Origin: Candidatus Zixiibacteriota bacterium
GTDB taxonomy: Bacteria > Zixibacteria > MSB-5A5 > JAABVY01 > JAHJOQ01
Assembly: GCA_018820315.1 (NCBI GenBank)
Contig: JAHJOQ010000030.1
Coordinates: 1-56,167 of the forward strand
Length of the DNA stretch: 56,167 bases
Direction of reading: 5' to 3'
Under the pieces are notes generated by a model that had not been told where the DNA came from, made no database searches, and saw nothing but the letters and a program-made list of their open reading frames with translations. Positions 1 to 56,167 of this stretch are shown here, in pieces. A program made the translations under genes and the position numbers. Positions within the stretch are counted from its first letter, which is position 1. Each line of letters begins with the position of its first letter.

Positions 1-452
1 CTGACATCGCAGTTGGCATAGCCGCCACCGATTTCTGAGATGTCTTTGCCGCCTGAGAGGCCACTGCTCCATGCCCATGTTCCTGTTCCTTCGTCAGCAC
101 GCGAGTTGTAGCGAACTGTCCGGGGACCATGATCGGTTGACCACCTTGACCAAACAAAATGAATCCGATTGTTCGCGCTTGACCATGCGATTTGGCGTCC
201 CATCGAGCCATTCTGCTGGAATTCATAATACGTGCAGCCGATAGTGTCACCGGGCGGATATGGCGCGGGAGATGATCTCGATGGTCCTATGCCAGGGGCA
301 GTGGAAACCGCCTCGTCGCCGATGAAATGCCGTGAGGTCGTTTCTTTCAGTGGAACGCGGACGCGGCTTTCTCCGATCGCCTCAAACCGGAAGATTGATA
401 GCGTCGATGCCAGCAATATAGATGAGAATACGACTTTTGTTCTGAATGACAT
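1..452 (-). CDS. Secreted protein of unknown function, N-terminal part
   Basis: The first 150 codons of a gene that runs off the left edge are visible. The start is an ATG at 452-450, preceded on the minus strand by AAAGGGGAAC at good ribosome-binding distance. The N-terminus (MSFRTKVVFSSILLAS) is a typical Sec signal peptide, so the product is exported. The mature part is rich in Gly, Ser, Trp and Tyr (for example GSMGRQIAWSS and RIHFVWSRWS). This style is common in large secreted beta-propeller-like or surface proteins of FCB-group candidate phyla, which is general knowledge and not a domain hit. Function unknown. A codon-rich plus-strand frame over the same bases is a shadow. Confidence 0.7.
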   Translation of the reverse strand, partial: MSFRTKVVFSSILLASTLSIFRFEAIGESRVRVPLKETTSRHFIGDEAVSTAPGIGPSRSSPAPYPPGDTIGCTYYEFQQNGSMGRQIAWSSANNRIHFVWSRWSTDHGPRTVRYNSRADEGTGTWAWSSGLSGGKDISEIGGGYANCDV

Positions 453-654
453 TCGAGTTCCCCTTTGTTTCAGCAATCAGCTCACGTTGAACCGATCAGT
501 GAGTTTATCGACGGCACCAAGAGTCCCGTTTGGTTAGCTCAAACGTGCGCCAAGTGAGTTATACGATTTTGCCTCCTTTGCCCAGATCAATCCAGCCATA
601 TTGGCTGTTCGCATTGAACAGGACGTTCCCAATGTAATGGATCGCGGTCGATAC

Positions 655-660
655 TGTCAA
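655..660 (-). promoter_or_regulatory. Possible -35 of a promoter for the secreted protein gene
   Basis: On the minus strand a perfect TTGACA is followed 18 bases later by TACATT (4/6 match to the -10), about 190 bases upstream of the ATG at 452. Weak evidence. The rest of 453-711 holds no gene that I can support. Confidence 0.25.
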
Positions 661-711
661 GTGTGGAGTTGCATTTCTCCTGAAGCACCCATTGCATCCT
701 GCCATTTTCAG

Positions 712-740
712 TTGACATCAGCAAACCAATACAATATCAT
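712..740 (+). promoter_or_regulatory. Sigma-70 type promoter for the ETF-quinone oxidoreductase gene
   Basis: TTGACA (712-717), a 17-base spacer, then TATCAT (735-740). Transcription would begin near 747 and leave a leader of about 105 bases before the ATG at 852. No riboswitch-like fold was recognised in the leader. Confidence 0.55.
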
Positions 741-851
741 TCAACCGGTTGAGCGCGCCAACTTGTGAAGCAATTCACATAACACCTGACCACAGAATCG
801 CGTTCGCTCAACGTAATAGAAGGTGACAACATGCGATAGCAGAGGTGATAC

Positions 852-2555
852 ATGGATACTGAGCGTGAAGTTCTTGAAATTGATGTTCTCGTTGTTGGCG
901 CTGGTCCTGCCGGACTGGCGTGTGCCTACCGGCTGAAGGAACTTATAGACAGCCATGAAGAGAATCGACAAGCAGGAGATACGACTGCTGAGAAGGATCT
1001 CTCGGAAATCATGATTGCTGTCATCGAGAAGGGCGCGCATGTCGGCGCGCATTCGCTGTCTGGTGCAGTCATGGATCCGAAAGGTATCGAGGAGCTGATT
1101 CCGGATTACATCGAGAGGGGTGCGCCACTCGAGAAAAAAGTTGAGGATGACACGCTGTACTACCTCAGTGAGACTAGTCGGTTCGCGGTTCCATGGCTGC
1201 CCAAGGACATGCACAACCATGGATTCAATATCGTCTCGCTCAATCGTCTGACGGCGTGGCTTGGAGAGAGGGTAGAGGAAAAAGAGGTAGACATTCTCAC
1301 CGGAGCAGGTGGCGCGGAGATTCTCTATGACGGCGATCGTGTGATAGGTGTACGCACGGATGACAAAGGACGCGATAAAGAGGGCAATCCGCGTGAGAAT
1401 TTCGAATTGGGCACGGATATTCAGGCTAAGGTCACTGTGCTGGCAGAGGGCGTGCGCGGTTCTTTGACAAAAGCGCATGTAAACAAGTTGCATCTCGATA
1501 AAGGCAAGAATCCACAATCTTATGTTACAGGCGTGAAAGAAGTGTGGGAGATTCCCGAGGGAAGATTCACGAAGGGCACGATCATTCACACGCTCGGGTA
1601 TCCGCTCGATTCTCGCACCTTCGGCGGCGGGTTCATCTATACCATGAGCGAAAATCTGCTTTCGATAGGTCTTGTTGTCGGTCTCAATTATCGAAATCCG
1701 CTGACCGATCCACATAATCTCTTCTCGAAATTCAAAACGCATCCGATGGTGAAATCAATTCTCGATGGTGGCAAAATGCTGCGATACGGAGCTAAAGCCA
1801 TTCCCGAAGGAGGCTACTACTCTATGCCGAAAATGTACGGGGATGGATTTCTGATTGTCGGCGATTCCGCCGGTTACCTGAATTCACAGAGGCTCAAGGG
1901 AATTCACCTGGCAATCAAGTCTGGCATCATGGCTGCAGAGACGACATTTGAAGCTCTGTTGGCGGATGATTACAGTGAGAAGCAACTGGGAGCTTACGAT
2001 AAGCGGTTTCAGGAGTCATGGGCGAAGCAGGAGTTGTGGAAAGTCAGGAACTTCCATCAGGCGTACGAAGATGGCCTGTTCAGCGGTTTCCTGCACACGG
2101 GGCTTCAGATGGTAACAGGTGGCAAAGGCACGAAAGAGAAGTATGAAATCGTCGAGGACTACAAGCACATGAAGAAAGTGCGCGAGTTCTTTGATGTCGA
2201 TGCCGTTGATCCGAAGCGAGATCGTATCGCTCACGACGGGAAGCTGACATGGAATAAGCTCGACAGCGTATATTACTCCGGCACCAAGCATGAGGAAGAT
2301 CAGCCGTCTCATCTTGTCATCGCTGATTTCGATACATGCAATGACAAGTGCACTTTTGAATACGGCAATCCCTGCCAGCATTTCTGCCCGGCAAATGTCT
2401 ATGAGATGGAAGAGGATGAGATCGGTAAGCCAAAACTCAAACTGAATCCGTCGAACTGTGTGCATTGCAAGACTTGCGATATAGCGGATCCCTACGCTAT
2501 CATTACGTGGGTAGTTCCGGAAGGCGGTGGTGGACCGAATTACTCGGACATGTAG
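852..2555 (+). CDS. Electron transfer flavoprotein-ubiquinone oxidoreductase (ETF-QO)
   Basis: 567 residues, the normal ETF-QO length. The enzyme takes electrons from reduced electron transfer flavoprotein and passes them through FAD and a [4Fe-4S] cluster to the quinone pool at the membrane. It thereby links acyl-CoA or amino-acid dehydrogenases to respiration. An N-terminal FAD dinucleotide motif is seen (VVGAGPAGLACA, residues about 14-25). The C-terminal ferredoxin-like domain has many cysteines (NPCQHFCPAN and NCVHCKTC) followed by the family ending GGGGPNYSDM. The ATG is preceded by AGAGGTG. The ETF subunits are not in this window, and the gene stands alone, converging on the SDR gene. 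Family assignment is firm. Confidence 0.95.
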   Translation: MDTEREVLEIDVLVVGAGPAGLACAYRLKELIDSHEENRQAGDTTAEKDLSEIMIAVIEKGAHVGAHSLSGAVMDPKGIEELIPDYIERGAPLEKKVEDDTLYYLSETSRFAVPWLPKDMHNHGFNIVSLNRLTAWLGERVEEKEVDILTGAGGAEILYDGDRVIGVRTDDKGRDKEGNPRENFELGTDIQAKVTVLAEGVRGSLTKAHVNKLHLDKGKNPQSYVTGVKEVWEIPEGRFTKGTIIHTLGYPLDSRTFGGGFIYTMSENLLSIGLVVGLNYRNPLTDPHNLFSKFKTHPMVKSILDGGKMLRYGAKAIPEGGYYSMPKMYGDGFLIVGDSAGYLNSQRLKGIHLAIKSGIMAAETTFEALLADDYSEKQLGAYDKRFQESWAKQELWKVRNFHQAYEDGLFSGFLHTGLQMVTGGKGTKEKYEIVEDYKHMKKVREFFDVDAVDPKRDRIAHDGKLTWNKLDSVYYSGTKHEEDQPSHLVIADFDTCNDKCTFEYGNPCQHFCPANVYEMEEDEIGKPKLKLNPSNCVHCKTCDIADPYAIITWVVPEGGGGPNYSDM

Positions 2556-2579
2556 CTGTCATCCGGCTTCAAAGAAAAT

Positions 2580-2605
2580 GGCGCGATCTCATGTGAGTTC
2601 GCGCC
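2580..2605. terminator. Bidirectional hairpin between convergent genes
   Basis: GGCGCGA and TCGCGCC pair perfectly, with an inner CTCA/TGAG stem. The hairpin is followed by TTACTTGTCTT on the plus strand and by CATTTTCTTTG on the minus strand. It lies midway between the stops of the convergent ETF-QO and SDR genes, so it can serve both. Confidence 0.65.
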
Positions 2606-2625
2606 TTACTTGTCTTGAAAATTCT

Positions 2626-3417
2626 CTAGAAGAGACTCTTAATAAAACCGCCGTCCACCTGAATGGCTGAACCAGTTATGTAGGCGGCGCGCTCAGATGC
2701 CAGAAAAGCTACGGCAAAAGCCACCTTTTCCGGTTCGGCAAGTCTGTTGGCCGGGATCGAACGTTGCCACGAGGCATAGATTTGAGCCACAGACACCTTA
2801 GACTTCTTGGACAGCTCTTTAGCGAAGTTCTTAAGGCGATCGGTCAACGTATACCCGGGGCAAATGCAGTTGACCGTGATCCTACTGGCTGCGACCTCAT
2901 TGGCAAGAGTCTTTGAGAATCCGAGCACTCCCGCGCGTGCGGTGTTTGAGAGCATGAGATTGTCGAGAGGCTGCTTCGCAGAGATCGAAGTCAGATTAAT
3001 AATCCTGCCCCATTTGCGGCTTTTCATCCCCGGCAACGCCAGGCGGCAGAGATTGATGGTCGACATAAGATTCTGATCTACGGCCCATCTGAAGTCAGAG
3101 TCGTCAAGTTTGTCGAATGTTCCAAGCGGTGGTCCACCTGCATTGCAAATGAGAATATCGATGTGACTGAATGCCTTTTCGACACTCTGTACCATAGACT
3201 CGATCTGCTTCTTGCTGGTGACATCTGCCTTGATGGGAAGCACTTCGGAACCTGTCATTGTACTGATGTTGTCTGCGGTACGCTTCAGTTCGTCCATATT
3301 CCTGGCGCAGATCGCAACACGGCATCCTTCCCTGGCGAGTTCGGTGGCGATTGCCTTGCCCAGACCCTTTGACGCCGCCGTGACCAGAGCTGTTTTTTTG
3401 TCAAGCCCGAGATCCAT
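2626..3417 (-). CDS. SDR-family oxidoreductase, atypical catalytic site
   Basis: 263 residues with a Rossmann fold: NAD(P) motif TAASKGLGKA (13-22), NAG at 92-94, conserved Ser in LTSIS (144) and the C-terminal YITGSAIQVDGG typical of FabG-like reductases. The catalytic YxxxK is missing: aligned on the following AGV, Tyr is Ser157 and Lys is Arg161 (SNTARAGV). I recall a FabG-like SDR subgroup lacking a perfect tetrad, so this looks like that subgroup rather than a damaged gene. The start ATG follows GAAGGTG. It lies 4 bases after the M20 peptidase gene and is probably co-transcribed with it. The substrate cannot be predicted, and calling it a true 3-oxoacyl-ACP reductase would be unsafe. Confidence 0.85.
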   Translation of the reverse strand: MDLGLDKKTALVTAASKGLGKAIATELAREGCRVAICARNMDELKRTADNISTMTGSEVLPIKADVTSKKQIESMVQSVEKAFSHIDILICNAGGPPLGTFDKLDDSDFRWAVDQNLMSTINLCRLALPGMKSRKWGRIINLTSISAKQPLDNLMLSNTARAGVLGFSKTLANEVAASRITVNCICPGYTLTDRLKNFAKELSKKSKVSVAQIYASWQRSIPANRLAEPEKVAFAVAFLASERAAYITGSAIQVDGGFIKSLF

Positions 3418-3421
3418 AGAC

Positions 3422-4792
3422 TCACACCTTCATTTCTGAGAGTTCTTTGTATAGCACCACTGCGCTGCGGATGCCGCGATGGAAATCATCGAGTCCGAAA
3501 AATTCATTCGGAGAATGAGCGTTGCAATCCGGCTGGCAGAGGCCGAGCAGGATAGTGTCGACGCCGAGAAGTTCCTTGAACGTATTGACGGTTGGAATAG
3601 ATCCTCCCTCTCTGATCCAGAATGGCTTCCTACCGAATCCGTATTCGAGAGCCTTTTCGGCCGCCTGCATTATGGGATTGTCTCTGGATACTATTGCCGC
3701 TGGTGCGCCGCTGACTTTGGTCACCTCGACTCTGACAGAAGGTGGTGCGATTTGTTTCAGATATGCCTCCAGCAGATCACAGACTTTCACGGGGTCCATC
3801 TTCGGAACGAGCCTCATAGTGATCTTGCAGCCTGCCCACGACGGCAAAACAGTCTTCTGACCTTCTCCCATATATCCGCCGAAGATGCCATTGCAGTCGA
3901 GCGTCGGTCTCGCCCACTTCCGCTCAAGCGTCGTATATCCTTTCTCTCCCAGGAGTTCATTGACTTCCAGGTCGCGCTTGTAAGCCATCTCATCGAATGG
4001 CAGCTTCGCAAATTCCTCTCGCTCCCAGTCCTGTATCGGCATCACGTCATCGTAGAAACCATCAACTGCAATGCGATTATCGTTATCATGGAGCTTGGCA
4101 ATCATGCTGCAGAGGACAGTTATCGGATTAGCGACCGCGCCCCCGTATGATCCGGAATGGAGATCGCGATTGGGTCCGATGACTTTGACCTCGCACGGAG
4201 CGATGCCTCGCAGCCCGTAAGTAAGCGCAGGCATGTCCTTTCCGAATTGAGCTGTATCTGAAATAATCGCCAAATCCGACTTCAACATTTCCTGATTCTT
4301 CTCGATGAACTCATCAAGATGCAGCGATGCAATCTCTTCCTCGCCTTCAAATACGAGTTTCACATTGATCGGCAGTTCGCCTCCGTTGTGCATGAACGTC
4401 TCGAGAGCGTGGACATGTGCCATTAACTGTCCCTTGTCATCGGCAGCGCCTCTAGCGTAGATAATGCCGTCCTTGATGACCGGGATGAACGGCGGAGAGT
4501 CCCACAAGTGGATCGGATCGACAGGCTGAACATCATAATGTCCGTAAATCAGCGCTGTCGGTTTCCCCCCAGCCTTCAGGTGCTCGGCATACAGGATCGG
4601 GTGGCCCGGGGTCTCTATAATTCGTGGTGAGAAACCAATCCTGGATAAGTAATTGCGAAGAAACTCGCATGCCGCACGAATATCTTTCTTGTGCTCCGGC
4701 TGAGCCGAAACTGATGGTATTTGGAGAAACTCAACTAACGTGTTATCGAAGCGCTTGATATTCTGACTGATATACTCCTCGTGTTCCTTCAT
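3422..4792 (-). CDS. M20-family metallopeptidase (dipeptidase, CNDP-like)
   Basis: 456 residues, the normal length for M20 dipeptidases of the carnosinase/CNDP type, which cleave dipeptides or N-acyl amino acids with two zinc ions. Visible are the metal/catalytic motif YGHYDVQP, the bridging Asp in AADDKGQ, the catalytic glutamate motif EGEEE, a metal Asp (ISDTAQ) and the lid-domain LHSGSYGG that supplies a substrate-binding His. No signal peptide, so cytosolic. The ATG is preceded by AAGGAG six bases upstream. It is the first gene of a two-gene operon with the SDR protein and diverges from rtcA. Confidence 0.92.
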   Translation of the reverse strand: MKEHEEYISQNIKRFDNTLVEFLQIPSVSAQPEHKKDIRAACEFLRNYLSRIGFSPRIIETPGHPILYAEHLKAGGKPTALIYGHYDVQPVDPIHLWDSPPFIPVIKDGIIYARGAADDKGQLMAHVHALETFMHNGGELPINVKLVFEGEEEIASLHLDEFIEKNQEMLKSDLAIISDTAQFGKDMPALTYGLRGIAPCEVKVIGPNRDLHSGSYGGAVANPITVLCSMIAKLHDNDNRIAVDGFYDDVMPIQDWEREEFAKLPFDEMAYKRDLEVNELLGEKGYTTLERKWARPTLDCNGIFGGYMGEGQKTVLPSWAGCKITMRLVPKMDPVKVCDLLEAYLKQIAPPSVRVEVTKVSGAPAAIVSRDNPIMQAAEKALEYGFGRKPFWIREGGSIPTVNTFKELLGVDTILLGLCQPDCNAHSPNEFFGLDDFHRGIRSAVVLYKELSEMKV

Positions 4793-4816
4793 TACGACTC
4801 CTTGTGTGAATGGCCT

Positions 4817-4845
4817 ACCTTATGGAAATTTGGTGCGTCTGTCAA
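4817..4845 (-). promoter_or_regulatory. Probable promoter for the M20 peptidase operon
   Basis: On the minus strand TTGACA (4845-4840), 17 bases, then TAAGGT (4822-4817), ending 24 bases before the ATG. The -35 is perfect and the -10 is poor. Confidence 0.4.
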
Positions 4846-4950
4846 CACATTTTGAAACAGAGGGGGATGTTAGGTATCTGTCTCCACGACTCTTCGGTGC
4901 ACAACATTTTTCTTGCAGAAAGACGTAAATGTTCGTAAAATCGGAAACTT

Positions 4951-6006
4951 ATGGCTGCAGAAATGATCAGAATAGATGGAAGCTTCGGAGAAGGCGGAGG
5001 GCAAATCCTCAGAACAAGCCTGTCGCTCGCAACTCATCTCTGCCGTCCGATAGAGATAGTCAATATCCGAAAGAGCCGCCGGACCCCCGGCCTTATGCCG
5101 CAGCATTTAACTGCGGTCAAGGCTTGCAAGAGAATCTGCGGTGCCGAGGTGCAGGGGGACAAGATCAAATCGGAGAGTCTGCAGTTCCATCCCCAAAAGG
5201 TCAAACCGGGCAAGTACACTTTCGACATAGCTGAAGGGAGGAGATCTGCTGGGAGCGCCACCCTCGTCATACAGACCCTTCTCCTGCCGCTCTTCTTCGC
5301 CGGTGGTGAGTCGCAGATCAAGGTAAAGGGCGGAACACACGTCCCATGGAGTCCCCCAGCCACATATCTAAAACAGGTGTTCTTGCCTTCATTGGCGATG
5401 ATTGGCCTTCACTCGCAGATGAAGATATCACGTTGGGGATGGTATCCTGAAGGTGGGGGGGAAATATCCTGCTCGATACAGTCAGCCAAGGGAATAAAAC
5501 TTCACGACTACACTGACAGAGGGAAGTTTGTCAGATTGACTGGTCTATCGGCTGTTTCAAACCTGCAGTTTTCGATAGCGGAGCGCCAGCGGAAACGTGC
5601 GCATCAGATTCTCAAGGAAGCCGGCTATGGAGCGAATATTGTCAGCAAAGAGGTCCGATCATCCGGCAAAGGGACAATCCTCTTTCTGACAGCAGAATTC
5701 GAGAAAATTATCGCGGGATTCTCGGTTCTGGGCGAGAAGGGCAAGCCTGCTGAGATAGTCGCTGAAGAAGCAGCAATGCAGTTCATAGATTTTATCGGTA
5801 AAGATGTTTGTATCGGCAGTCACCTCGCTGATCAGATATTGCCCTATCTGTGCCTGGCGCGGCGCAAATTCAAGCTTGATGTCTCTGCTCTGACCACTCA
5901 CCTCATCACCAATCTCTGGGTAATAAAGAAGTTCTTCGACTTTAAGGTCGAGATCAAAGGCCAAGTGGGATTCCCCGGGTATATCACTGTCGAACCCAAT
6001 AAGTAG
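4951..6006 (+). CDS. rtcA: RNA 3'-terminal phosphate cyclase RtcA
   Basis: 351 residues. RtcA uses ATP to convert RNA 3'-phosphate ends to 2',3'-cyclic phosphates through a covalent AMP-histidine. The family opening is clear (MIRIDGSFGEGGGQILR, residues 5-21), then SRRTPGLMPQHL and the Gly/Ser-rich EGRRSAGSATL. The adenylated histidine is probably His291 in SHLADQILPYLCLA. The true start may be the ATG at 4963, since most relatives begin with MIRIDGS; neither ATG has a strong ribosome-binding site. No rtcB or rtcR lies beside it, so RNA-repair context is absent here. It diverges from the M20 peptidase gene. Confidence 0.95.
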   Translation: MAAEMIRIDGSFGEGGGQILRTSLSLATHLCRPIEIVNIRKSRRTPGLMPQHLTAVKACKRICGAEVQGDKIKSESLQFHPQKVKPGKYTFDIAEGRRSAGSATLVIQTLLLPLFFAGGESQIKVKGGTHVPWSPPATYLKQVFLPSLAMIGLHSQMKISRWGWYPEGGGEISCSIQSAKGIKLHDYTDRGKFVRLTGLSAVSNLQFSIAERQRKRAHQILKEAGYGANIVSKEVRSSGKGTILFLTAEFEKIIAGFSVLGEKGKPAEIVAEEAAMQFIDFIGKDVCIGSHLADQILPYLCLARRKFKLDVSALTTHLITNLWVIKKFFDFKVEIKGQVGFPGYITVEPNK

Positions 6007-6080
6007 GCTTGTATCCAGTCTGACGTGCAGTCGGACTGAAGACATGTCGTAATCTGATTCTAACGACAGGCGTCATTTCT

Positions 6081-7478
6081 ATGTCGGAACCCGTCAAGTA
6101 CAAAGGCCATGTCGAGGGCTCAGTCCTGAGGAGCATATTCAGGATGGGTCTGCCTTCCATGATTGGGTTTGGTGCCGCAAATGTATACGACATCATCGAT
6201 ATGTTCTGGCTTGCGAGACTCGGTGTAGACCCACCCGCCGCAATCACATTCTTCTTTGCGTTCTTCTGGGTGATATCATCTGTGAACATGATCGCCGGTA
6301 CTGGAAGTGTCTCTATCATTTCACAGAATTTCGGATCGGGAAATATTGACGCCACTGAGGTCTCAATTAAGGAGACATTCATTCTCAAAGCTATCCTTGC
6401 AGTCGGATTCGGCGCCATCGGCCTGCTGATTCTGGAGCCTGTTCTGACACTGCTTGGGGCTGAAGGCAGCGTGCTTCGGATGGCACTCGAATACGGACGT
6501 ATCCAGCTCTATGCCATGGTGTTTCCCTTCTGTGCGTTCACAGTTTACACAGCCTTGCGGGGAATAGGCAATCCGAAATGGGCAATGACACTGATGCTGA
6601 CCTCAATCGCTCTGAATATGATTCTCGATCCAGTGCTTATCTTCGGATGGTGGATATTCCCTGAACTTGGAGTTGCCGGAGCTGCGTGGGCTTCCATAAT
6701 CGGCTACGCATTCTCAGTGATTGCCGGACTTGCGCTGTTTTGCGGAGGTGTCTTTAATGTGAAATTGCACCTGGTCGGAAAGATTCGGCTTGGAATCAAC
6801 ACTATGTTCAAGATTATGCGAATCGGAGCGCCTTCGGGGATAAGCGCGGTATCTTTTTCACTCTCTCGCTCGGTCCTAATGTGGTTCGTAGGCTATTACG
6901 GTACAGAGATTGTCGCAGCTTATGGGGTTGGAAACAGGATTTCCGCGTTTGGCATTATGGTGGTTGTCGGGCTCGGGCTCGGTATCTCTGCGCTTATCGG
7001 TCAGATTCTGGGTGCTGAGAATCACGAACGCGCATGGAAGACATCAAAGCAGTCGATCTGGCTCTCCACGGTAGTCATGACTGCCTTCGGGGCAGTCTGT
7101 TTCTTTGGAGCAGATTTGCTGATGCGAATGTTCTTTGACTCGTCAGCAGGCGGACAATCGGCGCAGGTTCACCATGCGGGAGTAGTCTTTCTGAGAATCA
7201 TCGCCTTTTCATTTCCGTTTGTCGGGATCTTTATCACTATTGAGCAGGTGTTCTGCGGTGCAGGTAAGAATCTGCCCCCAATGCTCTTCGGCATAGCTGC
7301 AAACTGGCTTCTGGAGATTCCGCTTATCTGGGGATTGGCCTGGATGGCCGGCATGAACGAGACCGGGGTCTGGTTAGCCGTAACGGCTGCGCATGTAATC
7401 GCTACAGCGGCTTTCATCGTCTACTATCACAGAAAGACCTGGCTGCATTATCGTGTCAAGACGACTGCCCCGGCATGA
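6081..7478 (+). CDS. MATE-family efflux transporter
   Basis: 465 residues forming about 12 hydrophobic membrane helices in two similar halves, the usual MATE size. The N-terminal half has the family-type stretch LPSMIGFGAANVYDIIDMFW. The second half repeats the pattern (GAPSGISAVSFSLSRSVLMW, then VGLGLGISALIGQ). MATE proteins export drugs or metabolites in exchange for Na+ or H+; the substrate cannot be read from the sequence. It follows rtcA by 74 bases, so co-transcription is possible. It ends 5 bases from the convergent ACT gene with no clear terminator. Confidence 0.92.
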   Translation: MSEPVKYKGHVEGSVLRSIFRMGLPSMIGFGAANVYDIIDMFWLARLGVDPPAAITFFFAFFWVISSVNMIAGTGSVSIISQNFGSGNIDATEVSIKETFILKAILAVGFGAIGLLILEPVLTLLGAEGSVLRMALEYGRIQLYAMVFPFCAFTVYTALRGIGNPKWAMTLMLTSIALNMILDPVLIFGWWIFPELGVAGAAWASIIGYAFSVIAGLALFCGGVFNVKLHLVGKIRLGINTMFKIMRIGAPSGISAVSFSLSRSVLMWFVGYYGTEIVAAYGVGNRISAFGIMVVVGLGLGISALIGQILGAENHERAWKTSKQSIWLSTVVMTAFGAVCFFGADLLMRMFFDSSAGGQSAQVHHAGVVFLRIIAFSFPFVGIFITIEQVFCGAGKNLPPMLFGIAANWLLEIPLIWGLAWMAGMNETGVWLAVTAAHVIATAAFIVYYHRKTWLHYRVKTTAPA

Positions 7479-7483
7479 GACGC

Positions 7484-7948
7484 TCAGTCGATGCCGAACT
7501 CAGCCCTGAGTGCCGTGGCGGCCTCATCAATCTGAGAGACTTTCACCACACAACTTATCGAGGAGAGGGACGTCGAGATCGCCTCGATGTTAATGCCTGC
7601 CTTCGATAGAGCCGAAAACAATCTTCCTCCCGATCCGGGCTGGCCTGACAGCATGTGCCAGGAAACAGTGAGGATGGCTATGTCGGAGCGTGAAGATATG
7701 TCGTCGAACTGAAGTGTGCTCTTCATATCGTTGAGGAGCTGGATTGCTGCGTCGACATCCTTCTCTCTCAATGCGAATGCAATATTGGCACGATTGTGCT
7801 TGCCGGGACTCGAAATCACTAACTCGACATTGTATCCTCGCGCTCCCAGAGCCCCGAATATGTCTGCTGCAATGCCAGGACTGTCAGGCACGTTGTGAAT
7901 AACGACCTCTGCAACATCGCATATGGTAGTCAAGTGAACATCAGGCAT
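7484..7948 (-). CDS. Free-standing aspartokinase-type tandem ACT protein
   Basis: 154 residues made of two ACT domains. The first runs from VVIHNVPDSPGIAADIFGAL and the second from SDIAILTVSWHMLSGQPGSG to NIEAISTSLSSISCVVK. This matches the C-terminal regulatory region of aspartate kinases, including the GINIEAIST stretch that helps bind lysine or threonine. There is no kinase domain. I place the start at the ATG 7948-7946 because AAGGAGATCCT precedes it. A longer frame begins upstream but lacks a ribosome-binding site and a conserved sequence. It may act like the separately translated beta subunit of some aspartokinases, or as an amino-acid sensor for another enzyme. Confidence 0.82.
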   Translation of the reverse strand: MPDVHLTTICDVAEVVIHNVPDSPGIAADIFGALGARGYNVELVISSPGKHNRANIAFALREKDVDAAIQLLNDMKSTLQFDDISSRSDIAILTVSWHMLSGQPGSGGRLFSALSKAGINIEAISTSLSSISCVVKVSQIDEAATALRAEFGID

Positions 7949-7988
7949 AGGATCTCCTTTTCTTGTTAGGGTAAGACGTTGGTGTATT

Positions 7989-8038
7989 GATGTCAATTTC
8001 TTTTTGAATTGACATCGAAAAAAGAGATCGCTTAAATA
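7989..8038. promoter_or_regulatory. Divergent promoters built on a perfect inverted repeat
   Basis: GATGTCAATT (7989-7998) and AATTGACATC (8007-8016) are perfect 10-base inverted arms with an 8-base spacer. Each arm contains a TTGACA. The rightward one (8009-8014) is followed after 18 bases by TAAATA (8033-8038). The leftward one is followed after 17 bases by the weaker TACCCT. The repeat could be an operator that controls both the ACT gene and the solute-binding/two-component operon, or simply two mirrored -35 boxes. Confidence 0.5.
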
Positions 8039-8043
8039 ACAAC

Positions 8044-9801
8044 ATGACATCTCTGCGTATTAGCGGTTCGACCGTTCTTTTGGGAGTAGGGGTCGTATTT
8101 ATGCTGGTGAGCGGTCTATATGCCGACCTTACCGGTAACATGCGTCCGGCCTCGGTCGTGCACAAAGTGGACGGACGAATCTACTTATCTATGGGACATC
8201 TCGAAGGTCTCACGGGAAACTGGATGGTCAGCAGGCTACCGAATAACCTGAGCACACCTCATGTGCCTCTTACGTGGATTGGAGATGATCTCTGCCGCAT
8301 TGAGCCTGCTGCATTCATTTACGAACAGATTGTTGTTGGAGATACGGTTTGGCTGACGGAGGTCCGGTTGCCGGATACCGAACGAACCGGAACATCCGTC
8401 AAACTGGCGGTCACCAAGCTTCCAGTATCGACTGATGAAACGCCTGTCACCTGGAATGATTGGGATTTTCGAGAGGCGGTGTACACACACCTCGGAGAAA
8501 CAGTAGACAGCTTGTTGGAGGATGAAAGCGGCAATTCCGTCTGGTTCCTTTGGCCCGAGGCAGAGGTGCGGTTCTCGAACGGAAAAGTTCTTCGAGCGGA
8601 TGCGATCGGGGAATCGCTCAGAAGACTCTGCTCGAACTGGGATCCGTTTTCAGTATGGATCGAGCATTTCAGGCACATCAATGACACCCTGGTGGTGGCG
8701 AGGACGAATGAGTTCACATTCGAAACCAATTTTGCCAGCCGTTGTGGCAGACGGCTCTCGTTCATAGATTCCCCAGGATTCTACGCTGTCGACATGACGG
8801 ATACCGGAGGTATAGCTGAGAGATACGGATTTGGTGCTGGTGCGTATGAAATCTCTGATATCACTGCATCGACTCTAACACTCGTGAAACGCCCTACCTA
8901 TTACGATCTCAATGCGATCGACACGATTTTTTACGATGCGCACGATTCATACGACGATGCCAAGCTCGCTTTTGAATTGGGTGAGGTGGATATATTGGAG
9001 ATCGCCCCATTCGATGTAAGGAAATTCGAGGACAGTTATGAGATCATATCTCACAAACTTGATGCCGCAGCATTCCTGAGCGTGAACAATCAGAAACCAT
9101 ATTTCTCCAACAATCTTTTCGCGACGGCACTGAATTATCTCATCGACATTGAGTCGCTATGCCGCGTCCCTCTCGATCGTATGGTAAGTCCGATAAACGT
9201 GTCCGCTCTGGCTTGCGACAGCAGTCTGACGGCTACTTTTTCGTACGACAGACGGAAGGGCAGGAAGCTTCTTCAGCAGATTGATGATCTTCCGGAATTT
9301 ATGTCGCTCTTGCTGACCGACGCTGATGATGTGGCACTTGTCAGAACTGCAGAGTTCATTCGAGGAACACTCGAGCGCGAGAATATTCATCTGACCATAT
9401 ACACTACTCCATTCACCTCGGATACTTCGAAAGTGAATGATATCTTTCGTTCATTTGATCTGATGCTGGCCAGACTCGATAATCCGGCGGGGTTAGATGC
9501 TCAGCTCCTGTATCAGTCCTACTTCCACGGAGGAGTCGAAAATCTGCAGTGGAATCGGTCATTGTACCACACCACTGAACTGGATGAACTCTTCGAGCGG
9601 TACTATACTTCCTGCTTTGACAATTCGGTCGCCGGACGAAACATGCAGCGGCGGATAGTCGCGTCGCACCTTCATGCGCCCTCCGGAGTCTGGCTGTATC
9701 GCCCGGTCAGGTATCTCGCTGTGTCGCCCCGAGTACTCTCTGTGGAGTTCGGTGAGTCCGGCATCATTGATTTGAGACGAATCGAAGTCGAGCAACAATG
9801 A
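8044..9801 (+). CDS. Family 5 extracellular solute-binding protein, divergent
   Basis: 585 residues with a signal peptide (hydrophobic about 10-26, ending GLYA). The middle resembles family 5 peptide/nickel-binding proteins: EAEVRFSNGKVLRADAIGESL, then GTGxY-like GFGAGAYEISD and a TLTLVKRPTYYD segment. Similarity weakens towards the C-terminus. No ABC permease or ATPase is nearby. Its stop overlaps the start of a sensor kinase by ATGA, so it probably delivers a ligand signal to that kinase rather than feeding a transporter; this is inference. The ATG has no ribosome-binding site and lies about where transcription from 8009-8038 would begin, so the message may be leaderless. Confidence 0.75.
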   Translation: MTSLRISGSTVLLGVGVVFMLVSGLYADLTGNMRPASVVHKVDGRIYLSMGHLEGLTGNWMVSRLPNNLSTPHVPLTWIGDDLCRIEPAAFIYEQIVVGDTVWLTEVRLPDTERTGTSVKLAVTKLPVSTDETPVTWNDWDFREAVYTHLGETVDSLLEDESGNSVWFLWPEAEVRFSNGKVLRADAIGESLRRLCSNWDPFSVWIEHFRHINDTLVVARTNEFTFETNFASRCGRRLSFIDSPGFYAVDMTDTGGIAERYGFGAGAYEISDITASTLTLVKRPTYYDLNAIDTIFYDAHDSYDDAKLAFELGEVDILEIAPFDVRKFEDSYEIISHKLDAAAFLSVNNQKPYFSNNLFATALNYLIDIESLCRVPLDRMVSPINVSALACDSSLTATFSYDRRKGRKLLQQIDDLPEFMSLLLTDADDVALVRTAEFIRGTLERENIHLTIYTTPFTSDTSKVNDIFRSFDLMLARLDNPAGLDAQLLYQSYFHGGVENLQWNRSLYHTTELDELFERYYTSCFDNSVAGRNMQRRIVASHLHAPSGVWLYRPVRYLAVSPRVLSVEFGESGIIDLRRIEVEQQ

Positions 9802-11471
9802 AAATCGGCACCAGGTACACCCTGTTCTCTCTTGTTGCAGCCGCTGTGCCTATAGGGTTGATTGTTGCGGTTCTGTTCGTTTTCACGCATCATGAACTTG
9901 AGAGGATGCAGGCGAAAGACCTGGAGAATGTCAGGCAAGCAGTCAGTTCCGATATTGCTGATCTGCAGCGTGCGGTGGTTTCGGATATTGGCGTGATTTC
10001 GGAAGATCTCGAATGGACAAGGCTCCTCCTTCAGAAGGATGCTTCCGAGCGAATTGACCAGCTTGCGCTGATCGAAAAAGCGACGAGCCACTGTGAGCTG
10101 CTTGGCCTCAAATATATTGAATTGATATCACCCGACTCGATTCTTCTCGCGAGATCGGGAGATTACTCCGACTTCGGGCTGGGCATAGATCGCCCTCTGC
10201 TTGATACGACTTCTGCCAAATCTGGCGGCGGCGGGCTTGCAGCTCTCGATGTGGCGGGTGATACTGAAGCATGCATGATCGCATCCAGAGGCATCTACTA
10301 CAGGGGGAATCTAATCGCGTACCTGCAGGGCGGAAAGGTACTGGATTCGAATTACCTATCGCACTTGAAAAGTGTCACCGGGTGTGCATTCGCACTCCTC
10401 ATTGACGGGAGATTACATGGATCAGGTCTGGATAGAACTGATCGCGATCTAAGTCTGAGCGGGACCGTTGCCTTCACCAGCATTGACGGATCGAGTGACA
10501 TATTAGTTGGGTTTGAGAAACCGGAATCGAATGTCGAGAGACTGCTCGCGCACAGCCTGTGGCTCTATGGGCTCGTTGCTCTTGCCGGCATTGTTCTTTC
10601 CGGAGTGATAGGATATTTCAGCTCACGCCACCTCACAGTCCCGGTCAATGAACTCGTTCGGGCCGCCGAAGATATCTCCCGCGGGAAGTTTGAGCAGAGG
10701 ATCATTTGGTTCGCCAAAGATGAACTGGGCACGCTTGTCGAAGGCTTCAATTCAATGTATGACAGGCTGAAAGTGTCTCAGGAGAAGCTGATCCAGACCG
10801 AGAAAGTAGCTGCATGGAAACAGATGGCACGCAAGGTGGCACATGAAATCAAGAATCCGCTCACGCCGATACGGCTCTCTGTCGAAGACCTCAAAAGGAG
10901 CTATGATTTAAAATCACCGGAGTTTGAAGAGATATTGAATGGAGCAGTGGAGACGATAGGGAGCGAAATTGCAAGGCTGACACGCCTGACCGATGAATTT
11001 TCGCAGTTCGCTCGTCTTCCTGCGCCTGAATTGCTGAATCGGGACATCCGCCCGGTGATCGCGGACGCGCTGAGAATATATGGAGAGAAGATCAGAGCAG
11101 AGAAGCTGAGAGTCAAGTTCCCTCAGAACGTGGTCTCTGTCGCATTAGACGCGGATCTGTTTTCTCAGGCGCTTGTCAATCTTGTCAAGAACGGTTTTGA
11201 AGCGGCGGGTGAAAATGGAATAGTCGATGTTGTTCTCGAAGAGGGGAGCCGCATTGCCCGGGTGTGTGTCGAGGACAACGGGCCGGGTGTTTCCGACGAG
11301 GCTGTGCAGAAGTTATTCACGCCGCACTTTACGACAAAGAAAGATGGGACCGGCCTTGGACTTGTTATAGCGTACAGGATCGCTTTTGACCACGGCGGTC
11401 GGATTCGATTCGAGAAACGCGACCCCAATGGATCGCGCTTCATAATCGTCCTGCCGTTGGTGGAAAGGTAG
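9798..11471 (+). CDS. NtrY-like membrane sensor histidine kinase
   Basis: 557 residues. Two membrane helices (about 12-30 and 253-275) bracket an extracytoplasmic sensing region of some 220 residues. Then come a HAMP domain (SRHLTVPVNELVRAAEDISRG), the phosphorylated His349 in AHEIKNPLTPIRLS and a complete ATPase domain: N box NLVKNGFEAA, G1 EDNGPG, G2 GTGLGLVI. The H box with NPLTPI is the NtrY signature. It overlaps the solute-binding gene by 4 bases and is followed 2 bases later by its response regulator. The signal is unknown; the neighbouring binding protein is the obvious candidate ligand carrier. Confidence 0.93.
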   Translation: MKIGTRYTLFSLVAAAVPIGLIVAVLFVFTHHELERMQAKDLENVRQAVSSDIADLQRAVVSDIGVISEDLEWTRLLLQKDASERIDQLALIEKATSHCELLGLKYIELISPDSILLARSGDYSDFGLGIDRPLLDTTSAKSGGGGLAALDVAGDTEACMIASRGIYYRGNLIAYLQGGKVLDSNYLSHLKSVTGCAFALLIDGRLHGSGLDRTDRDLSLSGTVAFTSIDGSSDILVGFEKPESNVERLLAHSLWLYGLVALAGIVLSGVIGYFSSRHLTVPVNELVRAAEDISRGKFEQRIIWFAKDELGTLVEGFNSMYDRLKVSQEKLIQTEKVAAWKQMARKVAHEIKNPLTPIRLSVEDLKRSYDLKSPEFEEILNGAVETIGSEIARLTRLTDEFSQFARLPAPELLNRDIRPVIADALRIYGEKIRAEKLRVKFPQNVVSVALDADLFSQALVNLVKNGFEAAGENGIVDVVLEEGSRIARVCVEDNGPGVSDEAVQKLFTPHFTTKKDGTGLGLVIAYRIAFDHGGRIRFEKRDPNGSRFIIVLPLVER

Positions 11472-11473
11472 TT

Positions 11474-12820
11474 ATGAGCAAAAGGATTCTCATAGTCGAT
11501 GACGAGCCGAATATCCTCAAATCGCTTTCAGGGCCATTGGGCCGCGAGGGGTACACTGTCGAGACTGCAGCGGACTTCGCCGATGCTGTTGGCGCAAATG
11601 ACGGCAGCTTTGATGTCCTGCTGCTCGATGTGTGGCTGCCGGATGGTGACGGCGTCAAGCTTCTGCAGCAATTCAAGAAGGACTATCCGGATCAGGCTAT
11701 AATTATGATGTCGGGGCACTCTACAATCGGGACGGCTGTTTCCGCTGTCAAACTCGGGGCGTTTGATTTCCTCGAAAAGCCGCTCTCACTTGAAAAAGTT
11801 CTTGTCACGATAGAAAATGCGATTCACTTCCTGTCTCTGAAGAAAGAGAACGTTGAGCTCAGAAAGGCAGTCGAAAAGAAGTACGAACTTATCGGTGCGA
11901 GCGACGCTATTCGTGATGTTCAATCGAGGATTCAGTCTGCGGCGACATCAAATGCGCGAATACTGATCCGCGGGGAAAGTGGTACAGGCAAGGAGATTGT
12001 AGCCAGGCTCATTCACATTAAGAGCAATCGTTCGAGAATGCCTTTTGTGGCTATCAACTGTGCTGCTGTACCGGATGAGCTGATTGAGTCTGAACTATTT
12101 GGCCACCGAAAGGGTGCATTTACAGGCGCTGTCAACGCCAGAGTAGGAAGATTCGAGAAGGCTGACGGGGGCACTCTGTTTCTTGATGAGATCGGTGATA
12201 TGAATCTCAGGACTCAGGCAAAACTCCTTCGCGTGATCGAAGATGGTGAAGTGGAAATACTCGGCGGTGGGTCTGTCAGTGTTGATGTGAGGATCATCTC
12301 CGCAACCAACAGGAATCTTGAAGGAATGATCGCCGATGAGAAGTTCAGAGAGGATTTGTTTTTCAGGCTGAATGTCTATCCAATCGACATCCCGCCCCTG
12401 AGATTTCGCAAGGATGATATCCCGCTCTTAGTCGAGCATTTCGTATCGAATATCTGCAGTGAGTACGGCAGGAAGGATATTAATACAAGCAAGGATGCAA
12501 TGAAATCCCTCATGAAATTCGATTACCCGGGCAATGTCCGCGAGCTGGCAAATCTTGTAGAGCGCATCCTGATCGGAAATGATTTCTCCAACATAAGTGC
12601 TGATGACGTGAAGGATGCTCAGGGTGCATCAATACGCATACGATCGACCAGCACCAAACTCAAAGAGGCCACCGAAGAATTTGAGTCGGAATTCATTCAG
12701 AGAGTCATCAAAGAAGTCGGGGGCAACATGACCGATGCTGCTGCCCGTCTTGGCCTCGAAAGAAGCCACTTATACAAAAAGATGAGTGCTCTGGGGTTGA
12801 AGCGGGATCAGAACCATTAG
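11474..12820 (+). CDS. Sigma-54 dependent response regulator (NtrC/NtrX family)
   Basis: 448 residues in the classic order: receiver with acidic pair Asp9/Asp10 and phosphorylated Asp52 ([12 protein letters not shown]), AAA+ domain with Walker A GESGTGKE, sigma-54 contact loop GAFTGA and Walker [13 protein letters not shown], and a Fis-type helix-turn-helix at the end ([20 protein letters not shown]). It will activate sigma-54 promoters after phosphorylation by the kinase just upstream. Two sigma-54 type promoters occur in this window before flagellar genes, but whether this regulator or another one drives them is not known. GGAAAGG precedes the ATG. Confidence 0.95.
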
Positions 12821-12856
12821 TTTTAGGCTTCGATCACAATCTACCAGCAGGGTCAC

Positions 12857-13717
12857 ATGATCCACAACGGTGAAATCAGCTATGAGCAGAAGGCTCTGGA
12901 GTGGTGGCAAGCCGTCCTGCTGGCCGTAGCGTTGTTTTTCCTTGGGATTTTAGTCCTCTCCGCCCTTTCGTTCTTTTTGCACCAGAGAGTGGCTGCACTC
13001 ATCATGGAACTATGCGTGTACTTTCTGCCCGCGGCTGTCATTGTTCACGTACTGAAACTGCGATCGGCCGGTGTGGGCAGGATCAGACGACTTGCGGACC
13101 TGCGCTTGATACTCCTCATACCCATTGCAGGACTTGGCTGGGCAGCTGCAGTCACCCCGCTTGTCGAAGTGGCTCACTCGGTCTATCCCATACCGAAGAT
13201 CATCCTCGACTCGCTGGTAACGTTGATGATGGCGGACACTGTCCCGGAGTTTATCTGGGTAGTTTTTCTTATTGCCCTTGTCCCCGCAGTTGCTGAGGAG
13301 CTCGTGTTTCGCGGAATCGTGCAACCGGCACTGATAGTGCGTTTTGGGCCGATTGCAGGCATCGGGCTGACTTCTCTCGTATTTGCGACAATCCACCTGA
13401 ACCCCTGGTCATTCGGTCCACTTTTGATTCTCGGAACCTTTTTTGGAATAGTGTCGTACAAAATCGGTACTTTTTGGGCGGGTGCGCTCGCGCATTTTGG
13501 GAATAACCTGTTGGCGCTCGCAACGCTTAATAGCATCCGTGCTGTAGATTATACCAGTTTGACTGAGACGACCCCATGGTATATATTCGTTCCAGGCTTG
13601 ATTGCGGCGATTGGAGGCACGCTCATTATCGCGAGGCGGAAAAGTGATGGCAGTTCTCCGACCGATGAAGATTCTGGTACAATTGCATTGACGAATGAGC
13701 CGGTTGATACGATATAG
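12857..13717 (+). CDS. CPBP-family intramembrane metalloprotease
   Basis: 286 residues with about seven hydrophobic helices. The ABI/CAAX-protease motifs are present: AEELVFRG (Glu-Glu and Arg), TIHLNPWSF (His) and HFGNN (His and Asn). These form the glutamate-type active site shared with Rce1 and bacteriocin self-immunity proteins. A polar tail of about 25 residues follows the last helix. It lies 36 bases after the response regulator on the same strand and may be read with it. The substrate is unknown. Confidence 0.88.
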   Translation: MIHNGEISYEQKALEWWQAVLLAVALFFLGILVLSALSFFLHQRVAALIMELCVYFLPAAVIVHVLKLRSAGVGRIRRLADLRLILLIPIAGLGWAAAVTPLVEVAHSVYPIPKIILDSLVTLMMADTVPEFIWVVFLIALVPAVAEELVFRGIVQPALIVRFGPIAGIGLTSLVFATIHLNPWSFGPLLILGTFFGIVSYKIGTFWAGALAHFGNNLLALATLNSIRAVDYTSLTETTPWYIFVPGLIAAIGGTLIIARRKSDGSSPTDEDSGTIALTNEPVDTI

Positions 13718-13729
13718 GATATATAACTC

Positions 13730-15475
13730 ATGAGCAAAAACTCGAATGATACATTAATCGATTCCCTGAAGCTGTTCGCGCAGACTGCGAAGATAATGAA
13801 TCGCACGCTCAATAAGGGCGAGCTGGTGGACATTGTCCTTGAGGAATCACGCGGTATTTCATCATGTCGCGCAGCTACACTGTTGCTGACGGGTCTCGAT
13901 CCGGCCCACAATGAATTCTACGCGTCCGCTGATCGAATGAAACGCCGTCTTGAGCTGCCTGCCGATTATCTGCCGCAACCGGGAGATGCGGGTTCGTTCG
14001 CTGAATTCGTCACAGTTCCCGAAGATGATCGTCTGCGGGCTGTTATTCGCGATCAGTTTGAGGTTGATGTCTCGACTCGTCTGCGGCTCACCCTGCGCAG
14101 CAGGGACTCGCATTTAGGTTTCGTGGATTTGTACGATCCTCAGGATCAGTCCGGATTGAGCCGGCATGTTTTCGAGGTACTCGCAGCTTTATCGGATTTG
14201 TTTGTGATCGCATGGGACAACGCCGAGTTGTATGAACAGATGCATCGGAAATCACTCCAGAATAAGCTCCTGCTGGACTCAACACAGATGCTGTCATCAT
14301 CAATTGAACTTGATGAAGTGCTTGAGAACATGATGATCGCTCTTAAGAAAGTCGTCGATTATGACGCGATCGGGATCTTTCTCGTGAAGAAAGAGACGAA
14401 CCGACTAGAGCCGCGCGTTTGGAGAGGATTCGATCAAAATGACAGCATGCATCGTCTTGGAACGAAGCTCGGTGAAGGTCTGGTCGGTTGGGTTGTCGAA
14501 CACGGAGTCGGTGTTTACGTTCCAGACACGCTGAAGGATAATCGCTACATAGAGGCGCGACCGGAGACACGGTCAGAACTCGTTGTGCCGATAAAGGCGG
14601 ATGATAAGATAATAGGCGCATTCAATGTCGAATCGGACCTGGTGGACCCATACTCCCAGGAAGATCTTGATTTCCTGACAGTCTTCGCCTCGCAGGCTGC
14701 AGTGTCAATCGAGCGAGCGCGAATGTACAGGCAAATCATGTTCAACCGGCAGTTTGAAGAGCAGTTGAATGTTGCGAGAATGATCCAGCAGACGTTCTTG
14801 CCGCGCAAGAATCCTACGGTCAAAGGGTTTGATATTGCCGGAAGGAACATTCCTTCGCAGAAGGTCGGCGGCGATTACTATGATTTTATCCAGATTGTTG
14901 ACAATCAGATAGGAATTGCCATCGCCGATGTATCCGGTAAAGGCATGCCGGCAGCTCTGATAATGGCAGCATTCAGGGCGTCACTCATCGCTGAGATACG
15001 AAATAACTATGCAATACGAACCATACTGCAGAAAGTGAATCGCTTGCTGCATGAGAGCATGGACGGCGGAAGCTTTGTTACGGCAGTCTATGGAGTTCTC
15101 GACTGCAAGAACAGGATTCTGACTTTCTCGAACGCAGGTCATAATCCGCCGATACTTCTGAGAAAGGACGGCACGTCTGAGGAGCTTGTGGAAGGTGGTC
15201 TGGCGCTCGGAATCCTCGATGACCGTGTATATGAGGAGCGGCCCGTATATGTCGGGTCGGGCGATCTAATTGTCCTTTTCACTGATGGTGTCAGCGAGGC
15301 TACTGCCGCAGACGGGGAGCAGTACGGTGAAAAACGGATTGTCGATAACCTGGTGGATAACCGTGAGAAGTCTGCGGAGGAGCTCGTGCAGCTGATAATA
15401 GACTCTGTGAACGAATTCTCTGCTGATGACTTTGTGCCGGATGATTTGACCCTCATCGTAGTCAAGGCATTGTAG
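13730..15475 (+). CDS. GAF-domain SpoIIE/RsbU-type protein phosphatase
   Basis: 581 residues. Two GAF-like sensing domains (roughly 20-160 and 180-325; the second contains GEGLVGWVVEHGVGVYVPDT) precede a linker helix with VARMIQQTFLPRK. A PP2C phosphatase domain follows, with metal motifs GGDYYDF, DVSGKGMPA and FTDGVSEA. Such proteins dephosphorylate anti-anti-sigma factors (STAS proteins) in partner-switching pathways. No STAS or anti-sigma gene is nearby, so its target lies elsewhere. It is 12 bases from the CPBP gene and probably in the same operon. No membrane segment, so cytosolic. Confidence 0.93.
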   Translation: MSKNSNDTLIDSLKLFAQTAKIMNRTLNKGELVDIVLEESRGISSCRAATLLLTGLDPAHNEFYASADRMKRRLELPADYLPQPGDAGSFAEFVTVPEDDRLRAVIRDQFEVDVSTRLRLTLRSRDSHLGFVDLYDPQDQSGLSRHVFEVLAALSDLFVIAWDNAELYEQMHRKSLQNKLLLDSTQMLSSSIELDEVLENMMIALKKVVDYDAIGIFLVKKETNRLEPRVWRGFDQNDSMHRLGTKLGEGLVGWVVEHGVGVYVPDTLKDNRYIEARPETRSELVVPIKADDKIIGAFNVESDLVDPYSQEDLDFLTVFASQAAVSIERARMYRQIMFNRQFEEQLNVARMIQQTFLPRKNPTVKGFDIAGRNIPSQKVGGDYYDFIQIVDNQIGIAIADVSGKGMPAALIMAAFRASLIAEIRNNYAIRTILQKVNRLLHESMDGGSFVTAVYGVLDCKNRILTFSNAGHNPPILLRKDGTSEELVEGGLALGILDDRVYEERPVYVGSGDLIVLFTDGVSEATAADGEQYGEKRIVDNLVDNREKSAEELVQLIIDSVNEFSADDFVPDDLTLIVVKAL

Positions 15476-15538
15476 TCAAAGCGTTTGTTATCATCGAGGA
15501 ACTGATTATACGAAGCTGCAATCGATGGCTTAACGGGG

Positions 15539-15567
15539 TTGACAAAACGGGGAACTGCCTGTACCTT
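15539..15567 (+). promoter_or_regulatory. Possible promoter for the haem-domain lipoprotein
   Basis: TTGACA (15539-15544), 17 bases, TACCTT (15562-15567). The -35 is perfect, the -10 poor. The gap 15476-15614 holds nothing else that I recognise. Confidence 0.35.
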
Positions 15568-15614
15568 GTCCCGTACAATTCGCAGGATTGTGTTTGATTT
15601 AACAGGAGAAAGAC

Positions 15615-16676
15615 ATGTTCGCAAAGCATTATGGGAAATTGACGATTATGATCGCATTTGGTCTTCTAATATTAGCACTATCCTGCGGCGATGATCCGCT
15701 GGAGCCCATTATTATTGAGTTGGGTGGTACGATGGTCGTGGCTCACGTGCCATCTTCCGACGCAATAACCATTGATGGCGTGCCTGACGCTACATGGGAC
15801 AGGGCCAAGAAATTCCAGATTGTCGCGAAGAGCTCAATCGGGAGCCCTACCGTAATCGATATGAAGGCTGCCACCGATTCGGCGTTTTTCTACATGCTTG
15901 TATCCTGGGAAGATCCCACACGGGATGTCGAGCCTGATCATTGGCTCTTTACAGACTCGACCGGTGGACATGTCATGACCGGCGGTCAGGATTTCTTTTT
16001 CATGGTGCTCGACGATGGAAGGAACGGCGATGTTGGCGGGGATTGCGCCCAGATGTGTCATACAGTTGAAGTACCTTCCGGTGATTCTACGACTACCGTG
16101 GATTCTATGCGCAATAGCGGCACGGGAATGGTTGATGCATGGATTTGGAGATCGGGACAAACCGATCCATCATCTGTTCTTGACGATATGCATTTTCTCG
16201 CTGGCGATATCGTCGGATTCGATCTCACCGTGTTGACTGATCCGATCTGGGGATGGAATATAGTAGACCCTGACTCCGTTCGCGATCCAGTTGCAATGCA
16301 CCGCGATTCTCTTTTCTACACCGGAGAGTTTCTTTATCGAGCAGATTCGGTCGAGTTTAAGGGCGGATTCAAGGGCCCGCAGGGTGAGGCGGTATTTTGG
16401 CCGTATCTCGCAACTGTGCCCGGATACGTAGTCGAAGGTTCTCCTCCCAATAATCCGGATGAGAGCTTGTGGGAAGTTGTCGCCAAAGGTGCATACGATG
16501 ACCTCGCAAACCGATGGACACTCGAGATCAGGCGTAAGATGAATACGGGTCACAGCGACGACATACCGTTTGTCCTTGGGGAGCGGCTTAATTGTTCGGC
16601 CGGCATCAAGAACAGCCCTGTCGGGAACTCTCCATACCCGCACTACGCTACCGAGCCGTTCGACATACAATTCTAA
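15615..16676 (+). CDS. Lipoprotein with ethylbenzene-dehydrogenase-like haem domain
   Basis: 353 residues. A signal peptide ends in LALSC, and Cys24 is the likely lipidated residue (the lipobox is not perfect). The mature part matches the style of the EB_dh/cytochrome c-552 type haem-binding beta-sandwich: ITIDGVPDATWDRAKKFQ at the start, SAFFYMLVSWEDPTRD, DGGRNGD-like DDGRNGDVGGDC, and late FVLGERLNCSAGIKNSP. It contains CAQMCH (144-149), a CX3CH variant of a haem c motif. The role is probably electron transfer or surface respiration at the periplasmic side. It ends at a strong terminator and has its own ribosome-binding site (AGGAGA), so it is likely a single-gene unit. Confidence 0.78.
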   Translation: MFAKHYGKLTIMIAFGLLILALSCGDDPLEPIIIELGGTMVVAHVPSSDAITIDGVPDATWDRAKKFQIVAKSSIGSPTVIDMKAATDSAFFYMLVSWEDPTRDVEPDHWLFTDSTGGHVMTGGQDFFFMVLDDGRNGDVGGDCAQMCHTVEVPSGDSTTTVDSMRNSGTGMVDAWIWRSGQTDPSSVLDDMHFLAGDIVGFDLTVLTDPIWGWNIVDPDSVRDPVAMHRDSLFYTGEFLYRADSVEFKGGFKGPQGEAVFWPYLATVPGYVVEGSPPNNPDESLWEVVAKGAYDDLANRWTLEIRRKMNTGHSDDIPFVLGERLNCSAGIKNSPVGNSPYPHYATEPFDIQF

Positions 16677-16696
16677 GTTATATCCTGTCGAGTTAT

Positions 16697-16727
16697 GGCC
16701 GCACATGTCATGTGTGCGGCCTTTTTT
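16697..16727 (+). terminator. Rho-independent terminator
   Basis: GGCCGCACA and TGTGCGGCC pair perfectly around a short loop and are followed by six T. It closes the lipoprotein gene. Confidence 0.9.
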
Positions 16728-16854
16728 GCTGTCCCATGTAATATGTGACTGAATTGCACTCAATTCGATTCGCAGAAGGCAATTCGGCTTGTGGCATCCG
16801 CCCATTTTTGTTACTTTTGATCATTGTAATATGTGTGGCTTATAAGGAGGAACC

Positions 16855-18330
16855 ATGGCCCTCAAGACATATGACGAGTATAAGGATTCGCTGAGGAAAA
16901 TGCGTCCAAATGTGCACAAGTTCGGTGAGCTGATCAATGATGTCACAACGCATCCAGCTACAAAGAGAACTGTAGAAGGACATGCTCAGATTTACAAACT
17001 GCAGCATGATCCGGATATGAAACACATGGTAACCGTGCAGTCCGACCTGATCGATGAACCGATCTCGCGATATCTCTCGATCATAAAATCCCCAGAGGAG
17101 CAAATCGCCAACTCGATGATGAAGAGACTTATGTTCCACACCACGGGGACATGCACCGGCGGGCGCTGTGCCGGTTGGACCGCCTTGAATGCAATGTACA
17201 TATCGACATTTGACATGGACAATGATCTTGGCACGGGCTATCATGATAGGCTCCTCACATGGCTGAATGACGCTCAGAAGCGCGATATTACGATCTCCGG
17301 CGCGCTAACCGATCCGAAGGGTGATCGCACGAAGAAACCGCACGAGCAGGAAGATCCCGACATGAACCTGCGCATTGTCGATAAGCGCGAAGATGGAATC
17401 GTCGTGCGCGGCGCGAAGGTAATGATATGTGGCATAGCAGCGGCCAACGAGGTCTTCATTCTGCCCGGCTCGGCATATAGAGATGAAGATAAAGACTATG
17501 CGATATCTTTCGTCATTCCGCGCGATATCGAGGGCCTGACGATTGTCGAGGCGAGGCATATTAGCGATGGACGAGAGGTTGAGGAGGAAGCAGGATTCGA
17601 TGCGCCGATAGATGGCGGTGGAATCACACAAGCTTACCTGTTTTTCGAAGATGTGTTCGTTCCTAACGAGCGGGTCTTCATGTGCGGGGAGGCCAGATAC
17701 ACGGGGCCGACCGTTGTGAATTTCATCCTGCCGTACAGATCGGCGATAGGCGGATGCGTAGCGGGGCAGGGGGATATCAAGATCGGTTCCGCACTATTGA
17801 CATCGAGAGCTGGTGGCCTTTCCGATAGAGTGTTCTCCGACAAAGTGACGAACATGATCATAAACAACGAGACGACATACTCAGTCGGCATTGCTGCCGC
17901 AGCACTCGGAAGGAAACATCCATCGGGAGCATGGCAGCCCGATCCGCTCCTCGCCAATGTGAACAAAGTGCATGTTGCAACACTGCCGTATGAGACTTCG
18001 CGTCTCGCGCAGGATATTGCCGGCGGAATCGGCGAGACCGGCTGCATGCCATCGGCGGTGGATTTCAACGATCCGAACTATGGTCACCTCGTCAGGAAAT
18101 ATCTGAAAGCGGCGAAATCGGCTGAATCCCGCGCGAAAGCTGCACGTATGGTAGAGTGGTCGACAATCGGCGCGGGAGTGCCGGGATGCATGCATGGTGG
18201 AGGATCGCCGGATGGTGCGAAGATGTTCGTAAGAATGTTCTACAACACCGAGAAGTCTGTTGAAATGGTGAAGCGCCTGGCAAAGATAGAAGAAGATATT
18301 CCCGATCCGGGGAAGAAACCGAAGAAGTAG
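16855..18330 (+). CDS. 4-hydroxybutyryl-CoA dehydratase/HpaB-family flavoprotein, divergent
   Basis: 491 residues, full length for the 4-hydroxybutyryl-CoA dehydratase (AbfD)/4-hydroxyphenylacetate hydroxylase family of FAD proteins. Known AbfD cluster ligands are Cys99, Cys103, His292 and Cys299. Here the aligned positions (offset +2 at both ends) are Thr101, Cys105, Tyr294 and Cys301, with an extra Cys100 beside Thr101. AbfD Tyr296 corresponds to Ile298 and Thr190 to Cys192. So the Fe-S site is altered or replaced, and the product should not be assumed to dehydrate 4-hydroxybutyryl-CoA. TAAGGAGGAACC before the ATG predicts strong translation. The alkyltransferase and M29 peptidase genes follow on the same strand. 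Confidence 0.85.
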   Translation: MALKTYDEYKDSLRKMRPNVHKFGELINDVTTHPATKRTVEGHAQIYKLQHDPDMKHMVTVQSDLIDEPISRYLSIIKSPEEQIANSMMKRLMFHTTGTCTGGRCAGWTALNAMYISTFDMDNDLGTGYHDRLLTWLNDAQKRDITISGALTDPKGDRTKKPHEQEDPDMNLRIVDKREDGIVVRGAKVMICGIAAANEVFILPGSAYRDEDKDYAISFVIPRDIEGLTIVEARHISDGREVEEEAGFDAPIDGGGITQAYLFFEDVFVPNERVFMCGEARYTGPTVVNFILPYRSAIGGCVAGQGDIKIGSALLTSRAGGLSDRVFSDKVTNMIINNETTYSVGIAAAALGRKHPSGAWQPDPLLANVNKVHVATLPYETSRLAQDIAGGIGETGCMPSAVDFNDPNYGHLVRKYLKAAKSAESRAKAARMVEWSTIGAGVPGCMHGGGSPDGAKMFVRMFYNTEKSVEMVKRLAKIEEDIPDPGKKPKK

Positions 18331-18341
18331 CCGGGGAAATT

Positions 18342-18860
18342 ATGGTATCTGGAGAAATCGAAATTGCTATATCTGAAATGAGTTCGCCCGTCGGACAGCT
18401 GATCGTTGCATCAACATCGAAGGGGCTTTGCAGGATAGCCTTCGGAAGAGATCCGGAGCCCGGCCTGTATACATGGTTCGAAGAGAACTTCCCGACAGCG
18501 GTCCCGATCAAGAGTCGTTCTGCGAACAGAGTAATCACTGACGCGCTCAAGGAATACTTCGCTGGCAAGAGAAAGAAGTTCGATTTCAAACTTGATCTCA
18601 TTGCCGAAGGTTTTCAACGTAAGGCGCTGCTCGCCCTTGCCAGGGTGCAGTATGGCCGCACAGTCTCCTACGGAGAGCTAGCAGCCGAAGCGGGCAATCC
18701 GAGAGCAGCACGGGCGGCTGGGACCGCATGCGCGCGAAATCCGATCGCCATTGTGATCCCGTGTCATCGAGTGATAGCCGGAGACGGTTCGCTGGGTGGA
18801 TACGGAGGGGGTGAAGACCATAAGCGCTTTCTACTGAAACTGGAAGGCGTTAGTATATAG
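18342..18860 (+). CDS. ogt: Methylated-DNA-protein cysteine methyltransferase
   Basis: 172 residues. The protein repairs O6-alkylguanine by moving the alkyl group to its own cysteine (a suicide enzyme). The active-site motif IPCHRVI and the following GSLGGYGGG are intact. The DNA-binding helix region VQYGRTVSYGELAAEAGNPR with its arginine finger is also present. The N-terminal domain is short, as in Ogt. It lies 11 bases after the dehydratase-like gene, so it is probably read from the same transcript. Confidence 0.94.
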   Translation: MVSGEIEIAISEMSSPVGQLIVASTSKGLCRIAFGRDPEPGLYTWFEENFPTAVPIKSRSANRVITDALKEYFAGKRKKFDFKLDLIAEGFQRKALLALARVQYGRTVSYGELAAEAGNPRAARAAGTACARNPIAIVIPCHRVIAGDGSLGGYGGGEDHKRFLLKLEGVSI

Positions 18861-18897
18861 AAATAACCACTCTGAGTATATTTGAAAGGAAGTAGGG

Positions 18898-20007
18898 ATG
18901 GATCCTCGCGTGGAAAAACTGGCTGAAGTCATGGTCAACTATTCGCTGGAGTTGAAGAAAGGTGACTGGGTCAAAATTCAGGGCACGGTAGGTGCGATGC
19001 CTTTTATTAAGGCGTTTTATAAGAAGGCTGTCGAGGTCGGTGCAAATCCGTTCTACACGGCTGTTGTCGATGATCTTGCTGAGATTTTTCTCAAAAACGC
19101 GTCCGATGAGCAGTTGAAGTTCGTTTCCGAGACGCAGAAATACGAAGCGGAGCACATGGATGCACTTATGGCTGTGTTCGGCTATGAGAACACCAAGTTC
19201 CTGAGCAACACCGATCCCAAGAGGCAGGCCATGGCTCAGTCTGCCAGAAAACCGCTATTCGAGAAAATCCTCGAGCGCACCTCGAAAGGGGAAATGCGCT
19301 GGTGTGGAACCGGATTCCCGCTGCTCTCAGCCGCTCAGGATGCCGAGATGTCGTTATCTGAATACGAGGAATTCGTCTATGGTGCGGGCGCGCTCGATTT
19401 GAAAGACCCGGTATCGCATTGGAAAGAGGTCTCTCGCAAGCAGGCTGAAATCTGCGAGTTTCTTGACACAAAGAGCGAGTTCAAGATCGTGGGCAAAGAT
19501 ACGGAATTGACATTCAACGCAGGTGGCCGCAAGTGGATCAATTGCGATGGCAAAGAGAATTTCCCGGATGGTGAGATTTTCACCGGCCCAATCGAAAACA
19601 GCGTCAACGGCAAAATTCACTACTCGTTCCCCGCCTGCTATGCCGGTCGTGAAGTGCAGAATGTCGCGCTCACTTTCAAAGACGGCAAAGTCGTAGATTT
19701 CACTGCTGACAAGAACTACGATTTCCTCGAAGAGATGCTCAACATGGATGAAGGCGCAAAGTACGTCGGCGAGATAGCTATCGGCACGAATTATCAGATC
19801 AAGCAATTCACTCGGAACACGCTCTTTGACGAGAAGATCGGCGGAACGTGCCATCTCGCAGTGGGTGCATCGCTGCCGGAATCGGGTGGAGTCAACAAGT
19901 CGGCGCTGCATTGGGATATGGTCTGCGATCTCCGCGAAGGCGGCGAGATTCACGGAGACGGCGAGATATTCTATAAAGACGGCAAGTTCCTGACTCACGA
20001 GTGGTAA
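18898..20007 (+). CDS. M29-family metallo-aminopeptidase
   Basis: 369 residues, typical of the AmpS/aminopeptidase T family that uses paired metal ions and lacks a signal peptide. The opening MDPRVEKLAEVMVNYSLELK and the C-terminal SALHWDMVCDLR (metal-binding HxD) are diagnostic, and the conserved YPAxYxGR-like SFPACYAGREVQ region is present. It removes N-terminal amino acids in the cytosol. GAAAGGAAGTAGGG precedes the ATG. It is the last well-known gene before a patch of small unknown genes. Confidence 0.92.
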   Translation: MDPRVEKLAEVMVNYSLELKKGDWVKIQGTVGAMPFIKAFYKKAVEVGANPFYTAVVDDLAEIFLKNASDEQLKFVSETQKYEAEHMDALMAVFGYENTKFLSNTDPKRQAMAQSARKPLFEKILERTSKGEMRWCGTGFPLLSAAQDAEMSLSEYEEFVYGAGALDLKDPVSHWKEVSRKQAEICEFLDTKSEFKIVGKDTELTFNAGGRKWINCDGKENFPDGEIFTGPIENSVNGKIHYSFPACYAGREVQNVALTFKDGKVVDFTADKNYDFLEEMLNMDEGAKYVGEIAIGTNYQIKQFTRNTLFDEKIGGTCHLAVGASLPESGGVNKSALHWDMVCDLREGGEIHGDGEIFYKDGKFLTHEW

Positions 20008-20029
20008 GAACGTATTGTGAAGGACGAAC

Positions 20030-20239
20030 GTGATTGATGTCGTGATCATAGTCTGGCTGCTCTGCGGCCTCATAGCAATGCTGATTCAGTGGATTGGCTG
20101 GTATGATTCCAAGGGCGTGAAGATGCAATATGGTGACACGAGCGATCTGGGCTGCGGGACATTTATGGTCGCGCTACTTGGACCTATTTCGATCATTATT
20201 GTACTGGCTATTCGTCACAGAGATAGAAAAGCCAAGTAG
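20030..20239 (+). CDS. Small two-helix membrane protein, unknown
   Basis: 69 residues from a GTG start with AAGGA upstream. Two hydrophobic helices (about 2-22 and 44-60) flank a short polar loop with GWYDSKGVK, and the tail is basic (RHRDRKAK). No family recognised. It follows the M29 gene by 22 bases. Its stop codon lies inside the left arm of the 137-bp inverted-repeat element. Confidence 0.6.
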   Translation: MIDVVIIVWLLCGLIAMLIQWIGWYDSKGVKMQYGDTSDLGCGTFMVALLGPISIIIVLAIRHRDRKAK

Positions 20240-20372
20240 GGTGGAACGTGTTCCACCGATTCATCTGACGACCATCTGTGATTCGCGGCGAAGTATTATG
20301 TTTACCGTTCCTCGATTGCGAGTTTAGTTTATCATTGCAAGCCGCAGGATGGTGGAACATGTTCCACCCTAC
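20236..20372. repeat. 137-bp element with 22-bp inverted terminal repeats (MITE-like)
   Basis: The left end GTAGGGTGGAACGTGTTCCA(CC) at 20236-20257 and the right end at 20351-20372 are inverted copies with one mismatch. Each end is itself a palindrome (GGTGGAAC..GTTCCACC). The 93-base interior codes for nothing recognisable. The structure suits a non-autonomous mobile element or an extended REP-type repeat. The left arm supplies the stop codon of the preceding gene. Confidence 0.6.
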
Positions 20373-20382
20373 GTGGCTTTGC

Positions 20383-20598
20383 CTAATCTCCGACTAATTC
20401 GACACGTGAGAAATCCACGAGTGAAACGACAGCGATTGTCTTCTGGATGGCTATTCCTTCTGCGGGAGCAAATATGTTTACGACTTTTCGACCTTCGACA
20501 TAAAGAATATTGGCTACTCCATTGTATACAACCGCATTGTCAGACTCTGGATGCTTGTTCAGCCACGCCTGAGAGCGGTGGCAGATTGCCTTTCCCAT
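20383..20598 (-). CDS. Small hypothetical protein
   Basis: 71 residues. TGGAG lies 8 bases before the ATG, and a consensus promoter stands upstream at 20651-20679, so I take it as real. The sequence is soluble, with a possible beta-rich second half (VEGRKVVNIF, IAVVSLVDFSRVELVGD). No family recognised. Confidence 0.55.
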   Translation of the reverse strand: MGKAICHRSQAWLNKHPESDNAVVYNGVANILYVEGRKVVNIFAPAEGIAIQKTIAVVSLVDFSRVELVGD

Positions 20599-20650
20599 TT
20601 TGTAACTCCATCAGCCCCCGTCATTGGTCATGTTCTTCAATATCACACCA

Positions 20651-20679
20651 ATCATACCACGTTCATTGCGCTGTGTCAA
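20651..20679 (-). promoter_or_regulatory. Consensus sigma-70 promoter, copy 1
   Basis: On the minus strand TTGACA (20679-20674), 17 bases, TATGAT (20656-20651). It is followed by a leader of about 45 bases to the ATG at 20598. The hexamers and most of the spacer are shared with copy 2 at 21570-21598. It overlaps the end of the next gene upstream. Confidence 0.75.
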
Positions 20680-21065
20680 GGCGTTCTAAGCGAGTACAAG
20701 ACTCCATTCTTAAAGGATGCATAGTAAAGTATCGTGCTGCGCTCCCCTAAGTTAGCTTCCGAAGTGGAGACAGGGTGAATTACCCAGTAGTAACGTATTG
20801 TGCCGTACTCTGTCTTCGACTCTTCAGTAACCACCCACCCGCATCGGCGGATGATTACCTCTTTCTTGGCTATGGTGTCTAGGTAAATGGAAGCCTCGCT
20901 GACCCAGTTCCGGAACTGATCTTCTGTTGTCGTGCCCGGCTGCATTTGCGAGTATGCCGTTAGACATAATTGCAGATCTCGCGTGTACGTGCTCGTCGTG
21001 CACGTGCACAAACATGCTAAGATTAGGCAAGTAGCGAATCCAAAGACGCTCTCCTTGACATCCAC
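20676..21065 (-). CDS. Putative lipoprotein, unknown
   Basis: 129 residues starting from GTG, with AAAGGAG eight bases upstream. The N-terminus has a hydrophobic stretch ending in LACLCTC, so it is exported and perhaps lipidated on one of the cysteines. The rest contains FRNWVSEASIYL and a GTIRYYWVIHP strand-rich part, the size of a small periplasmic domain. No family recognised. It sits 43 bases downstream of the next minus-strand gene and may share its transcript. Confidence 0.6.
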   Translation of the reverse strand: MDVKESVFGFATCLILACLCTCTTSTYTRDLQLCLTAYSQMQPGTTTEDQFRNWVSEASIYLDTIAKKEVIIRRCGWVVTEESKTEYGTIRYYWVIHPVSTSEANLGERSTILYYASFKNGVLYSLRTP

Positions 21066-21108
21066 ATTTACACTCCTTTCCGGCGCTGTCAGTTAAGCAG
21101 CGCACGAG

Positions 21109-21432
21109 CTATTCGGCCACCTCTTCTCCAAGAGAATCACCGTCGCATATCAGCACCCACGTCCCTTCCCGATTGGCTTCCTTGACGGGTTCTTCAGCCT
21201 CGTAGGTGATCGGCTTTGCTTTGAGGTTCTCAAGTTGCGCGTCATAGTTTGTGTGGCACTCGTTGGGATTGGATTGTCGTCCGAAAATCCGCGTAAGTCG
21301 GCAGTAAAACATCTCTTCGCAGAGCGGGCATGGCACTCGCTGATATTCGTTTACCACTCTCCACTCGCTTCCGTTTTTCAGTCGATACAGCCGATTAGTC
21401 TGTTCTGAACGAATCCAGCTACTTTCTTCCAT
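21109..21432 (-). CDS. Hypothetical protein with a CPLC motif
   Basis: 107 residues from the ATG at 21432-21430, which has CTGGAGAG upstream. The longer open frame upstream has no ribosome-binding site. RVPCPLCEEMFYC looks like part of a small zinc site, and the C-terminus is acidic. No family recognised. A consensus promoter lies about 140 bases upstream (21570-21598). Confidence 0.5.
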   Translation of the reverse strand: MEESSWIRSEQTNRLYRLKNGSEWRVVNEYQRVPCPLCEEMFYCRLTRIFGRQSNPNECHTNYDAQLENLKAKPITYEAEEPVKEANREGTWVLICDGDSLGEEVAE

Positions 21433-21569
21433 AGTCGCTCTCCAGTTTACATTCATCGGGACAGGGGCGGCATAGCCCTTGGACGGGTGCCCCACAGCTT
21501 GCTGTGGCTTAGTCACGTTACCAACCCCGTTTACCCCTGTTGTCAATCACACATTTCAATATCTAACCA

Positions 21570-21598
21570 ATCATACCACGTTCGCTGTGCTATGTCAA
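21570..21598 (-). promoter_or_regulatory. Consensus sigma-70 promoter, copy 2
   Basis: On the minus strand TTGACA (21598-21593), 17 bases, TATGAT (21575-21570). The leader is about 130 bases long and contains an out-of-frame GC-rich stretch. Nearly identical to copy 1, which implies local duplication or a shared dispersed cassette. Confidence 0.75.
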
Positions 21599-21641
21599 GC
21601 CAAATGCGGGCCGCGGACATTGCGAGCGTAATGTGTGAAAT

Positions 21642-21664
21642 GTCAGGACCACAAGGGTCCTGAC
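21642..21664. repeat. Perfect 9-bp hairpin, REP-like or terminator stem
   Basis: GTCAGGACC and GGTCCTGAC flank ACAAG. It lies between the 3' end of the GNAT gene (minus strand) and the promoter of the small-gene patch. There is no T-run on either side, so a dispersed palindromic repeat is as likely as a terminator. Confidence 0.45.
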
Positions 21665-21669
21665 CTACG

Positions 21670-22587
21670 CTAGAATATTGCGAGATTTGCGGGGAGGTAG
21701 CATTCGAGGTCGCCGAAGCGCTTGTTCGACATCAGAAGATTGATTTCACGAATTTGCATCCCAATCTTGAGAAGATGCTGCACCATCTTTGCATTTGACC
21801 CGGGGCAGAATATCAAAATCACTTTTGTCTCTCGATCAAGCTGACGCCTGATCGACCAATTCACCATGTCAGCGAGATATTGCGGTTCGCGTGCCGAGAT
21901 TGGAGCGATAGGACCTTCGGGCTGAAGGACAGAATAGCCGACCGGCCTGCGACCATCATAGAACATCACAACTTCCGTGTCCGGCTTATCGAGTGCGAAT
22001 TTGTGATCCTCCGGACGCGCGAGCCCTCTGTTCTTCACATCAAGTTTGTTAATGAACCCGAGCTCTTCATAGTCAGTGATGATTCTGGTTGTAAGCTTTG
22101 CCGCAGGTTTATTGACTTTGAGTTTGACCTTGCTATCGCGCGGCCACATGAAGACAGGAATCGGCTCCATAGGTGTCATCCCAAATGACGAATAGAGCGC
22201 GACGGCGGCAGGATTATAGCTGAATGTGCATAGAGAGAACAGACGAATGCTCTCTGTGTCCGCGATCTTGAGTGACCTTGTCAGCAGCTTGCGTCCGACT
22301 CCCTTGTTCCACTTGCCGGGTGCCACGAACAGAAAGGCAAGATACCACTGGTAATCGCGGATTATAGCTGAAGCATAGCCAACCATTCTGTCGCCATCAA
22401 ACGCACCGATACATCCATCAGGATCAGTCCGCTTAAGATGCAGCAGAAATGGATCGGGCCGAGTGGCTCTATACTTCATCGGATTCAGGTTATTCTTCCT
22501 TCTTAAAGCGTTGAAGGAATTCATTACCAGCCGGTATGCCTGCTTCAGCTCTTCGTCCTTGAGCTTTCGGATCGATATTCGATTCAT
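21670..22587 (-). CDS. GNAT-family N-acetyltransferase, two-domain
   Basis: 305 residues. The N-terminal half (1-150) is a complete GNAT domain: IRDYQWYLAFLFVAPGKWNK followed by the acetyl-CoA loop KGVGRK and the late NPAAVALYSSFGM. The second half (about 155-305) has a weaker, GNAT-like alternation (VGYSVLQPEGPI) and may be a degenerate second domain. It transfers an acetyl group to an unknown amine. No ribosome-binding site is obvious before the ATG. Confidence 0.85.
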   Translation of the reverse strand: MNRISIRKLKDEELKQAYRLVMNSFNALRRKNNLNPMKYRATRPDPFLLHLKRTDPDGCIGAFDGDRMVGYASAIIRDYQWYLAFLFVAPGKWNKGVGRKLLTRSLKIADTESIRLFSLCTFSYNPAAVALYSSFGMTPMEPIPVFMWPRDSKVKLKVNKPAAKLTTRIITDYEELGFINKLDVKNRGLARPEDHKFALDKPDTEVVMFYDGRRPVGYSVLQPEGPIAPISAREPQYLADMVNWSIRRQLDRETKVILIFCPGSNAKMVQHLLKIGMQIREINLLMSNKRFGDLECYLPANLAIF

Positions 22588-22595
22588 AGCGAACT

Positions 22596-22624
22596 AGGAT
22601 GTACTCGCGCGAATCGAATGTCAA
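22596..22624 (-). promoter_or_regulatory. Possible promoter for the GNAT gene
   Basis: On the minus strand TTGACA (22624-22619), 17 bases, CATCCT (22601-22596). The spacing is right but the -10 is weak. It would give a nearly leaderless message to the ATG at 22587. Confidence 0.35.
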
Positions 22625-22746
22625 GCAAAAAGGCTCATTTTGCTGCGGTTTGAGCGGCCACCCGCATCAATAGTGGCCAAGATTTTGTTTGACTATTCGA
22701 GGATGCTGCCGTTAATTCGATGTAATTTGCTTGTGGAGTCGCATAT

Positions 22747-23268
22747 ATGATCGGCATGCTGAGCAGAAATGTACTGGTTCTGAACCAGAATTATGAGCCA
22801 CTTTCCGTGTGTACGGTCAGGCGGGCGGTGCTGATGCTCTTTCTTGGGAAGGCGGAGATGATCGAAAAACACGACGGAGCGCGGATCAGATCGGTAAGTA
22901 CTAGTATATCAGTACCTTCCATCGTCCGTCTCGGTGCCTACGCGCGAGTTCCCAAGAAGCAGATCATACTTACACGAAAGAACATCATAAAACGTGACGG
23001 TGGGCAGTGCATGTATTGTGGATCGCGAGAGGGTTCGATGACGGTCGATCACATAATACCGAAGCGATACGGCGGCACTGATACCTGGGAGAATCTGGTT
23101 GCTGCCTGTATGAAGTGCAACAATAGCAAAGGCAACAGAACGCCGGAGCAGGCCGGTATGAAATTGCTTAAGAGACCGCGCCGTCCCAATCACATAATGT
23201 TTATTCAACGCTTTATCGGAGTTACGGATCGCCGCTGGAGACCGTATCTATTTCTTGGGGAGAACTGA
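22747..23268 (+). CDS. HNH endonuclease
   Basis: 173 residues. The C-terminal half has a treble-clef HNH nuclease: CMYC and CMKC zinc-binding pairs around DHIIPKRYGG and ENLVAAC. The N-terminal part (NVLVLNQNYEPLSVCTVRRA) is the conserved extension of stand-alone chromosomal HNH proteins. GGAG lies 8 bases before the ATG. Just upstream of trpS (5 bases), so probably co-transcribed. Its role is unknown; it is not visibly part of a restriction or phage system. Confidence 0.9.
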   Translation: MIGMLSRNVLVLNQNYEPLSVCTVRRAVLMLFLGKAEMIEKHDGARIRSVSTSISVPSIVRLGAYARVPKKQIILTRKNIIKRDGGQCMYCGSREGSMTVDHIIPKRYGGTDTWENLVAACMKCNNSKGNRTPEQAGMKLLKRPRRPNHIMFIQRFIGVTDRRWRPYLFLGEN

Positions 23269-23273
23269 CACTG

Positions 23274-24254
23274 ATGGCAAGAAAAGTTGTGCTTTCGGGA
23301 ATGCAGCCTACCGGCAGACTCCATCTGGGTAACTATGAAGGTGCTCTCAAGAACTGGGTCGGCTTGCAGGATGAATATGACATGTACTGCTGTATCGTTG
23401 ACTGGCATGCACTCACATCCGATTTCGATGATACCTCGGGAATGAAGGACAATATATTTGATATGGCCGTCGATTACCTCGCTTCGGGGCTTGACGGGAA
23501 GAAGTGCGCAATCTTCATCCAATCACAGGTGAAGGAGCACGCCGAACTTCATCTGCTTTTCTCGATGATAATTCCGATACCGTGGCTCGAGCGCGTGCCA
23601 TCGTACAAAGAGAAGTCACAGAGCCTCGGCCTCGACTCGTACGGCTTTCTCGGTTATCCGTTGTTGCAATCTGCGGATATCCTTCTCTATAGGGCGGATT
23701 TTGTGCCGGTGGGCAAAGACCAGCTGCCGCATATCGAGCTGACCAGAGAAGTTGCGAGGAAATTTCATGCGCTTTACGGTGACGTCTTTCCTGAACCACA
23801 GGCGAAGCTGACTAAGTTCGCAGAAGTTCCCGGCACTGACGGCCGCAAGATGAGCAAGTCATATGAGAATGATATTTGCCTTGCTGACACCCCCGAGGAG
23901 ACGGCGAAGAAGATATCTACGATGTTCACCGATCCGGAGAAGCTGAGAATGGGTGATCCGGGGCATCCGGAGCGTTGCCCTGTTTACTCGCTCCACAAGA
24001 TATATACGACTGACGGGCTCGATAAGATTGCCGAGACATGCCGATCCGGCGAGTTGGGGTGTGTCGCGGATAAGAAGCACTTGATCGAATCAATAAATTC
24101 TGCACTGGCTCCGGTGCGTGCCAAGCGTGCTGAACTCGAGAGCCATCCTGATGTTGTATGGGATGTTCTCAGTGATGGCGCTTCTCGTGCGAGATTGAGA
24201 GCCGCTGAAACAATGGAAATGGTTCGCTCTGCAATGCGGTTGATATATGAATAG
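23274..24254 (+). CDS. trpS: Tryptophan-tRNA ligase
   Basis: 326 residues, normal for bacterial TrpRS (class I synthetase). The HIGH-type motif is in QPTGRLHLGNYEGAL and the KMSKS loop is intact. It charges tRNA-Trp in the cytosol. The gene overlaps scpA by 8 bases, which suggests translational coupling. Confidence 0.97.
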   Translation: MARKVVLSGMQPTGRLHLGNYEGALKNWVGLQDEYDMYCCIVDWHALTSDFDDTSGMKDNIFDMAVDYLASGLDGKKCAIFIQSQVKEHAELHLLFSMIIPIPWLERVPSYKEKSQSLGLDSYGFLGYPLLQSADILLYRADFVPVGKDQLPHIELTREVARKFHALYGDVFPEPQAKLTKFAEVPGTDGRKMSKSYENDICLADTPEETAKKISTMFTDPEKLRMGDPGHPERCPVYSLHKIYTTDGLDKIAETCRSGELGCVADKKHLIESINSALAPVRAKRAELESHPDVVWDVLSDGASRARLRAAETMEMVRSAMRLIYE

Positions 24255-25011
24255 AGAAGATTTGTTCGCAATAGATCCGATTTCCGGTGAGGAATCGACC
24301 ACATACTCTGTCAGGCTCGAAAAGTTCGAGGGGCCACTCGATCTCTTGATGTATCTGATTCACAAGGACGAGATCGACATCTACGATATCCCGATTGCCA
24401 AGATCACCCGTCAGTATCTCGAATACATTGACTTGATGCGAATGCTCGATCTCGACGTTGCCGGTGAATTCATCATCATGGCAGCGACGCTTATCAGGAT
24501 CAAGGCAAGGCTGCTTCTTCCAAGGCAGAAGGACGAGTTTGAAGAGGATCCGCGCGAAGAGCTGATATTGGCGCTGCTCGAGTATAAGAAATTCAGGGAA
24601 GCATCCGGCATACTTAAAACTCACGAGACAAAAGAACGCGATATTCTCAAGCGTGTAGATTTCAGCATCGTTGACAAGAGTCCGACTGAAGAGTTTGTGT
24701 TTGAAGCGACGGTTTTCGATCTCCTTGCCGCATTCAAGAAAGTCATGGATGAATTCGCCCGCGAAGAGCGCCACGATGTCGTCAGTGAGGATGTTAAGGT
24801 CGAAGAGTGCGTGGAGCGGATTCTGTCCTTGCTTGCGCGGGAGGATGGGATCGAGTTTGAGAAGCTGTTCACTGACAAGCCGTTCAAGCTGATGATCATC
24901 GCCACATTTATTGCAGTCCTGGAACTGGTTAAGCAGAACAGGATCTGGGCGCGGCAGGTGACGAGGTTTGGCGAGATTAGAGTTTACCGACGGGAGGCCT
25001 CAGATGACTGA
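24247..25011 (+). CDS. scpA: Segregation and condensation protein A
   Basis: 254 residues. This kleisin bridges SMC heads in the SMC-ScpAB condensin. The diagnostic start FEGPLDLLMYLIHKDEIDIY is present, together with LDVAGEFIIMAATLIRIKAR. The C-terminal winged helix (DKPFKLMIIATFIAVLELVK) that binds the SMC head is also present. Overlaps trpS and scpB by 8 bases each. Confidence 0.96.
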   Translation: MNREDLFAIDPISGEESTTYSVRLEKFEGPLDLLMYLIHKDEIDIYDIPIAKITRQYLEYIDLMRMLDLDVAGEFIIMAATLIRIKARLLLPRQKDEFEEDPREELILALLEYKKFREASGILKTHETKERDILKRVDFSIVDKSPTEEFVFEATVFDLLAAFKKVMDEFAREERHDVVSEDVKVEECVERILSLLAREDGIEFEKLFTDKPFKLMIIATFIAVLELVKQNRIWARQVTRFGEIRVYRREASDD

Positions 25012-25693
25012 TACGTTTGACGAGCGGCTGGTTATGCTGGAAGCATTGCTGTTTGCTTCTGAGAGCCCGCAAACTCCTAATCGCATCTCTCAGTTTCTAG
25101 GGAGATCCGTAAGAAAAGAACTTCCCGACCTCATTCAGGCGCTGAACGATAATTATGCCGATGCAGGTCGTTCGTTTCGGATACGCGAAATTGCTGAGGG
25201 GTATCAGATGTATCTGATGCCGACTTACACACGTGCGGTCGAGAAATTCCTGAGTAAGCAGAAGGAGAGGCGCCTCTCTCAGGCGGCGCTTGAAACTCTC
25301 GCAGTTGTCGCCTACAAACAGCCGGTAACAAGAGCCGATGTTGAGCATGTCCGCGGTGTCAACTCTGACGGAGTAATCTCATCGCTGTTAGAGAGGAAGC
25401 TGACCGCGATTGTCGGTCGATCCCACAAAGTAGGACGCCCGCTGCTCTACGGCACTACAAAGCAATTTCTTGAGTATTTCGGCCTGAAGTCCCTTGAAGA
25501 GCTCCCTCGACTCGATGAACTCGCTTTGCCGGAGGAAACCTCGATGGTTAAAAGTCAGGTGGAGTTGAACCTCGACAACGGCGGCGATGATGATCAGCGC
25601 GAAGCTGCTCTGTATCCCATTGATAATGAGGAAGATGAGAAAACTGGAATCATGGGTCAGGAAATCGCGCTGGAAACCGACGTAATTGAATAG
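25004..25693 (+). CDS. scpB: Segregation and condensation protein B
   Basis: 229 residues from the ATG at 25004, chosen over an upstream start because GGGAGG precedes it and it overlaps scpA in the usual way. Tandem winged-helix domains include LEALLFASESPQT and the hallmark LSQAALETLAVVAYKQPVTR followed by VRGVNSDGVI. An acidic tail of about 55 residues is added. Partner of ScpA in condensin. Confidence 0.95.
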   Translation: MTDTFDERLVMLEALLFASESPQTPNRISQFLGRSVRKELPDLIQALNDNYADAGRSFRIREIAEGYQMYLMPTYTRAVEKFLSKQKERRLSQAALETLAVVAYKQPVTRADVEHVRGVNSDGVISSLLERKLTAIVGRSHKVGRPLLYGTTKQFLEYFGLKSLEELPRLDELALPEETSMVKSQVELNLDNGGDDDQREAALYPIDNEEDEKTGIMGQEIALETDVIE

Positions 25694-25700
25694 GAGAATC

Positions 25701-25724
25701 ATGTCGATCGGCTCTATAATATGA
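25701..25724 (+). CDS. Seven-codon leader ORF coupled to rluB (putative)
   Basis: TAGGAGAATC precedes an ATG that opens seven codons (MSIGSII) and stops at TGA 25722-25724. That stop overlaps the rluB ATG (25721) as ATGA. rluB itself has no other ribosome-binding site in front of it. Translation of the short frame would deliver ribosomes to rluB. Confidence 0.4.
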   Translation: MSIGSII

Positions 25725-26440
25725 GACTAAACAAGTATCTATCGAAATGTGGCGTAGCATCAAGGCGAGTGGCTGATCGCATGATCGAGCAGGGGCGAAT
25801 TAATCTTAACGGGAAAACCGTCACTGAGCTTGGTGTCCTTATCGATCCGGACAGGGATCAGGTGGAAGTTGACGGAAAATCCGTAAATCTGCCGCCTGAA
25901 TCAGTCTATATTGTGCTCAATAAGCCAAATGGATATGTGACTTCGCTCAAGGACGAGTTTGGTCGCAAAACTGTGACAAGCCTTATCAAGAACGTTGGAC
26001 AGAGAGTCTATCCTGTCGGGAGACTCGATCTGGATACTGAGGGCGTTCTGCTACTGACGAACGATGGCGAGCTTGCTTACAGACTGACACATCCCAAGTA
26101 TCAGGTGAAGAAGGAATACCACGTGACTGTCAAAGGCGAGTTTCCGCTTGAGTTGGTTGCCAGGTTCGAGGAGGGCATTAAACTGGAGGACGATTTCGTA
26201 GCGACAGCCAGGGGTAAACTCGTAACTGCGCAGAGTAAGTTCTCGACGCTGGTCCTTGAACTCACTGAAGGCAAGAAGCGGGAAATCAGGCGAATGTGCA
26301 GAATGCTCGGTTTTCCTGTTCATCAACTCACACGTGTCAAGTTCGCCGATCTTACATGCAAAGGCATGAAGGTCGGAACCTGGAGATTCCTGAGCCGCAA
26401 AGAAGTGGAGAAGCTTCAGAAGAAAGTCTCTCTAGCCTGA
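25721..26440 (+). CDS. rluB: Ribosomal large-subunit pseudouridine synthase (RsuA/RluB family)
   Basis: 239 residues: an N-terminal S4 RNA-binding domain (MRLNKYLSKCGVASRR) and a pseudouridine synthase domain with the catalytic Asp in GRLDLDTEGVLLLTNDG, then KKREIRRMCRMLGFPV. It modifies uridine in 23S rRNA; the RluB versus RluF/RsuA specificity is inferred from the scpB neighbour, the usual partner of rluB in many genomes. Start at ATG 25721, possibly coupled to the short leader frame. Confidence 0.93.
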   Translation: MRLNKYLSKCGVASRRVADRMIEQGRINLNGKTVTELGVLIDPDRDQVEVDGKSVNLPPESVYIVLNKPNGYVTSLKDEFGRKTVTSLIKNVGQRVYPVGRLDLDTEGVLLLTNDGELAYRLTHPKYQVKKEYHVTVKGEFPLELVARFEEGIKLEDDFVATARGKLVTAQSKFSTLVLELTEGKKREIRRMCRMLGFPVHQLTRVKFADLTCKGMKVGTWRFLSRKEVEKLQKKVSLA

Positions 26441-26505
26441 ATTATCCTTGCCTTTTCTATTCCCATACTTATTGTATATCCCTAACCAAACTTGTTGGAG
26501 TGTGA

Positions 26506-27180
26506 GTGAGTCACAAAGTCATCGCCATTGATGGACCCGCAGGGTCCGGCAAATCGACAACTGCGCGGATTGTAGCTGCGCGTCTCGGTTTTGTGTATCT
26601 TGATACAGGTGCGATGTACAGGAGTATTACATATCTTGCGCTCAGGCAGCGGATAGCATTGTCAGACGAGGAGAGCCTCGCAGAGTTGGCGAAATGCACG
26701 GTCATCAGGTTTTCGATACGCGACGGCATTCAGTTGACTCTTGCCAACGGAGAGGACATCACCGTAGAGATCAGATCTGCGGAAGTTACGGCGTCCGTGT
26801 CCGAGGTATCGGCTCATCCCGCCGTGAGGAGAATCCTTGTACAGCAGCAGCAACAGTATGGCGCATCTGCGGATCTTGTTGTGGAAGGAAGAGACACTAC
26901 TTCAGTAGTATTCCCACACGCATTCCTGAAGATTTATCTTGCTGCAGATGTGGAAGAGCGCGCAAAAAGGCGTGTGAAGGATTTTGAGAAGCTAGGCAAA
27001 GGAACTGCTCTCGAAGAGCAGATTGAAGACATCAAGCGTCGTGATAAATACGATTCTTCACGGAGCGCAAGCCCACTGACATGCACTCCCGATTCAGTAA
27101 TCGTCGACACAACAGATTTGACCATAGAGCAGCAGTCCGAGCGTATAATTGAACTCTACAGAGAGAGAGCCAGCCGGTGA
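26506..27180 (+). CDS. cmk: Cytidylate kinase
   Basis: 224 residues from a GTG start; TTGGAG lies 9 bases upstream. The P-loop GPAGSGKST and the GAMYRSITYLAL and EGRDTTSVVFPHA motifs are typical. It phosphorylates CMP and dCMP for nucleotide and lipid synthesis. Overlaps plsC by 4 bases (GTGA) and is part of the common cmk-plsC-rpsA cluster. Confidence 0.96.
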   Translation: MSHKVIAIDGPAGSGKSTTARIVAARLGFVYLDTGAMYRSITYLALRQRIALSDEESLAELAKCTVIRFSIRDGIQLTLANGEDITVEIRSAEVTASVSEVSAHPAVRRILVQQQQQYGASADLVVEGRDTTSVVFPHAFLKIYLAADVEERAKRRVKDFEKLGKGTALEEQIEDIKRRDKYDSSRSASPLTCTPDSVIVDTTDLTIEQQSERIIELYRERASR

Positions 27181-27800
27181 ATCTGTATTTCCGCTTTGGC
27201 CGGTCTATGGTAAAGGTATTCGCTAATCTCTTTCTCGGATATTCGGTTAGCGGTTCCGAGAACATTCCTGACACCGGTGCCGCAATAATAGCGAGTAACC
27301 ATATATCGAATTTCGACCCACCTCTCGTCGGCTCCGGATCGCGAAGGGAGGTGTTTTTCTTCGCGAAATCAGAGCTTTTCGGGAAATGGTATTCTCCAAT
27401 CTTCATCTCGAATTTCAACACGATACCGGTCAAGCGGGGCAGGTTTGACAGGGAATCCTACATTAGAGGAATCGAAATCCTCAACGCGGGTGAACTGCTG
27501 CTTCTCTTTCCCGAGGGGACAAGATCCAGGGATGGTAAAGTGAAAGAGGGGAAGACAGGAGCTGCCAGGTTGTCACTCGAAACAGGTTCGCCGGTCGTTC
27601 CGGCATGCATTCAGAACTCTAACCGAATCAAGGATACGATTTTCTCGCGTGAACGAGTCATGGTATCGTTCGGAGCCCCGATATTGCCACAAACGTACGA
27701 GAATGAACAGAATGAGAAGGAAAAATTGAGGCAGTTTACGGATGATATGATGGCTGCAATAAGGCATCTTCAGCGGGCATTAACTGAGAGGACTACCTGA
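27177..27800 (+). CDS. plsC: 1-acyl-sn-glycerol-3-phosphate acyltransferase
   Basis: 207 residues from GTG. The HX4D motif (NHISNFDPP) and the acyltransferase motif FPEGTRSRDGKVKEGKTGAA are intact. It makes phosphatidic acid at the inner membrane. The start overlaps the end of cmk. Confidence 0.94.
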   Translation: MNLYFRFGRSMVKVFANLFLGYSVSGSENIPDTGAAIIASNHISNFDPPLVGSGSRREVFFFAKSELFGKWYSPIFISNFNTIPVKRGRFDRESYIRGIEILNAGELLLLFPEGTRSRDGKVKEGKTGAARLSLETGSPVVPACIQNSNRIKDTIFSRERVMVSFGAPILPQTYENEQNEKEKLRQFTDDMMAAIRHLQRALTERTT

Positions 27801-27852
27801 ATTCACGCTGCTGGAATGTGTCAAAAATGGTGCTTTCTCGTCGTGAAAAGCT

Positions 27853-27881
27853 TTGACAATGGCGAAATCTTATACTATACT
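27853..27881 (+). promoter_or_regulatory. Sigma-70 promoter for rpsA
   Basis: TTGACA (27853-27858), 17 bases, TATACT (27876-27881). It leaves a leader of about 50 bases to the rpsA ATG. One of the best promoters in the window, as expected for a ribosomal gene. Confidence 0.75.
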
Positions 27882-27936
27882 TCGAGACTGTAGCCCTTGT
27901 GGCAGAATGCTTGTTTAAGGAGGAATTCTTTTAGAC

Positions 27937-30102
27937 ATGACTGAATCAGAAGAAAGACAGATCGCTGCAACTGCAAAGTCAGGAGGTGATGCCAACCCAG
28001 AGTCCCAGCCGACTGTACGGCTGAGGACGAAGAAGGGGAAAGCCGGTCAGAAGAAGGAAAGAACCAGTAAGGCTGAACAGAAAGGCCACGCACTGGTTAC
28101 CGAGCGGGCCAAGCAGATCGCTACTGCGGAGACATCGCGTCGGCGCAGGGTGTCACAGAAGGCGGCTGAACGGAGCCGTATTCCTGTCGCATCGCCTGAC
28201 GAAATTGCCACCGTAGATGCCATCAAGCTCACTGACCTCGACAGGGATGAGTATTCGCCGGAGGAATTCAGCGAAATGCTCGCCATGTACGATGAGACTC
28301 TCTCTGATATCAAGGAGGGTGAAATCGTTCAGGGAACCGTGATGGGTGTGACACGTGATGACGTAATCGTCGACGTTGGATTCAAATCGGAAGGCATCAT
28401 ATCGATGTCTGAATTCCCCGAACCGATTCAAATATCGGTCGGTGATTCGATTGAGGTCTATCTCGAGGCGGTTGAAGATCAGAACGGTCAGCTTGTGCTT
28501 TCAAAGCAGAAAGCCGATTTCCTTCGAGTATGGGATAACATCCGCGATGCTCACGAGTCCGGCAATCTCGTACCGGGAAGACTGCAGCGCCGAATCAAGG
28601 GTGGTATTGTTGTCGACCTCTTCGGAGTTGACGCATTTCTCCCCGGATCTCAGATTGCGTTGAGGCAGGTCCCGAATTTCGATGAGCTCATCGGCAAAGT
28701 GATGGAGCTCAAGATCATCAAGCTGAACAAGAATCGACGCAACATCGTCGTTTCCCGCCGTGTTGTGCTGGAAGAGGAGCGCGAGCACCTTCGACAGCAG
28801 CTCCTGAAAGAAATCGATGCAGGGCAAGTTCGAGAAGGCACTGTCAAGAACATTACCGATTTCGGTGTATTCATCGATCTCGGCGGTGTCGACGGCCTTC
28901 TTCATATCACCGACATGTCATGGGGAAGGGTTTCGCACCCGTCCGAGATGGTATCACTCGGTGACAAGATCAATGTCAAGATACTCGATTTCGTGAAGGA
29001 CACCGGTCGGATCTCGCTCGGCTTGAAGCAGCTCACTCCCTATCCGTGGGAGAACATCGAAGAGAAGTACCCGGTTGGTAGAAAAATCAGCGGTCTGGTA
29101 GTCTCTCTGACAGACTATGGTGCATTTATCGAGTTGGAGAAGGGCATCGAGGGATTGATTCATATCTCGGAAATGTCCTGGACCCAGCATGTCAAGCACC
29201 CATCGAAGCTGATGCAGGTTAGCGACAGCATTGAGGCTGTTGTGCTATCAGTCGACAAGGAAAACGAGAAGATATCTCTTGGCATCAAGCAGATGGAACC
29301 GGATCCATGGCGCACACTCGACGAGAAGTATCCGGCGGGCGCTCGCGTCAGTGGTAAGGTTCGAAATCTGACCACCTTCGGCGCATTCATCGAGCTCGAG
29401 GAGGGAATCGACGGTCTCGTACATATTTCGGATATGTCGTGGACCAAGCGTATTCAGCATCCGTCCGAGGTCATGAAGAAGGGCGATGTCGTCGATGTGG
29501 TTGTGCTGAGAGTAGACAAAGATAACAGAAGAATATCGCTTGGTTTCAAGCAACTTTCGGAGGATCCGTGGCCACAGCTTTCGAAGAACTACGCTGTCGG
29601 GGCTGAGGCTCTCGGTCAGATCATCCGTTTGCTTGACAGAGGCGTGATTGTGGAATTGCCGGGTGGTGTCGAGGGCTTTGTCTCGACCAACCAGCTTGGC
29701 AGACCAGACCTCGAAAAGCCGAGTGACAATTTCCAGATTAATGATGAGCTTCCCCTACAGGTTGTCGAGTTCGATCAGCCCGGTCGAAAGATCGTGCTTT
29801 CGGTTGATGCCTATTACAGGCAGCGCGAGCGGACAGAACTCGATCAATACCTTGCCAAACATGAATCTAAAGGCATGACTATTGGCGAAGCCGTAGGCGA
29901 GGAAGTCCCTGCAGGTTCAAAGACTTCAGAAGTTGCTGAAACGTCTCCAGAGGATGCTGCTGCGGTCGAATCGCAGCCGTCCACTGAGGAGGCCGGAGTT
30001 CCGGAACCGGGTGAACCTATTGCTGAGGCAAGCGAGCCGATAGCAGAGGTTTCCGGGGAAGAGGCATCTGAGGAGCCGGAGGACCTGGACAAACAGAGCT
30101 AA
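27937..30102 (+). CDS. rpsA: 30S ribosomal protein S1
   Basis: 721 residues with six S1 RNA-binding repeats between about 125 and 645. The best-conserved repeats read [24 protein letters not shown] and [12 protein letters not shown]. It has an unusual basic, low-complexity N-terminal extension of about 120 residues ([12 protein letters not shown] and similar) and an acidic, Pro/Glu-rich tail of about 70 residues. Longer than the usual 550-residue form. It recruits mRNA to the ribosome. AAGGAGGAATTC precedes the ATG. Confidence 0.96.
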
Positions 30103-30120
30103 ACTGCATAGCGGTTTATG

Positions 30121-30149
30121 AAGACGGGCGATTGTCGCCCGTCTTTTTT
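30121..30149 (+). terminator. Rho-independent terminator after rpsA
   Basis: GACGGGCGA and TCGCCCGTC form a perfect stem with a 3-base loop, followed by six T. It separates the housekeeping operon from the flagellar operon. Confidence 0.93.
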
Positions 30150-30336
30150 GTGGTTGCAAGTCAGACCACTCCTCAATTTCCCCTCCGTGTTTCCGCAAAT
30201 TGGCAAATATCTCCCAGTCATCAAGGAACTATTTTCCGCAAGCTGACTCGCCCGTGTATTGACCTGACGTTAATCCTTGATTCGTACCTGATTGAATCTC
30301 TGCGAGTTAAGCCGATTTTACTCTGCTGATTCGGGG

Positions 30337-30353
30337 TTGGCATGCCCCTTGCA
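30337..30353 (+). promoter_or_regulatory. Sigma-54 promoter of the flagellar operon
   Basis: TTGGCATGCCCCTTGCA fits the -24/-12 consensus, with the invariant GG and GC exactly 10 bases apart. The start point would be near 30365, about 40 bases before motE. The rest of the 300-base gap 30103-30404 holds only the rpsA terminator and presumably activator sites that I cannot identify. Confidence 0.8.
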
Positions 30354-30404
30354 GAAGGCATGGCTGGAGAAATGGTATCATCGTACGCATGAAAGGCGAT
30401 AGTG

Positions 30405-31076
30405 ATGGCTGAAAAGACTGATAATGAAGTAACGAAAGAGGCTGTGACGGCTCAGCCACAGAAGTCCAGACTGGTGCTTCTGGCTGGAGCAGTGGGAGTA
30501 CTCGCATTTGTGCTCGCACTCGCCGGATTCTCGATAGGTATGGGAGTGTTTTCCGATTCCAACGTGATATCGGATGGAACAACACGCGAAATCGAAGAGC
30601 CTCAGCAAGAAGAGAAGGTGGCTGCTCGGGAGCACGCAGCATTCGATGCTTCCTATTATGATGATCATAACAATGAAGCCGAGTCCCATTCAGCTGACAG
30701 CGCCGAAGGTATGTCGGAAGAGGATTCCGTTGCGCAGATGGCATGGTACGATGGACAAAAGCGCGAGATTGAGAAAGAGAGACTTCAGCTTGAAATGGAT
30801 CGTCTCGACGTGGAGAAGCTTCACAACGAGACTATGAGATTGATAGAGATGCGAAAGCGCATCGAAGAGTCGAATACTGTCGAGATGGCGAAGCTGTTCG
30901 ACTCAATGAAAGCCCAGGAAGTGTCCGCGATTATGGAGAACATGACTGACGAACAGGTCGGCACAATCGTGATGAAGATGAAGAAGCAGAATGCTTCCAA
31001 GGTGCTGGCGGCGCTACCTGCCGAGCGCGCAGCAAAAATAACATCGCAGATGATAAACCTTGCGGAAGGTTACTGA
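30405..31076 (+). CDS. motE: MotE-like flagellar chaperone
   Basis: 223 residues from the ATG at 30405 (an in-frame GTG lies one codon earlier). A membrane helix (about 22-45) is followed by an acidic linker, a long coiled coil (about 110-155) and a C-terminal domain, VEMAKLFDSMKAQEVSAIME and VLAALPAERAAKIT. This is the MotE/MgtE-N-like domain found in flagellar operons. MotE helps the stator protein MotC in other bacteria. It is the first gene after the sigma-54 promoter; fliF-fliJ, which usually precede it, are not here. Confidence 0.85.
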   Translation: MAEKTDNEVTKEAVTAQPQKSRLVLLAGAVGVLAFVLALAGFSIGMGVFSDSNVISDGTTREIEEPQQEEKVAAREHAAFDASYYDDHNNEAESHSADSAEGMSEEDSVAQMAWYDGQKREIEKERLQLEMDRLDVEKLHNETMRLIEMRKRIEESNTVEMAKLFDSMKAQEVSAIMENMTDEQVGTIVMKMKKQNASKVLAALPAERAAKITSQMINLAEGY

Positions 31077-31082
31077 TAGCTG

Positions 31083-32732
31083 ATGAACGATCTCTTGCTC
31101 AACATACTCCAGCCGAGGCCCGCAGAGGGTGGCGATGTGCTTCAGCCGAGAAGCAGAGGTGCGGCTGCTCCTGATCCGGAAGGAATCGGGTTTGGTGCGC
31201 TTCTGGCGAGTTTTCTTCCTGCCGGACCGAATGTGGACGCCGATGATCAGCTTCTGTTCGGAGCTATGACCAACGGATCTGAAAACACGATGCAGGAAAT
31301 CTCGGAAGGAAAGATATCGAGTCTGTTGAGCGACGTATTGCCGACCATGCACGAATCTGCAGTGGCTGACACTGCCGTCGGCATAATCTCCGAGCCGGCG
31401 CCGGTGGGTGAGGGAAATCTCAAGCTAACACCTGTCGAACTCGTGCTTGGTTCGAAAGAAGCTTCACTTGCTCAAGGTACAAATGCTGATCATGAGATCG
31501 CAAATCTGCTCGAATCGGTAACGCCGACGCTGCAATCATACTTGCAGGATGCAGGTAGTGTTATCGATGGGAAGAGTATCTATCCAGAACAGGCGGTCTC
31601 TCTGAAGTTAGAGCTTGGTAAGAGTACAATGGTCGTTCCTGTGGAGGTTTCGACTGACACTTCCGGCCGCATACTAGAGTTGAGCATCATGACTGATGGT
31701 CGACTTGCGCTCAGCAATGTCGATCCCTATACAATGGCGACACTTGATGTGAAGGCTGCAATCGAAAAGGCGATTCCGGCTCAAATCCTGGAAAACATCA
31801 CTGATGGTACGGAAGTCTCTGTAAAGCAGATTATTGTACTGGCAGAACCTCAGAAGTTCGCAAGGAAGTATCTGACAGACTTAGTGGAGAGTGAAAGCCG
31901 TAAGAGCGACGACCCAAATCCTGGAACCAAGACCGACACGAGCGTTAAGACAGCTAATCCCGAGAGACTTGGCATTGCTGACAAAGCATCGGCGTCTGTT
32001 GCAGATGCACGAAGTACAGCCGACAATCAGAGAACGATTGACCAGCGCCCCATGGGCTCGCACGATACAAACCATCAGTCCGAAGTAAAACAGCAGTCGA
32101 GGCCTGACGTCAGGTTAGACATTGACAAGTTGGCGCGGCAGTCGATCATGTTGCCGGAGACCGGCGATAAGAATTTACCCAAAATCGCATTTACTGATGG
32201 CGTTCCGCAGGTAGTTGAAATAGCTGCGAAGCCGTCTATTCAACAAGTGGCACTACCGGAAAGTATCTCAGGATCAACAAATGCGGCGCGACGCGTTCCT
32301 GCAGAACCGGTAGCTTTCAAAGTACTTCTACCAGATGCCCAAATCAAGATTGCAGACATGAGCACATTCAGGATCAGTATACAACCTGAATCACTCGGTC
32401 ATGTGAGGGTGCATCTCTCGGTTGTGGATGATCAATTGACAGCGCGATTGAGCGTAGAGTCGGCTGCGGCGAAACATATGGTCGAGTCGAATCTTCCCGT
32501 CCTTCGCGAGAGTCTGCAACAGCAGGGAATAAAGGTCGAAAGCTTTGCCGTCAATATCAGTGATAGAGATCATCCCGACAGACAGCATGGACATAAGCGG
32601 GAACCGTTATCGAGAAAGCAAAAGGGGGGCATGTTCTCGCTTGATTCCTTTGATCGGACTGATGCTCAAGTTCCGGCGAGAGGAGTAACTTCGAGCACCA
32701 ACCTGTCAGGCCACCTAAACCTTGTCGCTTAA
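31083..32732 (+). CDS. fliK: Flagellar hook-length control protein FliK
   Basis: 549 residues. The long variable N-terminal and middle parts are poorly conserved, as usual for this molecular ruler. The C-terminal switch domain is recognised by FRISIQPESLGHVRVHLSV and LPVLRESLQQQGIKVESFAV. FliK is secreted and switches export from hook to filament proteins by touching FlhB. Six bases after motE. Confidence 0.9.
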   Translation: MNDLLLNILQPRPAEGGDVLQPRSRGAAAPDPEGIGFGALLASFLPAGPNVDADDQLLFGAMTNGSENTMQEISEGKISSLLSDVLPTMHESAVADTAVGIISEPAPVGEGNLKLTPVELVLGSKEASLAQGTNADHEIANLLESVTPTLQSYLQDAGSVIDGKSIYPEQAVSLKLELGKSTMVVPVEVSTDTSGRILELSIMTDGRLALSNVDPYTMATLDVKAAIEKAIPAQILENITDGTEVSVKQIIVLAEPQKFARKYLTDLVESESRKSDDPNPGTKTDTSVKTANPERLGIADKASASVADARSTADNQRTIDQRPMGSHDTNHQSEVKQQSRPDVRLDIDKLARQSIMLPETGDKNLPKIAFTDGVPQVVEIAAKPSIQQVALPESISGSTNAARRVPAEPVAFKVLLPDAQIKIADMSTFRISIQPESLGHVRVHLSVVDDQLTARLSVESAAAKHMVESNLPVLRESLQQQGIKVESFAVNISDRDHPDRQHGHKREPLSRKQKGGMFSLDSFDRTDAQVPARGVTSSTNLSGHLNLVA

Positions 32733-32742
32733 GGAAAGACCG

Positions 32743-33447
32743 ATGCCAGATACATCTCTTTCTGCACAGAATATTGCCGATCTGACTGCGTACGCCGGCG
32801 ATGCAACTTCGACAGTGCCCAATTCTCAATTGGGCAAGGATGAATTCCTGCAAATGCTCGTGGCGCAGTTGCGCTACCAGGATCCACTTGAACCGATGAA
32901 GGATCAGGAATTCATCTCCCAGTTGGCCCAGTTCTCGAGCCTTGAGCAGATGTCCAACATGAACGAGAATCTGACCGAGAATCTCAATTGGAATTATTTG
33001 CTGTCTCAGACCATTAACAACACGATGGCAACATCACTTCTGGGTCGTGAGGTCAAGGCCAATGGAAGTGATGTCTATATCAGCAGCGATTCGTCAGCAA
33101 AAATGCACTACAAACTCGGCGCGTTCGCTGAGACCGTGACGATCGATGTTTTCGACGGCAGCGGAAAGAAAGTAGCGAGCCACACAGTCGATAAAGTCGG
33201 CGAAGGCGATCAGGTGTTCGAGTGGGACGGCACGATGTTGAGCGGAGACCGTGCACAGGCCGGGACCTATTCCTACACCGTCACGGCTGTAGACAGCGCG
33301 GGCAAAGAAATTGTCGCAGCTCCATACATGAAAGGCATAGTGACCGGTGTGCACTACATCGAAGGTCAGGCATACTTGATCATGGATGGTGCAAGGATAT
33401 CTCTCGGCGACGTAATCGAGGTCGGGACAGGAGAAGAGAATGGTTAA
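32743..33447 (+). CDS. flgD: Flagellar hook capping protein FlgD
   Basis: 234 residues from the ATG at 32743, which has AAGGAA six bases upstream; an earlier in-frame ATG overlaps fliK without a ribosome-binding site. The family core LGKDEFLQMLVAQLRYQDPL and QEFISQLAQFSSLEQM is present. A tudor/fibronectin-like domain (GAFAETVTIDVFDGSGKKV to AGTYSYTVTAVD) follows. It caps the growing hook. Overlaps the next gene by 8 bases. Confidence 0.95.
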   Translation: MPDTSLSAQNIADLTAYAGDATSTVPNSQLGKDEFLQMLVAQLRYQDPLEPMKDQEFISQLAQFSSLEQMSNMNENLTENLNWNYLLSQTINNTMATSLLGREVKANGSDVYISSDSSAKMHYKLGAFAETVTIDVFDGSGKKVASHTVDKVGEGDQVFEWDGTMLSGDRAQAGTYSYTVTAVDSAGKEIVAAPYMKGIVTGVHYIEGQAYLIMDGARISLGDVIEVGTGEENG

Positions 33448-33799
33448 TAACATCGAGAGGATCGGCTCTGCTCTTCCCGTGCAGGGGAAACGAGTTCCCA
33501 CCGGGCAGCGAGGAAGCGGAGATGACTTCAAGAAGATTCTCGATTCAGGTCTCACGTTGTCCAAGCATGTCACAGACCGTATTGGACGCCGGCAGCTTGA
33601 CCTGGGTGCAGAACAGATGAAAGCGATCGAGTCAGCGGTTGATAAGGCTGCCGCCAAAGGTGCGAAAGACTCGCTGGTGCTGCTCGATGACCTTGCAGTT
33701 CTGGTTTCAGTCAAGAACCGGACGGTCATTACAGCAATGAACAGAAATGACATGAAAGAAGGGGTGTTTACCCAAATCGACAGTGCGATAATAGTATAG
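33440..33799 (+). CDS. Flagellar operon protein (Flg_new/TIGR02530 type)
   Basis: 119 residues lying between flgD and flgE, the classic place for this small family. The diagnostic features are TLSKHVTDRIGRRQLDL and ALVLLDDLALVVSVKNRTVIT-like LVLLDDLAVLVSVKNRTVIT. The family role is unclear; it is found only with flagellar genes. GGAGAAGAG precedes the ATG. Confidence 0.88.
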   Translation: MVNNIERIGSALPVQGKRVPTGQRGSGDDFKKILDSGLTLSKHVTDRIGRRQLDLGAEQMKAIESAVDKAAAKGAKDSLVLLDDLAVLVSVKNRTVITAMNRNDMKEGVFTQIDSAIIV

Positions 33800-33860
33800 T
33801 GATATGATAACCTAACCAGGCCGGACCTCTTTGAGGAAGCCTGAAAGCGAGGAGTAGACG

Positions 33861-35795
33861 ATGTTAAGCTCACTTTTCTCAGGAGCATCGGGACTTCAGA
33901 ATCACGTAGTTAGAATGGACGTGATCGGCAACAACATTGCCAATATCAACACGACTGGATTCAAACGCAGTCGTACGACCTTTCAGGAAGCGTTGATCCA
34001 GACGCTGCGCGGTGCCGGTAGACCATCGGCGATCACCGGCGGTACAAACCCTATTCAGCGTGGACTCGGGATGACGGTTGCTTCAATCGATAACATCTTC
34101 ACACAGGGCGGACTTGAGACAAGCGGTCAGATTACAGATCTGGCTATTCAGGGTGCGGGATTCTTCATCCTTTCAGATGGCAATCAGGATTTCTACAGCA
34201 GAGCTGGATCCTTCGGATTTGATGCAAACAGCGACATGGTCAATACTGCCAACGGGCTCTATGTGCAGGGCACCCTGGCGGATGCAACCGGAGTGATTCC
34301 TGCCAAGGCCACCGTCGGTAATATTCGCCTTCCATTCGGTCAGCAGGACCCGGCAAAAGAGACTTCATTCATAGAACTTGCAAACAATATCAACTCGGTA
34401 GCAACCACTTCGACTGCTTCACTTCAGTCAGGTGGGGCAACTAATATCGATAGAGTCTTCGGGCAGGCTCGCGATGGTGCGGGTGGTTCACACGCAATCA
34501 CGGTAAGCGGTAACCAGGCCACCCAGAGCTCAGCCCTGTCTGCTCTGACAGGTGGAGTGCTGACCGGATCGGAGACGCTTCAGAGCCTCGGCGTGACAGC
34601 GGCAGGATTGGCTGAGACTACGAGCATATCCGTTGACAACGGCGCTACGGAAACTCCGCTGACTGGATTAACGCTGACCTCTACAGTGAATGATCTGGTG
34701 CTTGCTCTTAACAAGATCCAGGGTGTGGAGTGCGAACTCGATGGGGGAGACATTCGCGTCACCAGAACATACGCCGGAGAAGGGGCTAACCGGAATGTTT
34801 CGGTTGAGAGTTCACTGGTAGCCGCTCCAGCGGGAGAGACTATCGTGGGAGCGCTCTTCGACGCAACCGCCACATTCGACGTTAACAATGGACTCAACCA
34901 TACGATGACCGCAACTGATGTATTCACGCCCTCAAATGGGCTTGCCCAGCCTCCGCTTGCACTCGGTCTCGAAATTAATGAGACCACAGGTCTTGTGAGT
35001 GGTATTACCGGGCTTGGCAGTGGAAATGTCACTGTGGAGTCGAGTTCTGCTCTCGCGGCTGGCAGTGCGATCATAACCACAGACGATACGGAATATTCAA
35101 CTTCACTGTCGGTGTACGATTCGCAGGGTGGAAAGCACACGCTGGTGCTGACTTTCACCAAATCATTCCTGTCGAATCAGTGGAGTTGGGATGCAACGCT
35201 GGCCGGATCTGAGCAGGCTCTGTATGGGGACAGCGGTGAAGTCACTTTCAATGGTGATGGATCTCTTGCTTCATTCGATTATGATGGCGGCAATACATCA
35301 CTCGGTATCGACCCGAAGAATGGTGCTGCGCTTATGGACATTAGAATTGACGCCGGTACGGCTGGACGATTCGATGGGCTCACGGGGTTCGCATCGACTT
35401 CAACTGCATCGATCATAAACCAGGATGGATATGGACTCGGAATCCTGAATAAGATTGCTATCGATCCTACCGGGCAGGTGCTCGGGATATTCACGAATGG
35501 CGTAACCAGGACTCTCGCCCAAATCGTGCTTGCTGATTTCAGCAACGAACAGGGTCTGAGAAAAAATGGCCAGTCTCTGTATCAGGAATCGGCTAACTCG
35601 GGCGAGGCAGCTGTTGGCGTTGCCGGAGAGACGATCCCGGCGACTATTTCATCGGGAGCACTCGAGGCGTCGAATGTCGATCTCGCTCAGGAGTTCACCG
35701 GCATGATCATTGCTCAGCGCGGATTCCAGGCGAACGCCAGAGTGATTACGACATCCGATAGCATGCTCGATGAACTTGTGAACCTTAAGAGGTAA
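33861..35795 (+). CDS. flgE: Flagellar hook protein FlgE
   Basis: 644 residues. The N-terminal rod-type segment (LFSGASGLQNHVVRMDVIGN and NIANINTTGFKRSRTTF) and the C-terminal ASNVDLAQEFTGMIIAQRGF are both intact. The large middle part (about 170-500) is Thr/Ser/Gly-rich and makes the surface domains; it is longer than in enteric hooks. GAGGAG precedes the ATG. Secreted through the flagellar export gate encoded downstream. Confidence 0.95.
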   Translation: MLSSLFSGASGLQNHVVRMDVIGNNIANINTTGFKRSRTTFQEALIQTLRGAGRPSAITGGTNPIQRGLGMTVASIDNIFTQGGLETSGQITDLAIQGAGFFILSDGNQDFYSRAGSFGFDANSDMVNTANGLYVQGTLADATGVIPAKATVGNIRLPFGQQDPAKETSFIELANNINSVATTSTASLQSGGATNIDRVFGQARDGAGGSHAITVSGNQATQSSALSALTGGVLTGSETLQSLGVTAAGLAETTSISVDNGATETPLTGLTLTSTVNDLVLALNKIQGVECELDGGDIRVTRTYAGEGANRNVSVESSLVAAPAGETIVGALFDATATFDVNNGLNHTMTATDVFTPSNGLAQPPLALGLEINETTGLVSGITGLGSGNVTVESSSALAAGSAIITTDDTEYSTSLSVYDSQGGKHTLVLTFTKSFLSNQWSWDATLAGSEQALYGDSGEVTFNGDGSLASFDYDGGNTSLGIDPKNGAALMDIRIDAGTAGRFDGLTGFASTSTASIINQDGYGLGILNKIAIDPTGQVLGIFTNGVTRTLAQIVLADFSNEQGLRKNGQSLYQESANSGEAAVGVAGETIPATISSGALEASNVDLAQEFTGMIIAQRGFQANARVITTSDSMLDELVNLKR

Positions 35796-35797
35796 TG

Positions 35798-36013
35798 ATG
35801 ATAAAGGTCACCCGCTTAAATGACACGCAACTCGTAATCAACGCGGATCTTATCGAATTCGTGGAAGCGATTCCCGACACGATCATTAGTCTGACAACAG
35901 GCAAGAAGATCATGGTCAAGGAGTCGATTGACGATGTGATAGAGCGTGTCGCAAGCTTCAGGAGGCTCTCCAGCGGCTTTATCGCCTCTGGGGAACCTCA
36001 GGAGCGTAGCTAG
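35798..36013 (+). CDS. flbD: FlbD/SwrD-family flagellar protein
   Basis: 71 residues from the ATG at 35798 (one codon earlier is also ATG, overlapping the flgE stop). MIKVTRLNDTQLVINADLIE and the following TTGKKIMVKESIDDVIERV define the family. In Bacillus the homologue SwrD raises flagellar torque; note that the name FlbD is also used for an unrelated regulator in Caulobacter. Confidence 0.9.
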   Translation: MIKVTRLNDTQLVINADLIEFVEAIPDTIISLTTGKKIMVKESIDDVIERVASFRRLSSGFIASGEPQERS

Positions 36014-36021
36014 GAGCAGAT

Positions 36022-36594
36022 ATGCCGGAAGTTAAAGAAGCAGATCAGGCGGTAAAGAATCCGGAAGATGTCAAAGCCGGAGCATCTGCCGGACGTACGA
36101 CGCAGCTCTTCGTCAAAATAGCGGTGATTGCCGTTGTGGCGATTGTTGCTGTTCTATCAGGTTACATCGTTACTGCCAAGGTTCTCAAACCGATGTTGGC
36201 ACATGATCCATCGGCTGCATCAGAAGAGGTGGCAGAGGTGCCGGAACCGGAGCATAGCGGCGGCGGTCACGGAGAAGCTGCTGGCGCAGGCGAAGAACAG
36301 TTGTTTGAGGTCAGCCAGATTATCGTCAACCCGGCCAGCACAGTCGGATCGCGCTTTCTGTCGTGTTCGGTGGCGTTCGAATTGAGAAAAGCTGGAGATT
36401 TACAGATCTTCGAGTCCCGAGAAATAAAGATCAGAGACGCACTGATAACAATTCTGTCAGCAAGAACGGTCGATGAACTTGCAGATACCAGATCGCGGGA
36501 GTCTCTCCGGACTCAAATTCTGGACAAGATTAATCAACTGGCCGATCCTGCGAAGGCTACGGCTGTATACTTCAAGGATTTCGTGCTCCAGTAG
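36022..36594 (+). CDS. fliL: Flagellar basal body-associated protein FliL
   Basis: 190 residues: a short cytoplasmic start, one membrane helix (about 33-55), an acidic His-rich linker (HSGGGHGEAAGAG) and a periplasmic FliL domain ending TAVYFKDFVLQ. FliL rings surround the stators and aid torque. AGGAGCAGAT precedes the ATG. Confidence 0.92.
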   Translation: MPEVKEADQAVKNPEDVKAGASAGRTTQLFVKIAVIAVVAIVAVLSGYIVTAKVLKPMLAHDPSAASEEVAEVPEPEHSGGGHGEAAGAGEEQLFEVSQIIVNPASTVGSRFLSCSVAFELRKAGDLQIFESREIKIRDALITILSARTVDELADTRSRESLRTQILDKINQLADPAKATAVYFKDFVLQ

Positions 36595-36606
36595 GGCGAC
36601 TTAGAT

Positions 36607-37587
36607 ATGGCGAAGATTCTATCACAGGATGAGATTGATGCGCTGCTGTCGACGGTGTCGTCGAATGATCAGACAGATGAGACGTTCGATGAAGGCGAAC
36701 AGGAATATCGCTCCGTAATCGCATACGATTTCAAGCATCCTAACAGGATTTCCAAAGATCAGATCAGGAATCTTGAGAATATCCACGACAACTTTGCGGG
36801 ACATCTGGCGTCTTCTTTGTCGACTGTCACGCGTTCTATGGTTGACGTGAGGCTTGCATCTGTCGATCAGATCACGTATTCCGAATTCCTGATGTCGCTC
36901 TCGAATCCCAGCTGCACATTTACCGTGGGGATGGACCCGCTTGACGGTGCGGCGATCGTCGATTTCAATCCGACGCTCTGCTTCCTGTTTGTCGACAGAA
37001 TGTTCGGCGGCACGGGGAAGATTCTTGAGACGGATCGGGAACTCACCGGAATCGAGAAGAGCGTGATGATCAGAATAGGCAACAAGGTCTTCGATGAGCT
37101 CGGCACGGCCTGGGCTCACATTGAAAGCCTCGATTTCAAACGGGCCGGTTTCGAGACAAACCCGCAGTTTGTTCAGATCATCCCTCCGGGTGAATCCGTG
37201 ATCGTGATATCTTTTCAGATCAGAATGTTTGGGTCATCCGGTTTGCTGACGATTTGCTACCCGTACGTTACTCTCGAGCCACTTGTAGATCGGTTGACTG
37301 CCCAGCATTGGATGGACTCCGAATCAAAAGCAGGTGGTGAGCGAGAGTCGCACGATATGCAGAACAGTCTACAAAAAGTCAGAATCCCGATCTCAGCTGA
37401 ACTCGGGACAACAACGCTAACGATACGCGATTTCCTGAGGTTAAGGGTCGGAGATATCGTGACTCTGGAACGAAAAGCTGCCGAACCGATCGAATTGAAT
37501 GTCAACGGTCGCCCCAAGTTTCTGGCGAGACCTGGATTACATGGAAAGATGCGCGGCTGCGAGATAGTTGGCGCTTACTCAGAATAG
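36607..37587 (+). CDS. fliM: Flagellar motor switch protein FliM
   Basis: 326 residues. The N-terminal LSQDEIDALL is the CheY-P binding peptide. The middle domain (FVDRMFGGTGK, TGIEKSVMIRI) and the C-terminal SpoA domain (LRVGDIVTLERKAAEPIELN) are complete. Forms the C-ring with FliG and FliN. Its intact CheY-binding peptide means that chemotactic switching is expected. Confidence 0.96.
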   Translation: MAKILSQDEIDALLSTVSSNDQTDETFDEGEQEYRSVIAYDFKHPNRISKDQIRNLENIHDNFAGHLASSLSTVTRSMVDVRLASVDQITYSEFLMSLSNPSCTFTVGMDPLDGAAIVDFNPTLCFLFVDRMFGGTGKILETDRELTGIEKSVMIRIGNKVFDELGTAWAHIESLDFKRAGFETNPQFVQIIPPGESVIVISFQIRMFGSSGLLTICYPYVTLEPLVDRLTAQHWMDSESKAGGERESHDMQNSLQKVRIPISAELGTTTLTIRDFLRLRVGDIVTLERKAAEPIELNVNGRPKFLARPGLHGKMRGCEIVGAYSE

Positions 37588-37597
37588 GAGATGAGAA

Positions 37598-38212
37598 ATG
37601 ACTGACCAAGCACTGCCACAGGAGGAATTGGTGACAGAACCCGAAGATGGTATGGAGGGCACTGATTCGCCTGAAGGGCAGCAGTCACCGGAAGCTGAGA
37701 AGAACGACGGTGCTAATCCATCAGAGGATGGAGAAGCTGCTCAGTCAGGTATGGACAATATGTCCCCTGATGACGCTTCTGATGGCGACCTTGTCGATTC
37801 TATTGACTCCATGGATGGTGTCAGTGACTCGGTGGAGTCATCGTTCGCCGACATCGGTGGGTCGTTCTCCGAAGATGCTGCAGCTGGTGTGACAGAAGCC
37901 AAGTCTGCTAATTTCAGGCAGCTTAACAACGCAGGGAGAGCATCTGGACCACAGAATCTGGATATGCTGCTTGATGTTGATCTGCCTGTCTCGATCGAAC
38001 TTGGCAGGACGACGATGAGCATTCAGGAGATACTGAATCTCAGTCCGGGATCTGTTGTTGAGTTGGACAAGCTAGCGGGGGAACCGGTTGACCTGCTTGT
38101 TAACAACAAGGCTGTTGCAAAAGGCGAAGTTGTAGTAATCGATGAGAACTTCGGACTTCGTGTGACAAGTCTCATATCTACGGATGAGAGACTGAAGAGT
38201 CTGGGGGCTTAG
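37598..38212 (+). CDS. fliN: Flagellar motor switch protein FliN with acidic extension
   Basis: 204 residues. The last 80 carry the SpoA domain (LDVDLPVSIELGRTTMSIQE, INEL-like LNLSPGSVVELDKLAGEPVD). The first 120 form a very acidic, Ser/Asp/Glu-rich low-complexity stretch without a CheC/CheX domain. TAGGAGATGAGAA precedes the ATG. Its stop abuts the fliO start. Confidence 0.93.
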   Translation: MTDQALPQEELVTEPEDGMEGTDSPEGQQSPEAEKNDGANPSEDGEAAQSGMDNMSPDDASDGDLVDSIDSMDGVSDSVESSFADIGGSFSEDAAAGVTEAKSANFRQLNNAGRASGPQNLDMLLDVDLPVSIELGRTTMSIQEILNLSPGSVVELDKLAGEPVDLLVNNKAVAKGEVVVIDENFGLRVTSLISTDERLKSLGA

Positions 38213-38683
38213 ATGCGAATATTCCCGACACTGTTCGCAGCAGCGGCTACCGCGATGACCTCTCCTGTGTTCGGTCAAGAGGGAGTGGAGCCTGTACCGT
38301 TACCTGATGTTTCCGACGGCCTCTGGCCGGCAATGATGAAACTTGCGATTGCGGTCATTGTCATCGTCGCGCTGATATATGTCTCGATGATAGTGATGAG
38401 GAAATTCACACTGGGGAAATCAGGCATCCTCGGTGGCAAGGGATCATTGGAAGTTCTCGAACGTAGCTACTTTGCACCCAAGAAATTCGTATGTCTAATG
38501 CGCGTTGGGGAGAAAGTGCTTCTGTTGGGAGTGTCTGAAAGCAACGTTAACCTGGTCGCGGATGTGAGCGATCAGAATTTCTCCGCTCCCGTGAAGAATG
38601 GAGCGAGAGAAAAAGGATCGCCATTTAGAACATACCTGCAGCAGGCGAGGTCGCATCTATCGACGCTGACTTCCAAGCTGTAG
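38213..38683 (+). CDS. fliO: Flagellar biosynthesis protein FliO
   Basis: 156 residues. A signal-like N-terminus (ends SPVFGQ), one membrane helix (about 42-62) and the cytoplasmic domain GGKGSLEVLERSYFAPKKFV typical of FliO. It helps assemble the FliP ring of the export gate. It begins at the base after the fliN stop. Confidence 0.88.
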   Translation: MRIFPTLFAAAATAMTSPVFGQEGVEPVPLPDVSDGLWPAMMKLAIAVIVIVALIYVSMIVMRKFTLGKSGILGGKGSLEVLERSYFAPKKFVCLMRVGEKVLLLGVSESNVNLVADVSDQNFSAPVKNGAREKGSPFRTYLQQARSHLSTLTSKL

Positions 38684-38702
38684 TAAAGAAAGTGCTAAGC
38701 TG

Positions 38703-39473
38703 ATGCCAAAAAAAGGACTAATAGGAATAGTTCTGTCGCTGGCGGGAGTAGCAATTGTGTTGTACATGCTGCTTCCCACAGATCTGGCCGCGCAAGGATT
38801 GCCGAAGATCTCCGTTGAAGTTACCGAGGCGAACAGTCCGAAGGATCTTTCCACAACGCTTCAGATTGTACTTCTGCTGACAGTTCTGACACTTGCGCCA
38901 TCGATTGTGATGATGCTGACATCCTTCACGAGAATCGTAATCGTACTGTCGTTTGTAAGGCAGGCGATCGGCACTCAGCAGATGCCACCGGCTCAACTGA
39001 TTGTCGGACTTTCGCTAATCCTGACGATTTTCATCATGGCACCTATCATCGGTCAAGTTCACAAGGATGCAATCAAACCATATCTCGACGGTGAGATTTC
39101 ACAGGAAGAGACGTACGAGAGAGGCATGCAGCCTATCCGGGAATTCATGCTCAAGCAGACCAGAGAGAAGGATATTGCGCTGTTTGTTAAATTCTCCGGA
39201 ATGGAACGACCACAGAACGCGCAAGACATTCCGATATGGGTCCTGATTCCTGGTTTCATCATATCTGAATTGCGGATTGCGTTTCAGATTTCATTTGTCG
39301 TGTTCATACCGTTTCTGGTAATAGACATGGTGGTGGCATCGGTCTTGATGTCAATGGGTATGCTCATGCTGCCGCCAATCATGGTGGCACTACCTTTCAA
39401 GATACTACTGTTTGTGCTGGTGGATGGGTGGTATCTGTTGGTGAATTCACTTGTGATGAGCTTCTATAAGTAG
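38703..39473 (+). CDS. fliP: Flagellar export gate protein FliP
   Basis: 256 residues. The signal peptide, the LTVLTLAPSIVMMLTSFTRI segment, LRQ-like LSFVRQAIGTQQMPPAQ and the late AFQISFVVFIPFLVIDMVVA are the family hallmarks. Five FliP subunits form the core of the type III gate. Confidence 0.96.
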   Translation: MPKKGLIGIVLSLAGVAIVLYMLLPTDLAAQGLPKISVEVTEANSPKDLSTTLQIVLLLTVLTLAPSIVMMLTSFTRIVIVLSFVRQAIGTQQMPPAQLIVGLSLILTIFIMAPIIGQVHKDAIKPYLDGEISQEETYERGMQPIREFMLKQTREKDIALFVKFSGMERPQNAQDIPIWVLIPGFIISELRIAFQISFVVFIPFLVIDMVVASVLMSMGMLMLPPIMVALPFKILLFVLVDGWYLLVNSLVMSFYK

Positions 39474-39480
39474 GAGTACC

Positions 39481-39750
39481 ATGACTGTAGATTTCGTACT
39501 GGGGCTTGGGAGAGAGGCGATCATGCTGACCTTGCTGGTTGCAGGCCCCATGCTTGCTTTCGGACTGATCATCGGATTGATAATCTCGATTTTTCAGGCT
39601 GTCACACAGATTCACGAAATGACACTGACATTCATCCCGAAGATTGTGGCAGTTGCATTCGCACTGATCCTGTTCCTGCCGTGGATGATCTCAATCGTCA
39701 CTGACTTCACAACCCGACTCTTCGAGTCGATTCCGGGTCTGGTCGGGTAA
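39481..39750 (+). CDS. fliQ: Flagellar export gate protein FliQ
   Basis: 89 residues with two membrane helices. The stretch GLIIGLIISIFQAVTQIHEM and TFIPKIVAV is diagnostic. AGGAGTACC precedes the ATG. It is followed by the only large gap in the operon. Confidence 0.96.
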   Translation: MTVDFVLGLGREAIMLTLLVAGPMLAFGLIIGLIISIFQAVTQIHEMTLTFIPKIVAVAFALILFLPWMISIVTDFTTRLFESIPGLVG

Positions 39751-39927
39751 AAAGCGAAACTCGGCTGCGGATAAGTGCCTGAGAGCCAGCCTGCTTTGTC
39801 GATTCTCGCGAAAAGATTTCCTCATTTTGGAAAATAATTCCCCCAAACAAGCCTCATAATGTCTGCGATTGGTTCCCGAATGGGCGCAACATGCCGTAAC
39901 ACAATAGCTTAGGTAGTGTGGCGGAGT

Positions 39928-39944
39928 CGGGCATAAGGTTTGCA
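39928..39944 (+). promoter_or_regulatory. Second sigma-54 type promoter, before fliR
   Basis: CGGGCATAAGGTTTGCA has GG (39930-39931) and GC (39942-39943) exactly 10 bases apart, with a good -12 TTTGC and a fair -24. The start point would be near 39955, about 43 bases before fliR. It lies in the 247-base non-coding gap 39751-39997, in which I find no gene. Confidence 0.6.
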
Positions 39945-39997
39945 AAGTGTCAGTGCAGTATGATTGACACGAAACACCGACTTGCGAGACCGACTGA

Positions 39998-40783
39998 ATG
40001 AACTCAATCTTCGATATCACACAAAGCCAGATAGAGATCTTTCTACTGAGCATGTTTCGTTCGGCCGGCATAATGGCCACAGCGCCGATCTTCAGTCACA
40101 AGACACTCCCGGTGCAGATCAAGTTCGCTTTCGCGATGATTCTTTCATTCCTAATCTTCCCGTTTGCGAAACCAGCTGTGTTTGTTTCACCGTCTGGCCT
40201 TCTTGAGCTCCTCGGCGTTGGCGTGACAGAATTCTTGCTGGGCGCTCTGATCGGATTCATGTTCTACCTGCTGTTCATAGGAGTTCAGTTTGCCGGTGGG
40301 CTCATCGGTTTCCAGGTTGGCTTCGCTATTGTCAACGTCATAGATCCAACGACATCACAGAATATATCGATCATTGGTCAGTTCCAGTTTTTGCTCGCGA
40401 CACTTCTCTTCCTGATGATGGATGGTCATCACATGATTTTGTCCGGCATGGTGGACAGCTTCAAGCTGGTTCCCATGGCGACTGTCCAGTTACACATTCA
40501 GAATGCAAATGAGCTGATTCGCATGAGTGCCGGGGCGTTTGTGATCGCCGTGAAAATAGCCAGCCCGGTAATGCTGGCACTTCTCCTTACAGATTGCGCA
40601 CTCGGTGTGCTCTCGAGGACCGTCCCACAGATGAACATTTTCATAGTTGGCTTTCCACTGAAGATCATGATCGGCTTGTTCGTCGTGGGAATATCACTAC
40701 CGATATTCGCATACATTTTTCAACAGAGTCTGATGAGGCTTCAGGACGGCCTCAGTCAGATGATAGTCTCGTTAGCGAGGTAA
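39998..40783 (+). CDS. fliR: Flagellar export gate protein FliR
   Basis: 261 residues with about six membrane helices. FRSAGIMATAPIFSHKTLPV at the start, FQVGFAIVNVIDPTTSQNIS in the middle and the RTVPQMNIFIVGFPLKI stretch are typical. It joins FliP and FliQ in the gate. No strong ribosome-binding site; three bases separate it from flhB. Confidence 0.95.
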   Translation: MNSIFDITQSQIEIFLLSMFRSAGIMATAPIFSHKTLPVQIKFAFAMILSFLIFPFAKPAVFVSPSGLLELLGVGVTEFLLGALIGFMFYLLFIGVQFAGGLIGFQVGFAIVNVIDPTTSQNISIIGQFQFLLATLLFLMMDGHHMILSGMVDSFKLVPMATVQLHIQNANELIRMSAGAFVIAVKIASPVMLALLLTDCALGVLSRTVPQMNIFIVGFPLKIMIGLFVVGISLPIFAYIFQQSLMRLQDGLSQMIVSLAR

Positions 40784-40786
40784 CCA

Positions 40787-41851
40787 TTGGCTGACCAGCC
40801 CGCACAGGAAAAAACCGAGCCGGCAACCCCGAGAAGGCGTCGTGAGGCGCGCAAAGAGGGAAAGGTCGCAAAATCGCAGGAATTGTCATCGCTGATGATA
40901 CTCCTGTTCGGGCTAGCGACTATGTACTTCGCGATTCCCTTTTCGATTGGGCACATAAAGGAGCTTGCGATATTTGTGTTCTCCAACGCCGCTGAACACG
41001 CAGTAACTGCATCGAGCTTCAGCCTGTATTTCAAGCAGGGAATGATGACATTTGCAATCGCAACCGGTCCTATAGTCCTCGTTTTGGTCGTGATAGGCAC
41101 CGTATCAAACGTCCTTCAGGTCGGTTTTGTCGTCAGCACAAAGCCTCTTGAGCCGAAGTTGGAGAAGCTTGACGTGTTCAAGGGCATAATGAAGCTTCTC
41201 TCAACCAAGTCACTTTTTGAACTTGGGAAAGACGTGTTCAAGCTGGCGCTCATCGGCGTTGTCGGGTATTACGCTGTTAGTTCAGAATTGAAGTTCGTGA
41301 ATCAGCTTCCCGACATGTCTGTCTCTCAAGTGCTCAGCTTCATCGGAGCTGCAATGTTCCGTGTCGCACTCAAGTGCAGTCTGATGCTTGCGGTGTTGGC
41401 TGTAGCTGATTACGCCTTCCAGAAATGGGATTTTGAAAAATCGATAAGAATGACCAAGCAGGAGATAAAGGAAGAGATGAAACACACAGAAGGTGATCCC
41501 CTGGTCAAGAGCCGCATCCGCCACTTACAGCGGGATGCCGCATTCCGACGGATGATGTCCGACGTGCCGAAGGCTGATGTAGTGGTGACCAACCCGATTC
41601 ATCTCGCCGTAGCGCTAAAATACGACACGGAGACTATGGATGCCCCTGTTGTCGTCGCCAAAGGACAAAGGCTCATAGCAGAACGCATAAAAGAAATCGC
41701 GAGGGAGCATGACATCCCCGTGATCGAGAATAGGCCATTGGCCCGCGCTTTGTTCAAGGCGTGTGATACCGGCATGCAGATTCCGGTGAGCCTATTCAGA
41801 GCGGTGGCTGAAGTGCTGGCATACGTTTACAGATTGAAGGGCGGATATTGA
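40787..41851 (+). CDS. flhB: Flagellar export switch protein FlhB
   Basis: 354 residues from a TTG start with GCGAGG upstream. The start EKTEPATPRRRREARKEGKV, four membrane helices and the cytoplasmic domain are complete. The self-cleavage motif, normally NPTH, is Asn269-Pro270-Ile271-His272 (TNPIHLAVALKY). Asn and Pro are kept, so cleavage may still occur. FlhB sets export specificity together with FliK. Confidence 0.95.
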   Translation: MADQPAQEKTEPATPRRRREARKEGKVAKSQELSSLMILLFGLATMYFAIPFSIGHIKELAIFVFSNAAEHAVTASSFSLYFKQGMMTFAIATGPIVLVLVVIGTVSNVLQVGFVVSTKPLEPKLEKLDVFKGIMKLLSTKSLFELGKDVFKLALIGVVGYYAVSSELKFVNQLPDMSVSQVLSFIGAAMFRVALKCSLMLAVLAVADYAFQKWDFEKSIRMTKQEIKEEMKHTEGDPLVKSRIRHLQRDAAFRRMMSDVPKADVVVTNPIHLAVALKYDTETMDAPVVVAKGQRLIAERIKEIAREHDIPVIENRPLARALFKACDTGMQIPVSLFRAVAEVLAYVYRLKGGY

Positions 41852-43935
41852 TGCCATCAGCTCCGTCGACAACGAGCGGATTCGGTAAACACGCCGATAT
41901 CTTCCTGGCGCTTGGCGTAATGTGTATCTTGATTGTACTCGTTATACCTGTGCCGCCGGCTCTTCTCGATGTGCTTCTGGCATTCAACATATCGTTTTCG
42001 ATTATAGTACTGCTTACGACGCTCTATATCAATCGTCCGCTCGAACTCTCCGTGTTCCCCGGTATGCTGCTCGTTGTCACGCTGCTTAGACTATCACTCA
42101 ACGTGGCATCGACGAGATTGATTCTGGGCGAGGCCTTCGCGGGCGACGTTATCAATGCATTCGGCACATTTGTTGTCAAAGGCAATTATGTCGTTGGTTT
42201 CATCGTATTCCTGATTCTGGTCGTTATCCAGTTTGTGGTCATCACTAAAGGAGCCGGCAGGATTTCCGAGGTGGCCGCGAGATTCACTCTCGATGCGATG
42301 CCCGGCAAACAGATGGCTATCGATGCTGATCTAAATGCGGGGTTGGTCACCGAAGCTGATGCACGTAGGCGACGAGAAGATATTTCCAAGGAGGCGGATT
42401 TCTACGGAGCTATGGATGGTGCCTCCAAATTCGTTCGCGGTGACGCCATTGCCGGAATACTGATTACGATCATTAATGTCATCGGTGGATTCATAATCGG
42501 CGTGCTCCAGAAAGGCATGCCGATCAAGGAAGCACTGACTACATATACACTGCTCTCTGTTGGTGATGGTCTTGTGTCGCAGGTCCCAGCGCTGATCATC
42601 GCAACATCGGCGGGACTTCTGGTGACGCGTGCAGCATCAAGCGCCAACCTCGGTTCGGAAATGAGCCGACAATTGTTGAGTCGTCCCAGGGCAATTCTCA
42701 TAGCGTCCGGAATTCTTTTCTTCTTTGCACTCATGCCGGGTCTTCCATCGATTCCTTTCGGCATCCTCGGAATTCTCGTCGGAATCACCGGCATCACGCT
42801 CTCCAAGTCACAGCGAGAGGCGAAGAAGAATGCGCAGGGTGACACCGAAGTACAGCGTCCAGAACATGAAGAAACTCCCGAGGCGCAGGCTGAAGATTTC
42901 TTACGACTCGACACGCTGGAGCTGGAGATCGGTTACGGACTGATCCCCCTCGTCGATGTACAGCAGGAAGGTGATTTGCTGGCACGGGTCGGCATGATTC
43001 GCAAGCAGCTCGCACAGGAGCTTGGAATTATAGTACCTCCGATCAGGATTCGCGATAATGTCCAACTGAAGCCGAATCAGTACGAGTTGAAAGTAAAAGG
43101 CATCACGGTCGCTAAATACGAGTTGATGGTCGACCACCTTCTCGCGATCAATCCCGGCAATCTGAAAGATGATCTGGAAGGATTCAAGTCTGTTGACCCG
43201 GCCTTCGGACTGCAAGCGAAGTGGATCATAGCGAATCTCAAGGATCTTGCTGAAATGAAAGGCTTCACAGTCGTCGAGCCTGCTGCCGTAATCGCCACAC
43301 ATCTAACAGAAGTGGTGAAGGAACATGCTGCTGAAGTGCTCACCAGACAGGATGTTCAGAATCTGATCGACGGAGTCAAGAAGGATGCGCCGGCGGCGAT
43401 CGATGGAGTCATTCCTGAGATCGTCTCACTCGGTGTGCTCCACAAAGTGATGCAAAACCTGCTTGAAGAGCGGGTTCCGATCAGAGACATGCAATCGATC
43501 CTCGAAGTAATAGCCGACTACGGCGAAGCCACCAAGGACCCGGATGTGTTGAGCGAATATTCACGACTTGCCCTGCGGAGGACAATCACGAACATGTTCC
43601 TCAATCCAGAGGGTAAGATCAATGTCTTCACACTCGATCCGAATATCGAAAAAATTCTGACTGACTCAGTGCAGGCGCAGAAGTCGGGGCTTACATTTGT
43701 TCTGCCCCCGGAGGTTTCGGAAAGAATATTGCAGAAGGTAACAGTCGAGGCAGAGAAGCTTGCCAGTGCCGGAGAAATTCCGCTCGCATTGGTTCCCGCC
43801 AATCTGAGACTCGCGTTGCGCAGGCTGTTGGCATCAGTCAGGCCGACGGTATCCGTACTCTCGTACAATGAGATTATACCGGAAATCGAAGTTTATTCAG
43901 TAGCCATAATAGGGTTGGGCGAAAATGCGAATTAG
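41851..43935 (+). CDS. flhA: Flagellar export gate protein FlhA
   Basis: 695 residues or one fewer, taking the ATG at 41851 that shares its A with the flhB stop. N-terminal membrane part with PPALLDVLLAFNISFSIIVL and the FHIPEP-type loop AARFTLDAMPGKQMAIDADL. The C-terminal cytosolic ring begins after about 340 and contains EYSRLALRRTITN. It binds export chaperone complexes. Overlaps flhF by 11 bases. Confidence 0.97.
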   Translation: MPSAPSTTSGFGKHADIFLALGVMCILIVLVIPVPPALLDVLLAFNISFSIIVLLTTLYINRPLELSVFPGMLLVVTLLRLSLNVASTRLILGEAFAGDVINAFGTFVVKGNYVVGFIVFLILVVIQFVVITKGAGRISEVAARFTLDAMPGKQMAIDADLNAGLVTEADARRRREDISKEADFYGAMDGASKFVRGDAIAGILITIINVIGGFIIGVLQKGMPIKEALTTYTLLSVGDGLVSQVPALIIATSAGLLVTRAASSANLGSEMSRQLLSRPRAILIASGILFFFALMPGLPSIPFGILGILVGITGITLSKSQREAKKNAQGDTEVQRPEHEETPEAQAEDFLRLDTLELEIGYGLIPLVDVQQEGDLLARVGMIRKQLAQELGIIVPPIRIRDNVQLKPNQYELKVKGITVAKYELMVDHLLAINPGNLKDDLEGFKSVDPAFGLQAKWIIANLKDLAEMKGFTVVEPAAVIATHLTEVVKEHAAEVLTRQDVQNLIDGVKKDAPAAIDGVIPEIVSLGVLHKVMQNLLEERVPIRDMQSILEVIADYGEATKDPDVLSEYSRLALRRTITNMFLNPEGKINVFTLDPNIEKILTDSVQAQKSGLTFVLPPEVSERILQKVTVEAEKLASAGEIPLALVPANLRLALRRLLASVRPTVSVLSYNEIIPEIEVYSVAIIGLGENAN

Positions 43936-45031
43936 AAATTTCCAAGCGGAGACTGTCTCCGAAGCTCTGGGATTGGTCAAGAGGGAACTTGGTTCCGATG
44001 CGATCATCCTGAAGACGACCCCACTCGATGCACGCGATGGACGAAATCATCCCGGTGGAAGAGTCTTCCAGGTCACTGCCTGCGTGGATGATGGCACAAT
44101 CTCATCGGGCGGAGTGGGGCATAACAATTCAAAGAGTGTCGAGAATGTTGCTTCTGCAGAAAGCATTTCTGAAGTAATGGACATTCTTAGAGAGCTTCAA
44201 AAAGATGTCAGATATCTTGCCTTCGCAGGCAAGACCTGCGCTGTCGGTGAGCGCATAAGCGAGCACCTGACTCCACACTACATAAACCTCGTCGACCAGG
44301 ATATCGATGCGACATTGGCCGAGAGCATTCTTGCAGACATAGAAAAATCTGAGATCGACCTGACTGACGAGATATTGGTCCGCAGTGCGATAATCTCGGA
44401 GATCAGCGAAAGACTCACTGAGCCTGCCGACGTGAAGCTGTATGCAGGGAAGGCGACCAGCATCGCGCTGATTGGGCCTCCCGGCTCAGGGAAGAGTTCT
44501 CTGACAGCCAAGGTGGCGTCGCATTTCCTTTTCAAGAAGAAGACGAAAGTCACACTATCGACACTGGACGATTTCAAGCCATCCGCTTCGGATGAACTCA
44601 AGAGATTCGCCGATATTCTCAAAATACCGTGCGTATCGGGTGCACCGTCTCATCGCGATCTCGCATCAGCAGGTATCGTGCTGATCGATACTCCCGGTAT
44701 CCCGGTAGGAGCGGTTTCAGAGCGAGACAGCATCTTAGAGAAACTCGATCGGCTTAGCGTAGATGAAATCTGGCTTGTTTTTCCTGCCTACTGTCGATGG
44801 CAGGATTTGCGAAGATGGCATAGTTTCTTCAAGCCAGTAGGAATAACGGCAACGGCACTAACATTTCTCGATCAGACTCATGTGTATGGTTCGGCTATTA
44901 ACCTCTCGATTCTCGAGAAGGTCAGATTTTCTTTCTTCTCGACGGGCAGAGCCTCTGCCGCAGATTTGCAGGTCGCCAATATGAAGAATCTGGCTGGAAA
45001 GGTGGTCGGTACGATTGGGGTGCGCATATGA
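43925..45031 (+). CDS. flhF: FlhF-like SRP-family GTPase, altered G motifs
   Basis: 368 residues. N-terminal FlhF start (FQAETVSEALGLVKRELGSDAIIL) and C-terminal NG domain. P-loop GPPGSGKSS (184-192), TLDDFKPSASDELKRFADIL in place of the usual TxDTYRIGAVEQL, DTPG (255-258) instead of DTAG, and TFLD (313-316) instead of TKLD. The lysine that contacts guanine is therefore missing. FlhF places flagella at the pole; with FlhG it sets number and position. GTP use here may be weak. Overlaps flhG by 4 bases. Confidence 0.9.
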   Translation: MRIRNFQAETVSEALGLVKRELGSDAIILKTTPLDARDGRNHPGGRVFQVTACVDDGTISSGGVGHNNSKSVENVASAESISEVMDILRELQKDVRYLAFAGKTCAVGERISEHLTPHYINLVDQDIDATLAESILADIEKSEIDLTDEILVRSAIISEISERLTEPADVKLYAGKATSIALIGPPGSGKSSLTAKVASHFLFKKKTKVTLSTLDDFKPSASDELKRFADILKIPCVSGAPSHRDLASAGIVLIDTPGIPVGAVSERDSILEKLDRLSVDEIWLVFPAYCRWQDLRRWHSFFKPVGITATALTFLDQTHVYGSAINLSILEKVRFSFFSTGRASAADLQVANMKNLAGKVVGTIGVRI

Positions 45032-45981
45032 CACAAACATCTGACATGAAAACCAGGCTGGCAGCCCTTTCTCGTCCACTCACTCTGACGGTGACTTCGG
45101 GTAAGGGAGGTGTCGGCAAGAGCGTTATTTCGCTTTCGTTAGCGGTCAAGCATGCTTTCGATGGCATCAGGACTCTTTTGATTGACGCTGATCTTGGACT
45201 CGGAAACCAGCACATACTGACCGGTCAGACGCCGGTGTTCACTATCGAAGATGTTCTTGCAGCCACTTGCAGGCTTGAAGAATCGATTCTCTCGATTTCG
45301 GAGAATTTCAGCCTTCTGCCGGCAGGTAGCGGGTTCAGCAATGCTGACTGGAGATTCGCGCACAGCGTGGAAGATAGCAGGACAATGCTGGAATGGCTGA
45401 AAGCAAATTTTGATTTGATAATTGTAGATAGTGGCGCGGGGATATCGTCGAAAGTTACGACCGTAGCCAGACTGTCCGATATAGTCCTGCTCGTGACAAC
45501 ACCCGACATCGCCGCGGTTGCAGATTCATATGCGGTTGCAAAGTACCTGCTAACGACTGACCCATCTGCCAGGATAGGAGTCACAGTCAACCGCGCAGAT
45601 ACAGATCAGGAAGGAAAACGCACATCGGAGAATCTTCGCCTGATGATGGAGAAGTTTCTCAAGCACAAGATTCCAGCTATGTCTCACATATGTGAGTACC
45701 GGGGTCTTCGGCCTATCGTGTTGAATCACAGTATCTTGACTGCTGGATTTGGCGATTCGCAGTGGAGCGACTCGATTGAGACGACTGCCCGGATGCTGAC
45801 GACGTGCATTCCACCAGACCTAAGCCTATGGGCGAAAGCTCATTGGGGTGCGAGAGATCCACTCTCAGCACTAAATCTCAAATCAGAAAATGACGATATC
45901 ATTAATATAGCTCCAGAGCCGACGGTGAAATCTGTCCAAGTTGAGGGCTCTCTGCTAACTTCAAGGAAGGACTCTCTATGA
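45028..45981 (+). CDS. flhG: FlhG (MinD-like ATPase)
   Basis: 317 residues. The deviant Walker A SGKGGVGKS near residue 29, DADLGLGNQHILTG and IIVDSGAGIS are typical of MinD/FlhG. It counters FlhF and limits flagellar number. The last 50 residues are extra and poorly conserved. Overlaps fliA by 4 bases. Confidence 0.94.
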   Translation: MTQTSDMKTRLAALSRPLTLTVTSGKGGVGKSVISLSLAVKHAFDGIRTLLIDADLGLGNQHILTGQTPVFTIEDVLAATCRLEESILSISENFSLLPAGSGFSNADWRFAHSVEDSRTMLEWLKANFDLIIVDSGAGISSKVTTVARLSDIVLLVTTPDIAAVADSYAVAKYLLTTDPSARIGVTVNRADTDQEGKRTSENLRLMMEKFLKHKIPAMSHICEYRGLRPIVLNHSILTAGFGDSQWSDSIETTARMLTTCIPPDLSLWAKAHWGARDPLSALNLKSENDDIINIAPEPTVKSVQVEGSLLTSRKDSL

Positions 45982-46739
45982 AGGCGAAGGAAGAAATCTG
46001 GGTGGCCTATCGCCAGACCGGCGATCCGGAAACCCGGGAACAGCTTCTGGTTAAGTATCTGCCTCTCGTGAAAAACGTGGCTGGCCGCATGGCTATGGGA
46101 TTCCCGAAGTCAGTCGAACTTTCTGATCTTGTAAATACTGGAGTAATCGGTTTGATAGAGGCCTTCAGCAATTTCGATCCGGATCGTGGTGTGAAGTTTG
46201 AAACCTATGCAGTACCGCGTATCCGTGGTGCGATTCTCGATGAACTCAGAGCACTTGATTGGGTGCCGAGATCCACGCGAGCCAAGTCGCGCGAGATCGA
46301 TAGAGCGCTCGTCAAACTTGAAAACGATCTTGGAAGAAATCCCAACAATGACGAACTCGCGGATCATCTGGATATCAGCTTGTCCGATCTGCACCATGCT
46401 CTCAGGGATGTGTCCGGCACTACAATACTCTCGCTCGACGAGATGATATACGGCGAAGAGGATAACAGACAGATTCCCCGCGTGGAGGCTGTCGAAGATC
46501 ACTCTAGAGACAGCGTGATTGCCACTATCGAAAAGGATGAGTTGAGGGCATTTCTGGTTGTGGCGATATCGAATCTCTCTGAACAGGAGAAGCTTGTCAT
46601 CGCGCTCTATTACTACGAGGAGTTGACGCTTAAGGAAATAGGCGAAGTAATGCAGATCTCCGAGTCTCGCGTATCTCAGATCCATACTAAATCGATCATG
46701 AAGCTTCGGGGTATGGTGAGGGAGAAGTTTGGACTATAG
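45978..46739 (+). CDS. fliA: RNA polymerase sigma-28 factor FliA
   Basis: 253 residues of the FliA/WhiG type: region 2 (LPLVKNVAGRMAMGFPKSVE and FETYAVPRIRGAILDELRAL with DWVPRS), region 3 and region 4 (LTLKEIGEVMQISESRVSQI). It drives late flagellar and chemotaxis genes. It is the last of the classical operon genes, but transcription has no visible terminator and continues into the genes below. Confidence 0.95.
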   Translation: MKAKEEIWVAYRQTGDPETREQLLVKYLPLVKNVAGRMAMGFPKSVELSDLVNTGVIGLIEAFSNFDPDRGVKFETYAVPRIRGAILDELRALDWVPRSTRAKSREIDRALVKLENDLGRNPNNDELADHLDISLSDLHHALRDVSGTTILSLDEMIYGEEDNRQIPRVEAVEDHSRDSVIATIEKDELRAFLVVAISNLSEQEKLVIALYYYEELTLKEIGEVMQISESRVSQIHTKSIMKLRGMVREKFGL

Positions 46740-46757
46740 TCTTTTGAGGTATTTAGC

Positions 46758-47042
46758 ATGGTTCGGCCAATTGACATAGCTGACCACATGGCCAAGACGC
46801 TGGCGGCTGAGAAGGTCAATCAGATTCAGAAGGCAGCACCAGACATGGATCAGCGGCAATTTGCCATGCAGCTCGAAAACAAGATGACTCAGAAACAGGA
46901 ACAAACTGCACCACTGCCAAAGACGGACGAAGTGATTATTCACAGAGACAAGCAACAAAATGAGAAACAGAAAAAGAAAAGGGATATGAATAAGGATAAG
47001 AATAAGAAGCAATCGCAGCCTCACCTGGATGTGAAGGCTTAA
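46758..47042 (+). CDS. Small charged protein of unknown function, flagellar operon
   Basis: 94 residues in 18 bases after fliA. The N-terminal half is helical and Gln-rich (PIDIADHMAKTLAAEKVNQI), while the last 40 residues are almost all Lys, Gln, Asn and Asp. It resembles short unknown proteins that I associate with fliA-flhG clusters in other bacteria, but the family has no known job. The hydrophobic minus-strand frame over it is a codon shadow of the Lys-rich tail. Confidence 0.7.
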   Translation: MVRPIDIADHMAKTLAAEKVNQIQKAAPDMDQRQFAMQLENKMTQKQEQTAPLPKTDEVIIHRDKQQNEKQKKKRDMNKDKNKKQSQPHLDVKA

Positions 47043-47051
47043 GAGGGTGGG

Positions 47052-47408
47052 ATGAGCAATTACCAAATATTGGAAATCGTATTGGATGGACTGTTTTTCG
47101 CAACAGTCGCCGCGATCGCTGTCATATTCGCGGTTATCCGCGAAAGGTCTGTCCGTGAAGCTCAGTCAGAGCAAGTGCCGAACCGCTCGATCGCATTCCC
47201 CAAAATCATGAATGACGTTGTCACATGCATGCCGACTTCAGCCGATCTCATCGAGAACACTGGCATGGGAGCGAGAGTAATCAACCGACTGACCGGTCCA
47301 TCTGTTGGACACAATAGCAAGGACACAAGGCTGGCAGTCAGTTTAACCAGAGCGGAACGCGAGTTCATGTCAAGCATCATAGAAGAAGGATCTCGGCAGA
47401 CAGCCTGA
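47052..47408 (+). CDS. Single-pass membrane protein, unknown
   Basis: 118 residues: an N-terminal membrane helix (about 9-29), a basic stop-transfer segment (IRERSVREAQ) and a soluble C-terminus ending in LTRAEREFMSSIIEEGS. GAGGGTGGG precedes the ATG. No family recognised. It is packed between the small charged protein and the DUF2225 gene and so is likely part of the motility transcript. Confidence 0.7.
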   Translation: MSNYQILEIVLDGLFFATVAAIAVIFAVIRERSVREAQSEQVPNRSIAFPKIMNDVVTCMPTSADLIENTGMGARVINRLTGPSVGHNSKDTRLAVSLTRAEREFMSSIIEEGSRQTA

Positions 47409-47423
47409 GGAAGGAATTCAAAC

Positions 47424-48605
47424 ATGACACATGATTCACCACTATACCTGCAGAAGATTGAATGCCCCGTATGCAAGACGGTGAATGAATTTGATACGAT
47501 CAAAGTAGGCGCATACGTAGAGGGAGGGCGAGACACTGACTTTTGTCCCACAGAAATCAAGTGGAAAGACACAAGATATCAGAGATTCCATCCTCTGCTA
47601 TACTTCATGGCTACTTGTTCGAGCTGCTTCTTCACAAGAGAATATACGGCCAAGTTTAAGGACTGGAAGAATGACACGGCGTTTAGAAACTATAAGCTAG
47701 CGCCAATGAAGCAGAAGCATGCGCTAATCCTTGCGGAAGACCAGAATGTCATCAAGATGCTCGGTGACAATATAGATATTCAGAAATGCCCTCATCAGAC
47801 AGCGATAAACAAGCTACTTCTGGGAATATACGATGAGATGCTGTCCGATCGTCCGTCGGTACTTGATGTTGCAAGGTATTTCGTCAGAGTCGGCTGGATG
47901 TTCAGAGAATGCACCTCTCCCAAGTCCGAAGTCGAAAACATCTATTTCAGCTATGTATCCAACCTTGAGGATCACGTGAGGAATCTCGACAGCATATATA
48001 ATAAGTTCGAAGACGTCCGTCTTAAACTTCACAATTCTGTAAAGAATCATCTAGAAGATACAGGGTTTACGACTGAAGCGATCTCCGGCGAATTACGTGA
48101 AGGATACAGCCAGGCTCTGGCATTCCTCTCAGGGGCAGGAGAGCGTCTCGAAGCTTCCGTTCGTCGCTTCCAGGAAATGATTCGCATCAGCACTGACAGC
48201 ATTCAGATTGTCGGCGATGATGATGTGTTTGCGACGCCATACGGTGGCTACGATTCCTACCGTGAGTTCCTGAAGCAGTTGAGGACCAGTTGGGACTTCG
48301 TCCCTCTCAGCGAGCATGATGCGCTCAGGATGTCATTCAGATTCTACAAGAACGCTTATGAAGCGGGTCATCAGGTATCATCAGGAAATCAACAAATTCA
48401 AGTGGAGTACATACTTGGCGAGCTTTGCAGGAGACTTGGAACTCACGACGAGGCGAAAAAGTATTTCAATGCCGCAATCAGGAGTTCGCAGGAGTTTGTC
48501 TATCAGAACAAGGGAGATATGGCTCGAACTGCACTAGCGCGCAAGATTCTTGAATTAGCACTTGCACAGGGAAAGCTGAATCTTAAGGAAAGCGAAAAGG
48601 TCTGA
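47424..48605 (+). CDS. DUF2225 protein with zinc ribbon and TPR-like tail
   Basis: 393 residues. The N-terminal part has two CxxC pairs (CPVCKT near 13 and CSSCFF near 69) that suit a zinc ribbon, and the FHPLLYFMATCSSCFF region typical of DUF2225. The C-terminal part has TPR-like helices (YILGELCRRLGTHDEAKKYF). The function of the family is unknown; members occur near signalling and motility genes. GAGGAAGGAATTC precedes the ATG. Confidence 0.85.
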   Translation: MTHDSPLYLQKIECPVCKTVNEFDTIKVGAYVEGGRDTDFCPTEIKWKDTRYQRFHPLLYFMATCSSCFFTREYTAKFKDWKNDTAFRNYKLAPMKQKHALILAEDQNVIKMLGDNIDIQKCPHQTAINKLLLGIYDEMLSDRPSVLDVARYFVRVGWMFRECTSPKSEVENIYFSYVSNLEDHVRNLDSIYNKFEDVRLKLHNSVKNHLEDTGFTTEAISGELREGYSQALAFLSGAGERLEASVRRFQEMIRISTDSIQIVGDDDVFATPYGGYDSYREFLKQLRTSWDFVPLSEHDALRMSFRFYKNAYEAGHQVSSGNQQIQVEYILGELCRRLGTHDEAKKYFNAAIRSSQEFVYQNKGDMARTALARKILELALAQGKLNLKESEKV

Positions 48606-48610
48606 GATAG

Positions 48611-49390
48611 ATGCGTGCAGATAAGACAGGCACTGTAAAATTAGTCACCCCGGAATTGTCGATCTGGGACAAGCTTGAACTTGAGTTTCTGCTCGGGGGC
48701 AGGTCCGGGACATATCTGACGCGCATTGAGGGTTTCGAGGAAGAATGCCCCATAATTGCCCGACCGGAGTGGCTTAGCGGAGAGCCTCTATTCTGCGAAG
48801 GCTCTCCCTGTGGTGTAACCTACTTCGGTCCAGTATGTGCATACAGGTTCGCGAGCAAAGTGCTGCGGAGTTTCACGTCGAATCAGAGGGAGATGTACGT
48901 TCTTGCGGCACCGCGGAGTTTCGAGCGGATTCAGAGAAGAAGATTTGCGAGAGTAGAAATATCAATTGCATTTCGATTCAAGGAAGTCTCAAGAGTTATT
49001 GCAGGCACCGAAAGATATGATGACCTAGAGTGGCAGCACTCATCCACCCATGACCTGTCCGCTGGCGGCATTCTTTTCAGTAGCGATCATGCGATCAAGC
49101 CCGGTTCAATCCTTTCAGTGCAGCTATCATTGCCCGCGACTGGCTGGGTGTTTCGAACTCTGGCGAAGGTCGCGCGCTGTGAGAGAGATGTCGCCGGGAT
49201 GTGGCTAATCGGGTTCGAACTGATCTCTCGTGAGGAGTTTTCAGTGAAGATTGGTAATATCGATCTGTCGTTCTTTCCAGAACCTTATCAAACGTTCGGT
49301 GAGAACGAACGCAATCTGATTTCGAACTTTGTATTCAACGAAGAAGTGAAAATCCGACGAAGAGAATATCACAAGGAGAGTGAATTGTGA
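48611..49390 (+). CDS. YcgR-type PilZ protein (c-di-GMP effector)
   Basis: 259 residues. An N-terminal YcgR-like beta domain (LELEFLLGGRSGTYLTRIEG) is followed by a PilZ domain with the c-di-GMP residues RRRFARVEI (RxxxR type) and DLSAGGI (DxSxxG). YcgR proteins slow the motor when c-di-GMP is high by touching FliM/FliG or MotA. Its place after the flagellar operon supports that role. Overlaps the second PilZ gene by 4 bases. Confidence 0.88.
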   Translation: MRADKTGTVKLVTPELSIWDKLELEFLLGGRSGTYLTRIEGFEEECPIIARPEWLSGEPLFCEGSPCGVTYFGPVCAYRFASKVLRSFTSNQREMYVLAAPRSFERIQRRRFARVEISIAFRFKEVSRVIAGTERYDDLEWQHSSTHDLSAGGILFSSDHAIKPGSILSVQLSLPATGWVFRTLAKVARCERDVAGMWLIGFELISREEFSVKIGNIDLSFFPEPYQTFGENERNLISNFVFNEEVKIRRREYHKESEL

Positions 49391-49911
49391 ACATGGATGT
49401 GAGATCAAAAACAGAGCGCGGCGAGTGGTCCGTCCAGTTAGAAGAGGCGCGAAGTGTACAATCGAAACAGAGACGGCGCTATGTCAGACTTGATATTACG
49501 TCGCCCATCGACATTAAGCTTCTCGTCCCTGCATCAGAAGAGAACGAAACAGCCGGAATGATCCCGTTCCGTGGTGAAGTGATTAACGTCTCCGCTGGCG
49601 GGATGCTTATCGAATCTACTGATGCGATGCCTGAGGACGAATATATTGTACTCGAATTCGAGTTGAATGCTACAGCGAAGCTGACTGGGATAGTCGGAAA
49701 GATTAAACGCTGCGACACAGAGGATGAATCGAGACATTATATCGGTATCGAGTTCTGTACGAAAGAGGATATCGATCGGAACTGTCCTGCAGAGTATCAG
49801 CAGTTACTCAAGGAGCAGTGCACGAGCTTTGACGAGAAAGTGCGCGAATTGATTAATAAGCATGTATTTAGGTTGAAGACTGCCGGAGGCGTGACGGGGA
49901 AGGTCAAATGA
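49387..49911 (+). CDS. Single-domain PilZ protein
   Basis: 174 residues from a GTG that has AAGGAGAG eight bases upstream and overlaps the previous stop; an ATG two codons later is possible. PilZ residues RRRYVRLDI and NVSAGGM are intact, so it should bind c-di-GMP. The C-terminus is a helical extension of about 50 residues. Overlaps the next gene by 4 bases. Confidence 0.88.
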   Translation: MNMDVRSKTERGEWSVQLEEARSVQSKQRRRYVRLDITSPIDIKLLVPASEENETAGMIPFRGEVINVSAGGMLIESTDAMPEDEYIVLEFELNATAKLTGIVGKIKRCDTEDESRHYIGIEFCTKEDIDRNCPAEYQQLLKEQCTSFDEKVRELINKHVFRLKTAGGVTGKVK

Positions 49912-50519
49912 TCAAGTCGCTCGCAATCGCGCTGATCATTCTCGTTTGGGTATCGAATTGCGCTTACGCGGACCGCGATCAGTCATTTGCAATCTGTTTC
50001 CAGGGCGCTGAAGAGGGCTTTCAGGAACTTCAGCTGCCGGACAGGATTTACAGTAGAATTGTCGGATTCCCTGGAATAGGAATTGCAACACCAGAAGCAA
50101 CTGAAGCTGCGTTGAAGGAGAATCCCTTCCCTGAAACCAGGTACTTCGTGCCAGACGCGATGATAAACCTTGCTGGAACTGTAGGGGTGAGGTACCTGAT
50201 CTGGTTGAAAGTCGAGAAGGCGGATACTCAGAAATCTGCACACACGTTCATTCCTTACGTGTTCAGGAGTCAACACAGAAAATACATTCTCGGTGTTCGC
50301 ATGTACGTAGTGGACTCCTTTGTCGGTGAGACAGTTGCTGCCGAGTACTTCGAAGCAAACAGAAAAGGTCCGGCGGTGATGTCGTATCTCGATTACGATA
50401 AGAATGATCCGGGGCTTGTCCAGGATTACACTTCTGTTAGGGCGAAATTTGTCGAGATGGCAGAAGAGATATCCGACAAGATCGCTGAAGAGATTATGAA
50501 GGTGGCCCATAACCGATAG
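49908..50519 (+). CDS. Secreted protein, unknown
   Basis: 203 residues. A clear signal peptide (LAIALIILVWVSNCAYA) is followed by an alpha/beta domain containing GVRYLIWLKVEKADTQK and ILGVRMYVVDSFVGETVAAE. The alternating strands suggest a periplasmic fold similar to those of small lipoproteins that assemble near the outer membrane, but I recognise no family. Its tight coupling to the PilZ gene suggests a motility or envelope role. Confidence 0.75.
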   Translation: MIKSLAIALIILVWVSNCAYADRDQSFAICFQGAEEGFQELQLPDRIYSRIVGFPGIGIATPEATEAALKENPFPETRYFVPDAMINLAGTVGVRYLIWLKVEKADTQKSAHTFIPYVFRSQHRKYILGVRMYVVDSFVGETVAAEYFEANRKGPAVMSYLDYDKNDPGLVQDYTSVRAKFVEMAEEISDKIAEEIMKVAHNR

Positions 50520-50527
50520 GCGGCAGG

Positions 50528-52288
50528 ATGTCGACAGCTATTGAATCCAGGAATCAAACCCCGCACCGTCAGCGGTTAACACCCATCGAATTATCACATC
50601 TGCCATTTCCGACATTCTTCACGGAGCAGGACTGCGACTCTATAGTCGTTAATGACCTGTTCAGACCATACATCGATTGCGAAGATACAGGTCAGTACAC
50701 GACATCTCTCGAAAAACTCGAAAGTATGTTCGGTGTATCTCTGAAGCAGTTGATTTGTAATGTGATCGACTCCGGTGCCAGAATAAGCCTTGAAGAGATC
50801 AACTTCTCGGACTGTTCGGGATTCATGAGATGTGCGACACTTCACCTCATCCCAACAGTAGTCACGAATGATGGCAGCACCGGTTGTGCAGGGATTCTTG
50901 TAGATCGGACCAAATCCTGGAGGCTGTCGCAACGACTCAATCTTGTGCAAAGCGAGCTCTCTATAGTGTCACAAGTCAGCGCCCAACTCGGCGCCACAAT
51001 GGAGGCTGAGAATATCCTCAAGATCGTGCTCATAGCGGTTACTGCCAGAGAAGGACTCGGATTCAACAGGGCATTCGTCTTTCTTGTCGATGAGAATTCC
51101 CGAGAACTGGTTGGGTGTCATGCTATCGGTCCGATCAATGCGGAAGAGGCTGGAAGAATTTGGGGGACGATCCCTGACGAAGGCAAAGACTTAAGAAGCA
51201 TCATCAGGAGCTATCGCAGGAGCATCCAGTTGTCGAGCATGGAAACCGATCGAATTGTCAGACAGCAGATACTCCCGTTCGACGACAAGCATTCACCGTT
51301 AGCCAACTCGATCCTATCGAGAAAGCCAATCCGTGTTACCGACATGCAGCAGCTGTCGACTTTGGCAGATGCCACGGGCCGATTGCTGTGTGCCCCTGAA
51401 CTCGCAATTGCCCCGCTTTACACGAGGAAAAGAGTGCTCGGAGTGATTGCTGCTGACAATCTGATTACTGGACGTCGAATCTCCGAAACCGACCTTGAAC
51501 AGCTGCAGATGTTCGCAAGTCAGGCCGCCACAGCGCTTGAAAGAGCGCACTTGTATGAAAATCTTCAATCATATACTGGGAAGATTGAAAAAGTTAACAG
51601 GCAGCTTGAGGAAACTCAAAAAGAGATAATTCGCATGGAGAAGCTCTCATTGATGGGAGAGATGACATACCGGATCGCTCATGAATTGCGCAACCCTCTA
51701 ACAGTAATAGGAGGGTTCGCTGGTCTTCTCGTGAAATCTGATGGACTCTCCGAGACCGCAATTGAACGTGCCGAGATTATTCAGAAGGAATCGCGGCGCA
51801 TTGAAAAGCATCTCGACATTCTCCTCGACTTCTCGAAGTCATACTCGCAGGAATGCGAAAGCGTCGATCTCAACATGCTTGCTCGCGATGTCGTGCGGAT
51901 GGTGGAACCAGCATTTCTGAAGCGTGGCATTAGTGTGCAATCTGTAGCAGGTGACAGCGCTGTGATTGTGCAGGCTCACAAGGACCTGCTTCTCCACGGT
52001 CTTTACAACGTTGTCGGAGTTCTCGGCGAACTATCTCCTAAGGGCGCCCTTTGGAGATTGATAAGCACGGGTGAAGAGGATGCCAGTGTGATCGAAGTGC
52101 TGCCGGATGATCAGACGATGGATCGCGAAACGGCCATTGGAGTCCTTAAAGGCTTTGTCCAGAGTCAGACGAGTACAGCCGATTTGCGACTCGCTCTTGC
52201 AAATGAGGCAATAAGCTATAACGGCGGACATCTGGGCTGCGAATTACACGAACAGCAGCCTCGAATATACATGTCATTTCAGAAGTAG
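50528..52288 (+). CDS. GAF histidine kinase with degenerate ATPase domain
   Basis: 586 residues, no membrane helix. A PAS-like segment (about 25-128), a GAF domain (about 145-340), a coiled coil and a normal dimerisation domain with the phospho-acceptor His385 (AHELRNPLTVIGGF). The ATPase part that follows (about 470-586) lacks recognisable N, G1 and G2 boxes: HGLYNVVGVLGEL replaces the Asn/Glu box and there is no DxGxG or GxGLG. It can probably be phosphorylated but not bind ATP well, like phosphotransfer proteins Spo0B or ChpT. A receiver gene follows by 7 bases. Confidence 0.85.
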   Translation: MSTAIESRNQTPHRQRLTPIELSHLPFPTFFTEQDCDSIVVNDLFRPYIDCEDTGQYTTSLEKLESMFGVSLKQLICNVIDSGARISLEEINFSDCSGFMRCATLHLIPTVVTNDGSTGCAGILVDRTKSWRLSQRLNLVQSELSIVSQVSAQLGATMEAENILKIVLIAVTAREGLGFNRAFVFLVDENSRELVGCHAIGPINAEEAGRIWGTIPDEGKDLRSIIRSYRRSIQLSSMETDRIVRQQILPFDDKHSPLANSILSRKPIRVTDMQQLSTLADATGRLLCAPELAIAPLYTRKRVLGVIAADNLITGRRISETDLEQLQMFASQAATALERAHLYENLQSYTGKIEKVNRQLEETQKEIIRMEKLSLMGEMTYRIAHELRNPLTVIGGFAGLLVKSDGLSETAIERAEIIQKESRRIEKHLDILLDFSKSYSQECESVDLNMLARDVVRMVEPAFLKRGISVQSVAGDSAVIVQAHKDLLLHGLYNVVGVLGELSPKGALWRLISTGEEDASVIEVLPDDQTMDRETAIGVLKGFVQSQTSTADLRLALANEAISYNGGHLGCELHEQQPRIYMSFQK

Positions 52289-52295
52289 GGGTGTA

Positions 52296-52655
52296 ATGAT
52301 GCCTAACAAAATACTGATAGTCGATGATGAGGAGAACATCAGAAAACTGTACACGGCCGAACTCAAGGCCGAAGGTTATGAAGTATCGTCGGTCGATTCC
52401 GGCGAAGCGGCATTGGATTGGGTAGCGAAAGAAGCACCGGATCTTGTGGTGCTTGATATCAAAATGGCCGAGAGAGATGGTCTTGATATTCTCGGCAGCA
52501 TCAAACGAGACAACCGTGAACTGCCGGTGGTGTTGAATTCGGCATACACTATCTACAAAGATGATTTCAACTCATGGCTGGCTGATGCATACGTCGTCAA
52601 GTCCTCAGACTTAAATGAATTGAAGACCAAGATTAGGGAGATTCTATCAATCTGA
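52296..52655 (+). CDS. Single-domain response regulator
   Basis: 119 residues: just a receiver. Acidic pocket Asp10/Asp11, phosphorylated Asp54 (VVLDIKMAERDG), Ser82 and Lys102 (YVVKSSDLNELK) are all present. No output domain, as in CheY-type messengers. AGGGGTG precedes the start. Its most likely partner is the neighbouring degenerate kinase. Confidence 0.92.
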   Translation: MMPNKILIVDDEENIRKLYTAELKAEGYEVSSVDSGEAALDWVAKEAPDLVVLDIKMAERDGLDILGSIKRDNRELPVVLNSAYTIYKDDFNSWLADAYVVKSSDLNELKTKIREILSI

Positions 52656-53005
52656 TGGTGAGAACTGTCGCAAAATCGGAAACCGACTGGGGAGCAGTGG
52701 AAAGCCTGGTCGAAGAAATTCGAGTAACGACGCTGAATCTGGCGATTGCTGCTACGAAATTCAGCGGAGGGAGCGAGGCGAGAGCCTCGGTTCGCAAATC
52801 GACAAGTGATCTTGTGAACCTATGTCTCGACACTGTCAACAGGGTGACGAGTGTCCTCAAGACGGCTGCTGCAGGTGAAGCGGCACGGGAGGTAGATTCC
52901 GAGAAGTATCTTTCAGAGCTCGAAACAGTGGAAATAAATATCCGCGATAGGTCGAAGCAAATAATGGAACTCCTGCGCGGAATTGATATCTCTGATCCCG
53001 AATGA
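52655..53005 (+). CDS. Small helical protein resembling a chemoreceptor tip
   Basis: 116 residues, predicted wholly helical. The stretch 24-60 (VTTLNLAIAATKFSGGSEAR, then VRKSTSDLVNL) recalls the chemoreceptor hairpin tip (TNLLALNAAIEAARAGE...VADEVRKLA). The ATG shares its A with the stop of the receiver gene, so the two are translationally coupled. It lies beside a CheB-like gene. The resemblance is by eye and weak; otherwise function unknown. Confidence 0.7.
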   Translation: MVRTVAKSETDWGAVESLVEEIRVTTLNLAIAATKFSGGSEARASVRKSTSDLVNLCLDTVNRVTSVLKTAAAGEAAREVDSEKYLSELETVEINIRDRSKQIMELLRGIDISDPE

Positions 53006-53094
53006 CCGACAAGACAGAAGTATTTAGCCAGATTCGTGCCGGTGCCCTTCAGATTGGCTGGGATCGTTCCGATACAAATATCAGATTGTCTTGA
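53002..53094 (+). CDS. Possible 30-residue peptide
   Basis: An ATG overlapping the preceding stop (ATGA) opens 30 codons (MTDKTEVFSQIRAGALQIGW and ten more) up to TGA at 53092-53094. Overlap of this kind often marks a real gene, but no ribosome-binding site or family supports it. It fills most of the gap before the CheB-like gene. Confidence 0.3.
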   Translation: MTDKTEVFSQIRAGALQIGWDRSDTNIRLS

Positions 53095-53105
53095 AAGGAT
53101 GAAGC

Positions 53106-53714
53106 TTGAACAAGCGCATAGAAAGACTCCTGGTGATCATAACTTCAGAGGGCGGACCTCCTGTAGTTCACTCAATTCTGTCACAGCTGGAGACTGATTT
53201 CCCGGTCCCGATTGTGATCTGTCAGGGATATCAAACAGGTACGGTTAAGGCTCTCTGCAATGTCTGGAACAAGACATCGCAGTTGACCGTCAAATACGCG
53301 GGTGATGTTAATCCTCTACTGCCCGGTTCAGTGTGTGTGCTGCCACACAATTGTAAAGCGAAGATCGACACCTCCTCAAGTGTGCCATGCATGGTGAAAA
53401 GTAGAATGGGAAGCGGGGAGAATGAAGGGGACCCGGTTGCGAAGTTGCTTGAATCGGCAGGGGAAGCGTATGGTAGTGAGTTGAAGCTCGCGCTTGCAGG
53501 AGGACAGAAGAAGGGTATGGATGAATTCCAGGACATCGTGCAGGTGGTTTCAGGCAGCGGAGGCACTGTATGCTCTGTCATGGAGACTGGAGCGATTGCT
53601 ACTGGGAAACTCTTGCGAAAAGGCGATGATGTTTCTCTTGTGAGCTCTGACGAATTCGTCGCTTCACTCTATGCGTGGATAGGACGATCCAGGAAGACAT
53701 CACAGACGAGTTGA
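53106..53714 (+). CDS. CheB-methylesterase-like protein lacking the catalytic triad
   Basis: 202 residues from a TTG start with AAAGGATG upstream; no in-frame ATG fits. The whole length follows the CheB methylesterase domain: SEGGPPVVHSILSQLETDFP (compare STGGP), VPIVICQGYQTG (compare QHMPPG), LTVKYAGDVNPLLPGSVCVL (compare EDGEPLLPGHVYIAP) and LLESAGEAYGSELKLALAGG. Ser14 of the nucleophile motif is kept, but the triad His is Gly41 and the triad Asp is Lys136. No receiver domain is attached. It is probably an inactive binding protein for receptor-like helices. Confidence 0.75.
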   Translation: MNKRIERLLVIITSEGGPPVVHSILSQLETDFPVPIVICQGYQTGTVKALCNVWNKTSQLTVKYAGDVNPLLPGSVCVLPHNCKAKIDTSSSVPCMVKSRMGSGENEGDPVAKLLESAGEAYGSELKLALAGGQKKGMDEFQDIVQVVSGSGGTVCSVMETGAIATGKLLRKGDDVSLVSSDEFVASLYAWIGRSRKTSQTS

Positions 53715-53784
53715 CCGGATTCGTATCCGAGCTACCGACAATTCGAGAAAGAAGATATTGTTATGGATATGCACTGGAGGTCAC

Positions 53785-54195
53785 GTGGATGAGACGTTGA
53801 ATGTCCTTGTCGTGGATGATGAGGCGATTCTCCGAAATCTTCTCGACAAGATCCTGAAGAGGGAAGGTTATAGTGTGTTTCTGGCACAATCAGCAATGGA
53901 AGCGCTTCAGACTCTGAGCGACAACAAGATCGATATTGTGCTTTCTGATGTGAAGATGCCGGAAATGGATGGTTTTGCGCTGCTTAGGAAAATCAAAGAG
54001 GAGCATCCCGGGGTTGGCACTATTATGATGACCGGATACGAAGATGCGTTTTCGGTCAAGGACGCATTGCTGCTCGGCGCCGATGATTATATCACCAAAC
54101 CATTCAAGAGTATCGAAGTCAGCATGATTATTGAGCGAGCCTACTGGCGGAGTCTCGCGAACAAGAGGAAAGCCGAGTCGACACTAAGACAGTAA
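53785..54195 (+). CDS. Single-domain response regulator
   Basis: 136 residues from GTG 53785, chosen because GGAGG lies four bases upstream; the longer frame starts with a non-conserved stretch. Receiver residues Asp11/Asp12, phosphorylated Asp55 (IVLSDVKMPEMDG), Thr in MMTGYE and Lys in YITKPF are complete. A short helical tail follows, with no output domain. Last gene of the motility-associated strand. Confidence 0.9.
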   Translation: MDETLNVLVVDDEAILRNLLDKILKREGYSVFLAQSAMEALQTLSDNKIDIVLSDVKMPEMDGFALLRKIKEEHPGVGTIMMTGYEDAFSVKDALLLGADDYITKPFKSIEVSMIIERAYWRSLANKRKAESTLRQ

Positions 54196-54300
54196 TTAGA
54201 TCCGTCACACCACCGACATCGCAATAATCACATAGAACGGGGCACCTTCTTGCGTAATGCACAACTGCGCCTTTCGCATTCCTCCTGTGACGCTAGATAA

Positions 54301-54482
54301 CTTCATTGTGAGCATAGCGCGGCAATCCCGCTATCGCTCCATGCAAAGTCGCGTCATTGCGAGCGAAGCGTGGCAATCTCGCTATCTCCCCATGCAAAGT
54401 CGCGTCATTGCGAGCGAAGCGTGGCAATCTCGCTATCTCCCCATGCAAAGTCGCGTCATTGCGAGCGAAGCGTGGCAATCTC
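54301..54482. repeat. Tandem 51-bp repeat, 3.6 copies
   Basis: Copies begin at 54301 (degenerate), 54352, 54403 and 54454 (partial). The core TCATTGCGAGCGAAGCGTGG followed by CAATCTC has ATTGC/GCAAT ends that can fold. The unit is 17 codons long, so open frames run through it on both strands without meaning. This kind of GCGAGCGAAGCG repeat is dispersed in many bacterial genomes. The gap 54196-54560 has nothing else. Confidence 0.85.
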
Positions 54483-54560
54483 ATCGCTTCCCGCGACGAT
54501 AGGTGCTACAGTGTGAGCCGAGGCTGTGTCTCTGCACGAATATAGTTGAAATAGAAAAAG

Positions 54561-54632
54561 AGCACCGGACGGGACTCGAACCCGCGACGTCAAGCTTGGG
54601 AAGCTTGCATTCTACCACTGAATTACCGGTGC
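54561..54632 (-). tRNA. tRNA-Gly (CCC)
   Basis: 72 bases. Acceptor stem GCACCGG with CCGGTGC, anticodon stem CAAGC/GCTTG around the loop TTCCCAA (anticodon CCC, reads GGG), T arm GCGGGTTCGAGTCCCGT. Discriminator T, CCA not encoded. A T-rich stretch follows. Confidence 0.95.
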
Positions 54633-54642
54633 ACTCTGCACA

Positions 54643-54672
54643 AGTATACAATCCTGCAGTATGGTATGTCAA
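54643..54672 (-). promoter_or_regulatory. Sigma-70 promoter of the tRNA gene
   Basis: On the minus strand TTGACA (54672-54667), 18 bases, TATACT (54648-54643), 11 bases before the mature tRNA end. Confidence 0.75.
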
Positions 54673-54747
54673 GCTTAGAAGCGGATGGGTTTCCAGTTGA
54701 CAGTCAGCAGCTCTGACTGAATGTTGATGCTAGCTAAAGGGGAAATC

Positions 54748-55020
54748 ATGAATCCGTTCGCTACGACATTGAGACTCGATTCATTCCTGACGCACGGAAC
54801 AAGCAAGAAGTACAGAATTCTTCTTTCGGGACAAGTGGCTGTGCCGACGCATTGCTTTAAAGCAGCTCTATTTATGACAGACGATAGCGTGATCACAGAA
54901 CTGGCGTATCTGATGCCGAATCAGTCGGAGACGTTGCCGGGCGATCCAGAAGATTACGAGATCGGAGTTGAGAAGATTGAGGAGATTACCGGATGGGAGT
55001 TTTTTGTAGATGTACCGTAA
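54748..55020 (+). pseudogene. C-terminal fragment of an EndoG/NucA-type nuclease
   Basis: 90 residues from the ATG at 54748, with AAAGGGGAAATC upstream. The sequence VAVPTHCFKAALF, then LAYLMPNQSETL and VEKIEEITGWEFF, matches the last third of DNA/RNA non-specific endonucleases. The catalytic DRGH and the metal-binding Asn are absent, because the upstream two thirds do not exist here (the tRNA and repeat lie there). Either a remnant of a truncated nuclease gene or a recycled small domain; the good ribosome-binding site leaves the second possible. Confidence 0.65.
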
Positions 55021-55035
55021 GGATGGGGAGTGGTT

Positions 55036-55674
55036 GTGAGTGAATTAGTGATCGGCGTGCTGATTGCCGGGTTGATCGGTATTGGTACGACCCTGGTTCT
55101 TGATCAGTTTCGTCGGTGGAGACTTGGGTCAGACCTGAAGAGCGCGCTCATTCCCGAATTGGAGTATTTACAGGTCCTCCTGGCGCAGGTAATAGTCGAT
55201 TTGCGCCTTAAGGACCGCTCCATCGATGAAGAACTGATTAGATGGATTGTAGACATAAACTGTACTTATGACGGCCCTGACGCGCGGTCCGATGAGCAAA
55301 AGAAGCGGTTCGCCGACCTAACTTCTTTGTCGAATGATGAACTGCTCAAGTACGCGGACGCCACCGCCGTCAAAGGGAAAGGTCTTGAACTCAAGAAGTA
55401 CGATCTCGCATTCATGAGATCCCAGCTGACCCAACTCTCGGTTCTTCCCACCCGAGTTCAGAGCAGCTTGTTGATCCTCCTATTTCGAATCGATATCTGG
55501 AACCAAGGAGTCGAACATTATTGGCTGTATTTTAATTGCACTTTCACAGCGAATGCCAGTCCCCAATTGATCACTGCGGCCTATGATAACTTGGGGCGAA
55601 GCTATGGTTTTCTCGCCACACAAGCGAAGAGAATCTGTGATAAGATCTCGGATACAATAAAATTGCTCCAATAG
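55036..55674 (+). CDS. Membrane-anchored protein, unknown
   Basis: 212 residues from GTG 55036, with GGGGAG upstream; another GTG lies two codons earlier. One N-terminal helix (about 3-22, VIGVLIAGLIGIGTTLVL) is followed by a long, mainly helical cytosolic domain. No family recognised. Similar layouts occur among small accessory or phage-defence-linked genes, but there is no direct sign of that. Confidence 0.65.
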   Translation: MSELVIGVLIAGLIGIGTTLVLDQFRRWRLGSDLKSALIPELEYLQVLLAQVIVDLRLKDRSIDEELIRWIVDINCTYDGPDARSDEQKKRFADLTSLSNDELLKYADATAVKGKGLELKKYDLAFMRSQLTQLSVLPTRVQSSLLILLFRIDIWNQGVEHYWLYFNCTFTANASPQLITAAYDNLGRSYGFLATQAKRICDKISDTIKLLQ

Positions 55675-55722
55675 CCGCGTCATTACGCTGTGAAGTCCAA
55701 AGCCGTGCAGGGAGATGAGTAG

Positions 55723-56064
55723 ATGGAAATAGTGCAGCTAATTCGAGATTATCTGGCAGTGATCTTGTCGTGGCCGGTTATGGCATTTATATTCGCGATG
55801 ATAGCCATGAAACTCTTCAGATCTCAGATCAGCCGATTGCTTGAGAGGAAGGCTACAGTGAGAGTGGGGAACACTGAATTGCAGATCAATCAGCAGCCAG
55901 CAGAAGAGGCACCGAACAGGGAGAAAGTGTATACAGAGACAGAGCTGAATAGCCTCATTGGTGATGTTGAGAAAGTTATGGCAGAGGATCTGATGCGAGC
56001 GGACGAAGAGCTGCAAGTCTCCAAGCAGGAGATATATTCAAAAGTTGTGGATAGAATAGAATGA
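55723..56064 (+). CDS. Small membrane protein with coiled-coil tail, unknown
   Basis: 113 residues: a membrane helix (about 10-30), a basic juxtamembrane part and an acidic helical tail (TELNSLIGDVEKVMAEDLMR). AGGGAGATGAGTAG precedes the ATG. No family recognised. Its stop lies in the left arm of the inverted repeat 56061-56126. Confidence 0.65.
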   Translation: MEIVQLIRDYLAVILSWPVMAFIFAMIAMKLFRSQISRLLERKATVRVGNTELQINQQPAEEAPNREKVYTETELNSLIGDVEKVMAEDLMRADEELQVSKQEIYSKVVDRIE

Positions 56065-56126
56065 GCGTATCCTCTTAATAGTAAACAAGAGAACTCGGGT
56101 TTATCCGAGCAGGAGGACACGCTCAT
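56061..56126 (+). promoter_or_regulatory. Long hairpin covering the next gene's ribosome-binding site and start
   Basis: ATGAGCGTATCCTC (56061-56074) pairs with GAGGACACGCTCAT (56113-56126) at 13 of 14 positions. An inner hairpin CTCGG/CCGAG lies at 56094-56109. The right arm contains the AGGAGG-type site and most of the ATG at 56125, so folding would block translation. Confidence 0.5.
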
Positions 56127-56167
56127 GAGGAATAGTAATGTAAGTAATTTGGAAAGTCGAGTGGAAA
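56125..56167 (+). CDS. Start of an unknown gene, cut by the window edge
   Basis: An ATG with AGGAGG eight bases upstream opens a frame (MRNSNVSNLESRVE) that runs off the right edge. Too short to identify. Confidence 0.5.
   Translation, partial: MRNSNVSNLESRVE

Follow-up and report, generated by a model that had tools for sequence, protein, structure and literature searches.

A conserved AbfD-family subfamily with tyrosine at the position of the histidine cluster ligand, in Zixibacteria and other phyla

The window analysed here is the whole of a 56,167-nucleotide stretch from Candidatus Zixiibacteriota bacterium (assembly GCA_018820315.1, contig JAHJOQ010000030.1, forward strand). The genes relevant to this report are the following:

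13730-15475, + strand: gene with GAF and SpoIIE-phosphatase domains, upstream of the next two (Pfam, neighbourhoods)
15615..16676, + strand: lipoprotein-like gene with an EB_dh (ethylbenzene-dehydrogenase) domain (Pfam, neighbourhoods)
16855..18330, + strand: AbfD-family coding sequence, 491 residues, PF11794 and PF03241, here called Tyr-type (ORF, Pfam, phmmer, structure model)

The reading frame at 16855-18330 (+) is uninterrupted over its 491 residues and is the only HpaB_N gene in the source genome. Its product matched the Pfam domains HpaB_N (270 bits) and HpaB (130 bits). A phmmer search against PDB chains returned Clostridium aminobutyricum AbfD (1u8v) as the top match, with 317.6 bits over the whole length; Nitrosopumilus 4HBD (6vjr) scored 292 bits and the HpaB monooxygenases less than 98 bits. 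The NCBIfam HpaB equivalog cut-offs were not reached (135.2 of 480.2 bits and 83.2 of 885.2 bits). An AlphaFold2 model of the product, with an alignment of 48 homologues as input, had a mean pLDDT of 92.5 and found its best PDB match in 1u8v (TM 0.94, rmsd 1.4). Domains, full-length match and the cysteine triad described below all place the protein in the AbfD/4HBD fold and cofactor family. The ORF product is a genuine AbfD/HpaB-family protein, and an earlier, sequence-only reading of this DNA, which had assigned it to the AbfD family, agrees in this with Pfam, phmmer and the match to the AbfD crystal structure.

We mapped residues onto AbfD using HMMER and MAFFT alignments, and counted conservation over 61 Tyr-type sequences and 65 His-type sequences. 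The cluster ligands of AbfD are Cys99, Cys103, Cys299 and, as the fourth, His292; Tyr296, Lys300, Glu257 and Glu455 are among its catalytic residues. The alignments gave the following positions (fractions refer to Tyr-type sequences unless stated):

17152..17154, + strand: Cys100, equivalent to AbfD Cys99, cluster ligand; Cys in 61/61
17158..17160, + strand: Gly102, one-residue insertion column that turns CxxxC into CxxxxC
17167..17169, + strand: Cys105, equivalent to AbfD Cys103, cluster ligand; 61/61
17428..17430, + strand: Cys192, equivalent to AbfD Thr190; Cys 49/61, Ala 12/61
17629..17631, + strand: Gln259, equivalent to AbfD Glu257; Gln 54/61
17734..17736, + strand: Tyr294, equivalent to AbfD His292 (fourth ligand); Tyr 60/61, Glu 1/61
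17746..17748, + strand: Ile298, equivalent to AbfD Tyr296; Ile 60/61
17755..17757, + strand: Cys301, equivalent to AbfD Cys299, cluster ligand; 61/61
17758..17760, + strand: Val302, equivalent to AbfD Lys300; Val 57/61, Met 4/61, Lys in 65/65 His-type
18043..18045, + strand: Cys397, clade-specific and invariant (61/61), in the loop GGIGETGCMPS; gap in AbfD
18187..18189, + strand: Cys445, adjacent to the deletion in which AbfD Glu455 is lost; Cys 55/61

The sequence-only reading had applied a constant offset of +2 to AbfD, by which Cys99 became Thr101 and Cys100 was an added residue. Ahead of the cluster loop the offset is +1 (AbfD R71 is R72), and behind it +2, because one residue is inserted between the two cysteines of the loop (TGTC-TGG-RC in the Tyr-type clade, TASC-FQ-RC in AbfD). 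Both HMMER and MAFFT aligned Cys99 with the invariant Cys100, and position 101 is not fixed among the Tyr-type sequences (T 42, V 11, A 4, C 3, S 1), so that the supposed loss of a ligand was a register error. The extra residue at 102 is present in all 61 Tyr-type sequences and in none of the 65 His-type sequences, and the triad Cys100/Cys105/Cys301 is invariant in both sets (61/61 and 65/65). The other replacements proposed earlier were borne out by the alignments: Cys103 to Cys105, Cys299 to Cys301, His292 to Tyr294, Tyr296 to Ile298 and Thr190 to Cys192. No Tyr-type sequence has a histidine at the ligand position, which is His in 65/65 His-type sequences; position 298 is Met in the single Tyr-type sequence without Ile, and mainly Tyr in the His-type.

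Four further changes had been overlooked: Lys300 to Val302, Glu257 to Gln259, the invariant Cys397, and the loss of Glu455 through a four-residue deletion (absent in 61/61). The residues that we used to recognise a 4-hydroxybutyryl-CoA dehydratase, His292, Tyr296, Lys300, Glu257 and Glu455, are all missing from the ORF product. Among 101 columns invariant in core AbfD, 37 are common to the Tyr-type, including most of the TDPKGDR segment, and 12 have switched to another conserved residue (among them 101, 188, 292, 296, 300 and several of 456-466). From this conservation, a [4Fe-4S] cluster held by three cysteines and changed at its fourth site appears likely, and loss of the cluster, which had been considered before, appears unlikely because the three ligand cysteines are kept in 61/61. 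The idea of a rewired iron-sulphur site with a new reaction thus stands in part: the histidine and most catalytic residues are replaced throughout the clade, but the three cysteine ligands are not.

Zixibacteria, Chloroflexota (Dehalococcoidia), Elusimicrobiota, Synergistota and Bacillota all yielded homologues with at least 54% identity, and an additional one lay on a Calditrichota-labelled fragment (L062). Extending the searches within the phyla of two further members added more sequences, among them a deep Synergistota subclade. Within Zixibacteria, 69 of 133 genomes had a match (44 of the 79 high-quality ones), always with at least 61% identity, which rules out a one-genome oddity or a pseudogene; no His-type AbfD was seen among these 133 genomes. 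Judged from the alignments, the residue pattern is not a product of chance, since it is fixed across five phyla. His-type paralogues coexist with the Tyr-type gene in some genomes of Dehalococcoidia, Synergistota and Bacillota.

A phylogeny of the subfamily had been named as a check on the sequence-only reading. A quick tree with 63 rows united all 29 Tyr rows and the one Glu row in a single Tyr-type clade (SH-aLRT 100), whose stem of about one change per site branches among His-type rows with the same cysteine triad; HpaB fell outside the group. HpaB joined L082 in this tree, possibly a long-branch artefact that leaves the Tyr-type clade unaffected. One change at the histidine position in a cluster-bearing ancestor would be the simplest history. 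The sequence with Glu instead of Tyr at 294 is the earliest-branching Tyr-type relative, L160 (G438). The searches also brought up other divergent relatives. Deep His-type sequences (L113-L116, L118, L119, L121, L122 and L138) keep the triad, lack the TES/Glu455 motif, and have HGGGSP and a His or Asp at the position of Glu257; with several paralogues per Dehalococcoidia genome, they make up another uncharacterised branch. The Thermoproteota relatives L082 and L083 keep the histidine but none of the three cysteines, which are replaced by M, A and Y.

Genes for an acyl-CoA dehydrogenase and/or EtfBA adjoin the Tyr-type gene in all seven Chloroflexota loci. The order there is Tyr-type gene, acyl-CoA dehydrogenase, EtfB, EtfA, with the exception of one locus with the Etf genes only and one short contig with the dehydrogenase only. 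Both Elusimicrobiota loci have such partners in the opposite order, before the Tyr-type gene. In the Bacillota group, where L180-L188 stem from the search of the phylum of the L058 genome, an acyl-CoA dehydrogenase and/or EtfBA is adjacent in five loci. L058 and L061 have the dehydrogenase and EtfBA, and L058 also a PaaK-like CoA ligase; L183 and L185 have genes of a VorB/KorB/KorC-type 2-oxoacid:ferredoxin oxidoreductase directly before the Tyr-type gene (VorB above the NCBIfam cut-off) and the dehydrogenase and EtfBA after it; in L181, Etf, dehydrogenase and thiolase genes lie beside it. The adjacent gene encodes a butyryl-CoA:acetate-type CoA-transferase in L188 and a PaaK-like ligase in L180. 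Finally, genes of a POR-type 2-oxoacid:ferredoxin oxidoreductase adjoin in five Synergistota loci (L059, L190, L191, L193 and L194). Because gene orders differ between phyla, the association with acyl-CoA genes is more than inherited synteny. The neighbouring dehydrogenases of other phyla are 34-46% identical to that of Chloroflexota, and the partner may therefore not catalyse the same reaction everywhere.

No acyl-CoA dehydrogenase or Etf gene neighbours the Tyr-type gene in Zixibacteria, the lineage of the window itself, where the neighbours are the EB_dh lipoprotein, the GAF/SpoIIE phosphatase and a DNA methyltransferase. The source genome has several acyl-CoA dehydrogenases (the best with 40% identity), none of them near the Tyr-type gene; one pair lies in a cluster that by eye resembles carboxylase, thiolase and branched-chain aminotransferase genes. 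We recognised no gene of the 4-hydroxybutyrate pathway beside the Tyr-type gene in the loci examined. Several Zixibacteria loci have an EB_dh homologue a short way upstream of the Tyr-type gene; the lipoprotein is a conserved neighbour in part of this phylum and probably not part of the enzyme. It contains a CAQMCH (CxxxCH) motif, and a similar CMSMCH is found in the L037 reading frame. Many Zixibacteria loci, such as L034, L042, L197-L199, L202 and L203, also have the GAF/SpoIIE gene close to the Tyr-type gene.

We propose, with a probability of roughly 0.6, that the Tyr-type protein would be a FAD enzyme with a three-cysteine [4Fe-4S] cluster altered at its fourth site, acting as an acyl-CoA lyase or isomerase and not as a 4-hydroxybutyryl-CoA dehydratase. 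It would bind FAD and hold the cluster through Cys100, Cys105 and Cys301. The iron that His292 holds in AbfD may here be bound by Tyr294 (or Cys397), or be open for the substrate, as it is in other site-differentiated clusters. IspG offers a precedent for an exchangeable oxygen ligand on the cluster, and the single Glu at 294 would fit such a ligand. That the substrate is an acyl-CoA is suggested by the recurrence, outside Zixibacteria, of dehydrogenase/EtfBA, oxidoreductase and CoA ligase or transferase neighbours; from these neighbourhoods, a ferredoxin oxidoreductase acting on a 2-oxoacid, or a CoA ligase or transferase acting on a carboxylate, may supply it. The flavin/cluster pair would then remove or move a group at a non-activated carbon, in tandem with the acyl-CoA dehydrogenase and EtfBA. 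Our leading guess for the substrate is an acyl-CoA, short or branched, that stems from 2-oxoacids of amino-acid origin. The new reaction foreseen by the earlier reading is supported in outline by neighbourhoods unlike those of 4-hydroxybutyrate metabolism. A bolder version, in which the clade constitutes a new AbfD-family class of flavin and three-cysteine [4Fe-4S] radical lyases or isomerases, with a Tyr/Glu-ligated or open iron and 2-oxoacid-derived acyl-CoA substrates, spread over several phyla of mostly uncultured anaerobes, is tentative and in our judgement somewhat doubtful.

Alternatively, a cysteine could take the place of His292, giving an ordinary electron-transfer [4Fe-4S] cluster. 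The cysteine could be Cys397, which all 61 sequences have and AbfD lacks, or else Cys445 (55/61) or Cys192 (49/61) where present, and the recurring Etf neighbours are compatible with redox chemistry. Nevertheless, we consider this unlikely: none of these cysteines is better conserved than Tyr/Glu at 294, and Cys397 follows a Gly-Gly loop which in related flavoproteins is presumably near the flavin and not the cluster. The set Cys100/Cys105/Cys192/Cys301 suggested by the sequence-only reading does not hold for the clade, for Ala at 192 in 12/61 rules out Cys192 as a general fourth ligand, and five of these twelve sequences also lack a cysteine at both 297 and 445.

It is also conceivable that the protein is a 4-hydroxybutyryl-CoA dehydratase after all. 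It scores best against 1u8v and 6vjr and has the 37 core columns in common with AbfD; against this, five functional residues (His292, Tyr296, Lys300, Glu257 and Glu455) are changed throughout the clade, and no 4-hydroxybutyrate-pathway gene was recognised next to it in the loci examined. Dehydration of 4-hydroxybutyryl-CoA would also be unlikely because true His-type AbfD paralogues coexist with the Tyr-type gene in some of the same genomes, and we hold this reading to be improbable. The slimmest chance is left to a protein that has lost its cluster and works as an HpaB-like flavin monooxygenase or a cluster-free flavoprotein. The family does include HpaB monooxygenases without these cysteines, and the fold is common to both (TM 0.84). 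However, the three ligand cysteines are kept without exception in five phyla, the clade sits among cluster-type sequences and far from HpaB, the HpaB score is far under its cut-off (135 of 480 bits), and the lineages with Tyr-type members are regarded as strict anaerobes.

AbfD is the textbook flavin/iron-sulphur radical dehydratase, in which His292 and the catalytic acids are thought essential. The Tyr-type clade is a natural experiment on how this chemistry is tuned, as the cluster cysteines were kept and the fourth ligand and acid-base residues were swapped together. Annotation by homology may call these genes 4-hydroxybutyryl-CoA dehydratase, leading to the false inference of GABA/succinate fermentation or of the 4-hydroxybutyrate carbon-fixation cycle. 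The Tyr-type can be separated from the His-type by a signature of CxxxxC, Tyr294, Ile298, Val302 and no Glu455. Such a signature is useful because 4HBD is treated as a key enzyme of the HP/HB cycle in a carbon-fixation study that also noted other roles in bacteria (PMC9802188). For the substrate, the recurrent neighbour genes provide a concrete lead.

We found no description of this subfamily in the literature searched; it is a real, conserved and uncharacterised subfamily of the AbfD family. With AbfD (1u8v) it has in common the fold (TM 0.94), 37% identity, the Cys99/103/299 triad, TDPKGDR, Arg293 and His458. It differs from AbfD in the replacement of His292 by Tyr, Tyr296 by Ile, Lys300 by Val, Glu257 by Gln and Thr190 by Cys, in the deletion of Glu455, in a CxxxC loop that is one residue longer, and in the additional Cys397. 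The 4HBD of Nitrosopumilus maritimus (6vjr) resembles it in fold (TM 0.93) and triad, but is His-type and has the AbfD catalytic residues compared here. HpaB 4-hydroxyphenylacetate 3-monooxygenase (e.g. 2yyi) belongs to the same superfamily, with the same Pfam domains and a TM of 0.84, but lacks the triad, and the Tyr-type scores far under the HpaB equivalog cut-offs. BbuA, the gamma-butyrobetainyl-CoA TMA-lyase, carries out a flavin-dependent C4 elimination on an acyl-CoA that is formally AbfD-like; it belongs to the acyl-CoA dehydrogenase family, with about 10% identity to 4HBD (PMC8364193), and is thus of another family and not a close sequence relative of the Tyr-type. Flavin C4 eliminations on acyl-CoA therefore exist beyond that of AbfD, in another protein family (PMC8364193).
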